Assembly: GCA_018668255.1 (NCBI GenBank)
Contig: JABISZ010000096.1
Span: 1-43,574 of the forward strand
Reading direction: 5' to 3'
DNA length: 43,574 bases
DNA from: Pseudomonadota bacterium
Lineage (GTDB): Bacteria; Pseudomonadota; Gammaproteobacteria; Ga0077536
Shown here: one piece after another, positions 1-43,574 of the stretch
Position numbering within the stretch: the stretch's first letter is position 1
Layout of the letters: the number at the start of each line of letters is the position of its first letter
The notes under the pieces: model-generated
What the model was told of the DNA's origin: nothing
The model's input: only the letters and a program-made list of their open reading frames with translations
Databases searched by the model: none
Program-made: the position numbers and the translations under genes

Positions 1-101
1 CCTGAGAGACTTTTAAATTGCGGAATCCTACAATTGTTATTTTACATAACTTAAAAACTTAATCATCGTTGGTGGGATAGCACCACTCCAGTATTTTTCT
101 A

Positions 102-182
102 TTCTGGCAAATTTTCATTTAGCACTGGGTCAAACCATGCTAGCTTAGTGCACAGGAACACAACATTTTTCTCTTGCCAGAA
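102..182. repeat. Nested inverted repeat upstream of first gene
   Basis: TTCTGGCAA at 102-110 is the exact reverse complement of TTGCCAGAA at 174-182. Inside it a second pair, GCACT near 122 and AGTGC near 147, could extend a cruciform or an RNA fold. The block ends about 40 bases before the monooxygenase start, so it may be a structured leader or an operator. The rest of 1-223 is AT-rich and shows no gene. The function is inferred only. Confidence 0.4.
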
Positions 183-223
183 AAGATTGATGAAGCGAGC
201 AATTTACTTGGAGAGTATTGCAA

Positions 224-1432
224 ATGTTAGACGATAGTGGGTTATTTACAGATGTAGGACAGGCATATAAAGAATCGATATTTGTAACTCCTTTGTTAGA
301 CCAGATATCTTCCCAAGCTGCAAAAGCAGATCAGACCCGATCTATCGATGCTGACCTAATTAGAGAATTAAAGAAAAACAATATTATGCGCATATCTGCT
401 AGCCCAGAGATTGGTGGGTTGAATGCATCAATCACTAGTATTGCAAATGAGTTACGAGCCATAGCACCGAGATGTACATCTACAGCCTGGTGCATGTGGA
501 ATCATTTATGTACTTTCCACCATTTCGCTGGCTTACTTGGCCCGAGAAATAAAGAGTTTCTTGCACAGATTGTGTCGGATAAAGATTGGGTGTGTTTTCC
601 TGCGGGGGCCTCGTCTAAAATAGCTGGAGATAAAACTGATAAAGTGGTCAGTTTGACTGGAGTTGCTGCTTTTGGCTCTGGCTCTCGCTATTCTGAATGG
701 GCCGGTGTCGTTTTTAACGAAGGCTGGTCAGATAACCAAACCCCATCTTTTTCTATGGTCGACTTACGAAAACCCTCTGTACGGATAGAACAAACGTGGG
801 AGGCGATGAGTGTACGCGCATCTGCGACTGACCATATTCACTATAAAGACGCATCAGTTCCTGAAGACCGGGTAGTGCCATGGCCGCTTAGGCACCGTGA
901 GAATCTTAGAGATCCAAAGTATAGCGTTATTCATAATAGGTATCGTGAAGATTGGGTAGGTTTGTCAGTGGTCTGGCTCGGTGCGATGGCCACTGGGCTA
1001 GTAGAAGTTTCGCTTAACGAGGTTGCCACCAGTATTAAAGAAAGAATTGCGATCTTCGGGACTACAATGGTCGATAAGCCGACTATACATAGCAACCTAG
1101 GGCGTGCACGCGCGTTGTTAAATGCCGCGACAGATACGGTTTACGCTGCTATAGCGGAAACAGATGCTCGTATAGAAAAAAATATTTTACCCATGGAAGG
1201 TGATTACTTTCGTCAGACTTCTTCGGGTATGCAAGCAATTGTTCTTTGCGAAGAAGCTATGAAATTAATTCTTCGCGTCTTAGGAGGTAATGGACTTCGA
1301 GAAGGGACAGATTTTGAACGTCGCTACCGAGATTTCCAGGCATTTCCCCTCCATATAAACGGTCACGCTGATCGGATAAATGAACAGTTGGGTAGAATAG
1401 CACTAGGGTTAGATTCTCAGAATGTGTTCTAG
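224..1432 (+). CDS. Acyl-CoA dehydrogenase-fold flavin monooxygenase (group D)
   Basis: This 402-residue protein resembles the two-component flavin monooxygenases built on the acyl-CoA dehydrogenase fold (HsaA, HpaB-like and DszC-like). These use reduced flavin from a separate reductase to hydroxylate aromatic rings or oxidise sulfur. The N-terminal helical part carries DADLIRELKKNNIMRIS and a GGLNAS segment, the middle has a flavin-type AFGSGSRYSEWAG stretch, and the C-terminal helices contain LRVLGGNGLREG. It lacks the usual acyl-CoA dehydrogenase catalytic context, which favours a monooxygenase. The ATG at 224 is chosen because TGGAGAG lies 8 bases upstream; an in-frame TTG two codons earlier has poor spacing. 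No flavin reductase is next to it. The substrate is unknown; the gene may act with the molybdenum enzyme and luciferase-like enzymes nearby. Confidence 0.75.
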   Translation: MLDDSGLFTDVGQAYKESIFVTPLLDQISSQAAKADQTRSIDADLIRELKKNNIMRISASPEIGGLNASITSIANELRAIAPRCTSTAWCMWNHLCTFHHFAGLLGPRNKEFLAQIVSDKDWVCFPAGASSKIAGDKTDKVVSLTGVAAFGSGSRYSEWAGVVFNEGWSDNQTPSFSMVDLRKPSVRIEQTWEAMSVRASATDHIHYKDASVPEDRVVPWPLRHRENLRDPKYSVIHNRYREDWVGLSVVWLGAMATGLVEVSLNEVATSIKERIAIFGTTMVDKPTIHSNLGRARALLNAATDTVYAAIAETDARIEKNILPMEGDYFRQTSSGMQAIVLCEEAMKLILRVLGGNGLREGTDFERRYRDFQAFPLHINGHADRINEQLGRIALGLDSQNVF

Positions 1433-1476
1433 ACTTTACAAGTATTCTGAATTAATACAAAGACTAGCGAAGAACC

Positions 1477-3870
1477 CTACAAAGAATCAATTCTTTTCAC
1501 TTGGCACAAATAAGATTTTAATGGCTCGCAACCTCCAATCGGATCGCTAAATCCATTTTTGAATAGACTATTCATATTCGAACGCATTTTCCTACCATCA
1601 ATGTAGCCTTTCAACCCTAACTCCTCACAATTTTGCCACCAACCGTGTATCACTTTAATTACCCTAGGGTCAATGTTATCAGCTACACGAACTCTACCCT
1701 CGGCTTCGCCGTGTGGTGTGGTAACCATTGCCCAGTCATCCCGAATAATTCCTCTTACATGAGCAGTTTCCGGGTGCATGAGAATTTCTGGCTCTTTTTC
1801 ATGTCGCCTTAAAGATTTTAACGAGCGCGATTGGCTTCCAAGGAAATGATTTGATTTTGCGGTAGTTAAAACTAACGGATAGTTTTTTGCTAAGTCCGGT
1901 CTAGATATGTGACTGATACTGGGCTCATGAAAAGCCGGTAGGGGGTCGTAGCCATTTTTATAGAATGTTTCGGAATAGAGTTCTACTTTTTTACTAGGCG
2001 TAGAAAAACCAGGTTTCACGTCTCGATTTGAACTCGAATATTTCTGATATTCTGTACGCCGTGGAATTTGAATTCCACTTGGAGTTCTTCGCAGGTCTTT
2101 TAATTTTATTCCGCTGGGCTCTAATATTTCTTCGTAGCTTTTATCTACGTCACCGTTCCAAAATAATTTACCAAATCCTAGGCGTTTCGCAAGTTCAAAT
2201 GCTATCCAGGCATCTGAGCGAGATTCTCCTTCCGACTCCACCACTTTTTTCCTAAGTTGCACAAAGCCAACAGCTTTTTGATCGACTAAGAAATTAGACT
2301 TTAATGCTTCGCGTTCCCAAGGTGTGTTTACGGGTAAAAAGATGTCTGCATGCACCGCAGACGGAGTCATAAATAAATCGGCATGAGCCATAAACTCTAA
2401 CGAGGCAAGAGCCTTCTCTCCCCGCTTTCCATCAGCATGTGAGAGCAGCAAGTTACCACCCCAACTCATTAGTGCATTAATTTTATAAGGCTTCTCTTCT
2501 AGCACAGCGTCATAGAAGGACTCAGTAGTTATCCATCCGAAAACACTTTCAGGTCCCAAAGGGTGTTTCTCTAAACCTACAGATTTTTTATGCTGTATAT
2601 CTGACATAAGTCCTGCGCCGGTAACGTTACCCATCGGGATCGTCTCAAATATAACATTGCCACCTTTCTTATCGAAGTGTCCCGTTATAGCGTAGAGACA
2701 CGCAACCGCACGTCCCGTTTGGCTGGTATTTGAATGTTGTTCCAACCCCGCCCATGAGTAGCAACAAACAGAACCGGCATCTCCAATTATCTTCGCAGTC
2801 GCAATTATTTGTTCAGCAGGGATCCACGTAATTTCTTCAGTTTTAGCAACTGTGTAATTCGAACATAACTCCGTGAAAAGCTGAAAAGCGGGGCGGCACC
2901 GTATAGTTCCATTGAAAGTTTTAATGTTGTAAGAGCCCTCGAGACTTGCATCGAGCTCTCCATCATCGTAAGTACCTGTCTCCGGATGGTACAGCATAGG
3001 TCGCTTTCCAAGTGAGTTCCACGCTACACGACTATCTATATCGCCATTCTTCAGGAGATCTGCACCAGTTAAAAATTCCTGATTGTCATCTCGAACTAGT
3101 AGTGGTCCATTAGTCCAGTCGCGCACGAAACCTATATCAAACAACTTCTTCTTGATTAGAATCCCTGCGAGGCATAACGCGAGCGCGCCATCAGTCCCGG
3201 GTCTTATTTGTAGCCACTGATCCGCTTTAGCCGCAAAACCGACTCGAATGGGATCTATTACAATTAGTTTCGCTCCTCTCGCTCGCGCTTTAGCCACCCT
3301 TGTCGCATGCGCCAGCCATGAAGTGCCGGGATTATGTCCCCACAATATAATACAGTCTGTATTGTCTAAATCAGACATAGGCATTGCGACACCAAAAGTA
3401 TGGGGATATACAAAGTCTTTAGAAAAGTCGCAGTTTTCAATCGAGGCAATTGCATTCGGTGTCCCGAAGACTTGCCTTAGCCGCTCTACCCAAGGGTAAC
3501 CGTCTTGCATTGCCGTGCCTGCGCTAGTTGTGATACTGAAAGCCACTGACTCTGAGCCATTCTTCTCGGCGATACGTTTTAAATTGTCAGCGGTAGTGTC
3601 TAGAGCTTCATCCCATGAGATTCTTACCCAACCAGGGTCGTTACTATTTTTAGGTTGAGTTCTTTTAAGAGGATAGGTAATCCGTGATTTGCTATAGATA
3701 AGTTCTGGTGCCGCCTGACCTTTTCCGCAGAGTGCCTGACCAGTAGGGTGCGCGCGATCTGGAAGGACTTTGGTTAGTCGTCCATTTTTTACCACAGAAA
3801 TACATCCACAGCTTGACCAACAAAAGGCACAGTACCCAGGGATCTCCTCTACCGTATCAGATTTTTTCAT
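1477..3870 (-). CDS. Molybdopterin oxidoreductase, DMSO reductase superfamily
   Basis: This protein of about 797 residues is a catalytic subunit of the Mo/W-bis-MGD family. Residues C14, C17, C21 and C48 form a C-x2-C-x3-C-x26-C site for a [4Fe-4S] cluster, followed by a GKG lysine typical of the electron path. Cofactor motifs follow, including WGHNPGTSW, VIDPIR and RPGTDGALAL. C147, in ENCDFSKDF, is a plausible metal ligand. The C-terminal molybdopterin-binding domain contains LTTAKSNHFLGSQ. There is no twin-arginine signal, so it is probably cytoplasmic. No FeS or membrane subunit is adjacent, so it resembles single-subunit members. The ATG at 3870 is preferred over an upstream GTG because TAAGG sits 9 bases before it. 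It lies downstream of and is probably cotranscribed with the cupin gene. The substrate is unknown. Confidence 0.82.
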   Translation of the reverse strand: MKKSDTVEEIPGYCAFCWSSCGCISVVKNGRLTKVLPDRAHPTGQALCGKGQAAPELIYSKSRITYPLKRTQPKNSNDPGWVRISWDEALDTTADNLKRIAEKNGSESVAFSITTSAGTAMQDGYPWVERLRQVFGTPNAIASIENCDFSKDFVYPHTFGVAMPMSDLDNTDCIILWGHNPGTSWLAHATRVAKARARGAKLIVIDPIRVGFAAKADQWLQIRPGTDGALALCLAGILIKKKLFDIGFVRDWTNGPLLVRDDNQEFLTGADLLKNGDIDSRVAWNSLGKRPMLYHPETGTYDDGELDASLEGSYNIKTFNGTIRCRPAFQLFTELCSNYTVAKTEEITWIPAEQIIATAKIIGDAGSVCCYSWAGLEQHSNTSQTGRAVACLYAITGHFDKKGGNVIFETIPMGNVTGAGLMSDIQHKKSVGLEKHPLGPESVFGWITTESFYDAVLEEKPYKINALMSWGGNLLLSHADGKRGEKALASLEFMAHADLFMTPSAVHADIFLPVNTPWEREALKSNFLVDQKAVGFVQLRKKVVESEGESRSDAWIAFELAKRLGFGKLFWNGDVDKSYEEILEPSGIKLKDLRRTPSGIQIPRRTEYQKYSSSNRDVKPGFSTPSKKVELYSETFYKNGYDPLPAFHEPSISHISRPDLAKNYPLVLTTAKSNHFLGSQSRSLKSLRRHEKEPEILMHPETAHVRGIIRDDWAMVTTPHGEAEGRVRVADNIDPRVIKVIHGWWQNCEELGLKGYIDGRKMRSNMNSLFKNGFSDPIGGCEPLKSYLCQVKRIDSL

Positions 3871-3923
3871 CGACCAGAGCCTTAGCACCGCGCAATTTAA
3901 AGCGGAGCTATGCGGCTAATGAA

Positions 3924-4346
3924 TCAGTGTGATAAGTCGGCTGAATCTGGATCGTGTATAGAGAAAACTTTTCTCACGGTTTCGATAACGGTCCAAGTAG
4001 CAATTTCACCCTTACGGGTGTAAAAGGTGTCACCGGCGACATAGTGATGCGTGTTTCCATCTTCGCATTGAAGCTGAATTTTACCTTCCAATAGAGTACA
4101 CATTTCATCACCGGGATAAGTGTATTCAAATTTCCCAGGAGTGCATTCCCATACACCAATCATTGTGCGCATTCCAAAATTACCAACATCAAATCGTCCT
4201 GAATGGACAGGATTTCCGTCTATGACGTTAACGAATGGCAACTCTTCCATTGATGGCCAAGGAACCAACCCATCCTTATCTTTCAACTTTGTATAATCTA
4301 GCACTCCTAAGACCTCCCCAATCTTTATCGTATAATCAATCTTCAT
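3924..4346 (-). CDS. Cupin_3 (DUF861) domain protein
   Basis: A single-domain cupin of 140 residues. The order GVWECTPGKFEYTYPGDEMCTLLEG, read here in parts as GVWEC, PGKFEY and DEMCTLLEG, followed by GDTFYTRKGE and TWTVIETVRK, matches the DUF861 (Cupin_3) pattern of a beta-barrel with few metal-binding histidines. Some relatives are sugar- or ureidoglycine-related enzymes and many have no known role. It starts the minus-strand unit and ends 53 bases before the molybdenum enzyme, suggesting cotranscription. It may bind the substrate or help the oxidoreductase; that is inference. No strong ribosome-binding site is seen before the ATG. Confidence 0.75.
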   Translation of the reverse strand: MKIDYTIKIGEVLGVLDYTKLKDKDGLVPWPSMEELPFVNVIDGNPVHSGRFDVGNFGMRTMIGVWECTPGKFEYTYPGDEMCTLLEGKIQLQCEDGNTHHYVAGDTFYTRKGEIATWTVIETVRKVFSIHDPDSADLSH

Positions 4347-4461
4347 ACTAAGTGTATGCTGTAAATAAACGCAAGCAGTTTCACCATCTCAATTTTTTCC
4401 CCAACGAGATGTACTTCTATGCATAGTCGCGGCCGGAATTTTTATTGACTTTAATCTGCTT

Positions 4462-4529
4462 AAGCGCTTTGATGGAAGAAACTAAGATTTATCATTCAAG
4501 AATCATAAATTTTCAAAACTCAATTATGA
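4462..4529. promoter_or_regulatory. Divergent control region with palindromes
   Basis: The 242-base gap between the cupin gene (minus strand) and the luciferase-like gene (plus strand) should hold both promoters. It contains a perfect AAGCGCTT palindrome at 4462-4469 and an inverted pair TCATAA at 4503-4508 with TTATGA at 4524-4529. A TATAAA lies about 30 bases before the plus-strand ATG. These are candidate operators; no regulator gene is adjacent. Confidence 0.3.
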
Positions 4530-4588
4530 GTCTTAAATTTAGGGTTTTTTCCTTCTATAAAAGTTTGTAGCTACGTGGGAGATCTAAC

Positions 4589-5728
4589 ATGCATATAGGA
4601 ATGGCTTCGATATTTCAAAACCCTTACAACGAGACTGGAGTAAGCGATCACTCCGTATATCAACAGGACTTATCTTTAGCGCTAAGTGCGGAAAAATTAG
4701 GGTTTGAGTCTGTGTGGGGAGTGGAGCATCACTTTACCGATTACACGATGACACCCGACGTCACCCAATTTTTGGCAATGGTGGGAGGCGCATGCAAAAA
4801 AGTGAAATTGGGCACAATGGTAATTGTCTTACCTTGGAATGATCCTATGAGAGTGGCTGAAAAAATATCAATGCTGGACTGCATGACGGATGGGCGAGTC
4901 ATCATTGGAATTGGGCGAGGTCTCGGCAGAGTCGAATTTGAAGGTTTCCGAGTTGAAATGGGAGAATCGAGAGAGCGGTTTGTAGAATCAGCTGAAATGA
5001 TCTTACAAGGACTTGAACAAGGATATTGTGAGTATGATGGAAATTTTATCAAACAACCGAAGGCTCGTATTAGACCAGAACCTTTTAAATCATTTAGTAA
5101 TAGAACTTATGCTGCAGCTATTTCACCGGAATCATCGTTGATAATGGCTAAGTTAGGCATTGGTATTCTGGTTATCCCTCAGAAACCTTGGGAGGAACAT
5201 GTTAAAGAATTGGAAACCTATAATAAGCTGTTTATGGAAGCACATGGGGAGAAGGCACCGAATCCGTATACCGCAGGATGGGTAATGTGTGACAAAGATG
5301 CGGGAAGAGCCGAGGAACTCGCACGAAAATATATTGGGGGGTACTGGGAGTCAGTCGTCAAACATTATGAAATGACTGGTAGTCATTTTGAAGAAACAAA
5401 AGGTTATGAGTATTACAAAGTTCTAAGGGAGTCGATAGAAAGCCAAGGGCTAGATGCAATGACTGAGTTCTTTATGAGTCTACAAGTTTGGGGTACTCCG
5501 GCAATGTGTTATGAGAAAATAAAAGATATACAGGCAAAGACCAACTCCTGTGGATTCACTGGAATTTTCAGCTATGCAGGGATGGATGCAAAAACTGCTC
5601 AAAAAAACATGGAGCTTTTTGCTACAGCAGTCATGCCCGATCTGAAAACTCTTGGGCCACGGCCTTTGTTTGATAGAGAAGATGACGAAGCACCGATGTT
5701 TATAATTGGAAGAAACCAGGCTGCCTAG
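4589..5728 (+). CDS. Luciferase-like (LLM class) flavin-dependent monooxygenase
   Basis: A 379-residue TIM-barrel enzyme of the bacterial luciferase superfamily. It uses reduced flavin and oxygen to oxidise its substrate. The N-terminus shows the family pattern: the first beta strand MHIGMASIF, then GFESVWGVEHHF (H47, H48), then VKLGTMVIVLPWNDPMRVAE and GRVIIGIGRGLG, the flavin and phosphate side of the barrel. VWGTPAMCYEKI near residue 300 is the usual late-barrel motif. GGGAG precedes the ATG. It ends 50 bases before the sulfurtransferase gene on the same strand, so the two probably share a transcript. The substrate is unknown; luciferase-like enzymes include alkane, alkanesulfonate and organosulfur monooxygenases. 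Confidence 0.8.
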   Translation: MHIGMASIFQNPYNETGVSDHSVYQQDLSLALSAEKLGFESVWGVEHHFTDYTMTPDVTQFLAMVGGACKKVKLGTMVIVLPWNDPMRVAEKISMLDCMTDGRVIIGIGRGLGRVEFEGFRVEMGESRERFVESAEMILQGLEQGYCEYDGNFIKQPKARIRPEPFKSFSNRTYAAAISPESSLIMAKLGIGILVIPQKPWEEHVKELETYNKLFMEAHGEKAPNPYTAGWVMCDKDAGRAEELARKYIGGYWESVVKHYEMTGSHFEETKGYEYYKVLRESIESQGLDAMTEFFMSLQVWGTPAMCYEKIKDIQAKTNSCGFTGIFSYAGMDAKTAQKNMELFATAVMPDLKTLGPRPLFDREDDEAPMFIIGRNQAA

Positions 5729-5778
5729 CTGTCTGGATACATCACGAGTATTAGTCTTAGACAGAAGGAACAAATAAT

Positions 5779-6669
5779 ATGGATTTATCCCCCCACAAAT
5801 ACTTGGTCGATACCGAATGGCTAGCAGAACATCTGCATAACGAAAATTTAGTTGTTGTGGAAGCCACATCACTATTGCCGAATTATTTTGAAGACACTGT
5901 GACAGAGGGAATAGAAAAAGAAAGCGGTAAGAAATCCTGGGAGCAAGACCATATATCAGGAAGTACTTACGTGGGAATTCTAGAAGAAATCTCGGACACC
6001 CAAAACGATCGGTTCATGTATGGATTACCCTCAGCAGAGCGGTTCGCAGCGGTGATGTCTAGAAATGGGATAGGTAACGATACGGCAGTGGTTATCTATG
6101 ACCGTTCGACAAATATGTGGGCAGCAAGATTATGGTGGATGTTACGTGTTTTTGGATTTGATAACGCAGTTGTACTGGATGGAGGATACACTAAATGGCT
6201 AGAGGAAAATCGGGCGGTGGATAGTCAAGTTACCACTCGTGTATCAGCTAATTTTATTCCGGAATTTCAGCCACAAATGTTTGCTGATCAGAATCGCGTT
6301 TTAGACGCCACAATGAACGATAATACTTGTCTTATTAATGCATTATTACCAGATGAATTTGAAGGTAAGCCACCCCAACGGTATAAACGGTCTGGTCGAA
6401 TTCCATCAAGTGTGAACGTCCCTTTTACAACAACAGTTAACATTGACTCACAACTATATGAAGACGACCTCAATGCTATGTCGACATTCAAAAAAGTTGG
6501 CGTCTCTGGCGCAGAGGAGATAATTTGCTACTGTGGGGGAGGTATCGCCGCCTGCAGCACAGCGCTTATACTTGCTCGGCTAGGGTTTGATCGGGTATCC
6601 GTTTATGATGGTTCGATGAGTGAGTGGGGAGCCGATTCAGCTCTACCGCTGGACTCAGGAACTGCCTAA
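5779..6669 (+). CDS. Two-domain sulfurtransferase (rhodanese, thiosulfate or 3-mercaptopyruvate type)
   Basis: A 296-residue protein with tandem rhodanese domains. The N-terminal domain holds the structural motif VVIYDRSTNMWAARLWWML and VLDGGYTKW. The C-terminal domain carries the active loop CYCGGGIAACSTAL, where CGGGIA matches the six-residue loop of 3-mercaptopyruvate or thiosulfate sulfurtransferases and its cysteine would carry the persulfide. It is probably cytoplasmic, with no signal peptide. AAGGA lies 8 bases before the ATG. Its position downstream of the luciferase-like gene hints at sulfur released or transferred in that pathway, but this enzyme class is widespread and the link is inferred. 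Confidence 0.85.
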   Translation: MDLSPHKYLVDTEWLAEHLHNENLVVVEATSLLPNYFEDTVTEGIEKESGKKSWEQDHISGSTYVGILEEISDTQNDRFMYGLPSAERFAAVMSRNGIGNDTAVVIYDRSTNMWAARLWWMLRVFGFDNAVVLDGGYTKWLEENRAVDSQVTTRVSANFIPEFQPQMFADQNRVLDATMNDNTCLINALLPDEFEGKPPQRYKRSGRIPSSVNVPFTTTVNIDSQLYEDDLNAMSTFKKVGVSGAEEIICYCGGGIAACSTALILARLGFDRVSVYDGSMSEWGADSALPLDSGTA

Positions 6670-6696
6670 CTACTTTATACAGGACAGGGATACAGT

Positions 6697-6721
6697 TGCT
6701 CTACCTAATCTAGATAGAGCA
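6697..6721. terminator. Weak hairpin between convergent genes
   Basis: TGCTCTA at 6697-6703 pairs with TAGAGCA at 6715-6721 between the sulfurtransferase and the ion channel, which converge here. No long T-run follows on either strand, so termination is only possible. Confidence 0.3.
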
Positions 6722-6755
6722 TTGTATTGAAACCTACTTGGTGGATGTCCCGATA

Positions 6756-7487
6756 CTAATCTTTAGTTTTTTGACTAGTGACTACATCAACCAGAACCGC
6801 CACAATTAAATTTAATATCGTGATCGACCCTAACGCAATGAATGAAAAAAAGTAAATCCAGGACCACCAGTATAGCTGCTGTAAAGGCAACATGACCTGC
6901 TCCCAGCTAGACAGCGTTAAAATTTGCACCAAGGTAATCATTGATATCCCTAGATCCCCCCACCGTTCTGGATCGGAGTAGGAGAACAAAATGGAACCAA
7001 ATGAAGCATATATATACAAAATAATAAAAAGCAGCAGAGTCACGTAAAACACCCTATTAACGGATAATAAAAGTGCTTCTATCAGCCGTTTTAATTCGGG
7101 AACTGCCGAAATCAGCCTTAAAACCCTGAAAATACGGAGTAATCTAAACAATAAAACCGATGAATCAGGGCCAATGGGGACCACAGATACCAAAACGATT
7201 AATGAGTCAAAAACGTTCCAGCCACTCTTGAAAAACTGGCGTTTCCTTGGTTCTGCTATAAATCGAATCAGGATCTCGATCACAAAAAATAGAGTTATGA
7301 ATATATCCCCTGCTTTGAATAAAGTAACAAAAGTCGGGTTCAGTTCAAAAGTTGATGCACCTACCATAAGAGCGGATAAAACTATCGCAACGATAACTAT
7401 CAACTGGAATAATTTGTGTTCTTTTATCGAATTAAAAACATCTTTTGAAAAATAATTTAACATATGAGTAATTTGTTTCCAGTTCAC
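6756..7487 (-). CDS. Voltage-gated cation channel, single 6-TM unit
   Basis: A 243-residue inner membrane protein of the bacterial voltage-gated sodium channel (BacNav) type that would form tetramers. S1 is near 27-43, S2 near 60-76, S3 near 90-103, and S4 has four arginines every third residue (R115, R118, R121, R124). S5 is near 147-167 and S6 near 208-233. The pore loop reads TLSSWEQ at 191-197, where known BacNav channels usually have TLESW; the selectivity glutamate is replaced by serine and a glutamate appears two residues later. The C-terminal cytoplasmic tail is very short. GTG at 7487 is the furthest start; ATG at 7463 is possible, and neither has a clear ribosome-binding site. Confidence 0.8.
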   Translation of the reverse strand: MNWKQITHMLNYFSKDVFNSIKEHKLFQLIVIVAIVLSALMVGASTFELNPTFVTLFKAGDIFITLFFVIEILIRFIAEPRKRQFFKSGWNVFDSLIVLVSVVPIGPDSSVLLFRLLRIFRVLRLISAVPELKRLIEALLLSVNRVFYVTLLLFIILYIYASFGSILFSYSDPERWGDLGISMITLVQILTLSSWEQVMLPLQQLYWWSWIYFFSFIALGSITILNLIVAVLVDVVTSQKTKD

Positions 7488-7764
7488 TTAAAAATTGAAA
7501 CTACAGGCGGGTGACAAGGTGTATTTACTCAGGTCAACAAGAACATTATAGGGTTATTTATAAGCTTTACGTATCGCCATAGCCTTTAAAGCAATAACTA
7601 AGAGTTTCGATACAGCCAGATATTTTCCGACCAAAGAACGAAAAGCTATGCCAACCCCTACGGTGCTTATCTCCGGCTATCATAGATATCCTAATCCACC
7701 AATCAGATTGGCATTTAGAATATTTGCGCTCATAATAACTTATGTTTTAAAAAGGGGAAATCTA

Positions 7765-8751
7765 ATGAAACTTGCACTCTACTTACCTAACTTCCGGGAT
7801 AAAATTTCTGTAGATGAAATAGACGAGCTCGCGAAAGTAGCTGAAGAACTTGAATTTGATTCACTTTGGACACTTGACCGTATCGTCGTTCCCGAATCGT
7901 CGGATAGAGGTGAGTTAATAAAATCGTTCGGTACTATGAAAGAAATGCCCAACCAGCTTCCTGTGACTTCTCGCGGTGAGTGGTTACAAGGTCCGCCCCT
8001 CATCCCCTACCTTGCTGCTATCACAAAAAAAATTCGTCTTGGTGTAAGTGTTATTGTCACCCCATTTAGAGCCCCTGCTATAATGGCGTCTGAAATAGCT
8101 ACTTGGGATCAATTGTCTCGCGGAAGAATTAATGTAGGGGTAGGCGCAGGATGGATGCCAGAGGAATTCCAAGCTACAGGCGCCACACATATATATAAAA
8201 AGAGAAATAAACACGTGCGAGAAACGATCGAAGTCATGCAAGGTATTTGGAGAAATGAAGTGTTCGAGTATGATGGTGAATTTGCATCGTTTGAAAAATG
8301 CGGCTTTGGAGCAAAGCCATTACAAAAGCCTCGGCCACCTATGTATTTTTCAGGATTGGTTAACCCTGAAGTGGCAGCAAAAAGAGTTGCAAAGTATGGA
8401 CTGGATGGATGGATAGGAATAATGGATACGCCTGAGGCTATATCTACGTGGAAAAGTGCGATCGGCGAGGAGCTGAAAAAAACTGAAGGCGGCCATAATA
8501 TCGATGATCTAGAAATCTCAAGCATGATGCCATTTGAAATCACTAAAGACAAAACCGATCAGACATCTAATGGAAAACTAACCCCTACTATGGTGGGTAC
8601 AGTCGATCAAATTACAACTAATCTCAGTCGGTATAAAGAATCGGGCATGACAATGCCAATGCTTTGGCCTCCGTTTTCAGGGACACCGACTGAAAAAACT
8701 ATAGAGGATTTAAGGCGTTTGACGTACGATATCATGCCAAAGATAAGTTAA
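7765..8751 (+). CDS. LLM class oxidoreductase, F420- or FMN-dependent type
   Basis: A 328-residue luciferase-fold enzyme. Family blocks are seen in order: MKLALYLPNF strand 1, ELEFDSLWTLDRI, KKIRLGVSVIVTPFRAP, SRGRINVGVGAGWMPEEF, then RPPMYFSG and the C-terminal GTVDQI segment. GVGAGWMPEEF is the form common in the probable F420-dependent subgroup, but sequence alone does not separate F420 from FMN users. The ATG at 7765 is chosen because AAAAAGGGG precedes it by 7 bases and the protein then begins at the family's first strand; 39 more in-frame codons upstream look non-coding. It is distinct from the larger luciferase-like enzyme at 4.6 kb. The 277-base gap before it, 7488-7764, holds a small CCAAT-cag-ATTGG hairpin at 7699-7711 and otherwise only AT-rich sequence. 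Confidence 0.8.
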   Translation: MKLALYLPNFRDKISVDEIDELAKVAEELEFDSLWTLDRIVVPESSDRGELIKSFGTMKEMPNQLPVTSRGEWLQGPPLIPYLAAITKKIRLGVSVIVTPFRAPAIMASEIATWDQLSRGRINVGVGAGWMPEEFQATGATHIYKKRNKHVRETIEVMQGIWRNEVFEYDGEFASFEKCGFGAKPLQKPRPPMYFSGLVNPEVAAKRVAKYGLDGWIGIMDTPEAISTWKSAIGEELKKTEGGHNIDDLEISSMMPFEITKDKTDQTSNGKLTPTMVGTVDQITTNLSRYKESGMTMPMLWPPFSGTPTEKTIEDLRRLTYDIMPKIS

Positions 8752-8801
8752 AATTTTTTGTACCTTGAGTTCGAAACCACTTCTATACTCAGGAAGCTAG
8801 A

Positions 8802-9341
8802 TTGAATATGAAGCAAGAGGAAGATAGCGTGTTTAATTTTATACGGACTACTAGGAAAATACGTTTCGCTTGCTACGTCGTCTTGGTTGTGTTCCCGATC
8901 TTAGCCTTTCCACTGCTACAAAAGCCCTACTTGACACTAGAAATGGCAAATATAATCGCTGATACTTGCGAGAAAAAAGCTCTAGCCGAAGGATGGCGCA
9001 AAGTGAATATCGCCGTTTACGATGAAGGAGCAAATTTGAAACTCTTTCGGCGACAAGATGGTGCATATCTCCACAGCATAAAAGTAGCGCAACTCAAGGG
9101 GCACACTTCAGCTGGATTACCTCGCACTACCCGATCTCTAGGCGATCTCAACTATAAAAATCCTGATAAGCCATACGGGATCGATGGAGTCCCTGGATTC
9201 GTCATATTTCCCGGTGGAGTACCGATCGTAACGGAAAGCGGCGTGCAGATCGGAGGGGTAGGAGTCAGTGGTGCTACGGGAGATCAAGACGAGCAATGCG
9301 CACAGGAAGGCATAGACGCAATTCGCTCACATCTAAAGTGA
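8802..9341 (+). CDS. GlcG/HbpS-family protein with N-terminal membrane anchor
   Basis: A 179-residue protein. Residues about 21-42 are one hydrophobic segment (FACYVVLVVFPILAFPLL) that could be an uncleaved anchor or a signal. The remainder matches the GlcG/HbpS (DUF336) fold: LTLEMANIIADTCEKKA, NIAVYDEGANLKLFRRQDGA, KVAQLKGHTSA and the glycine-rich GGVPIVTESGVQIGGVGVSG with the GDQDEQCAQEG ending. Some relatives bind heme or act in glycolate-type pathways; many are uncharacterised. TTG at 8802 has AGGA 7 bases upstream; an in-frame ATG at 8808 is an alternative. It lies 50 bases after the luciferase-like gene and may be cotranscribed. Confidence 0.72.
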   Translation: MNMKQEEDSVFNFIRTTRKIRFACYVVLVVFPILAFPLLQKPYLTLEMANIIADTCEKKALAEGWRKVNIAVYDEGANLKLFRRQDGAYLHSIKVAQLKGHTSAGLPRTTRSLGDLNYKNPDKPYGIDGVPGFVIFPGGVPIVTESGVQIGGVGVSGATGDQDEQCAQEGIDAIRSHLK

Positions 9342-9433
9342 TTGGGCAGTTAGCGGCCTGCACGTAGATTGGCTCTGACCTCGCGCGAAGCAAAATATCT
9401 CCACCTTATCGTTAGAGCCCTTTTATAGAAAGC

Positions 9434-9751
9434 CTACCCATTATGGATATTGCTCCAGTCCTGCATAGCAGTAAGCACAGGGATTAGATCTTCTCCTTTT
9501 TTTGTAAGAGTGTATCTATATTGACGGCCTGGCCCTCCAGAGATACATTCTTTCAAGAGAATATCTTCTCTAATTAGCAGCTCTAATCTGCCGGTTAGTG
9601 TCGCAGGAGGTATCCGCTCAGGTGACGCTGATATATCAGTAAAACTGTGTTTTCCGAATACTCCAATATCGCGGACAATCAGGAGCGTCCATTTATCGCC
9701 TACTAGGTCTAGAGCCTGTGAGATGGGACAGATCGAGCGTTTTTGGATCAC
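9434..9751 (-). CDS. HxlR-family transcriptional regulator
   Basis: A 105-residue winged-helix protein. CPISQALDLVGDKWTLLIVRDI and the later LTGRLELLIREDIL and YRYTLTKKGEDLIPVLTAMQDW are the full HxlR signature. The cysteine in the CP motif is used for redox or electrophile sensing in some members. Start GTG at 9751 is chosen because GAGGTGG lies 8 bases upstream; a GTG four codons earlier is too close to any ribosome-binding site. It stands alone between the GlcG-like gene and the AOR gene and may control one of them; the target is not shown by the sequence. Confidence 0.82.
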   Translation of the reverse strand: MIQKRSICPISQALDLVGDKWTLLIVRDIGVFGKHSFTDISASPERIPPATLTGRLELLIREDILLKECISGGPGRQYRYTLTKKGEDLIPVLTAMQDWSNIHNG

Positions 9752-9944
9752 AAGTTCTACCACCTCACTTTTTATAAACCGCTGACATCAACTTAACGTT
9801 TATGGCTATTTAACATTAGTCCGTTTCAGATAAATAGGATAACCATTGCCGCTATCTTATCCCAAAAGGCTCATGCGACGTAACCACGGCTTAAATTTAC
9901 CACCTTATAAAAAGTAGCAAGCAGGCATTCAAATAGTAACCAGT

Positions 9945-9984
9945 TCCTCCCCCAATACAGCTTTCATTCAGCTGAGAGGGGGGG
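9945..9984 (-). terminator. Possible stem-loop after the AOR gene
   Basis: TCCTCCCCC at 9945-9953 can pair with the seven-G run at 9978-9984, with an inner CAGCT/AGCTG pair. It sits just beyond the AOR stop codon. A T-run is lacking on the minus strand, so it is a modest candidate. Confidence 0.35.
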
Positions 9985-9996
9985 ACATAACTTTTT

Positions 9997-11739
9997 CTAG
10001 CCAGCAGGTGATTTTGAGTAAAACGTCTCTGTAAGAGGCTGACGAACTTTTGCCATAGCGATTAAATCCGCGTTAATGTCGAATTTGAAAGCATGATCTG
10101 GACCAATTCCTTCGTCTCTGAGACATGGAGCCATGTCATCATCGGCAACAGAGAAACCGGCTTTATCATTAAATTCCCATTCGTCTAATAAACACTGCCA
10201 TCCAATATCTGCAACTTCTTCACGGGAAACTTCCTCACCAAAAAAAGGCGTGAAAAATTGACGGGTTTCATCAATAGTCGGGCCTAAAAACATGCAAAAA
10301 CCAGTTGAATCACAAATCGCGTTCACAATCTGAATTTCCTGAGATGCCACAACCGCGGCTTCACCGGTAATTTTCGGATCGATTACTAGGCCTGCTGTAT
10401 GATCAGCACCCATGGCACTACTAGCATAAGTAATACCTGTAGCTTTAAGTGGTCGAGGATCCCATGCTGGCATAGCTTGTCCTTTCGCGACTGGAATTCT
10501 GTCATGGCCTCTGGCAGTTCCAATAGCTAGCGCACCATGTCCAATGTTTTTCCCCAGTTCTGTGCCGTTAACCATCTCTTTTCTTAAAAGATCTTTAGCT
10601 CCTTCAGCATCACCCCATTCCATGCCACCAGAATCCATGAAAACAGCAATCGCAGCCCCTGTTTCAATGGTATCGAGTCCAATTTCGTCGCATAGCCTGT
10701 CCAAATCCGCGACATCTTCCCAATCATTAATCGCACAACAAGAGCCCAACAGAGTCAAAGTTTCGAACTCTAGAGCAGAAGTTAGATAGTTGCCATCTTT
10801 GTCATGGACTATATTTGAGCATTGAACGATACAACCTGTCATACAATTATGCATCGCACCCCCCCGACTCTCGAAGGACTCTCGAATACGAGCGCCGTCA
10901 AGTTTTTCAAACTCAGGGTTTCTTCCTTCCGTCCTGTTTTTATAAGGAAACGTATGAAGCATATTAGCTGCTGGCACAACCGCACTAGTCCCGTATTTGA
11001 AATTTGCATGTCGAGTAGACAAATAGTCTTGGCTAAACGCCTTCGTGTATTGTGAGAACCCTTTTCTATCTACTGGTTTTCGTGTGGGTTTTTTAGTCGC
11101 ATCAACCATAATCCATTTGAGGCACTTAGCTCCCATCACGGCGCCAACTCCGCCTCGTGCGGCCTGTCGAGCAGGTCGACGGTCCTTGTCGCTATCAGTA
11201 CATGCTATCGAAGCACCCCTAAGCATCATTTCCCCAGCAGGGCCTATAGATATTGCCGAAGCGGCAGAAGACTCCTGCGAGAGCAATTTTTCACAGCAAG
11301 CATAGTTCCATAGACCTTTATATTCATCTGCAGGAACGAGCTCAACATTATTCTCTAGCACTCGTAAACCCCAGCGCCTCTCCATATCGGAGGGTTGACC
11401 AACAACCACAACAGCTCGGTACCCAATCTTCATTAGGTCCTGTCCTGGGTCGCCCCCAGCGTTAGCTTCCTTAATCCCACCCGTCAGAGGACTTTTGCAA
11501 CCCATAGAAATCCTTCCAGAGGTCGGAGCGGACGTCCCGCTTAAAGTCCCCGGAGCAAAAACAAGTACGTTTTCTGGGCCTAGCGGATCACACTTTGGAT
11601 CGCACAACTCTAACATTAGTTTCGCTGATAGCGCCCGGCCACCTAGCAGCTTCCACTCTGGCTTAAAGGCTTCAACTTTCACGGACAATGCGGTCATGTC
11701 CACATAAATAATTTTATCGTTATCCCAAACTTGCGCCAT
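9997..11739 (-). CDS. Aldehyde ferredoxin oxidoreductase (AOR) family, W/Mo enzyme
   Basis: A 580-residue protein with all AOR domains. The N-terminal domain has GGRALSAKL, LVFAPGTLSGTSAPTSGR and KSPLTGG, which contact the bis-pterin cofactor. The middle has ARGGVGAVMGAK and a cysteine cluster C299-x3-C303-x3-C307; C482 in DSTGFCMF would complete a [4Fe-4S] site. LEFETLTLLG and DEIGLDTIETG are standard cofactor motifs. The family oxidises aldehydes to acids or reduces acids, usually with tungsten. The first two cysteines are one residue further apart than in the usual C-x2-C-x3-C. No ferredoxin subunit gene is adjacent. The ATG at 11739 follows GAGG at 9 bases. Such an enzyme in an aerobe suggests an oxygen-tolerant variant, but that is inference. 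Confidence 0.85.
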   Translation of the reverse strand: MAQVWDNDKIIYVDMTALSVKVEAFKPEWKLLGGRALSAKLMLELCDPKCDPLGPENVLVFAPGTLSGTSAPTSGRISMGCKSPLTGGIKEANAGGDPGQDLMKIGYRAVVVVGQPSDMERRWGLRVLENNVELVPADEYKGLWNYACCEKLLSQESSAASAISIGPAGEMMLRGASIACTDSDKDRRPARQAARGGVGAVMGAKCLKWIMVDATKKPTRKPVDRKGFSQYTKAFSQDYLSTRHANFKYGTSAVVPAANMLHTFPYKNRTEGRNPEFEKLDGARIRESFESRGGAMHNCMTGCIVQCSNIVHDKDGNYLTSALEFETLTLLGSCCAINDWEDVADLDRLCDEIGLDTIETGAAIAVFMDSGGMEWGDAEGAKDLLRKEMVNGTELGKNIGHGALAIGTARGHDRIPVAKGQAMPAWDPRPLKATGITYASSAMGADHTAGLVIDPKITGEAAVVASQEIQIVNAICDSTGFCMFLGPTIDETRQFFTPFFGEEVSREEVADIGWQCLLDEWEFNDKAGFSVADDDMAPCLRDEGIGPDHAFKFDINADLIAMAKVRQPLTETFYSKSPAG

Positions 11740-11762
11740 CTGCACTTACCTCTGCGGTTAAT

Positions 11763-11781
11763 TTAGTTAGTTAGTTAGTTA
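11763..11781. repeat. TTAG tetranucleotide tandem repeat
   Basis: Nearly five copies of TTAG run from 11763 to 11781, about 25 bases before the AOR start codon on the minus strand (read there as CTAA). A short repeat of this kind in a leader or promoter can change copy number by slippage. The number of copies is small, so variability is speculative. Confidence 0.6.
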
Positions 11782-12008
11782 TGACTTGATTATCACACGC
11801 ATTTAGATTCATTCATATTTTTTAATTTTAGCAGATTTCTCGGTGGAGGATTAATTAACAATGATTCTTACTTGCATTTAAGAATAATTCCTATTAGAGT
11901 AGAGACCTTGTTGCAACGAGTTGGTACACTTTTAGCAAGCCAGCAAAGAAGTGCGGCTGAAGCGTTGCTTATAAGGACGGGCCCTCCCTATTTAAGGTCC
12001 TTGGTCGT

Positions 12009-12056
12009 GACGATAATCAGGTACCTTGCTCCCTGCTTTACCCTCTGGTTATCGTC
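12009..12056. repeat. 12-bp imperfect inverted repeat in a 352-base gap
   Basis: GACGATAATCAG at 12009-12020 pairs with CTGGTTATCGTC at 12045-12056, with one G-U wobble when read on the plus strand. The gap 11740-12091 between the AOR start and the glutathione transferase stop holds this repeat, the TTAG array and the AOR promoter region; no convincing gene is seen. It may be a transferase terminator, an operator or a structured RNA. Confidence 0.45.
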
Positions 12057-12091
12057 TGACCTAAATCTTAGGGGCTGACTTCGCAATCTTA

Positions 12092-12733
12092 CTATGAAGC
12101 CATTTTGCTGAACTCTAGCTGCATAATCCGATTGGTTTCCTTCACTGACGGACGTTGTCCGACTAGCTGCAAATAATCAGCCAATGGAGCAGTATCCGAT
12201 ATCATATCCCAGTCATAAATTTTGACCATATTCATCTGAGCAAAATTTATATGAAAATACGCCGCAATATCTGCAAAAGTAAAATTTTCACCTGCAATAT
12301 ATTGATCAAATTTAGCTACTTTTAAAAGTGCTCTTATCCCGTTTTCTACGACAGACCTAACTTCTTTAAAAGCAGTAGGTTCTAGAGGTGCTCCAAAGTA
12401 GGTCGTGCCAACATGCCGCCTTGCAGGTGCGTCGATATACAGCTCGACAATTCTTATGAGCTCTTTGACTTTGGCGCGCTCAAAGGGGTCGGAAGGATAC
12501 ATAGGGGACTTCAGCTGACTATCTTCCAGATAATCAAAGATAACATTTAACTCCGTAAGAATCTCGCCATCCACGTCTATCCACGGAACCTTGCCCATAT
12601 GACTCTCGGCTAGCACCTCAGGCTTCTGACTAGGGAACACTTTGATTTCTTCAAACGGTATTTGCTTCTCTATGAACGCAGCCTTAGCGGCACTAAAATA
12701 GTTACTGATCGCGACACCATACAATTTAATCAA
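12092..12733 (-). CDS. Glutathione S-transferase family protein
   Basis: A 213-residue soluble protein with a thioredoxin-fold N-terminal domain (MIKLYGVAISNYFSAAKAAF, then GKVPWIDVDGEILTELNVI, holding the cis-proline and the Glu-Leu that bind glutathione) and an all-helical C-terminal domain with FTFADIAAYFHI. The catalytic serine or tyrosine would be among S10, N11 and Y12. It conjugates or reduces electrophiles with glutathione. A TTG at 12733 is chosen because AAGGAG lies 8 bases upstream and the protein then begins exactly at the first family strand; ten in-frame upstream codons are thus excluded. It is probably monocistronic. Confidence 0.8.
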   Translation of the reverse strand: MIKLYGVAISNYFSAAKAAFIEKQIPFEEIKVFPSQKPEVLAESHMGKVPWIDVDGEILTELNVIFDYLEDSQLKSPMYPSDPFERAKVKELIRIVELYIDAPARRHVGTTYFGAPLEPTAFKEVRSVVENGIRALLKVAKFDQYIAGENFTFADIAAYFHINFAQMNMVKIYDWDMISDTAPLADYLQLVGQRPSVKETNRIMQLEFSKMAS

Positions 12734-12850
12734 TCTTCCAACTCCTTGCAATAATAACTGCAAAACTCAACTTACCAGGGCATATGTAGCAGAGTATTGC
12801 ATAGTTTTAAGAATTTAAAACGGTTTCAGAATCATTCGTAATTAAAGTCT

Positions 12851-13726
12851 TCAGTCACCCAGCTGACGTCGGGTATTTTTGTCCCCCGTCGTCCCTTTAT
12901 TAACAACATTCCTGGTCATATCTCGCTCATATGGAACGCCCCATCTCTGCCACATGTCAGGGCCCACAGCTGTTAAAGCGCCATCCACTACAATAGCTTC
13001 GCCATTCACAAATCTAGAATCCTCCGTGGCCAAAAATAATGCCGTACCTGCGATATCCTCACCTTTCCCATGATCAGGAAAGGGCTGGGTAGCATCCATT
13101 CTCTTGCCCGCCTGCTCCAAGGACTCGTGCTTGGAGTGGGTTAGACCCGTTAGGATAAAACCCGGACAAATAGCATTTACTCGGATACGATCAGGGGCTA
13201 ACTGAACAGCCGCAGCCTTTGTTAAATTTATTACGGCGGCCTTGGCTGCGCTATAGGACAGTGGCCCACAACCACCACTCAAACCAGCAACCGAGGCTGT
13301 ATTGATAATAGTGCCGCCATCCCCTTGTTTTCGCATGACCTTAGCTGCATGTTTAATTCCTAGGAAAACCCCTTTTACCAAGACATCAAATGTGTAATCC
13401 CACTCCTCAACTTGTAAGTCCCAAACAGGGCCAACAACACCGCCTACTCCGGCATTGTTAAACATGATGTCCACACGTCCAAAGTTATCAAGAGCACATT
13501 CGATCATTGTTTTAATATCTATTTCAGAGGCCACGTCTGTCTTAATGAAATGAGCAGCGTCCTTGTAACCGAGACCCGTGATTTCAGCTAGCGTCTCGGC
13601 ACCACTTGCGGCATTGTAGTCCGCAATAACTACTTTAGCCCCCTCTTCTATAAATCGCATCACCGTTGAACGCCCCATACCACCTGCTCCGCCCGTAACG
13701 ATGGCAACTTTGTTCTTTAGTCTCAT
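12851..13726 (-). CDS. Short-chain dehydrogenase/reductase (SDR)
   Basis: A 291-residue classical SDR. TGGAGGMGRS binds the dinucleotide, with D at the end of strand 2 (VVIADY) favouring NAD. NNAGV and the catalytic S...YSAAK set follow, then PGFILTGLT and a final VNGEAIVVDG strand. The C-terminus extends about 30 residues past the usual end (WQRWGVPYERDM and onwards), which may be a lid or an oligomer contact. GGAGAGAG precedes the ATG. It shares an upstream control region with the divergent amidohydrolase and would oxidise or reduce a hydroxy or keto intermediate of unknown nature. Confidence 0.85.
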   Translation of the reverse strand: MRLKNKVAIVTGGAGGMGRSTVMRFIEEGAKVVIADYNAASGAETLAEITGLGYKDAAHFIKTDVASEIDIKTMIECALDNFGRVDIMFNNAGVGGVVGPVWDLQVEEWDYTFDVLVKGVFLGIKHAAKVMRKQGDGGTIINTASVAGLSGGCGPLSYSAAKAAVINLTKAAAVQLAPDRIRVNAICPGFILTGLTHSKHESLEQAGKRMDATQPFPDHGKGEDIAGTALFLATEDSRFVNGEAIVVDGALTAVGPDMWQRWGVPYERDMTRNVVNKGTTGDKNTRRQLGD

Positions 13727-13953
13727 AATGTTCTCTCTCCATAAGTGCTCGTTCTATCTGAAAACAACTAAATTGCCTCAGCAAGAATTCCAATTCCTCT
13801 GCTGCAGCGGTCTTCGGATAATTTCATCTACAGAGGTTAAGTTACAGTAAAAGTTTAGTATCTTCGATCGATTATTTTCCGCAGCTTATAGACATCACCG
13901 CTCCACTATGGATATATTGTTTTTTTCGTTACGTTTCTAGGGGAGAACTACAC

Positions 13954-15684
13954 ATGATCAGATTTGATACCGTTATAAAAAATGGGACAGTGGTAGACGG
14001 TGCACGTATGCCTCGTTACAAAGCAGATGTTGGGATAAAAGACGGCATCATCACAGAGATTGGCCATATCGAGGACGACGAGGGTCACAAAACTATTGAT
14101 GCTAGTGGCTTAATCGTAGCGCCAGGGTTTATCGATCTGCACACTCATTACGATGCTCAGCTGTTTTGGGATCCATACTGTTCGATATCTTCTTGGCATG
14201 GAATTACGACCGTGGTGATAGGCAACTGTGGGTTTGGGTTTGCACCGGTAGCCCCTGAGGCGAGAGAGAGATCTATGCTGTCGATGACCCGAGTTGAAGC
14301 CATACCTTTAGCCTCGATGAAAGAAGGAATGCCATGGGATTGGGAGTCCTTCCCCGAATATTTGGATAGCGTCGACCGCACGTCAAAAGCTATCAATATC
14401 GTCCCATACGTGCCGGTTAATCCTATCTTAATCTCTGTTCTTGGGCTCGAGGATGCCAAAGCTGGGCGACTTCCAACTGATAAAGAGCACATCGAAATGT
14501 GCCGATTGCTTGAAGAGTCGATGGATGCAGGAGGCTGCGGCTGGTCGGCCCAAAGGCTACCGCCAGATGGGCCCGCGGGAGTTCAACTAGACTTTGATGG
14601 AACTGCAATGCCGACAGACGTAATGCATGATCAAACAAGTATCGAATTTGCCAAAGTACTGCGTAAAAGAAACGCTGGGCACATGCAAACAACGATGGTC
14701 TCAGGGAACCCAAAAGCCGATCAGCAACACATAATGGACCTAGCCAAGATCAGTGGCCGTCCCATTGTTTTTAATGTCGTTCAAGTCTATGACACCAAAC
14801 CCCAAATACATCGTAAAGTCATCGCATGGTTAGAAAAATGTCGGTCCGAAGGTATCCGTGTTTATGGCCAAGGACTCACAACTGATGCAGGCTATGGATT
14901 CACATTTGAAGATTGGAATCTTTTCGACGAGTGCCCTGCATGGAGAGAAGCCACCGTTGGGACTAAGGAGGAGAGACTGAAGAAACTCGCCGATCCTTCA
15001 AGACGACCGGCTTTGAGATCACAAATACCAGAACTAGTAACCGGCCCTTTTGAAAATATTGTTGTTACCGGGCCGGTCTCGCCTGAATCCCAACAATGGC
15101 TTGACCACACCATTGGACTTATCGCAGAAAAAACCGGAAAAGATCCCGTGGATGTTATGTTAGACATAGTAGTAGCTGACAACTTAGAAACGGAGTTTTT
15201 CGCTGCCCCTCCTGGTACGCGGCTTGACTTACTGAAAGAAGTCGTCGATGTACCTTACATTCTATTCGGTGTCTCTGACGGTGGAGCTCATACAAAATTC
15301 CTAACTGCGGGTAGGTACCCAACCGAAACACTTATTAAAATAGTGCGTGATGAAAAAATGTTGAGCCTAGAAGATGCACATTGGCGGCTCTCTGCACTCC
15401 CAGCTGAGCTGGCCGGGTGTAAAGGTCGAGGAGTACTGAAGGTTGGAGCCCCAGCAGACATTATCGTCTATGACCTGGAGAATTTAGAAATTACTCCGCC
15501 AGAAATCGTTCATGACCTTCCCGGTGGCGAGTGGAGGAGAGTTCAAAAAGCCAAAGGGTATAAGTATATTCTGGTAAACGGAGAGGTCACTATAAGAGAT
15601 GATCAGCAAACAAACACCTTTTCTGGACAACTATTGAGACATGGGATGAGTACGGAAAGTCAACGAGAAAAAAGCGCAGCGTGA
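13954..15684 (+). CDS. N-acyl-D-amino-acid deacylase-type amidohydrolase
   Basis: A 576-residue metal-dependent hydrolase. The N-terminal small beta domain (VIKNGTVVDG) is followed by the metal site APGFIDLHTHYDAQLFWDP (HxH) and the family marker TTVVIGNCGFGFAPV. Later, FGVSDGGAH holds the conserved aspartate, and GAPADIIVYD closes the second beta domain. Members remove acyl groups from D-amino acids or open cyclic amides. GGGGAG precedes the ATG. It is divergent from the SDR at 13.7 kb, with a 227-base gap that should hold both promoters. Residues for the usual cysteine metal ligand lie in the GNCGFG stretch. The natural substrate is not known. Confidence 0.85.
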   Translation: MIRFDTVIKNGTVVDGARMPRYKADVGIKDGIITEIGHIEDDEGHKTIDASGLIVAPGFIDLHTHYDAQLFWDPYCSISSWHGITTVVIGNCGFGFAPVAPEARERSMLSMTRVEAIPLASMKEGMPWDWESFPEYLDSVDRTSKAINIVPYVPVNPILISVLGLEDAKAGRLPTDKEHIEMCRLLEESMDAGGCGWSAQRLPPDGPAGVQLDFDGTAMPTDVMHDQTSIEFAKVLRKRNAGHMQTTMVSGNPKADQQHIMDLAKISGRPIVFNVVQVYDTKPQIHRKVIAWLEKCRSEGIRVYGQGLTTDAGYGFTFEDWNLFDECPAWREATVGTKEERLKKLADPSRRPALRSQIPELVTGPFENIVVTGPVSPESQQWLDHTIGLIAEKTGKDPVDVMLDIVVADNLETEFFAAPPGTRLDLLKEVVDVPYILFGVSDGGAHTKFLTAGRYPTETLIKIVRDEKMLSLEDAHWRLSALPAELAGCKGRGVLKVGAPADIIVYDLENLEITPPEIVHDLPGGEWRRVQKAKGYKYILVNGEVTIRDDQQTNTFSGQLLRHGMSTESQREKSAA

Positions 15685-15709
15685 GAAAATTTCAGTTTAG
15701 CTAGTTGTC

Positions 15710-16549
15710 CTAAGCCTCTGCACCGACTAACCAGAAGGCTCCCGCCAATTCCACACCTTGGGGGGTCAAGCCTTCTGAAAGCGCAACTTTCATTAACCTC
15801 AACGCCTCGAGTTTGTCAGCTGCACTAGCCTCCGAGAGTGGCTTTGCGGCAGGACCTAATTGAGTCATTAAAGATAGCGCTGCTTCTAAACTTCCCATAT
15901 TCAAGAGCTCTACAATTGGCTGCATAGTGATGTTACGAAAACCAGCTTTTTTAAGGATATCGATAACGAGAGGTTCTTCACCTAAAGAAAAAGGCCCCGG
16001 CTCTCCCGGCTGTGGTGCAGGCGGCCGCTCCAAAACTTCAAACGCAGCAGTAGATGCTTTCATCATCCACGGATTGTCTTTCGCAGGCTGCCAGCAAGCC
16101 ATTCGTAGAAAACCACCAGACTTAACCGCAGAATAAATATTCCTAAAAGCTGCATATGGATCCACAAAAAACATAATGCCAAATCTTGAAATCACCAAAT
16201 CATAACTCAAGGGCTCAAATGCATGCGTCTCAGCATCGCAAACCTGAAATTCTAAGTTAGACATGCTGCCATAAAGCCTGGTGCTCTCCTGCAAAATAGC
16301 GCTTGAAATATCTGCCCCTAGAACCCTACCTTTATCTTTGATCAACTCCGCTACTTTTGATGCAACTAAACCACCACCGCATCCAATATCCAACACACTA
16401 GTTGTTTTGTTTAAAGGCAGAGAGCTCAGCAGGTGTTTGCCGACAGGAGCGATAACTGATTCTAAGTGGGTTAAATTATTAACCCATTTTTCTCCACCGG
16501 CCCCATTCCAATATACATCCATATCTGTTCGCTGAGTTGTGCTATCCAC
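15710..16549 (-). CDS. Class I SAM-dependent methyltransferase
   Basis: A 279-residue protein with a Rossmann-like SAM domain: VLDIGCGGGLVASKVAE is motif I, VLGADISSAI follows, and QVCDAETHAFEP with YDLVISRFGIMFFVDP gives motifs II and III. The UbiE/arsenite-type pattern suggests a small-molecule methyltransferase. The last 90 residues, rich in leucine and alanine, are not family-diagnostic. Start GTG at 16549 has GGAG 8 bases upstream. It follows the dipeptidase gene by 21 bases on the same strand, so the two may be cotranscribed. The acceptor is unknown. Confidence 0.8.
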   Translation of the reverse strand: MDSTTQRTDMDVYWNGAGGEKWVNNLTHLESVIAPVGKHLLSSLPLNKTTSVLDIGCGGGLVASKVAELIKDKGRVLGADISSAILQESTRLYGSMSNLEFQVCDAETHAFEPLSYDLVISRFGIMFFVDPYAAFRNIYSAVKSGGFLRMACWQPAKDNPWMMKASTAAFEVLERPPAPQPGEPGPFSLGEEPLVIDILKKAGFRNITMQPIVELLNMGSLEAALSLMTQLGPAAKPLSEASAADKLEALRLMKVALSEGLTPQGVELAGAFWLVGAEA

Positions 16550-16570
16550 TATGGTGACTCCTTGAAGTTC

Positions 16571-17806
16571 TCATTTATCAATTAAAGATCTGCTTTTGCC
16601 TAGGTCAGCTTTTCTGCGTTCCACCTTGCGGAGTAAACGCAGCAAATTACCACCCCAAATATTTTCCAAATCAAATTCAGTATATCCAGAATGCAATAGA
16701 TGTTCTGTTACCTTACGCAGATCAGAAATATCCTTCATCCCGATAACTCCGCCACCGCCGTCCCAATCTGCCCCAACTCCAACATAACTCGGCCCTAACA
16801 AATCCAAAACATGTGTAAAGTGACTCATATAATCAAAAAAGTGAGCCTCCTCACTAGGATGAGTAAGATCAATATCTCCTCGGCGTGTCCTAAACTCTTC
16901 ATAAGACATAGGACTACCTGCAGCTTCCAGCATATTGATATCCTCGACAAACTTCCCGAACTCCATCTTACGACCCGGTGAAACGTGGATAGGTTGTAAA
17001 TACCCACCAAGTGAATTCATATGAATCAACCCACCGCTTTGCTTTAGCTTGATTAGCAAGTCATCAGGCACATTACGGGAGTGATCAAAAATTGCTTTTG
17101 AGCCAGAGTGAGAAAGCACAACTGGGGTGGATGAGTGCGAGATCATTTGTTCTAAAGCAAGGTCGTGGGCATGAGACCCATCGATGATCATGCCTAGTTT
17201 ATTAGCTTCCTGAACCAGCTCAATCCCAAGAGGTGAAAGCCCGTCCCATTTAGGCCCATCAGGATCAGTAGAACTATCGGCGAATTGGTTATTACGTGTG
17301 TGAACCAATCCAAGCATCCTTACTCCTAAATCATAAAACTCTCGCAGATTGGAGACATCTAACCCAAGTGGATAAGCATTCTCGATACTCAGATAGACTA
17401 CCTTTCTGCCTTTGCCAACAATTATTTTAGCGTCCGCAGCATTTTTCGCGATCGTAAAGTAATCAGGATAGTCTACTTCTAGCTGAAGGATGGCATTCGC
17501 TCGGCTATGCGCTATACGTTTGGCCTTGGCGTATCCATCAGCAGATAAATCTCCCTGAGACGTAAAGATTGCCCAAAACCCTCCATCCAAACCGCCATCA
17601 ACCATCCTCGGAAGATCTACCTGAGAGTAGTCAGTAGATGCATCATGTCGTTCCATAATGTTAAATCCCGGCATAACCAACCGGATAGGAGTGTCTATGT
17701 GCGAATCTAATACCAACAAGCGATCGTGTAATTCTTGCTCGTCCGATCCAACGGAGAGCTGACATACAAGCAGAAGAAACAAGAGAAACAAAACTTTCAA
17801 AAACAA
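16571..17806 (-). CDS. Membrane dipeptidase (peptidase M19), exported
   Basis: A 411-residue zinc dipeptidase homologue. An N-terminal signal peptide (FLKVLFLLFLLLVCQLSVGS) is followed by the metal motif LDSHIDTP with H36 and D38, then SIENAYPLG holding a bridging glutamate, GLVHTRNNQFADSS, the histidine site IDGSHAHD, and VLSHSGSKAI. GVGADWDGGG marks the C-terminal end of the barrel. It should act in the periplasm or on the outer face on dipeptides or related amides. TTG at 17806 is supported by AGGA 9 bases upstream. It is the first gene of a minus-strand pair with the methyltransferase and diverges from the EthD-like gene. Confidence 0.85.
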   Translation of the reverse strand: MFLKVLFLLFLLLVCQLSVGSDEQELHDRLLVLDSHIDTPIRLVMPGFNIMERHDASTDYSQVDLPRMVDGGLDGGFWAIFTSQGDLSADGYAKAKRIAHSRANAILQLEVDYPDYFTIAKNAADAKIIVGKGRKVVYLSIENAYPLGLDVSNLREFYDLGVRMLGLVHTRNNQFADSSTDPDGPKWDGLSPLGIELVQEANKLGMIIDGSHAHDLALEQMISHSSTPVVLSHSGSKAIFDHSRNVPDDLLIKLKQSGGLIHMNSLGGYLQPIHVSPGRKMEFGKFVEDINMLEAAGSPMSYEEFRTRRGDIDLTHPSEEAHFFDYMSHFTHVLDLLGPSYVGVGADWDGGGGVIGMKDISDLRKVTEHLLHSGYTEFDLENIWGGNLLRLLRKVERRKADLGKSRSLIDK

Positions 17807-17833
17807 AATAATTTTTCCTATAATGAGTTACTT

Positions 17834-17850
17834 TAGTATCAAATATACTA
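17834..17850. promoter_or_regulatory. Inverted repeat in dipeptidase/EthD divergent region
   Basis: TAGTAT at 17834-17839 is the exact inverse of ATACTA at 17845-17850. It lies between the two divergent starts and could be an operator. A TATAAT is present at 17819-17824. No adjacent regulator is seen. Confidence 0.3.
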
Positions 17851-17924
17851 TCAGTAGCAAGCTTTCACATTACTTTAGTTGGAAGAATTTTAAAGAAAGT
17901 TCACATAAATCGGGGAAGAATATA

Positions 17925-18329
17925 ATGATCAAGCTAGTATACTGCCTAAGAAAAAAAGCTGAGGTGTCGCAGAAAGAATTTAACCAATACTGGAGGGAAA
18001 AACATGGCCCTCTAGTCACCAGCTTCGCAAGAGACATAAACGCTGTGAAATACGTGCAAAGCCACACGATAGAAACACCTCTTAACCAAAGCTTTATCGA
18101 TTCTCGAGGCCTTGAAACACCTTATGAGGGCATCACGGAGGTCTGGTGGCGCTCAGAGAAAGAACTGAATGACGCCATGAACACAAATGAAGGGAAAAAA
18201 GCTTTTCAAGCTCTTTTAGAAGATGAAAGTGGATTTATTGACTTCTCGCGATCGCAAGTATTCATGACAAAAGAAAATCTCATTTTCGACGCTGATCTAA
18301 ACATACCATATGACGGCGCGCCAAATTGA
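17925..18329 (+). CDS. EthD-domain protein
   Basis: A 134-residue protein of the dimeric alpha-beta barrel type. MIKLVYCLRKKAEVSQKEF followed by YWREKHGPL is the standard EthD opening, and YEGITEVWW with a C-terminal FSRSQVFMTKE completes the fold. EthD proteins occur near degradative oxygenases, sometimes as accessory or heme-related factors. The ATG at 17925 starts the family fold directly; 34 in-frame codons before it do not resemble the family. GGGGAAG lies about 7 bases upstream. It is followed by the UPF0178 gene after 35 bases. Its precise role is unknown. Confidence 0.75.
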   Translation: MIKLVYCLRKKAEVSQKEFNQYWREKHGPLVTSFARDINAVKYVQSHTIETPLNQSFIDSRGLETPYEGITEVWWRSEKELNDAMNTNEGKKAFQALLEDESGFIDFSRSQVFMTKENLIFDADLNIPYDGAPN

Positions 18330-18364
18330 TCGCTTCTCAAGCAAAAGTATAGCGATTTAAGGGG

Positions 18365-18817
18365 TTGAAAATCTGGGTAGATGCAGATGCATGTCCTAAA
18401 GTAATTAAAGAAATACTCTACAACGCGGCAAGGAAAAGAAGTGTTTTGGTTATCTTCGTCGCTAATCAGGTGCTTCAATTACCTATTTCTGAGAATATTA
18501 AATTTCTTAAGGTTAAGGCGGGTTTCGACGTCGCTGATAACGAAATTGTCGAGAGAGTTGAGGGTCAAGATCTCGTGATAACGGCTGATATCCCTCTTGC
18601 TCAGGAGATCTTACAGAAAGGGGCACTTGCTCTAAATCCTAGAGGAGAGCTTTACTCTAGCGACACTATCGATGCCAAGGTCACAATCCGAGACTTCTAC
18701 GATACGATGCGCTCTAGCGGTCTACAAACAGGTGGCCCGCCGCCGCTAACTCCAACAGATAAGCGCAATTTTGCTAATCAACTTGATAAAATATTAACAA
18801 GAAATCAGAAAAAATAA
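18365..18817 (+). CDS. UPF0178 (YaiI/YqxD) family protein
   Basis: A 150-residue protein. [51 protein letters not shown] and the closing [19 protein letters not shown] with ALNPRGELY are the full UPF0178 (DUF188) family signature. The acidic DAD and DxxIV residues recall PIN-like nucleases, but no activity is established for most members. The start is a TTG at 18365. It lies 35 bases after the EthD-like gene. It is a conserved cytoplasmic gene of unknown role. Confidence 0.88.
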
Positions 18818-18837
18818 ACACTTTTTAAACGCGACAA

Positions 18838-18860
18838 CGGCGGTAATCTTGCGCCGCTTT
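18838..18860 (+). terminator. Possible terminator after UPF0178 gene
   Basis: CGGCG at 18838-18842 pairs with CGCCG at 18852-18856 and is followed by CTTTCT. The hairpin is short but well placed, 20 bases after the stop codon. Confidence 0.4.
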
Positions 18861-19013
18861 CTGTATGCGCGGCGTGCAATCCTGCTGAAGAGAATCCCCC
18901 ATACTTTAACCACAGTCCAGCTAATGTATGATCCCATAAATAAATACTTTAATCGTTAGCGAAACTCAAACTTACTCTTAAAACCCTGACAAAGAATGCT
19001 TTTAACTTTCCAT

Positions 19014-19631
19014 CTAACTAGATTTTAAGCTCGCACAAACTAGTGCATTAAAAAAACCTTCTATCTCATTAGCGGTCAGTCCTCTAAATTTCATTTGAGC
19101 GATAATCGTACCTGCTCCACAGATCAGGTGGGCAGCCCAAACCGGATTAACGGTTTCACCAACTTCACCACTTTTTATACCATCTTTGACGATTCGCTCG
19201 AATTTTTCGAGCAATCGATCCTGAAATAATAAAAATTTCTGCCAAGCTTGATCAGTAGCCACAGCTCCCCAATTCAGGAAAATTCTTGCATAAACTGAAT
19301 CATTATCAATAGCATTTGAGTAAGCACGCACTATAGATAGAAGCTTATCGTTAGCCCTTTTTTCTCCTTCGGACGATCGATCTACAAGTTCTAATAAATA
19401 CAGCTCCACCTCATCTAGGACCGCGTTCAAAAGATCTAAACGCGTGGGGAAATAAAGAAATACAGTTGGCGTTGACACACCCGCTGCTATTGCGACCTTG
19501 CCGTGATTAATGTTTGCAATGCCCTCCTGAGAGCAGAGCTGCATAGCCGTAGACAGCAACTGGCGCTGACGACCCATAGGATCCATTCGAGCCGCCCGTT
19601 TACGTTTGTTATTTGCAATTTGTGTAGCCAT
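19014..19631 (-). CDS. TetR-family transcriptional regulator
   Basis: A 205-residue regulator. The N-terminal helix-turn-helix (RQLLSTAMQLCSQEGIANINHGKVAIAAGVSTPTVFLYF, read as LLSTAMQLCSQEG, VAIAAGVS and TVFLYFPTRLDLL) is typical of TetR. The C-terminal helical part, from about residue 70, would bind a ligand. It is divergent from the alkane hydroxylase gene and the space between contains an inverted repeat, so it probably controls that gene and itself. The ligand is unknown; an alkane or fatty acid is a reasonable guess. Confidence 0.85.
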   Translation of the reverse strand: MATQIANNKRKRAARMDPMGRQRQLLSTAMQLCSQEGIANINHGKVAIAAGVSTPTVFLYFPTRLDLLNAVLDEVELYLLELVDRSSEGEKRANDKLLSIVRAYSNAIDNDSVYARIFLNWGAVATDQAWQKFLLFQDRLLEKFERIVKDGIKSGEVGETVNPVWAAHLICGAGTIIAQMKFRGLTANEIEGFFNALVCASLKSS

Positions 19632-19738
19632 GAATAACCATTTGCGTGGATAACTTTTTAAGTGTTAGTAGATAGAATAACCCTTATGACCTTAGCTGTC
19701 TTGCTATCCTAACCAAAAACCGTGTACTCTATCTTTAT

Positions 19739-19758
19739 TAATGACAATTTTATCATTA
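19739..19758. promoter_or_regulatory. Candidate TetR operator upstream of alkB
   Basis: TAATGA at 19739-19744 and TCATTA at 19753-19758 form a perfect inverted repeat with an 8-base spacer. It is 26 bases before the alkane hydroxylase ATG and inside the divergent region with the TetR gene. The size fits a TetR dimer site; binding is inferred. Confidence 0.45.
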
Positions 19759-19783
19759 TAGACAAACTGGGGAGACAAGAACT

Positions 19784-20965
19784 ATGGATACAGCTATTAG
19801 CCTGAAAGGTTACGTAGACAAACGTCGCCACCTTTGGCTAAGCCAACCGTTTCTTCCCCTTCTACCCAGTCTCAGCTGCTATGCTGCATTCTTATATGAC
19901 GCCCCTATATTTTACTGGCTAACAGTAATATTCTGGTTTGGACTAATAGCTTTTCTAGACCAAGCCGCTCCTAAAGATAGCAACAACCCACCTGAAAATT
20001 TACAGCATTCAATTGAAGACGACCCCTATTATATGAGGGTCATAGTTTGTGGGGCACCTGTTTATCTTGTTAACTATGGTTACGTTGCTTGGTTTATAGC
20101 GAATCATGAAATGTCGCTGGCTTCTTATGTTGGAATCTCAATCTCTATGGGAATAGTCTCGGGGTTGGCTTTAGCCGTCGGTCATGAATTTGGACATAAG
20201 ACTTCTCGCTTTTGCCGCAGGATGGGTAAATATTTCCTTGCTGTCGGCGGAGTAGGGCAGTTCCTGATCGGCCATTTAAAAGGCCACCATGTGCACGTCT
20301 CAACTCCTAAAGACTTTGCAAGTTCCCAAATGGGGGAATCTTTATACCATTTCGGCTTTATGAGAGAGCAACCTGGATTTTTCAAACGTTCTTGGACCCA
20401 TGAAAAAGAGCGCCTAGCCAGAAAAAAACTCAGTGCCTGGAGCTTACAGAATGAAACTTTACAGCAATACCTTGGCACGACGTTCATTTTTTCAGTCTTA
20501 ACATTAACTTTCGGTTGGATTGTCCTACCGATGTTACTGCTTCAAATGTATGTCTGTTGGTGGTATCTGACATTAATAGAATACTGTCAGCACTATGGTC
20601 TACTAAGACAGGAAAAAGTAAACGGGGATTATAGTTGGAACGATTCCAGCGGTCGTCCGACTGCACATATTTCCTGGAATACCAATATGATCGCTTCTAA
20701 CAACTTACTACTAAATTTTGTCCGCCACTCAGGTCATCACATGCGCTCAACCCGTTGGTACCAGGCGCTTCGAGACACGGATTTAGATGGGACACCCACA
20801 CTACCTTACTGCTATCCTCTTATGTTCATAGCTGCCATGTTCCCTCCTCTGTTTTATTCCATTATGGACAAACGTGTATTACACCTAGCAGGCGGCGACT
20901 TGGAAAAAATCAACGTATTTCCGCCAGCAAAAGATCGACTAATAAAACAGTATGGTAATTTATAG
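19784..20965 (+). CDS. alkB: Alkane 1-monooxygenase (AlkB-type di-iron hydroxylase)
   Basis: A 393-residue integral membrane hydroxylase that would oxidise the terminal carbon of alkanes, or a related chain, to the alcohol. The di-iron histidine boxes are all present: HEFGH (H134, H138), HLKGHH (H164, H168, H169), QHYGLLRQ (H270) and RHSGHH (H315, H318, H319). Hydrophobic helices lie near 26-60, 91-130 and 230-265. The last box reads RHSGHHMRS where the usual form is RHSDHHA, and MI replaces the HI of the preceding NHI; this is a divergent branch. GGGGAG precedes the ATG. No rubredoxin or rubredoxin reductase gene lies nearby. TetR control is likely. Confidence 0.85.
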   Translation: MDTAISLKGYVDKRRHLWLSQPFLPLLPSLSCYAAFLYDAPIFYWLTVIFWFGLIAFLDQAAPKDSNNPPENLQHSIEDDPYYMRVIVCGAPVYLVNYGYVAWFIANHEMSLASYVGISISMGIVSGLALAVGHEFGHKTSRFCRRMGKYFLAVGGVGQFLIGHLKGHHVHVSTPKDFASSQMGESLYHFGFMREQPGFFKRSWTHEKERLARKKLSAWSLQNETLQQYLGTTFIFSVLTLTFGWIVLPMLLLQMYVCWWYLTLIEYCQHYGLLRQEKVNGDYSWNDSSGRPTAHISWNTNMIASNNLLLNFVRHSGHHMRSTRWYQALRDTDLDGTPTLPYCYPLMFIAAMFPPLFYSIMDKRVLHLAGGDLEKINVFPPAKDRLIKQYGNL

Positions 20966-21021
20966 CAAAAAATACTCCCCTATTTTATAAATAGCGGCTC
21001 ATGTAGATAAATTCTGAACAT

Positions 21022-21054
21022 AAAAAAAGGAGGGATGCAGTACACCCCTCCTTT
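21022..21054 (-). terminator. Strong rho-independent terminator after the 29-aa gene
   Basis: On the minus strand AAAGGAGGG pairs perfectly with CCCTCCTTT around an 11-base loop (arms at 21046-21054 and 21026-21034) and a run of seven T follows. It ends transcription of the small gene at 21087-21176. A second small hairpin (GGTTG/CAACC, 21061-21076) lies between. Confidence 0.85.
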
Positions 21055-21086
21055 GTGACTGGTTGCATCAACAACCCTGGCCACTC

Positions 21087-21176
21087 TTATAGGCTAGCAA
21101 CCTTTAACAGCAGAAAGATCTCTCGCCCATAATTAGCACCAACAAGCTGTGACGCGTTTTCCATATCACTAGACAT
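21087..21176 (-). CDS. 29-aa peptide gene of unknown function
   Basis: I do not recognise this peptide. It begins MSSDMENASQ, continues LVGAN, and ends YGREIFLLLKVASL, so it has an acidic-polar start and a hydrophobic, partly basic end. No cysteine is present and no export signal is clear. The reasons to call it are the exceptional ribosome-binding site 8 bases upstream, an ATG start, a TAA stop, and a strong terminator 33 bases after the stop. A promoter-like TATACT lies about 35 bases before the ribosome-binding site. It follows the SDR gene by 104 bases and may be its own unit. It could be a modified-peptide precursor, a small regulator or a leader peptide; nothing in the window settles which. 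Confidence 0.55.
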   Translation of the reverse strand: MSSDMENASQLVGANYGREIFLLLKVASL

Positions 21177-21179
21177 CAA

Positions 21180-21191
21180 GATCACCTCCTT
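21180..21191 (-). promoter_or_regulatory. Near-perfect ribosome-binding site of the 29-aa gene
   Basis: The minus strand reads AAGGAGGTGATC, twelve bases complementary to the 3' end of 16S rRNA, with GGAGG 8 bases before the ATG. No other gene here has so extended a match. Confidence 0.75.
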
Positions 21192-21254
21192 TTCGAAATA
21201 TTTAAAGGTTTAGTATATTGCTAAATAATAATTTTCGAAAGCTTAGTTTTCGAA
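21190..21254. repeat. Three TTTTCGAA direct repeats upstream of the 29-aa gene
   Basis: TTTTCGAA occurs at 21190-21197, 21232-21239 and 21247-21254; each includes the palindrome TTCGAA. They lie in the 104-base region between the SDR stop and the small gene, around a possible TATACT. They may be regulator sites. Confidence 0.4.
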
Positions 21255-21279
21255 TCTCTCGCTTAAGCTTAAACACCCA

Positions 21280-22044
21280 CTATTGAGCTATCCAACCACC
21301 ATCTACAGGTAAGGCAACACCAGTCATATAGCTAGCTTTCGCAGATAAGAGCCATGCAACCGCTTCTCCAATCTCGCTAGGCGCTGCAATACGCTTCATC
21401 GGAACTTGTCCCAACATCTTTTCCTTGATTTTATTATTCTCGTCGCCCGTCAACCTATTAAGCATAGGCGTCTCTATGAAACCGGGACATACGGCATTCA
21501 CTCGTATTTTTCTGCTCGCATACTCAAGCGCCACTGTTTTGGTCAGACCAAGCACTCCATGCTTAGAGGCGTTATAACCAGCTGCACCCGCAACGCCAAC
21601 CAGACCCGCAACTGATGCCGTACTTACAACACTGCCTCCATTCTCTTGTCCTATCATTTGCTTTACCTCGCATTTGATACAGTTGAAAACTCCAGTAAGA
21701 TTGACGCGCATCACTCGATCCCATTCATCGGCAGGATAATCGAGAACTTTTGATGCAGGGCCTTCTATTCCTGCGTTGTTATGAGCACCATCCAAAGACC
21801 CGTGCCGACTCACAATATCAGTAATGACATGCTCAACTTGCTCAAAATTCACCACATCCATATGGTGATACTCAGCTGCCCCACCTGCTTTAATAATGGC
21901 AGCAACAGTTTCTTCACCTTCTTTGTCCTGGACATCACCAATAATTACTGTCGCACCTTCTCTGGCGAGTATTTCTGCAGTGGCCCTACCTATACCAGTA
22001 CTACCTCCGGTAACCAGAATAATTTTTTCATTTAGTAGCGTCAT
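21280..22044 (-). CDS. Short-chain dehydrogenase/reductase (SDR)
   Basis: A 254-residue classical SDR. TGGSTGIGRATAE binds the dinucleotide, followed by VVIGDVQ-like VIIGDV with D favouring NAD. NNAGIEG, a serine in VSTASVAG and YNASKHGV give the catalytic set, and PGFIETPML with TGVALPVDGGW end the fold. It resembles cyclohexanol, glucose or 3-oxoacyl type dehydrogenases; the substrate is not known. AGGGG precedes the ATG. It diverges from the IsdG-like gene at 22.1 kb and lies upstream of the 29-aa peptide gene. Confidence 0.87.
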   Translation of the reverse strand: MTLLNEKIILVTGGSTGIGRATAEILAREGATVIIGDVQDKEGEETVAAIIKAGGAAEYHHMDVVNFEQVEHVITDIVSRHGSLDGAHNNAGIEGPASKVLDYPADEWDRVMRVNLTGVFNCIKCEVKQMIGQENGGSVVSTASVAGLVGVAGAAGYNASKHGVLGLTKTVALEYASRKIRVNAVCPGFIETPMLNRLTGDENNKIKEKMLGQVPMKRIAAPSEIGEAVAWLLSAKASYMTGVALPVDGGWIAQ

Positions 22045-22147
22045 ATTTTGCCCCTAGCTGATTGTTTTATGCATATTGAAAAGTTTAACTATATCGAATC
22101 ATATTACTAATACAATAACCCTCGTTATTACAAATAAGGAGCCATAT

Positions 22148-22456
22148 ATGTTTATCGCTATGAATAGATTCTCTGTAACTGAGGGTTCTGAGAAAAAATT
22201 TGAACTGATTTGGAAAAATAGAGACAAGAATCTAACTGGAGTGAGAGGTTTCATAGAATTCCACCTTCTTCGTGGACCGAAAGAAGATAGTAGTACGCTT
22301 TATTCATCTCATACTACTTGGCAGGACTATGATAGCTTTGAAGCTTGGACCAAGTCTGATGCGTTTAAAAAAGCGCATGCCAATGCAGGAAATCATAAAG
22401 GGTTATATTTAGGACACCCACAATTTGAAGGGTTCGAAGTTTTAGACGGGATTTAG
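22148..22456 (+). CDS. ABM/IsdG-like heme-degrading monooxygenase candidate
   Basis: A 102-residue protein with the antibiotic-biosynthesis-monooxygenase (dimeric alpha-beta barrel) fold. MNRFSVTEGSEKKFE, then the later segment FEAWTKSDAFKKAH, align with the IsdG/IsdI heme oxygenases. The three residues needed in those enzymes, Asn, Trp and His, fall at N6, W67 and H77 when counted from the ATG at 22148, almost the same numbers as in the Staphylococcus proteins. It could therefore free iron from heme. The ATG has AAGGAG 8 bases upstream; an earlier in-frame start would add 24 unsupported residues. It is divergent from the SDR gene. Confidence 0.75.
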   Translation: MFIAMNRFSVTEGSEKKFELIWKNRDKNLTGVRGFIEFHLLRGPKEDSSTLYSSHTTWQDYDSFEAWTKSDAFKKAHANAGNHKGLYLGHPQFEGFEVLDGI

Positions 22457-22603
22457 TTATTCTATAAAAGATGTCTCGCCAACTGCCCTTTCAGAGTATA
22501 GTGGTTTATAGAAGCAGACAGACTAGGACGCATCTCATTTAAACTGGGGCAATTACGACATTTATTGCCACTGAAATCCAGACACAATCATGGAGCTTGG
22601 ACA

Positions 22604-23266
22604 ATGCCACTAGATCAGATCTTACATCCCTCACTACTTGCGAAAACACAATTACTCACCAAATGGGCCCCCAAACCTGCCAACGCATTTGCAGCGCTAG
22701 CAACAAGCACCTTCAGTAATGCGGCTCTCTCAAAACATGAAAAAGAGTTAATAGCTATCGGGTGTGCACATACTCTGCGATGTCCTTACTGCATAGATTA
22801 CCATACAAGTCTCGCCCTCGAAGCAGGTGCCAGTAATGAAGAAATTATCGAGGCTGCTTGGGTCGGGATCATATCTGAAACCACTTCCTCTGTATCGCAA
22901 TTTCCTATCACGATAGATGCTCTTAACAGCGATCTAAAGAACTACCAAACTGAGAACTCGGTAGAGCAACTAAAACAGTTACGTGAAATGAACGAAGGGC
23001 CTTTGAAAAGCCTTGAACACCTTGAAAATAAAGTTTTTGAAAATAAGGTTCTGAAGAGCTCGTTTAAGCATCTTATCGCTCTTGCATGCGCACACAACAC
23101 CCGTGATCCGCAGTCCATAAAGAGATTAACTAAAATGGCGCTGAAAGCTGAATTTTCAAAAGCCCAGATCACAGAGTCCGTGTGGGTAGCGATCGAGATG
23201 GCAGCAGGAGCTTCATTTGGTCATGCCGGCCTGACCGCGGCTTTGCTCGAATCGTCAGATAACTAG
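22604..23266 (+). CDS. AhpD-like carboxymuconolactone decarboxylase family protein, two domains
   Basis: A 220-residue protein with two copies of the CMD/AhpD helical domain. The first contains HEKELIAIGCAHTLRCPYCIDYHT, where CPYC and the following His are the redox motif of AhpD-like peroxidase partners. The second repeats the frame (SSFKHLIALACAHNTRDPQSI) but has lost both cysteines, so only the first copy can act by thiol chemistry. The protein is probably cytoplasmic. ATG at 22604 is chosen with GGAG about 9 bases upstream; a TTG at 22565 would add 13 residues. It is followed by the isochorismatase-like gene after 43 bases. Confidence 0.8.
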   Translation: MPLDQILHPSLLAKTQLLTKWAPKPANAFAALATSTFSNAALSKHEKELIAIGCAHTLRCPYCIDYHTSLALEAGASNEEIIEAAWVGIISETTSSVSQFPITIDALNSDLKNYQTENSVEQLKQLREMNEGPLKSLEHLENKVFENKVLKSSFKHLIALACAHNTRDPQSIKRLTKMALKAEFSKAQITESVWVAIEMAAGASFGHAGLTAALLESSDN

Positions 23267-23309
23267 TTGTGCTAGCATCAAAAAAGATAACAATCTTGGA
23301 GAGTACAAA

Positions 23310-23957
23310 GTGAGCAACCTAAACATCTACAAGAGACAAGGCTTTGGAGAAAAATCTGGCTTTAAAGGTAAGTCAGCGCTCTTAATGGTTGATTTCGTGA
23401 ATGGATTTTGTGACCCAGAGTATTACGGTGGTGGAAACATTATAGACGCGATAAAGCGAACGAGAATTCTCCTCCAGACAGCTAGGGAGCTTAAAATTCC
23501 CATCGCCCATACCCGAGTTGTATATGAGAGTGATGGGTCTAACAAGGGTATTTTCTGTGAGAAAGTACCAGGGTTGGAACGACTGACTGAGAATGCCTAT
23601 ATTAGCCAAATAGTCGATGACCTCACACCAGAGCCTAACGAGTACGTTGTGAGGAAGACTCAAGCCTCAGCATTCTTCGGCACTGGTTTAGTATCATGGT
23701 TGATAGCAAGGAATATCGAAACTCTCGTCATAACAGGCTGTACCACATCGGGGTGTGTTAGAGCATCAGTAGTCGATTCAATGAGCTATAACTACCGAAC
23801 CATAGTGGTTACCGATTGTGTGGGAGATCGGGCTATAGGTCCTCACGAAGCTAATCTTTTTGATATGCAGCAAAAATATGCCGACCTTTATTCCGCTGAC
23901 GAAGTTATCAGTAAGTTAAAGGAGCAGAACCCAAAAGTTCTATCGGGTAAGCAGTAA
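23310..23957 (+). CDS. Isochorismatase-fold cysteine hydrolase
   Basis: A 215-residue amidohydrolase of the N-carbamoylsarcosine amidase, maleamate amidohydrolase type. The catalytic triad is visible: D in ALLMVDFVNGFCDP, K in VRKTQASAFFGTGL, and C in ITGCTTSGCVRAS. The closing VVTDCVGDRA is also typical. It would hydrolyse a small amide or carbamoyl compound; the target is not fixed by sequence. GTG at 23310 has GGAGAG upstream at a good distance. It follows the AhpD-like gene and converges with the LysR gene after 6 bases. Confidence 0.85.
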   Translation: MSNLNIYKRQGFGEKSGFKGKSALLMVDFVNGFCDPEYYGGGNIIDAIKRTRILLQTARELKIPIAHTRVVYESDGSNKGIFCEKVPGLERLTENAYISQIVDDLTPEPNEYVVRKTQASAFFGTGLVSWLIARNIETLVITGCTTSGCVRASVVDSMSYNYRTIVVTDCVGDRAIGPHEANLFDMQQKYADLYSADEVISKLKEQNPKVLSGKQ

Positions 23958-23963
23958 TAATAT

Positions 23964-24902
23964 CTACAAGCTTGGAACAATGACGCCCAGCATGCCGCTC
24001 TCAGCGCCCACCTTTGATGTGAAGTAACTGACAAAGTTTCTAATTTTTACTGCAATGTGCTGTCGACTTGCATAGAGAGCATAAAGAGGCTCGACTTTAG
24101 GCTTGCAATCCGAAAAATCAATTTCAACCAATTTTTGGTTGTATAACTCCTCGATAACAGCGTAGCGAGGTACATATGCAACTCCTAAGCCTTGGATTAC
24201 AGCTTGCACTACTGCACCTGTGTTAAAAGAGAAAAAGTTTCCCCTAACCGATTGTGAGATTATAGACCTTTGACTATCAAGAAACTCCCAAGAATCAGCT
24301 TCTTCCTGCATAGAACCGTCTACAACGCAATTGTGACCGGATAAGTCCTCAAGGCATCTGGGTACTCCAGCCTGTTCGATATAGCTAGGTGCAGCACACA
24401 ATACAAACGGTGCAGTCGCGACCTGTTTTCCTACCAAGGAACTATCTCTCATGCGACCCAAGCGAAATAATAAGTCCAACCGAGAGGCTACAACGTTTGG
24501 TTCGCTATTTTGCAAACCCAACTCGATTCTCAACTCAGGATTCTCGAGAATAAAGGTCGAAATAATTGGAGTTAATACAGTACGCCCGAAAGAGGGCGGG
24601 CAACTAATCCGTAAAATTCCTTTAGCACCAGTCGACAGCTCAACAACAGCGCCCTCTACATCCTCAACGCTTTGAAGGATAGTAACGGCTTTTTCTAGGT
24701 AAATGTCACCCGCGTGGGTGAGAGAGACCCCTCTCGTTGTCCGGTTAAGTAATCGCACACCCAGACTGTCCTCAAGCTGTTTAACTTGCTTAGACATCAT
24801 TCCAGGCGTGACGTTAAACTCTTTAGCAGCAAGAGAGAATGACCCGAGCTTTGCTACGGTCACTAAAGTGCGCATGCGTCCTAATTTGTCCATTTGAAGC
24901 AT
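23964..24902 (-). CDS. LysR-family transcriptional regulator
   Basis: A 312-residue regulator. The N-terminal winged helix (KLGRMRTLVTVAKLGSFSLAAKEF, then PGMMSKQVKQLEDSLGVRLLNRTTRGVSLTHAG) is a standard LysR DNA-binding domain, and a two-lobe ligand-binding domain follows from about residue 95. Start ATG at 24902; an in-frame ATG three codons on is equally possible. Its 3' end almost meets that of the isochorismatase-like gene, and its 5' end faces away from it. It may control genes elsewhere, for targets cannot be read from the sequence. Confidence 0.87.
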   Translation of the reverse strand: MLQMDKLGRMRTLVTVAKLGSFSLAAKEFNVTPGMMSKQVKQLEDSLGVRLLNRTTRGVSLTHAGDIYLEKAVTILQSVEDVEGAVVELSTGAKGILRISCPPSFGRTVLTPIISTFILENPELRIELGLQNSEPNVVASRLDLLFRLGRMRDSSLVGKQVATAPFVLCAAPSYIEQAGVPRCLEDLSGHNCVVDGSMQEEADSWEFLDSQRSIISQSVRGNFFSFNTGAVVQAVIQGLGVAYVPRYAVIEELYNQKLVEIDFSDCKPKVEPLYALYASRQHIAVKIRNFVSYFTSKVGAESGMLGVIVPSL

Positions 24903-24977
24903 AATATCTTATCAATAGTGCAATGCAACAAATATCGTTTATATCTGTGTAGTGAGTACTCACTTACAGCTTAGATT

Positions 24978-25748
24978 TTACCTCACGCCTAGCATCCACC
25001 CCTCTAATGCTGCTATTCTCCTTTCAGGCAATGTCAGAGGAGGGTTAAAATAAGCCGACAACATTTCTCGGCAATCCATTTCTTGCAGCCATCTGGCAAT
25101 AGAGTAAGCATCATGGTCATGCGACGCTCTCCCTTCAATATTATATCTGTTACGAAAAAGAGAGGAATTAACTTCCGCGATAACCGAATGATGCGCCTCT
25201 CTGAAAAAGCCATCAAAAGGCCAAAATTGGACCCTCCCTAAGAGGCTGGGATCACAGCGTAGCTCTTTCAGCCATGGCAGTCCTGCCAGCGCCGACCTCG
25301 ATTCATCCGGACAAACACCAGCGGAAAAGATACTTTTAACGTTACTGCTCCATTTCTCGCACAATCTCAGGTCCCGAGTATCTCCAAGAATAGGATTTTT
25401 TTTACGTAAAAAATCAACGTACATATGATCGTAATGCGCCGGCCAACGATCAGTAAAGTACTCCAGAAATGTTCCCCAATCAGGCAGTGTGTGATCTAAA
25501 AAATAGGACTCTGGAAAAGAAAAACTGTGGTCAACTCCTATTATGACTTCATTCTCTGAAAGCAAAAGTTCACGGATGTACTTGCCTACTTCTTTCCGAC
25601 ACCAGTGCCGAGCTGCAGCATCATAGGGCTCGACCTGTGCAGGCTCCGAACCGATCAAACACTCAAACACCTGCAGCTGAGGTAACCTCGATACCGGAGC
25701 TTTTAAACCCGAATAGTGAATTCCGACATATTTAGAAAATGTAGCCAT
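24978..25748 (-). CDS. DUF429-like hypothetical protein
   Basis: A 256-residue protein without an assigned activity. YVGIHYSGLK at the start, IIGVDHSFSFPESYF in the middle and DHDAYSIARWL near the end match the pattern of DUF429-type proteins, which have an RNase H-like fold with conserved acidic residues. There is no signal or membrane segment. It lies upstream of the LysR gene and downstream of the ChaC gene on the same strand, with 38 bases to ChaC, so it may be cotranscribed with ChaC. Confidence 0.6.
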   Translation of the reverse strand: MATFSKYVGIHYSGLKAPVSRLPQLQVFECLIGSEPAQVEPYDAAARHWCRKEVGKYIRELLLSENEVIIGVDHSFSFPESYFLDHTLPDWGTFLEYFTDRWPAHYDHMYVDFLRKKNPILGDTRDLRLCEKWSSNVKSIFSAGVCPDESRSALAGLPWLKELRCDPSLLGRVQFWPFDGFFREAHHSVIAEVNSSLFRNRYNIEGRASHDHDAYSIARWLQEMDCREMLSAYFNPPLTLPERRIAALEGWMLGVR

Positions 25749-25786
25749 AATTTAACAGACAGTAAAAAAAATGTAGTTATAACCTT

Positions 25787-26308
25787 TTAGCGCTCTATTT
25801 CAACAAATGCTTTGTTTAAACGCTCAATTTCCTCATCATAAACCTCAAGAGACTCAAGTGTTTCTCGCAATCTCAAAAAATAATCTGTATTGCTGCCACT
25901 GGGACCAGTCGCTTGGGTAATGTTCAGCACTGTCTCTTTCGCGGAAGGCAAGGGTGAGAAAGACACATTTGTATCTCGTGCAATATACGTCACACATAAC
26001 TCCTTAGATCCTGTCGCTAAGTTTATCTCCAAAAAATGACGTGTATAACCATTTTTTTCTCGTTCATCAAGGGTGTCTAGAGTTTTATGCCACTGGCTTT
26101 CCTCTATACGAAAGGCAAGACCCCAACAATCGCAATCAGCTCTCTCTACTAGAGTCACTACACGGCCAGGTAAAGCTGGAGTACCCCGATGATCAGGGGA
26201 AAGCTGCCAAAATCTGCGGGCCCAACCTGTCAATCTCGCCTTCCGCACCTCCGAATAAGATACCTCAGGATTCCACATAATAGAGCCATATCCAAAAATC
26301 CAATTCAT
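25787..26308 (-). CDS. chaC: ChaC-like gamma-glutamylcyclotransferase
   Basis: A 173-residue enzyme. WIFGYGSIMWNP is the YGS substrate loop, and DEREKNGYTRHF carries the catalytic glutamate. Relatives cleave glutathione to 5-oxoproline and cysteinylglycine. The protein is cytoplasmic and of the normal ChaC length. Start ATG at 26308. It diverges from the recombinase gene at 26.5 kb, with a 148-base region between, and precedes the DUF429-like gene. Confidence 0.85.
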   Translation of the reverse strand: MNWIFGYGSIMWNPEVSYSEVRKARLTGWARRFWQLSPDHRGTPALPGRVVTLVERADCDCWGLAFRIEESQWHKTLDTLDEREKNGYTRHFLEINLATGSKELCVTYIARDTNVSFSPLPSAKETVLNITQATGPSGSNTDYFLRLRETLESLEVYDEEIERLNKAFVEIER

Positions 26309-26388
26309 TGCCTTATTATATGGACAAACAATTGGCTAACCTATCAGGAAAGAGACATAATAGGCATTATTATTTAATTAGTATGATC

Positions 26389-26404
26389 CCATAATTAATT
26401 ATGG
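26389..26404. promoter_or_regulatory. 16-bp perfect palindrome upstream of recombinase gene
   Basis: CCATAATTAATTATGG at 26389-26404 is fully self-complementary, and AATTAATTA recurs at 26417-26425. It is 53 bases before the recombinase ATG in the region shared with ChaC. It may be an operator or a recombinase-binding site. Confidence 0.5.
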
Positions 26405-26456
26405 ATAAAGAATCAATAATTAATTACCAAACGGTGAATTTTCGGAGTGCAGCTTA

Positions 26457-27695
26457 ATGGGTGATGGTAAACTGACTGCTCTTGTAATAGAAAAACTGCT
26501 ACCGCAGCAGACAGATTACAAAAAAACAGATGGGCGCGGGATCCAACTCATCATCACAACATCAGGAGAAAAATGGTGGCAATACGACTACCAATGGGCA
26601 AGCAAAAATAAATCCATCTCTCTTGGGTCTTATCCGATAATAGACCTTCATAAAGTCAGACAACAAAGGAAGGTCTTTGAGGATCTAATAGATAAGAATA
26701 TTGACCCTGCCGCACACCGAGAGTTCGGGTCGGCAAAAAATGACAAGATTGACACGTTCGCCCATGTTAGTAATGAGTGGTTGGCATCTCGCTCCAAAAC
26801 TATGAGCGAGCAATTGAAAGCGAGAACAACCGTACGTCTCAAGAATGATATCTTACCGACGCTAGGCAATAGACCAATAAAAAATATCTCAAGAACCATT
26901 ATTCTAGAACTCACTAAAGCTATTGAAAATAAAGGTCAAGTTGACAAAGCTCACCGCACACGACAAACAATCCAAAAAATCTTCGACTACGCATTGACAT
27001 TAGGAATTATTCGACATGACCCAACTATCAACCTGCGTAATTCTCAACTATCTCTTGTAACGCGACCCTATAAATATATAGAGGCGCCAGAAGGCGTGGC
27101 TCAGTTAATGCGGGGAATATCCACTTATAGGGGATATATAAAAACAAGGTTGGCCTTAGAGTTCGGTGCCTTAGTGTTTGTCCGACCAACGCAGCTAGTA
27201 CATGCCAAATGGTCAGAGATTGATTTTGATGAAAAAGAATGGAGTATTGAGCTCAATGGAACCAGACACGTTGTTCCTCTGGCTACACAAACGTTGAAAA
27301 TCCTGATGCAAGCCAGGCCCCCGACTAATCGAGAAGGGTTCATTTTTCACAACAGAAAAAGCCGACACTTGACGCTTAGTGCAAACACTCTTAATCACGC
27401 CTTAAAAAGTATCACCAAAAACGTCACTCAAATAACCGTTTGGGGTTTCCAGCTTATGGCACGACAACATTTGTCTGAAATGGGATGGAGCAAGCTATCC
27501 CTAAAGGCACAACTGCAGGCCGATCACGGAGTCAGGGAGATCTTACAAAAAAACATCACATATACACACGACAACTTATTACTTGAAAGAACGAGTATGA
27601 TGCAAGCGTGGGCAAACTATCTATATGCACTTAAAGATGGCGGTGATCGACTCTCCATGCATGGTGCCATCAGAATAAAAAACGACACTCTCTAA
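26457..27695 (+). CDS. Tyrosine recombinase/integrase, catalytically degenerate
   Basis: A 412-residue integrase of the P4-like class. An N-terminal DUF4102 arm domain (about 5-90, with TDGRGIQLIITTSG and ISLGSYPIIDLHKVRQQR) is followed by a core-binding helix bundle (95-200) and the catalytic domain. R243 (FVRPTQL) and Y369 (ITYTHD) are present, but the HGFR motif expected near 329 reads WGFQ, so both the histidine and the second arginine are missing, and the QLAH motif reads QLQA. It is probably unable to recombine DNA. GGAG lies 9 bases before the ATG. No tRNA or flanking direct repeat is seen. It is followed after 10 bases by the cysteine-rich gene. Confidence 0.85.
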   Translation: MGDGKLTALVIEKLLPQQTDYKKTDGRGIQLIITTSGEKWWQYDYQWASKNKSISLGSYPIIDLHKVRQQRKVFEDLIDKNIDPAAHREFGSAKNDKIDTFAHVSNEWLASRSKTMSEQLKARTTVRLKNDILPTLGNRPIKNISRTIILELTKAIENKGQVDKAHRTRQTIQKIFDYALTLGIIRHDPTINLRNSQLSLVTRPYKYIEAPEGVAQLMRGISTYRGYIKTRLALEFGALVFVRPTQLVHAKWSEIDFDEKEWSIELNGTRHVVPLATQTLKILMQARPPTNREGFIFHNRKSRHLTLSANTLNHALKSITKNVTQITVWGFQLMARQHLSEMGWSKLSLKAQLQADHGVREILQKNITYTHDNLLLERTSMMQAWANYLYALKDGGDRLSMHGAIRIKNDTL

Positions 27696-27705
27696 GGAGC
27701 TTGGT

Positions 27706-28053
27706 ATCTCTAAACTCATATTAACTGCTGTAATTAGCCTCTCTTTGTTGAGCTTTTCCAGCCAAAGCTGTGAAATCGATCGGGATTGCGGGGTAGGAGT
27801 TTGCATCAAAAGAGAGAAACGGGCTAGCGGAGTTTGCTACGGATTGGAGGTCCCTAGAAAAAAAGAAAAGAGCAATAAAAAATCTAAAAGTCCGCGCGAT
27901 CAAGCTATATCGCTAATGGGCGATCCACACCTCATACTGCGCAAATATTTCCCCGGGAAAGCTATCGGAAAAAAATGCATGGTACAAAGCGACTGTAATG
28001 ATGGGACAGAATGCGTTCATGCAGCATTTGAAGGCTATTGCATAGAGAAATAG
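27706..28053 (+). CDS. Small exported cysteine-rich protein, ATC start likely
   Basis: I do not recognise this 115-residue protein. The frame is open from the recombinase stop, and with AAGGAG at 27694-27699 the best-spaced codon is ATC at 27706. Reading from there gives a clean signal peptide, SKLILTAVISLSLLSFSSQS. The mature part holds two four-cysteine modules: C-x5-C-x4-C-x10-C near residue 22 and C-x5-C-x5-C-x8-C near the end, separated by a lysine-rich linker (RKKEKSNKKSK). No ATG is available near the ribosome-binding site; TTG at 27745 would remove half of the signal peptide. Disulfides in the periplasm or outside are likely. It is cotranscribed with the recombinase. Confidence 0.6.
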   Translation: MSKLILTAVISLSLLSFSSQSCEIDRDCGVGVCIKREKRASGVCYGLEVPRKKEKSNKKSKSPRDQAISLMGDPHLILRKYFPGKAIGKKCMVQSDCNDGTECVHAAFEGYCIEK

Positions 28054-28084
28054 GAATCTTAAGAAAAAGGGGGTGCTATTTATC

Positions 28085-28561
28085 CTACTTAAGGTCCTTG
28101 ACTAAAAACAACCCAGTAGTTTTCATCGACATTATAGTCTCTAAATCCTGATTCTCTGCGTTGACCTGTGAGATAACAATCCCGCGATCGCTTTTTGTCT
28201 GAGACAATCTCGTCTTTAAAATTTCAACCCTGACTCGCAATGTGTCCCCTGGCCGAACCGGTTTTTTCCAGCGGATCTCATCAACCCCAGGGGATCCTAA
28301 GCTTGCCGACTCAGAAATAAAGTCATCAGTCATCATACGCATAACCATCGCACAACTATGCCATCCGCTAGCAATAAGGCCTCCATAAGCATGCGATTTT
28401 GCCAGCACGGGATCGATATGGAAAGACTGAGGATCGTACTTTCTCGCAAATTCTATTATCTCATCCTGACTGACCACAGTTTTACCGAAAACGTACACTT
28501 GTCCTTCGACGTAGTCATCGAAGAAAATCGGCCGCTCAAAGGTTGCGGAAGCAAGAGTCAT
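28085..28561 (-). CDS. MaoC-like dehydratase (hot-dog fold)
   Basis: A 158-residue R-specific enoyl-CoA hydratase-like protein. VVSQDEIIEFARKYDPQSFHIDP is the (hydratase 2) active-site motif with D and H, and GGLIASGWHS and RPGDTLRVRVEIL follow. It would add water to an enoyl thioester or serve in a related CoA step. It begins 9 bases after the citrate synthase stop on the same strand, so the two are likely cotranscribed. No acyl-CoA ligase is close, so its substrate is open. Confidence 0.85.
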   Translation of the reverse strand: MTLASATFERPIFFDDYVEGQVYVFGKTVVSQDEIIEFARKYDPQSFHIDPVLAKSHAYGGLIASGWHSCAMVMRMMTDDFISESASLGSPGVDEIRWKKPVRPGDTLRVRVEILKTRLSQTKSDRGIVISQVNAENQDLETIMSMKTTGLFLVKDLK

Positions 28562-28570
28562 CCAAGCAGT

Positions 28571-29869
28571 CTAGCGGTGATCGGCGGGTTTGTAGTCCCG
28601 CTCAGTGTAGCCTGTGTATAACTGTCGAGGACGGCCTATTTTCTGACTAGGATCTTCAATCATTTCATTCCATTGCGCGACCCAACCAACAGTCCGAGCC
28701 AAGGCAAATAGTACTGTAAACATGCTGGTAGGAAAGCCCATAGCTTTCAATGTGATACCCGAATAAAAGTCGATATTAGGGTAGAGTTTTTTCTCAATGA
28801 AATAATCATCAGAAAGAGCAATTCTCTCAAGTTCCATGGCAACATCGAGTAACGGGTCATCCTTGATCCCCAACTCGGTCAGTACTTCATGACAAGTTTC
28901 TTGCATGACGCGTGCTCGTGGATCATAGTTTTTGTAAACACGGTGACCAAATCCCATCAACCTGAAAGGATCATTTTTATCTTTAGCCTTCTTAATGTAT
29001 TCGGGGATCTTATCTACCGAACCGATCTCAGCGAGCATTTTTAGGGCCGCCTCGTTTGCGCCGCCATGAGCTGGCCCCCACAAGCAAGCTATCCCAGCCG
29101 CAATACAGGCAAAGGGATTGGCACCAGAAGAACTAGCTAACCTTACGGTAGATGTGGAGGCATTCTGCTCATGATCTGCGTGCAAGATAAATATACGGTC
29201 CATTGCTTTTATTAAAGTCGGGCTAATAATCAACTTTTTTGCTGGCACGGCAAAACACATATTGAGAAAATTTTCAGGGTAGCTAAGTTCATTATTCGGG
29301 TAAACAAATGGCTGGCCAACAGAGTACTTGTAGGCCATCGCCGCCAGGGTGGGCATTTTTGCAATAAGTCGTCTACTTGCGACCATCCTTTGGTACGGAT
29401 CGTTTATATCAGTCGAATCATGATAAAAAGCTGATAGTGCACCTACAACGCCACATAAAATGGCCATAGGGTGAGCATCTCGCCGAAATCCTGCGAAAAA
29501 GTTTCTCAGCTGTTCATGAACCATCGTATGTTGTGTGATGGCGTTTGAGAACTCCTTATACTCTGAGTTTGAGGGCAACTCACCCTCCAATAACAGAAAA
29601 GCCGTCTCTAAAAAGCTACTTTTCTCTGCCAGCTGTCCTATCGGATAACCTCGGTATAAAAGAATACCCTCGTCTCCATCAATGTAGGTGATTGTCGACT
29701 CGCAACTAGCAGTAGAAGTAAAGCCCGGATCGTAAGTAAACTGGCCTGTAGCTGCGTATAACTTCGATATATTAACGACACTGGGACCAACACTCCCCTC
29801 CATTATCGGAAATTCATGTTTTGAATCCATTAGATCTAGTGTCGCAACTTCGTTCTTTATTTCGCTCAT
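28571..29869 (-). CDS. gltA: Citrate synthase, type II
   Basis: A 432-residue citrate synthase that makes citrate from oxaloacetate and acetyl-CoA. The catalytic sites are visible: H in [23 protein letters not shown], and D in MGFPTSMF with NIDFYSG. The N-terminal extension and the [14 protein letters not shown] motif fit the hexameric, NADH-regulated type II enzymes. The C-terminus [14 protein letters not shown] is standard. AGAGG lies 9 bases before the ATG. The upstream gap carries a promoter-like TATAAT. It is not next to succinate dehydrogenase genes but heads a pair with the MaoC gene. Confidence 0.93.
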
Positions 29870-30179
29870 TTTTAATGCCTCTAAATACTCAACACCTACT
29901 CGGTCCTATTTCTCGTTGCATCACAACAATTCTCTAACAGGCTGATATTCACAAGATACTCTTGAGCTTCGCTCATCAGTCCGGATGTCGACGAGAAGGC
30001 TAATTCCTAGCCGACAGTTATTATAAAATAAATTGACTAAAAGTTCACTAACCCATTGAAAATACGTACAATACCCAAGCCGCGCGTAAGCTGATAATAG
30101 CGGATAAACAGATACTTAGGACTAAAAATGGATTTATTTTTTATACACAAAGCGTGATTCAAATATATGCGAATTTAGG
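29870..30179 (-). promoter_or_regulatory. 310-base gap upstream of gltA with a TATAAT box
   Basis: The gap holds the citrate synthase promoter region. A perfect minus-strand TATAAT is at 30020-30025, about 150 bases before the ATG, so a leader of some length is likely. The -35 side (GTGAAC or TGAACT) is weak. No gene or strong RNA fold is seen. Confidence 0.35.
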
Positions 30180-31124
30180 CTAAAAAGCGCCTTTAACCCA
30201 ATATCCGTGCCTAGGGAAATGCACATGAACCAACCCACACTCTTTACCTGTGTGCGCTAAAGTAATCAGCTTGTCATCCGCATGCACCAAAGTACCACTC
30301 GCGGCTGAACGCTCGCCAAACGGGCCTACCACAACCGGAGATCCTAAGGTGATCTGCTCACAATCTAATGCACAGGCTGCATTTATCTGAGTAGGCAAAC
30401 AGGCACTAGCAATTTCAAGAGCACTAGCCTGACTGATTTTTTGGCAACTACCATGACCGAGCATCTCAATATTTTTCATCCAAGCCAATACCTTAGGCAT
30501 ACCCCTAAGTAAGTGAGAGTCACCGCCAATAATATTGAGAAACCAAGGGCACTGATAAAGCGAGACATCTGCCAAAGAAGGACCACCCTCGAAAATATAA
30601 TCCTGTCCGGGGATCAGCAGTTCTTCAATCAAAGGCAGTTGTGATAAAACTTGAGGTAGGTAACGACTAGCTGCATTTTTTACAGCGCTCAACGTAGGAG
30701 GAGCCCTATAGTGAAGCCTTGCTCTATCTTCATGGAATTCATCAGGAAAATCTTCCGCATGAAGCCCAGTAATGTAAAGTGCAATTGAGCGCATAAGATT
30801 CTTTTCTGCCCAATAAACTAAGGACTCGCATAACATTTTTGTGCGCAGCTTATTTGAACCAGGATAAATGCTTGGTAATGGGAAACACTCTTCTAAAGTA
30901 CTAATGATTAAAGATGTATCGCAATACACATCAGCACCGATTTGTAATGCGGGCGTCCGACGATAACCCCCAGTAAGTGCAGTATAAGAAGGCTTTGTAC
31001 CGAATGACGGGATCAGCACCGACAGCCAAGAGATACTCTTAAGTCCGAAAATTAAGCGGACTTTCTCCGAGTAGTTTGAGAAATCATAATGATGAAGTAC
31101 TACGCTTTTTGGATTCACGCTCAT
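30180..31124 (-). CDS. Glutathione S-transferase-like protein
   Basis: A 314-residue protein, longer than common transferases. The N-terminal thioredoxin-fold domain begins VVLHHYDFSNYSEKVRLIFG, and RTPALQIGADVYCDTSLIIS holds the cis-Pro and the glutathione-binding Asp-Thr-Ser. A helical domain follows, with DYIFEGGPSLADVSLYQCPW. The last 80 residues (VVVGPFGERSAASGTL onward) extend past the typical end. It follows the enol-lactonase gene after 22 bases on the same strand and would handle electrophiles or isomerise a ring-cleavage product; that is inference. Confidence 0.72.
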   Translation of the reverse strand: MSVNPKSVVLHHYDFSNYSEKVRLIFGLKSISWLSVLIPSFGTKPSYTALTGGYRRTPALQIGADVYCDTSLIISTLEECFPLPSIYPGSNKLRTKMLCESLVYWAEKNLMRSIALYITGLHAEDFPDEFHEDRARLHYRAPPTLSAVKNAASRYLPQVLSQLPLIEELLIPGQDYIFEGGPSLADVSLYQCPWFLNIIGGDSHLLRGMPKVLAWMKNIEMLGHGSCQKISQASALEIASACLPTQINAACALDCEQITLGSPVVVGPFGERSAASGTLVHADDKLITLAHTGKECGLVHVHFPRHGYWVKGAF

Positions 31125-31146
31125 GAAAATTAATTACCGTTGCAAA

Positions 31147-31935
31147 TCAAACTTCAGATAAAAACTGATCCAGCGTTTGGTTAAACTCGGTGGGTGCCTC
31201 TAAATTTGAGACATGTGCAGCATCTAGCTCAACGTATTTGGAACCGGGAATGAGTGAGGACATGTTTTTCATCTCGGTTGGCGGTGTACCTAGGTCATAG
31301 GTCCCGCCAATCAAAAGGGTTTTCACCCCAATAGAGGCCATTCCATCCATATAATCTAGATCGCGTATAGCGCCGCAGCATCCCACATAACCATCAACAG
31401 TAGTATTTAAAATCATTGCTCGTACGCCAGCAATATCATCCGGTTGATTTAAAATCATCGTCTCAGTAAACCACCTCTGTATAGTTGCATCGAGGATTGG
31501 TTCCAAGCCATTAGCAGAAACGCTCGATGCCCTCTCAGTCCAAGCCTGTCTTGCTTCCGGAGAAAAACTAGCTACACAATTGCTTGCGGTCACACTGAGT
31601 AACCGCTCTGGATATTTAATAGCAAGCCCTAAAGCTGTCATCCCTCCCATAGACAAACCGACAAAATGCACTTTGTCTAGGTCTAACGCATTTATCAATC
31701 TAACAACATCATAGGCCAAGTCATCGAACTGGAAACTTTGCTCAGGGATGTCTGTCTCTCCGTGCCCCCTTTGGTCATAAGTCAAAACTCGAAATTTCTT
31801 TTGGAAAAATTCGATCTGAGGCTCCCACATGGTCAAATTCGCACCTAAGGAATTAGAAAAGACTATAACTGGTGCGTTTACGGGACCCACCATAGAGTAG
31901 TTAAACTGCAGTTCACCTAATTGTAACTTTGCCAT
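31147..31935 (-). CDS. pcaD: 3-oxoadipate enol-lactonase-like alpha/beta hydrolase
   Basis: A 262-residue alpha/beta hydrolase. VIVFSNSLGANLTMWEPQ holds the oxyanion region, VGLSMGGMTALG carries the nucleophile serine, and DAAHVSNLEAP the catalytic histidine. GYVGCCGAIRDLDY is close to the GYxxCCxAIRDxD form characteristic of PcaD, which opens 3-oxoadipate enol-lactone in the beta-ketoadipate pathway. The other genes of that pathway are not in the window, so a related lactone or ester is possible. It begins a minus-strand pair with the transferase and diverges from the histidine phosphatase gene. Confidence 0.72.
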   Translation of the reverse strand: MAKLQLGELQFNYSMVGPVNAPVIVFSNSLGANLTMWEPQIEFFQKKFRVLTYDQRGHGETDIPEQSFQFDDLAYDVVRLINALDLDKVHFVGLSMGGMTALGLAIKYPERLLSVTASNCVASFSPEARQAWTERASSVSANGLEPILDATIQRWFTETMILNQPDDIAGVRAMILNTTVDGYVGCCGAIRDLDYMDGMASIGVKTLLIGGTYDLGTPPTEMKNMSSLIPGSKYVELDAAHVSNLEAPTEFNQTLDQFLSEV

Positions 31936-32174
31936 ATCTGCACCACTTACTTTGGTAACAACGAAAACTCGCTCAACCCAATTTTATTTAAGACATATTA
32001 ATGTAGCACACACGTTTACCTTTTTACGATTAACATCCTAGTTCTAATTCTAGCAAAGCCTTGAAGAACAGTTTAATGAGCTTCATGATGACTGGAAATA
32101 CCAACAGGTGGAATAATTCCGACCTCTTGGTGCCACGGGGCAAAAAACGAGCGATAAGTAAAGGTAAAAAAGTA

Positions 32175-32723
32175 ATGGTAAACATATATCTTGTGCGTCA
32201 TGGGGAAGCTGAGCATTCATGGGCGGACTCGACTGATTCAGAGCTAAGCACGCTTGGTCACCAACAATCACAATCGGTGATAAGACACTTCAAAGGTCAA
32301 GGCCCACTTAAAATCTACTCAAGCCCTTTACTTAGAGCACGTGAAACTGCAGCACCGCTAGCAAAAGAATTGGGGGCGTCTGTTTTTATAGACGACCGTT
32401 TTAAAGAAATTCCCACTGAAGTAGAACAAAAGGATAGGCGAAAATGGCTTCAAGGAATTACAAGTCTTAGGTGGACAGAGGTTAGTCCAAAACTTAGGGA
32501 TTGGAGATCCAACTCTTGGGGCGCTCTTGCCACGATTAGACATGATACTGTTATTTTCACTCATTTCATGGTCATAAACTCCTTAATAGGACAGCTACAG
32601 AATGACGATCGCTTAGTGTTATTCCAGCCTGATAACGTATCCATAACACATCTGTTAATCGATGAAAAAGGCAGTGTCCGTCTCAAATCTCTTGGCCAAG
32701 AAAAAGCGACTTTAATCAACTAA
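32175..32723 (+). CDS. Histidine phosphatase family (SixA/PhoE-like)
   Basis: A 182-residue cytoplasmic phosphatase. VNIYLVRHGEAEHSW carries the RHG catalytic motif, SSPLLRARETA the second arginine, FKEIPTEVEQ a conserved glutamate, and IFTHFMVINSLI the second histidine. The substrate class cannot be set. ATG at 32175 is chosen since the RHG motif then sits at the usual N-terminal place; the 38 upstream in-frame codons are unlike the family. It lies 40 bases ahead of the FAD monooxygenase gene and probably shares its transcript. Confidence 0.83.
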   Translation: MVNIYLVRHGEAEHSWADSTDSELSTLGHQQSQSVIRHFKGQGPLKIYSSPLLRARETAAPLAKELGASVFIDDRFKEIPTEVEQKDRRKWLQGITSLRWTEVSPKLRDWRSNSWGALATIRHDTVIFTHFMVINSLIGQLQNDDRLVLFQPDNVSITHLLIDEKGSVRLKSLGQEKATLIN

Positions 32724-32763
32724 TTACAGTGGAAGTGAATCAATATTTGTGGGAGAGTTAGTT

Positions 32764-33978
32764 GTGAAAAAGAGAGGCGAAGTAGCGATCATAGGTGGCT
32801 CGATGGCAGGCCTTTTTACTGCCATAGCGCTTAAATCACGAGGTTTCAAAGTACATATTTTTGAACGCTCTACCGGAGCCTTGACTAATGGCGGTGCGGG
32901 TATTGCAACGCACGATCAGTTATATGACGCGCTGAGAGCAGCTGGGATAGAACTAAGGGAAGAAATGGGCGTGCCGTCAAAAGGTAGGCTGATGCTAAAT
33001 CAAAAAGGGGGAATTACACATACACGCGACATGGCTCAAATAATGACGTCTTGGGGCCTAATCTATCGGTTTTTAAGGGCACAAATAGATGAAGCCAATT
33101 ACCATAGTGACCATAAGTTAATAAACATACAATCCAACAGCAACTCGATTACTGCTACTTTTAGTAATGGACATTCGGTTGAAGCTGACTGGTTAATTGG
33201 CGCAGACGGTAGCCAATCGCAAGTGAGGAAAATGGTCGCACCAGATGTCAACCCTATTTATGCGGGGTACCTAGGTTGGCGAGGACTGATAGATGAGTGC
33301 TTAATCTCTCCTAAAATACTAGAGCAAATCGCACTACAAATGAGTTTCGGGATGGCACCTGGAGGTCACTGGCTGGGATACCTTGTAGCTGGACCAAATG
33401 ATGAATTAACCTCCGGAGATCGCTGGTACAACTGGGGTTGGTACCGCACCGTCGACTCAGAAGAACTGAGGGACTACCTCACCGATGGATCTGGGAAGTA
33501 TTATGAGGGAGGAATTCCCCGGCACTTGATTCGCGAGGAGCTTATAAACAAAATGAGAAAAGAATCGACAGACCACCTTGCCCCGCAAATTCAAAAAATT
33601 ATCGCTGCCACGCGCGCACCTTTCCTACAGCCAATGTATGACTTCTTCTCTGAGAGGTTAATCTTCGATCGCGCAATTTTAGTTGGTGATGCAGCGTTCA
33701 CAGCACGGCCACATGTGGGCATGGGGGTTTCGAAAGCAGCTGATGATGGAGCATCTTTAGCACACGCACTTGGATCTTCTGAAACCTCGGCTTTACCTGA
33801 ATGGGAAAAAGAACGACTTAAATATGGGACAGCAGTAGTCAATTGGGGGCGGGATTTGGGCAGTTATCTCGGGCCGCAAAGCGAGGATCCCGATGCGCAA
33901 GCTAAGTCCGCATATTATATTACACCAGAGGTCTTACTTTCAGTCACCGCTGCTAGCGATCCAAGTCAATACCTCTAA
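32764..33978 (+). CDS. FAD-dependent aromatic hydroxylase, 2,6-dihydroxypyridine hydroxylase-like
   Basis: A 404-residue class A flavin monooxygenase. VAIIGGSMAGLFTAI is the FAD Rossmann motif, WLIGADGSQSQVRK the DG motif, and LVGDAAFTARPHVGMG the GD motif. YAGYLGWRGLIDE and ADDGASLAHAL resemble 2,6-dihydroxypyridine 3-hydroxylase and related ring hydroxylases that use NAD(P)H. Start GTG at 32764 is chosen because GGGAGAG ends 6 bases upstream; a GTG at 32749 is an alternative. It is the second gene of the phosphatase pair. The substrate may be a hydroxylated aromatic or pyridine ring. Confidence 0.8.
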   Translation: MKKRGEVAIIGGSMAGLFTAIALKSRGFKVHIFERSTGALTNGGAGIATHDQLYDALRAAGIELREEMGVPSKGRLMLNQKGGITHTRDMAQIMTSWGLIYRFLRAQIDEANYHSDHKLINIQSNSNSITATFSNGHSVEADWLIGADGSQSQVRKMVAPDVNPIYAGYLGWRGLIDECLISPKILEQIALQMSFGMAPGGHWLGYLVAGPNDELTSGDRWYNWGWYRTVDSEELRDYLTDGSGKYYEGGIPRHLIREELINKMRKESTDHLAPQIQKIIAATRAPFLQPMYDFFSERLIFDRAILVGDAAFTARPHVGMGVSKAADDGASLAHALGSSETSALPEWEKERLKYGTAVVNWGRDLGSYLGPQSEDPDAQAKSAYYITPEVLLSVTAASDPSQYL

Positions 33979-34071
33979 CAGGAGGAAAGTAATCTTTATT
34001 TCACCTCCAGTGACGAATCGCCTAAAGATTAGTACTTTCGCCTAGGCTGAAAGATTCACGAGTAATATCAT

Positions 34072-35508
34072 TCATAGAACCTCGCACATTGGTGGCTTCC
34101 GATGCGCCCAAGGTAAAGCTTCTTCAAGTTTTGATGCCAAGCGAACCAAAACATCCTCACGACCCGTACGAGCGGTAAAATGCAAACCTACAGGTAAATT
34201 ATCTTCTGTCCAATGCAAAGGAAGAGAAATAGACGGCTGTCCTGTAGCGTTGCTCAGGTAGGTATAAGGAGAAAATCTAGCCATCCTTCTACGCAACTCA
34301 AAAGGGTCGCCTTGATAAACCAAGGTACCCAGCTCTACAGGAGGCTGACCCAAAGTCGTAGTGAGCCAAATATCATGCTCTTCATAAAATGAGCTTATTG
34401 CCCTAACCTGAGCCTGTACATCTTGCATAGCCAGAAGGTACTCTGGTGCGCTGAGCGCAAACCCACGCTGACCAAAAGCCCAAACAAATTCCTCAAAACC
34501 ACTCTCTGAAAGCTCCCGTCCGAGCCGTCGATTCCAATCTGACATTGCCCAGGCAACGCCAGAGGCAAGAAGCGTTGTAAATTTCGTCCAAAGTTCCATT
34601 GCATCAAAGGACGGAGCTGCTTCTGACACTTGAAAGCCAAGTTCTTCACAAGTTTTAGCAGTGGCTAAAATGGCTTTGATGCACTCTTCATCTAGCGGAT
34701 CTCCGAGGGGTGTGACTGTCGAATAAGCAATTTTTAAATTCCCAGGATCTTTGCCAACATCTTCCGCATATAAACCTGTGCGAGGCGCTGCCATATAGGG
34801 CTCTCCAATACCTGGCCCTGAAATCACATCCAACAAACTAGCACAGTCGCGTACACTTCGCGTCAAGCCATTCTCAACAAAAAAACCTCCAAGTAAATCA
34901 CCATAATGTGGAGCTAAAGTAGAACGACCTCTCGTAGGCTTCAAACCTACCAAACCGCAAGCGGAAGCAGGAATTCGTATAGAACCTCCAACATCATTGC
35001 CATGTGCCATTGGCACGACTCTAGCTGCCACTGCTGCCCCCGCGCCTCCACTGGACCCTCCTGGTGTTCTAGTCAAATCCCAGGGGTTATGGGTAGGGCC
35101 AAATAGTTTTGGCTCTGTTGTCACTCCAATAGCAAATTCGGGCAGATTTGTTTTACCAATGGTAATGAGCCCCGACCTGCAAAATCGTGTATAAATCTCC
35201 GAGTCCTGAGAGGGAATATAATCTTTTAGAAAACAACTCCCTTCTTGAAAGGCGACGCCCGCTACCTCCGCTGCAAAGTCCTTCATTAAAAAAGGGACTC
35301 CTGCAAAAGGACCGTCAGGAATCTTTTTACTTGCTTTCTGACGGGCATCGTCAAACATTTCGGTTATTACCGCATTCAATACTCCATTCACTTGCTCGCA
35401 CCGATAAATCGAATTATCAACCAGCTCCAGGGCAGAGATCTCGCCGACCCGAACTAAGTCTGCCATTGCTGTAGCATCTAAATCATCAAGCTCATTCTTA
35501 TAATCCAT
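34072..35508 (-). CDS. Amidase (amidase signature family)
   Basis: A 478-residue amidase. The Lys-Ser-Ser triad is seen as K in VPFLMKDFAAEVAG, S in the glycine-serine-rich GGSSGGAGAAVAA, and S in GNDVGGSIRIPAS. It would hydrolyse a carboxamide to acid and ammonia; homologues include nylon-oligomer and aromatic amide enzymes. The start at 35508 is chosen because TAGGAG lies 10 bases upstream; an earlier GTG would add nine residues. It diverges from the MATE gene with about 70 bases between. It is soluble, with no signal. Confidence 0.88.
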   Translation of the reverse strand: MDYKNELDDLDATAMADLVRVGEISALELVDNSIYRCEQVNGVLNAVITEMFDDARQKASKKIPDGPFAGVPFLMKDFAAEVAGVAFQEGSCFLKDYIPSQDSEIYTRFCRSGLITIGKTNLPEFAIGVTTEPKLFGPTHNPWDLTRTPGGSSGGAGAAVAARVVPMAHGNDVGGSIRIPASACGLVGLKPTRGRSTLAPHYGDLLGGFFVENGLTRSVRDCASLLDVISGPGIGEPYMAAPRTGLYAEDVGKDPGNLKIAYSTVTPLGDPLDEECIKAILATAKTCEELGFQVSEAAPSFDAMELWTKFTTLLASGVAWAMSDWNRRLGRELSESGFEEFVWAFGQRGFALSAPEYLLAMQDVQAQVRAISSFYEEHDIWLTTTLGQPPVELGTLVYQGDPFELRRRMARFSPYTYLSNATGQPSISLPLHWTEDNLPVGLHFTARTGREDVLVRLASKLEEALPWAHRKPPMCEVL

Positions 35509-35579
35509 TGCCGCTCTACTCCTAAATGTCACCACACGCCTAAGCTTCCATAGCTTCTTGTTAACTAAGGATATATGCT

Positions 35580-36986
35580 GTGCTCAAAACTTGTCGAAAA
35601 ATTACCGACTTCGACTGCCCTTACAATTTACCAACCATAAAGCCCAAAATATTGCTTGAATCACAACGCGTGCGTCGCATAACAATATTAGCGCTCCCTA
35701 TAATCGGGGCCATGGTCTCTCAAAATATCTTAAACTTAGTGGATACGGCTATGGTCAGCCGGTTGAGCGAGAGTAACGCAGCTTTGGCAGCAGTAGGGTT
35801 TGGCGGGTTCATACTTTTTTTTTCCCAAGCTTTACTCCTCGGTCTATCTACTGGGGTACAGGCATCTGCATCACGACAAAAAGGACAAGGAAGGAGCGAC
35901 ACTACAGCTCATTGTCTTAATACCGCACTGGTAGTCATACTAATCGCAAGCCCGTTCTTAACACTAGGACTTATTTGGTTAGCACCAAAATTCTTCCCTA
36001 TTCTGAGTAGTGATCCAAACGTGGCTGAACTTGGGATTCCTTACCTGCAGATCAGGGCAATTGGCATCGTTTTTGTGGCGGCAAATTTTGCGTTCCGGGG
36101 GTATTGGAATGCAGTAGACATGACATGGCTTTACTTGAAATCACTGCTTTCAATGCACGTTGTCAACATCTTCTTAAATTATGTTCTCATCTTCGGCAAC
36201 CTAGGAGCCCCTAGACTTGGGGTTGATGGTGCTGCTATCGCATCAGTAATTGCAGTCGGCTTTGGCACATTAACTTATTTCATTTTGGGATTTAGGCATG
36301 CTCGACAACACAGTTTCTTAAATAGGCTCCCAAAACCAAATGAAATTTACCAACTAATCAAATTATCGCTACCTAACGGCGTACAACAGATGTTTTTTGC
36401 CGCTGGATTCATTGTAATGTTTTGGATTATCGGAAAAATTGGTGTGGCAGAAGTCGCTGCAGCTAATGTTCTAATTACTATGTGGCTTATAACCTTACTA
36501 CCCGGAATGGGAATGGGTTTGGCCGCCGCAACCTTGGTCGGACAAGCTTTAGGGAAAGGCAATTCCGAAGATGCGGTGGAGTGGGGTTGGGATGTGTCTA
36601 AAGTAGCCTTTTTCGGAATGTTTCTGATTGGGCTGCCATTTGTAGTGGCACCTGAAATCATCCTGATGTCCCTGTACAAGTTAGCCCCCGACACTTTTGA
36701 CCTCGCTATCTGGCCCATGCGACTAATAGGTATTAGCATTTTATATGAGGCAACAGGCGTTGTCCTCCAAGGTGCATTGCTGGGGGCGGGTGATACGCGT
36801 CGTGTAATGACTGTTGTAGTCTTAGGTCAATGGGTTGTTTTCTTACCTATAGCTTATTTAATAGGGCCCGTTCTAGGTTATGGTCTAACCGCAATTTGGT
36901 TAACCCAATTAGTCTATCGAATGGTACAAACCGGGATCTGGATCAACTTTTGGGTCGGAAGGAAGTGGACCAAAATTCAGCTATAG
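35580..36986 (+). CDS. MATE family efflux protein (DinF-like)
   Basis: A 468-residue inner membrane exporter with about 12 membrane segments. ALPIIGAMVSQNILNLVDTAMVSRL at the start and FAGFIVM-like and GAGDTRRVM regions later are MATE hallmarks; two MatE halves are visible at about 35-190 and 260-420. It would export drugs or toxic intermediates by H+ or Na+ exchange. The start is a GTG with AAGGA upstream. Its stop codon overlaps the RND permease stop within a palindromic CTATAG at 36981-36986. Confidence 0.87.
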   Translation: MLKTCRKITDFDCPYNLPTIKPKILLESQRVRRITILALPIIGAMVSQNILNLVDTAMVSRLSESNAALAAVGFGGFILFFSQALLLGLSTGVQASASRQKGQGRSDTTAHCLNTALVVILIASPFLTLGLIWLAPKFFPILSSDPNVAELGIPYLQIRAIGIVFVAANFAFRGYWNAVDMTWLYLKSLLSMHVVNIFLNYVLIFGNLGAPRLGVDGAAIASVIAVGFGTLTYFILGFRHARQHSFLNRLPKPNEIYQLIKLSLPNGVQQMFFAAGFIVMFWIIGKIGVAEVAAANVLITMWLITLLPGMGMGLAAATLVGQALGKGNSEDAVEWGWDVSKVAFFGMFLIGLPFVVAPEIILMSLYKLAPDTFDLAIWPMRLIGISILYEATGVVLQGALLGAGDTRRVMTVVVLGQWVVFLPIAYLIGPVLGYGLTAIWLTQLVYRMVQTGIWINFWVGRKWTKIQL

Positions 36987-39900
36987 TTCTTTCGTGAACA
37001 TTTTATTACTGAAAAATCGACATATATCATCTTCAATCAAGATCAGTGCAGGAATTAGAATTAAAACAATAAAAGTCGTCAGCGCAAGACCAAATACAAG
37101 CGTCAGTGCCATAGGTATTAAAAATTGTGCCTGTAAACTTGTTTCGAAAAGCAAAGGCAAAAGCCCCCCAATCGTAGTCGCAGAAGTCAGAATAACGGCG
37201 CGTAATCGATCTCCACTCCCGTTAACAACGGCATCTAGCAAAGTCTCCTTGACTCTTCGTTCATCAACCGTTTTAACCAAAACTATTGAATCATTAATCA
37301 CAATTCCAGATAGCCCAAGAATAGCAAAAATACTTAGGATAGTTAGATCAAACCCCCAAACGGCATGTCCTAAAACTGCGCCCACAAATCCTGTAGGTAT
37401 CACAGCCATAATGACGAATGGTCTGGCATAGCTAGAAAAAACCCAAGCCAAAATGATGTAAATAAAAACAAGACCCAGAACCGTTCCGACAAGCATGTCT
37501 GAAGTCGTTTCTTTTTCCTCTTGCGCGCGACCACCAAACTTGTAAGTCAACCCGTGCCGGTTACATATATCTTCTAACCCATCACGAACTAAGCCCTGTC
37601 TTAGATACTGTGGCCTAGTCATTGTAATGTCTACTTCAGCTCTAATTGAGACCTCTCGCAGACCGTCCTCCCGTCGAATAATCGAAAAGCCTGTTTCTTT
37701 TTTAAAATCAGCAACTCCCATAAGCTTTACTCTAGATCCATCAGGAGCGCGAACATATAATTTATTTAGCAATCCTGATCTGACCAACTCCCTATCATAT
37801 TGGACCCGTATCCAGACCTCCTCCTCTCCTCTTGGAAACCGCTTAGCGACGACACCATCTACTGCGTCACGTACTTGATTTGCCAAAGAAACTGTAGAAA
37901 AACCTAAAGCTCTTCCTCGACTGTTAAGCTGTATGTGCGTCTCTGGTTTTCCATATGGTAAATTGTCCTCAATGTCGCTGACTCCACTATACTTACCTAG
38001 AAGCAATGCTACTTCCTGTGCTGCCTCCTTCAATTTCGCCACCGATCCACCTGAAAGCCGTACGTCTAAGTCTCCGCCAGGCGGGCCGCTTCTCTGTGAC
38101 TCAAATGTCAAAGAAGAGGCATTATTAGGAATAGAAACTGCTTTGCGCCAGGCTTGAATAACTTCTGAGGCCTTCATGTCTCGTTCCTCTGAAGAAACCA
38201 ACTCAGCATGGACTCCCGCTAAAGTGCTATCACTGCCTAAAGACATTTGACCTCCTGTCCCAACAGAAACACCAGTCTTCGCAAGCGTCACAACAATCAA
38301 GTCATTTGGGTCAACATCCAATTCAGTAAGCGCGCTGTATAAACTTGCCTCAATAGCCAAAATGGCGCGCTTGGTTTCCTCTCTGGATGTTCCCTTCCGC
38401 ATTTCTAATTTGGCATATATGGTTTCTGCCTCAGGAGACGGGAAAAATTGGTAACCCACTCTCCCTCCCAAAACAGCCCCGACTGATATAATTAAAGCAG
38501 CAACAGCAAAGACCACAGTTCCATATCTATTGCCTACCGCAAAACGAGCAAAACGTTTGAATTTCAACTCTTTAAATTGCTCGAACCCATTATCGAACCA
38601 GACACGAAAACCAGCTTTTTCGGATGTCGTACTCTCTCGCTTTAATGAGTGCGCTAGGTGGGCTGGCAATACCAAAAAACACTCTATTAAACTGGCGACG
38701 AGCACCGCAACTACTACAAACGGAATCGCTGAGATTATTTGACCCATGATCCCCGAAATGACAAACAACGGTAAGAAAGCTGCTACTGTTGTCATTGTCG
38801 AAGCAAACACAGGAGCTGCCATTCTAGTAGCGCCGGTCACAGCAGCCTCTAATGACGACAACCCTTGACGAAATTGGTATTCTGCATGCTCTCCAACTAC
38901 GATAGCGTCGTCAACTACAATACCTATGGCCATAATCATTCCAAAAAGACTGATCATATTAATTGTCTGGCCACTCACCCACATAACAGCAACTGTAGCC
39001 AGCAATGAAGCTGGAATGCCTATGGCAACCCAGATTGCAACTCGAGCATTTAAAAACAAGAACAAAACTGCCAAAACTAAAATTAACCCACCAATACCGT
39101 TTCGAAGCAGCAAATCGATTCTTTCTCGAATAGATTTCGCACGAACATCATATTGCTCAACTTGGATCTGTGGCGGAAGCCTACTATTGAGTTCCTCCAC
39201 ATAATTACTGACTGTTTCAGAAGAGTCCAAGGCATCTGTATTGACGGATCTTTTTATGTCTAATTCGATCGCATTTTTTCCATGCCTGTACACCCGATTA
39301 TCTTCTTCGCGGTAAGATTCTGACACACTAGAAACGTCTCCCAGTAGAATCCTACGGCCATCTGGCAATGCCTTAATTTCTACTTGGGCTAACTCACGAG
39401 CTTTAGTAAGCAACCCAAGGCTTCGCACTTGGCTTTCCCCGCCTCCTAATTCTCCCGCCGGAATGTCCTGCGACATCGCGCGTATCGTATTAGCAACATC
39501 ATTCAACTCAAGATCATACTGATGTAGCGCCTCAGGTTTCATTTCAACCCATATTTCATCGCGTCTAGTACCAGAAAGATCAACTCGATCGATTCCTCTT
39601 TGAAGCAAGTCATCTCTTATATGACGCGCTCTTTCCCTCAAAGACCGCTCGGTAAAGTCTCCAGAAACAACCAATTTTGAAATGCTTTCGTATCTCACTA
39701 TCCGTTTAATTTCTGGCCTCTCAGAATTGTCGGGTAGAGTCGTGACTTGCCCGACGGCAGACTCAATGTCTGAAAGAGCTTCCTGCATGCTGTGCCTTGG
39801 GTGAAATTCGATGCTCACCGATGCCCGCCCTTCGTAGGCCGTCGACACTATGTTCTTAACCCCATTTAAAAAACGAAGCTCAGGTTCTATAGACTGAATG

Positions 39901-40082
39901 ATGTTTTTTTCAACGTCGGCTGCAGAGGCTCCAGGCCATGTGACTGAAACCGAAACAATATCGATACCAAAATCGGGGAAAAACTGCCTATTTATTTTTC
40001 CAATAGCTGTAACACCACAAACCACCATAAGGGCTAACAATAAGTTGGCAGCTGTGCGATGCTGTGCGAAAAATCTGATCAT
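36981..40082 (-). CDS. RND efflux pump permease (HAE1 type)
   Basis: A large inner membrane transporter of about 1033 residues. The first membrane helix starts at MIRFFAQHRTAANLL, and the two-fold layout of membrane helices and large periplasmic loops is clear. The proton-relay aspartates are in AIGIVVDDAIVVGEHAEY. It would pump hydrophobic or toxic compounds with an adaptor and an outer membrane channel. Start ATG at 40082 fits relatives; a GTG at 40100 directly after the adaptor stop is possible. It follows the adaptor with almost no gap, so translation may be coupled. No outer membrane channel gene is in the window. Confidence 0.9.
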   Translation of the reverse strand: MIRFFAQHRTAANLLLALMVVCGVTAIGKINRQFFPDFGIDIVSVSVTWPGASAADVEKNIIQSIEPELRFLNGVKNIVSTAYEGRASVSIEFHPRHSMQEALSDIESAVGQVTTLPDNSERPEIKRIVRYESISKLVVSGDFTERSLRERARHIRDDLLQRGIDRVDLSGTRRDEIWVEMKPEALHQYDLELNDVANTIRAMSQDIPAGELGGGESQVRSLGLLTKARELAQVEIKALPDGRRILLGDVSSVSESYREEDNRVYRHGKNAIELDIKRSVNTDALDSSETVSNYVEELNSRLPPQIQVEQYDVRAKSIRERIDLLLRNGIGGLILVLAVLFLFLNARVAIWVAIGIPASLLATVAVMWVSGQTINMISLFGMIMAIGIVVDDAIVVGEHAEYQFRQGLSSLEAAVTGATRMAAPVFASTMTTVAAFLPLFVISGIMGQIISAIPFVVVAVLVASLIECFLVLPAHLAHSLKRESTTSEKAGFRVWFDNGFEQFKELKFKRFARFAVGNRYGTVVFAVAALIISVGAVLGGRVGYQFFPSPEAETIYAKLEMRKGTSREETKRAILAIEASLYSALTELDVDPNDLIVVTLAKTGVSVGTGGQMSLGSDSTLAGVHAELVSSEERDMKASEVIQAWRKAVSIPNNASSLTFESQRSGPPGGDLDVRLSGGSVAKLKEAAQEVALLLGKYSGVSDIEDNLPYGKPETHIQLNSRGRALGFSTVSLANQVRDAVDGVVAKRFPRGEEEVWIRVQYDRELVRSGLLNKLYVRAPDGSRVKLMGVADFKKETGFSIIRREDGLREVSIRAEVDITMTRPQYLRQGLVRDGLEDICNRHGLTYKFGGRAQEEKETTSDMLVGTVLGLVFIYIILAWVFSSYARPFVIMAVIPTGFVGAVLGHAVWGFDLTILSIFAILGLSGIVINDSIVLVKTVDERRVKETLLDAVVNGSGDRLRAVILTSATTIGGLLPLLFETSLQAQFLIPMALTLVFGLALTTFIVLILIPALILIEDDICRFFSNKMFTKEL

Positions 40083-40100
40083 AGAATATGATGCTACCAC

Positions 40101-41378
40101 TTATAAAGTCTTAGCTTTCAAACCTTCGCCTATTTCCGAGAACACCTTACTAACGACAACTGCATCGTTAGGAAGCATAGCTTTTATCAACATATCACCA
40201 TCAACTATACGTAACACCTTGACGCTAAATTTTTTCAACCGACCATCCACAATAAGATAAAGCATGTCCTCGTTAGATAGAGCACTAACAGGCAATTTAA
40301 AAACATTTTTGTAGATTTGATCGGCCATTTCTACTTCGACGAATGCGCCCGCTCTAATTCCCTCTAGATGAGCCCCAGGCTCCAATGCCGCATAAATCTG
40401 GATACCCCCTACCGAAGGATCGATTTCGGAACCAATGCGTGAAAGCTCTGCTCCAAATGTCGTCACTAAACCACCCAAGCGCCAAAAAATTTTTAACGGC
40501 TTTCCAATTAAGCTTTCTGTTGGTAAAGTACTCCCAGTAGATCGCTTACTTAAAATTCGCGAAAAGTCTGACTCGGGTAAATCAAACACTACCTCCAATT
40601 CAGTCGAAGATATCAGCCGCCCAACGCCCTCGCCAATCGCAACTCTCTGCCCCAAACCGAGCCCAACTCCAGAAATATGTCCTGAGAAAGGGGCGTAAAT
40701 ATTAGTGTCGTCCAGGTCTCGCTGCGCATCTCTGACTGCTGTTTTTGCTATAACCACGGCAGCGGTTTGTTGCTCAATTCGAGAATCGAGACGAGAAATA
40801 GTTTGTTCGTGCTGCATGCGCGCTTGTTCAATCTTTAAAAATGCTGACTCTGCATCATCAAAATCCTTCTTACTTAAAAGTCCCTGGCCTAGTAATTCTC
40901 TTGCACGGATACGCTCTTGGTCAACCAACTCCAGTTGATGCCCCACGCCAACCTTCAGACGCCTCTCCCATACTAGCTCACCTTCCAATTCTCTAAAAAT
41001 CGCTTCGTCACGATCTAGCTCGGCTCTGCGGTCTGACAAAACAGACTCAAAATCACTCGAATCAATCCCGACAAGCTTTGTTCCTTTTTCAACAAAATGA
41101 CCATTCTGAAATCTCTCACTCAAAAAAATCACACGGCCCTGAACCATGGACCGAATTTCAGCTGTCCTAGAGGCACGCACAGAGCCAAACGTTTTGATTA
41201 TAGGTTGTACATCTTGAGGCTGCGGACGCAAAGTTTCCACATAGAAAATTCTTTCCGCAATCGGCTTAGATTCGGCCTGTGGCTGGGAAAAGAAGAACCA
41301 GCCGGCACAAAGCAAGCTGAGTGCGAATACGGTAGTCGCAACCGAAAGCTGAGAAATGTTTCCAAGAATATTGCGCAT
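40101..41378 (-). CDS. RND pump periplasmic adaptor (membrane fusion protein)
   Basis: A 425-residue adaptor. A single N-terminal membrane anchor (TVFALSLLCAGWFFF) precedes the periplasmic part. The lipoyl halves are at about 60-105 (RTAEIRSMVQGRVIFLSERFQNGHFVEKGTKL) and 225-255 (NIYAPFSGHISGV), separated by a helical hairpin of about 105-225 rich in E, R and Q. The beta-barrel and membrane-proximal domains follow. It links the permease to an outer membrane channel. It begins the minus-strand operon; the gap 41379-41539 before the cytochromes is unremarkable. Confidence 0.88.
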   Translation of the reverse strand: MRNILGNISQLSVATTVFALSLLCAGWFFFSQPQAESKPIAERIFYVETLRPQPQDVQPIIKTFGSVRASRTAEIRSMVQGRVIFLSERFQNGHFVEKGTKLVGIDSSDFESVLSDRRAELDRDEAIFRELEGELVWERRLKVGVGHQLELVDQERIRARELLGQGLLSKKDFDDAESAFLKIEQARMQHEQTISRLDSRIEQQTAAVVIAKTAVRDAQRDLDDTNIYAPFSGHISGVGLGLGQRVAIGEGVGRLISSTELEVVFDLPESDFSRILSKRSTGSTLPTESLIGKPLKIFWRLGGLVTTFGAELSRIGSEIDPSVGGIQIYAALEPGAHLEGIRAGAFVEVEMADQIYKNVFKLPVSALSNEDMLYLIVDGRLKKFSVKVLRIVDGDMLIKAMLPNDAVVVSKVFSEIGEGLKAKTL

Positions 41379-41539
41379 GGGATACCAAATTAGTCACTTA
41401 TTGACACACAATGCTTTCAAACCAGCGAGAAAACTAATTAAGTTTGTGTAAGCTTTAGTGTACTTGCATCAATCATACGCGCACCAAGACTAATAAGCCC
41501 ACTTAGCCGCTATAAGATAACTAAGTAGCAACAGTCGGC

Positions 41540-41893
41540 TTACTCTCCTAGACCTATTAAGCCCGGCTTCGAAGCAAAATAGGCTGCGAGCTTAGAGATA
41601 TCAGCGTCGGTTAAGGCCAAAGCTTGGACCTGCATGTTCATTATCATATGCTGCCGTCTCCCGGTCTTATACGCCGTCAAGGCTTCCTCAAGATAATCCT
41701 GATACTGCCCAGAAAGTATTGGGTAATCTGGCATTAAAGGCTGATCACCATTCACGCCATGACAAGCCGAACAAGCAGCCAATTTATCCTCAAATGTTAA
41801 GCCTGCATCCTCATCTTGCTCGTGATGACTCGCCATCAAGCTATTAGAAAGCAAAACCGATGCGATCAGAGTCAATCTATACATTATCTTCAT
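41540..41893 (-). CDS. Monoheme cytochrome c, c4-like
   Basis: A 117-residue exported cytochrome. The signal peptide (MYRLTLIASVLLSNSLMASH) ends before the mature part. CSACHGVNGD is the heme-binding CxxCH, and MNMQVQALALTDADISKLAAYFAS contains the likely axial methionine. The fold is class I, like half of a c4. It would carry electrons in the periplasm. TAGGAG is close to the first ATG, and a second ATG three codons later is also possible. It lies 19 bases after the other cytochrome gene, on the same strand. Confidence 0.88.
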   Translation of the reverse strand: MKIMYRLTLIASVLLSNSLMASHHEQDEDAGLTFEDKLAACSACHGVNGDQPLMPDYPILSGQYQDYLEEALTAYKTGRRQHMIMNMQVQALALTDADISKLAAYFASKPGLIGLGE

Positions 41894-41912
41894 TAGCTCC
41901 TAAAACTAGTAT

Positions 41913-42230
41913 TTATTTTTTATAAGAAGACATAAAAGCGGCAATGTCTTCGATATCTGTATCCGTCAGATCTGCTGCATTCGCGTGCATAGTGCCATGA
42001 ACGCGCGTACCGTTTTTATAAGCAAGAAGAGCGCTCGCTATATATCCAGCGCTTTGCCCACCGAGTTTTGGCACATGATAAGTCGGATAAACATTATTGT
42101 ATCCAGTCACAGCATGACACCCTAAACAAGTTTCTGCCTTAATCTCTCCTTGCGCCACATCCCCATCAGCTAAAGAGCCGAAGGAAAGAAACATCAGCAA
42201 CAATGAGGCAAAGAATATTCGAAAAACCAT
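41913..42230 (-). CDS. Monoheme cytochrome c, c4/c5-like
   Basis: A 105-residue exported cytochrome. The signal peptide (FFASLLLMFLSFGSLADG) is followed by CLGCHAVTGYNN, the heme site, and by TMHANAADLTDTDIEDIAAFMSSY with the likely axial methionine. It resembles the second half of a diheme c4 or a small c5. The two small cytochromes here, with similar lengths and order, look like a split c4. It is the first gene of the pair and diverges from the lipoprotein gene. Confidence 0.86.
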   Translation of the reverse strand: MVFRIFFASLLLMFLSFGSLADGDVAQGEIKAETCLGCHAVTGYNNVYPTYHVPKLGGQSAGYIASALLAYKNGTRVHGTMHANAADLTDTDIEDIAAFMSSYKK

Positions 42231-42408
42231 TTAAATCCTCTCTTGATTTGATTCTATAAGCTCTAAACTGCGAGTTTATAGCTGCTTGAGGGGCAAATAT
42301 TACTAAACCCGCCTGCTTAGGGGAAGAGGTCTTCACTAATTTATAATATGACCGGTGGATCTGATATAACAGTTGGAAGCTTATTATTTACCCATAATGC
42401 TAATTTAT

Positions 42409-43122
42409 ATGAAAAAGTCACTACATGCTATATATGCCGTCTTGGTCGTTCTTTCCATGGCCAGCTGTAAAATACCAGACCAGAACAACAGCTTCCAGCC
42501 AATGGAAGAAGGCCGATTCTGGTTATACACGATAGAAAAAAATACTACTGATGCCAATGAATATCTGCGTCATGGACTTCGAGTCACTAATACCGTTAGC
42601 AATGCCGACACAACAACAGCACTATTAGAAGACCTTACTGGCAAAGTATCTGTCTATAAAAAAGACAACGCTGGGGTATTCCTAAACTCGAACACGACAA
42701 ATGCCAAAACTGACCCTGCCGGCAGAATCAGTGACATGCATATGATCCTGCCTGCTCAGCCGAAGGTCGGAGACACATGGCACTCGTATAGCCCGACCTA
42801 TGCCTTAGAAAGCTCTAGCGCTCCATGGGAAAAGCTATTCACAATCGAAGCCAATTTAAACGTGAAAAATCAGATTGCATCTGTTAGTGCGTCCACAACA
42901 ACGCCCGCTGGGAGCTTTATTAACTGCTTACTAGTAACTAGCATAGGGAAAGAGGCTGTCTACTTAGGTGATTATCTAGGTGAAACTATCGTTGAGCAGC
43001 AGCGTCAAGCCTGGTACGCAGAAGATATTGGCTTGATCAGACTAGAAGTGCGTGAAAAAACTAGCTCTTCTGCTATAAAGGAAGGACTTTTTATCATGGA
43101 ACTCGTAACCCATACAAGATAG
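42409..43122 (+). CDS. Hypothetical lipoprotein
   Basis: I do not recognise the mature part. The 237-residue product begins MKKSLHAIYAVLVVLSMASCKIPD, whose SMASC is a lipobox, so the cysteine would be lipidated. The mature part has beta-rich stretches (MEEGRFWLYTIEKNTT, KVGDTWHSYSPTYAL, SVSASTTTPAGSF) that suggest a single folded domain. An upstream in-frame TTG and ATG would add up to 12 residues. It faces the envelope. It diverges from the cytochromes and lies before the AlgP-like gene. Confidence 0.65.
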   Translation: MKKSLHAIYAVLVVLSMASCKIPDQNNSFQPMEEGRFWLYTIEKNTTDANEYLRHGLRVTNTVSNADTTTALLEDLTGKVSVYKKDNAGVFLNSNTTNAKTDPAGRISDMHMILPAQPKVGDTWHSYSPTYALESSSAPWEKLFTIEANLNVKNQIASVSASTTTPAGSFINCLLVTSIGKEAVYLGDYLGETIVEQQRQAWYAEDIGLIRLEVREKTSSSAIKEGLFIMELVTHTR

Positions 43123-43138
43123 ATTATTAAATCGGGCA

Positions 43139-43236
43139 GGATAAGCCAATTACCCTCGTTAAATGGCATCATGGAGGCGATATTGCATCCAAACTTGGTA
43201 AGATACTAAAAAGAAATGAAGTAATTTAGCTTATCC
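43139..43236. repeat. Long-range inverted repeat, possible RNA
   Basis: GGATAAGC at 43139-43146 pairs exactly with GCTTATCC at 43229-43236, and AATTA next to TAATT extends the stem with one bulge. The roughly 98 bases between the ends hold no gene. It may be a small RNA or a processed leader; no promoter could be proven. Confidence 0.4.
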
Positions 43237-43270
43237 CATTGCGATCCGCACTAAAAATGATTAATGTGTC

Positions 43271-43290
43271 GCGGGCAAAAAACCGCTTTT
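43271..43290 (+). terminator. Short hairpin with T-run
   Basis: GCGG at 43271-43274 pairs with CCGC at 43283-43286, followed by TTTT. It could end the lipoprotein transcript or the RNA candidate above. Confidence 0.35.
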
Positions 43291-43357
43291 AAACAAACTC
43301 GTGTGCCTTAATTATTCAAGATAAAGACCATGAGATAGATAATGTGGGATGCAAATT

Positions 43358-43574
43358 ATGGCTACAAACACCAAGGACGGAAAAGCTTCGCGCTTAAAGA
43401 CAAGAAAAGCCCTCGCTAAGAAAGTGCCTGCTAAAAAGACACCTGTGAAAAAAACACCCACCAAAAAGGCGCCTGTGAAGAAAGCGCCTGCCAAAAAGGC
43501 ACCTGTGAAGAAAGCGCCTGCCAAAAAGGCACCTGTGAAGAAAGCGCCTGCCAAAAAGGTGCCTGTGAAGAAAG
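43358..43574 (+). CDS. AlgP/histone H1-like Lys-Ala-Pro repeat protein, 5' part
   Basis: The visible 72 codons start with [19 protein letters not shown] and continue as repeats of the type [10 protein letters not shown], very basic and disordered. Such tails bind DNA in AlgP-like proteins of Pseudomonas and relatives. GGGA lies 9 bases before the ATG. The gene continues past the window end. The minus strand in this stretch reads as a long Gly-Ala-Phe-Leu frame, which is only a shadow of the repeats. Confidence 0.75.
43469..43574 (+). repeat. 30-bp tandem coding repeat
   Basis: Three full 30-base units (43469-43498, 43499-43528, 43529-43558) and a partial fourth encode [10 protein letters not shown]. 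They differ mainly in the first codon (GCG, GCA, GCA, GTG). Copy number is likely to vary by slippage. The array is cut by the window end. Confidence 0.8.

Follow-up and report, generated by a model that had tools for sequence, protein, structure and literature searches.

The window, by which we mean the whole stretch of 43,574 nucleotides that was analysed, carries a short transcription unit on its reverse strand. Upstream of it, in the same orientation, is an SDR gene; the next gene, alkane-hydroxylase-like, is convergent. The first-pass annotation had reported a 12-base Shine-Dalgarno (SD) match, a 29-codon open reading frame (ORF) and a terminator with seven T at 21020-21191 on the reverse strand, and these readings of the sequence are correct. 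The following features can be placed at the locus:

21212..21217, reverse strand: −10 box TATACT of a sigma70-type promoter, a direct reading, conserved in 6/6 congeners
21180..21191, reverse strand: Shine-Dalgarno sequence AAGGAGGTGATC, a 12-nt perfect complement of the 16S rRNA 3′ end
21176-21174, reverse strand: start codon ATG, preceded by the spacer TTG, read from the sequence
21087..21176, reverse strand: 29-codon ORF MSSDMENASQLVGANYGREIFLLLKVASL plus stop, whose openness in frame 0 is selected across homologues and whose amino acids are not
21165..21169, reverse strand: 5′ strand of helix P1, GTGAT (codons 3-5), from the P1 covariation in alignment A2
21150..21155, reverse strand: 5′ strand of helix P2, GCGTCA, within the ORF, from the P2 covariation in alignment A1
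21065..21070, reverse strand: 3′ strand of helix P2, TGATGC, from the same P2 covariation in alignment A1
21055..21059, reverse strand: 3′ strand of helix P1, GTCAC, directly 5′ of the terminator, equal to the outer helix of the Rfam family RF01867
21022..21054, reverse strand: intrinsic terminator with a 9-13 bp stem and seven T, whose stem covaries in homologues

The complementarity of AAGGAGGTGATC-type SD sequences to the 3′ end of 16S rRNA is well established. The terminator stem, AAAGGAGGG/CCCTCCTTT, stands 3′ of the ORF, grows to 13 pairs by pattern scan and is followed by the seven-T run at 21028-21022; in the covariation alignment, 96% of the cells of the homologous stems are paired. 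Transcription is predicted to start at about 21204-21205, some 13 nt 5′ of the SD, and the RF01867 consensus begins about 12 nt 5′ of AAGGAGG. A TTG-N-TAtACT promoter pattern is found at a similar distance in many of 106 homologues, with the −10 box ending about 20 nt 5′ of the SD in many members. The fold of the 206-nt element reaches −66.5 kcal/mol against −51.5 kcal/mol after shuffling (z −3.6) and beats 200/200 shuffles. The P2 pairing of the window was read by hand and includes one G-U pair; a congener (L008) has GTATCGAC/GTCGATAC at the same site. Elsewhere in the window, an ORF at 26457-27695 on the forward strand resembles by eye a tyrosine-recombinase integrase, and no tRNA gene was found in the window.

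The pattern AAGGAGGTGATC-N(0-8)-ATG has exactly one site per genome in 6/6 congeneric genomes, with 0 matches for the reversed control, and is present in 26 of the 36 genomes of the window's family, which supports the earlier argument that SD, ORF and terminator do not stand together by chance. All but two of the family loci listed continue with ATGTCTAGTG, an ORF of 23-29 codons and a terminator; at the other two (L017 and L020) the match is apparently to an unrelated site. The pattern AAGGAGGTGATCN{0,4}ATGTCTAGTGA marks at least 115 stretches among species-representative genomes. Agrobacterium, Rhizobium, Phyllobacterium, Pelagibacterium, Ponticaulis, Henriciella, Filomicrobium, SAR116 and Woeseiaceae are among the matches listed, each of which holds an ORF of 20-33 codons, apart from a few that are truncated where the contig stops. 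A covariance model, R1, whose input elements had all come from pattern searches, gave matches in 105 of 397 mostly complete Pseudomonadota genomes, with a single copy in each except one. That genome (G418), the only one of the phylum sample with two copies, carries L186 and L200, which differ in their start regions (MSHCHA.. and MSHGSA..). In the window's class the distribution is patchy, a broader model, R2, matching 12 of 322 genomes with the weakest matches doubtful. The element occurs across many alpha- and some gammaproteobacteria, about once per genome, and none of the viral contigs scanned for it carries it. At one locus (L043), on a contig titled Klebsiella pneumoniae MAG, the peptide is identical to that of L025 from another genus of the window's family, so that the organism label of L043 is probably wrong. 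These observations support the view that the locus is a real, translated-looking and self-contained small transcription unit.

Selection on the reading frame was compared with selection on the peptide. Start codons in 213 elements are ATG (169), GTG (43) or TTG (1), and codons 6-18 are free of stops in frame 0 in 126 of 129 non-redundant elements, compared with 57 and 78 in the other frames. ORF lengths cluster by clade, at 18 or 22-26 codons, and at 28-29 in the window's genus. After codon 5, 35 independent close pairs hold 28 synonymous and 77 non-synonymous single changes (0.27 versus a neutral 0.30), and changes are spread evenly over codon positions (44/46/52). Repeating the count by clade gave the same answer (synonymous/non-synonymous 40/104, 3/17 and 0/8), with few pairs per clade and with the proviso that RNA-structure constraint could mask some amino-acid selection while strong purifying selection would show. 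We also looked for relatives that had lost the frame and kept the terminator, the observation named beforehand as fatal to the gene, and found instead that the frame is conserved and the peptide is not. Comparison of the homologues shows an ORF under selection to be translated and, as far as substitution patterns can tell, an encoded peptide free of constraint.

This result bears on the possibility that the 18-29 aa peptide (MSSE/MSSD.., MSHG.., VSR..) is itself the product, a functional microprotein for which the RNA structure would only tune expression. The strictly kept frame, the NTG-only starts and the strong SD agree with it, as does codon 2, which specifies Ser in 207 of 213 elements with TCT, TCG, TCA and TCC all in use, a hint of constraint on residue 2. 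Ser at codon 2 may be the one peptide-level constraint; the first codons owe their conservation largely to P1. We nevertheless regard a peptide product as unlikely, given that purifying selection is absent after codon 5, that peptides of different clades have almost nothing in common past residue 5, that searches of Pfam and NCBIfam with the peptide returned no match, and that the conserved stretches within the ORF track the RNA and not the frame. An EQPS-like peptide motif was considered as a coding signal and rejected: many homologous peptides resemble each other there because the RNA motif GGAGCAGCCTTC is conserved regardless of frame, as in L039 and L050, where it is kept under other frames. 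The first-pass annotation had offered a modified-peptide precursor or a small regulator as the function. The precursor is disfavoured because close pairs reveal no amino-acid constraint, and neither a conserved core peptide with adjacent modification or export genes nor any conserved neighbourhood of modification or transporter genes beside homologues was found; the small regulator survives in that it fits a structured RNA.

Evidence for such an RNA comes from covariation. An alignment of 57 elements revealed that codons 3-5 (GUGAG) pair with CUCAC directly 5′ of the terminator to form P1. Inside P1 lies P2 (GGUAUC/GAUACC), with compensatory changes in 5/5 main pairs and 79% of cells paired (A1). 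In 89 diverse sequences (A2), each of the six P1 pairs has compensatory changes involving both strands, and pairing is kept in 90.8% of cells; the covariation score is 0.551 versus 0.239 after shuffling (0/500), and slid controls stay at or below 0.18. P1 takes, among others, the forms GUGAG/CUCAC, CAUGGUU/GACCAUG, CAUUGUC/GACAAUG, GAAAG/CUUUC and CACCAAA/UUUGGUG. These comparisons show a helix between codons 3-5 and the pre-terminator bases that closes a large domain containing the ORF.

In some clades the RNA also contains a perfect partner for its own SD, namely CACCUUCCU for the SD AGGAAGGUG, CACCUCCU in the clade f225 and GGAUCACCUCC in L198, and where the SD varies to AGGAAGGTG the internal partner becomes CACCTTCCT. 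The longest SD complement measures 5.67 nt versus 4.89 nt after shuffling in 128 non-redundant elements (Wilcoxon p 2e-7, relatedness ignored). The SD/anti-SD pairing is weak in the window (−11.8 kcal/mol, z about −1) and in its clade, and masking of the SD would therefore depend on the clade. Many members have an ORF-internal motif, GGAGCAGCCUUC, that is able to pair with GGAGGU and whose letters are kept under other frames; of the two spacer bases preceding the start codon, tested for covariation with the internal motif, one gave a marginal signal (31/54 versus 26 shuffled) and the other none (45/54 versus 45.5). Since the SD lies 5′ of the 5′ strand of P1 and its mask within P1, the two pairings together would form a pseudoknot or else be mutually exclusive. 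At locus L198 (near 4014, reverse strand, in the 2.9 Mb genome G575 of the same phylum), the RNA includes GGATCACCTCC, which duplicates the 16S rRNA 3′ end and is a perfect complement of the SD of that RNA.

Such features could also belong to a ribosome-binding decoy, in which the complement of the 16S 3′ end would titrate or report free 30S or shield immature 16S ends, and the ORF would let trapped ribosomes leave. The conservation of a 12-14 nt SD complement in most lineages, the additional 16S 3′ end copy of L198 and the free peptide sequence all suit a decoy. It would however require a high copy number, it leaves the covariation of P1 and P2 unexplained, and the SD is altered in some clades, for example to AGGAAGGTG, for which reasons we consider it rather improbable.

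At the gathering threshold, an Rfam search of the window and ten homologues returned one tRNA only and was silent on the window. A lax Rfam search of alphaproteobacterial homologues revealed RF01867 (Caulobacter sRNA CC2171). Its gathering score of 75 bits is passed by L190, L195, L196, L201 and L206, with alphaproteobacterial intermediates at 76-99 bits, and matches below the cut-off occur at L167, L150 and L198; the Caulobacter control genome is among those matched. R1 and RF01867 match the same places in L190, L196, L201 and L206, and R1 also covers most places of the above-cut-off RF01867 matches in the intermediates. In the window's family, sub-threshold RF01867 matches fall on the coordinates of the element with E-values of 9e-8 (G019), 1.1e-7 (G007) and about 1e-4 or better (G010, G009, G012, G016 and G017), and three congeners (G004, G002 and G005) are matched at the correct coordinates with an E-value of about 0.02 and 20-22 bits; other genera of the family reach up to 44 bits. 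The window element itself has no match to the RF01867 model even at an E-value of 10, falls short of the 75 bits and, by the numerical criterion of Rfam, is not a member of the family.

The window does have the architecture of RF01867, whose consensus (cAAcaAucGAAAGGAGGUGAUCCAGUGUCUCAUuGuC ... GaCaAUGGAgGG plus a stem) agrees with it in the SD, the start, the outer helix and the terminator: a 5′ CAAC..GAAAGGAGGUGAUCC, an NUG start, UCN as codon 2, a helix over codons 3-5 as the outer helix and an adjoining terminator, in a model of 159 positions and thus of similar length. The two differ in P1 (GUGAU/GUCAC in the window, CAUUGUC/GACAAUG in RF01867), in the start codon (AUG versus GUG), in GATCTT where the RF01867 architecture has GATCC, in the ORF, which has 29 codons and another peptide, and in the host, a gammaproteobacterium and so not of the class of Caulobacter. 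Homology is continuous from the window's family to RF01867 through the intermediates, where R1, RF01867 and the pattern coincide. Because RF01867 matches fall on the coordinates of the element in relatives and the architecture is shared, we interpret the window element as a divergent homologue of RF01867. On this comparative evidence, the feature is best described as an RNA gene, about 185 nt long, that stands alone, is present in single copy and belongs to that family as a divergent member.

Searches of the literature with sequence strings found no paper on the element. Expression of a relative is supported by Mesorhizobium huakuii MH_s33, an sRNA reported with a length of about 215 nt and listed as RF01867 (PMC5596092). 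A Caulobacter ribosome profiling study reported its intergenic ncRNAs as untranslated, which speaks against our reading, yet found translation of two earlier predicted ncRNAs, which the relevant text does not name (PMC4117421). Sinorhizobium RcsR1 was dropped as a candidate identity; a review gives RcsR1 the same start position as rnTrpL. The filing of RF01867 as an sRNA, together with the single copy, the sigma70-type promoter pattern, the terminator and the lack of conserved neighbours, would suit a conventional sRNA that acts in trans by pairing with mRNAs and for which the ORF is incidental. We assign this explanation a low probability, as openness specific to one frame and starts confined to NTG are hard to explain without translation.

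The gene downstream lies on the opposite strand in 84 of the 141 loci with a neighbour and on the same strand in 57, and gene-context clustering, used to seek a conserved neighbour, detected clade-level synteny only, with mixed strands. The SDR and alkane hydroxylase genes, in which the first-pass annotation saw a functional setting, do adjoin the element, but this context is not conserved with it and appears incidental. In the f225 clade (L191, L203, L216 and L217), an arfB-like ribosome-rescue gene lies about 200 nt downstream on the same strand, and a queuosine-transporter-like gene precedes the element at most of these loci, both names having been given by inspection and not by family search. 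An ORF with P1 beside a terminator resembles leader-peptide attenuators, and with the arfB-like gene of f225 it raises the possibility of a transcription attenuator or leader of the downstream gene. This is very unlikely in general, considering that the downstream gene is unconserved, most often on the opposite strand (minus 84/plus 57) and convergent in the window, so that the conserved same-strand gene of leader-peptide attenuators is missing; the mixed strands leave read-through control possible in single clades. We thus rank the alternatives as follows, from the more to the less probable: peptide product, 30S decoy, ordinary sRNA, attenuator.

The reading that we favour, with somewhat better than even confidence, is a stand-alone RNA in which the ribosome on the ORF gates the folding. 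Ribosome entry at the unusually complete SD would be the decisive event. With codons 3-5 covered by an initiating ribosome, P1 could not form, and ribosome availability would in this way set whether the RNA is translated or folded. Under rare initiation, P1 would close the RNA and, in several clades, the internal anti-SD would also mask the SD. The stop codon is always at least 16 nt 5′ of the 3′ strand of P1 (127/127), so that a ribosome terminating there would keep clear of that strand and of the terminator. Of the two states, one would be stable or have its effect in trans. More tentatively, and with less than even confidence, the element could be a widespread stand-alone RNA switch of proteobacteria, gated by ribosomes and reporting the capacity for translation initiation, that is conserved in being translated and not in its peptide.

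An apparently orphan 29-codon gene is now tied to an Rfam family that is named after Caulobacter and has so far been filed, without explanation, as an sRNA of that genus. With a single copy in each genome, this family extends to Rhizobium, Agrobacterium, SAR116 and Woeseiaceae, and the RF01867 model misses most of these members; the family's reach into Rhizobium and Agrobacterium makes the RNA testable in tractable laboratory species. The unusual contrast between translation that is kept and a peptide that is free suggests that ribosomes read the ORF for the sake of the RNA, and calls for caution in annotation, as short frames with perfect SDs can belong to structured RNAs and not to peptide genes.

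The element shares features with several known systems. Like the dual-function sRNAs Spot 42 and rnTrpL, as described in the relevant portions of their reports, it is a short regulatory transcript with a translated ORF. Their peptides are reported there to be functional, whereas the peptide here is not conserved and selection on it is undetectable, a point against a functional product of the dual-function type. As in trpL-type attenuators, translation of a short ORF could alter folding beside a terminator; unlike them, the element has neither a conserved downstream gene nor a run of one regulatory codon. The long SD/anti-SD duplex recalls the extended-SD mRNAs of Staphylococcus aureus, as far as the relevant text on these describes them (PMC13009471), from which the element differs in having one site per genome, set within a structured stand-alone RNA.
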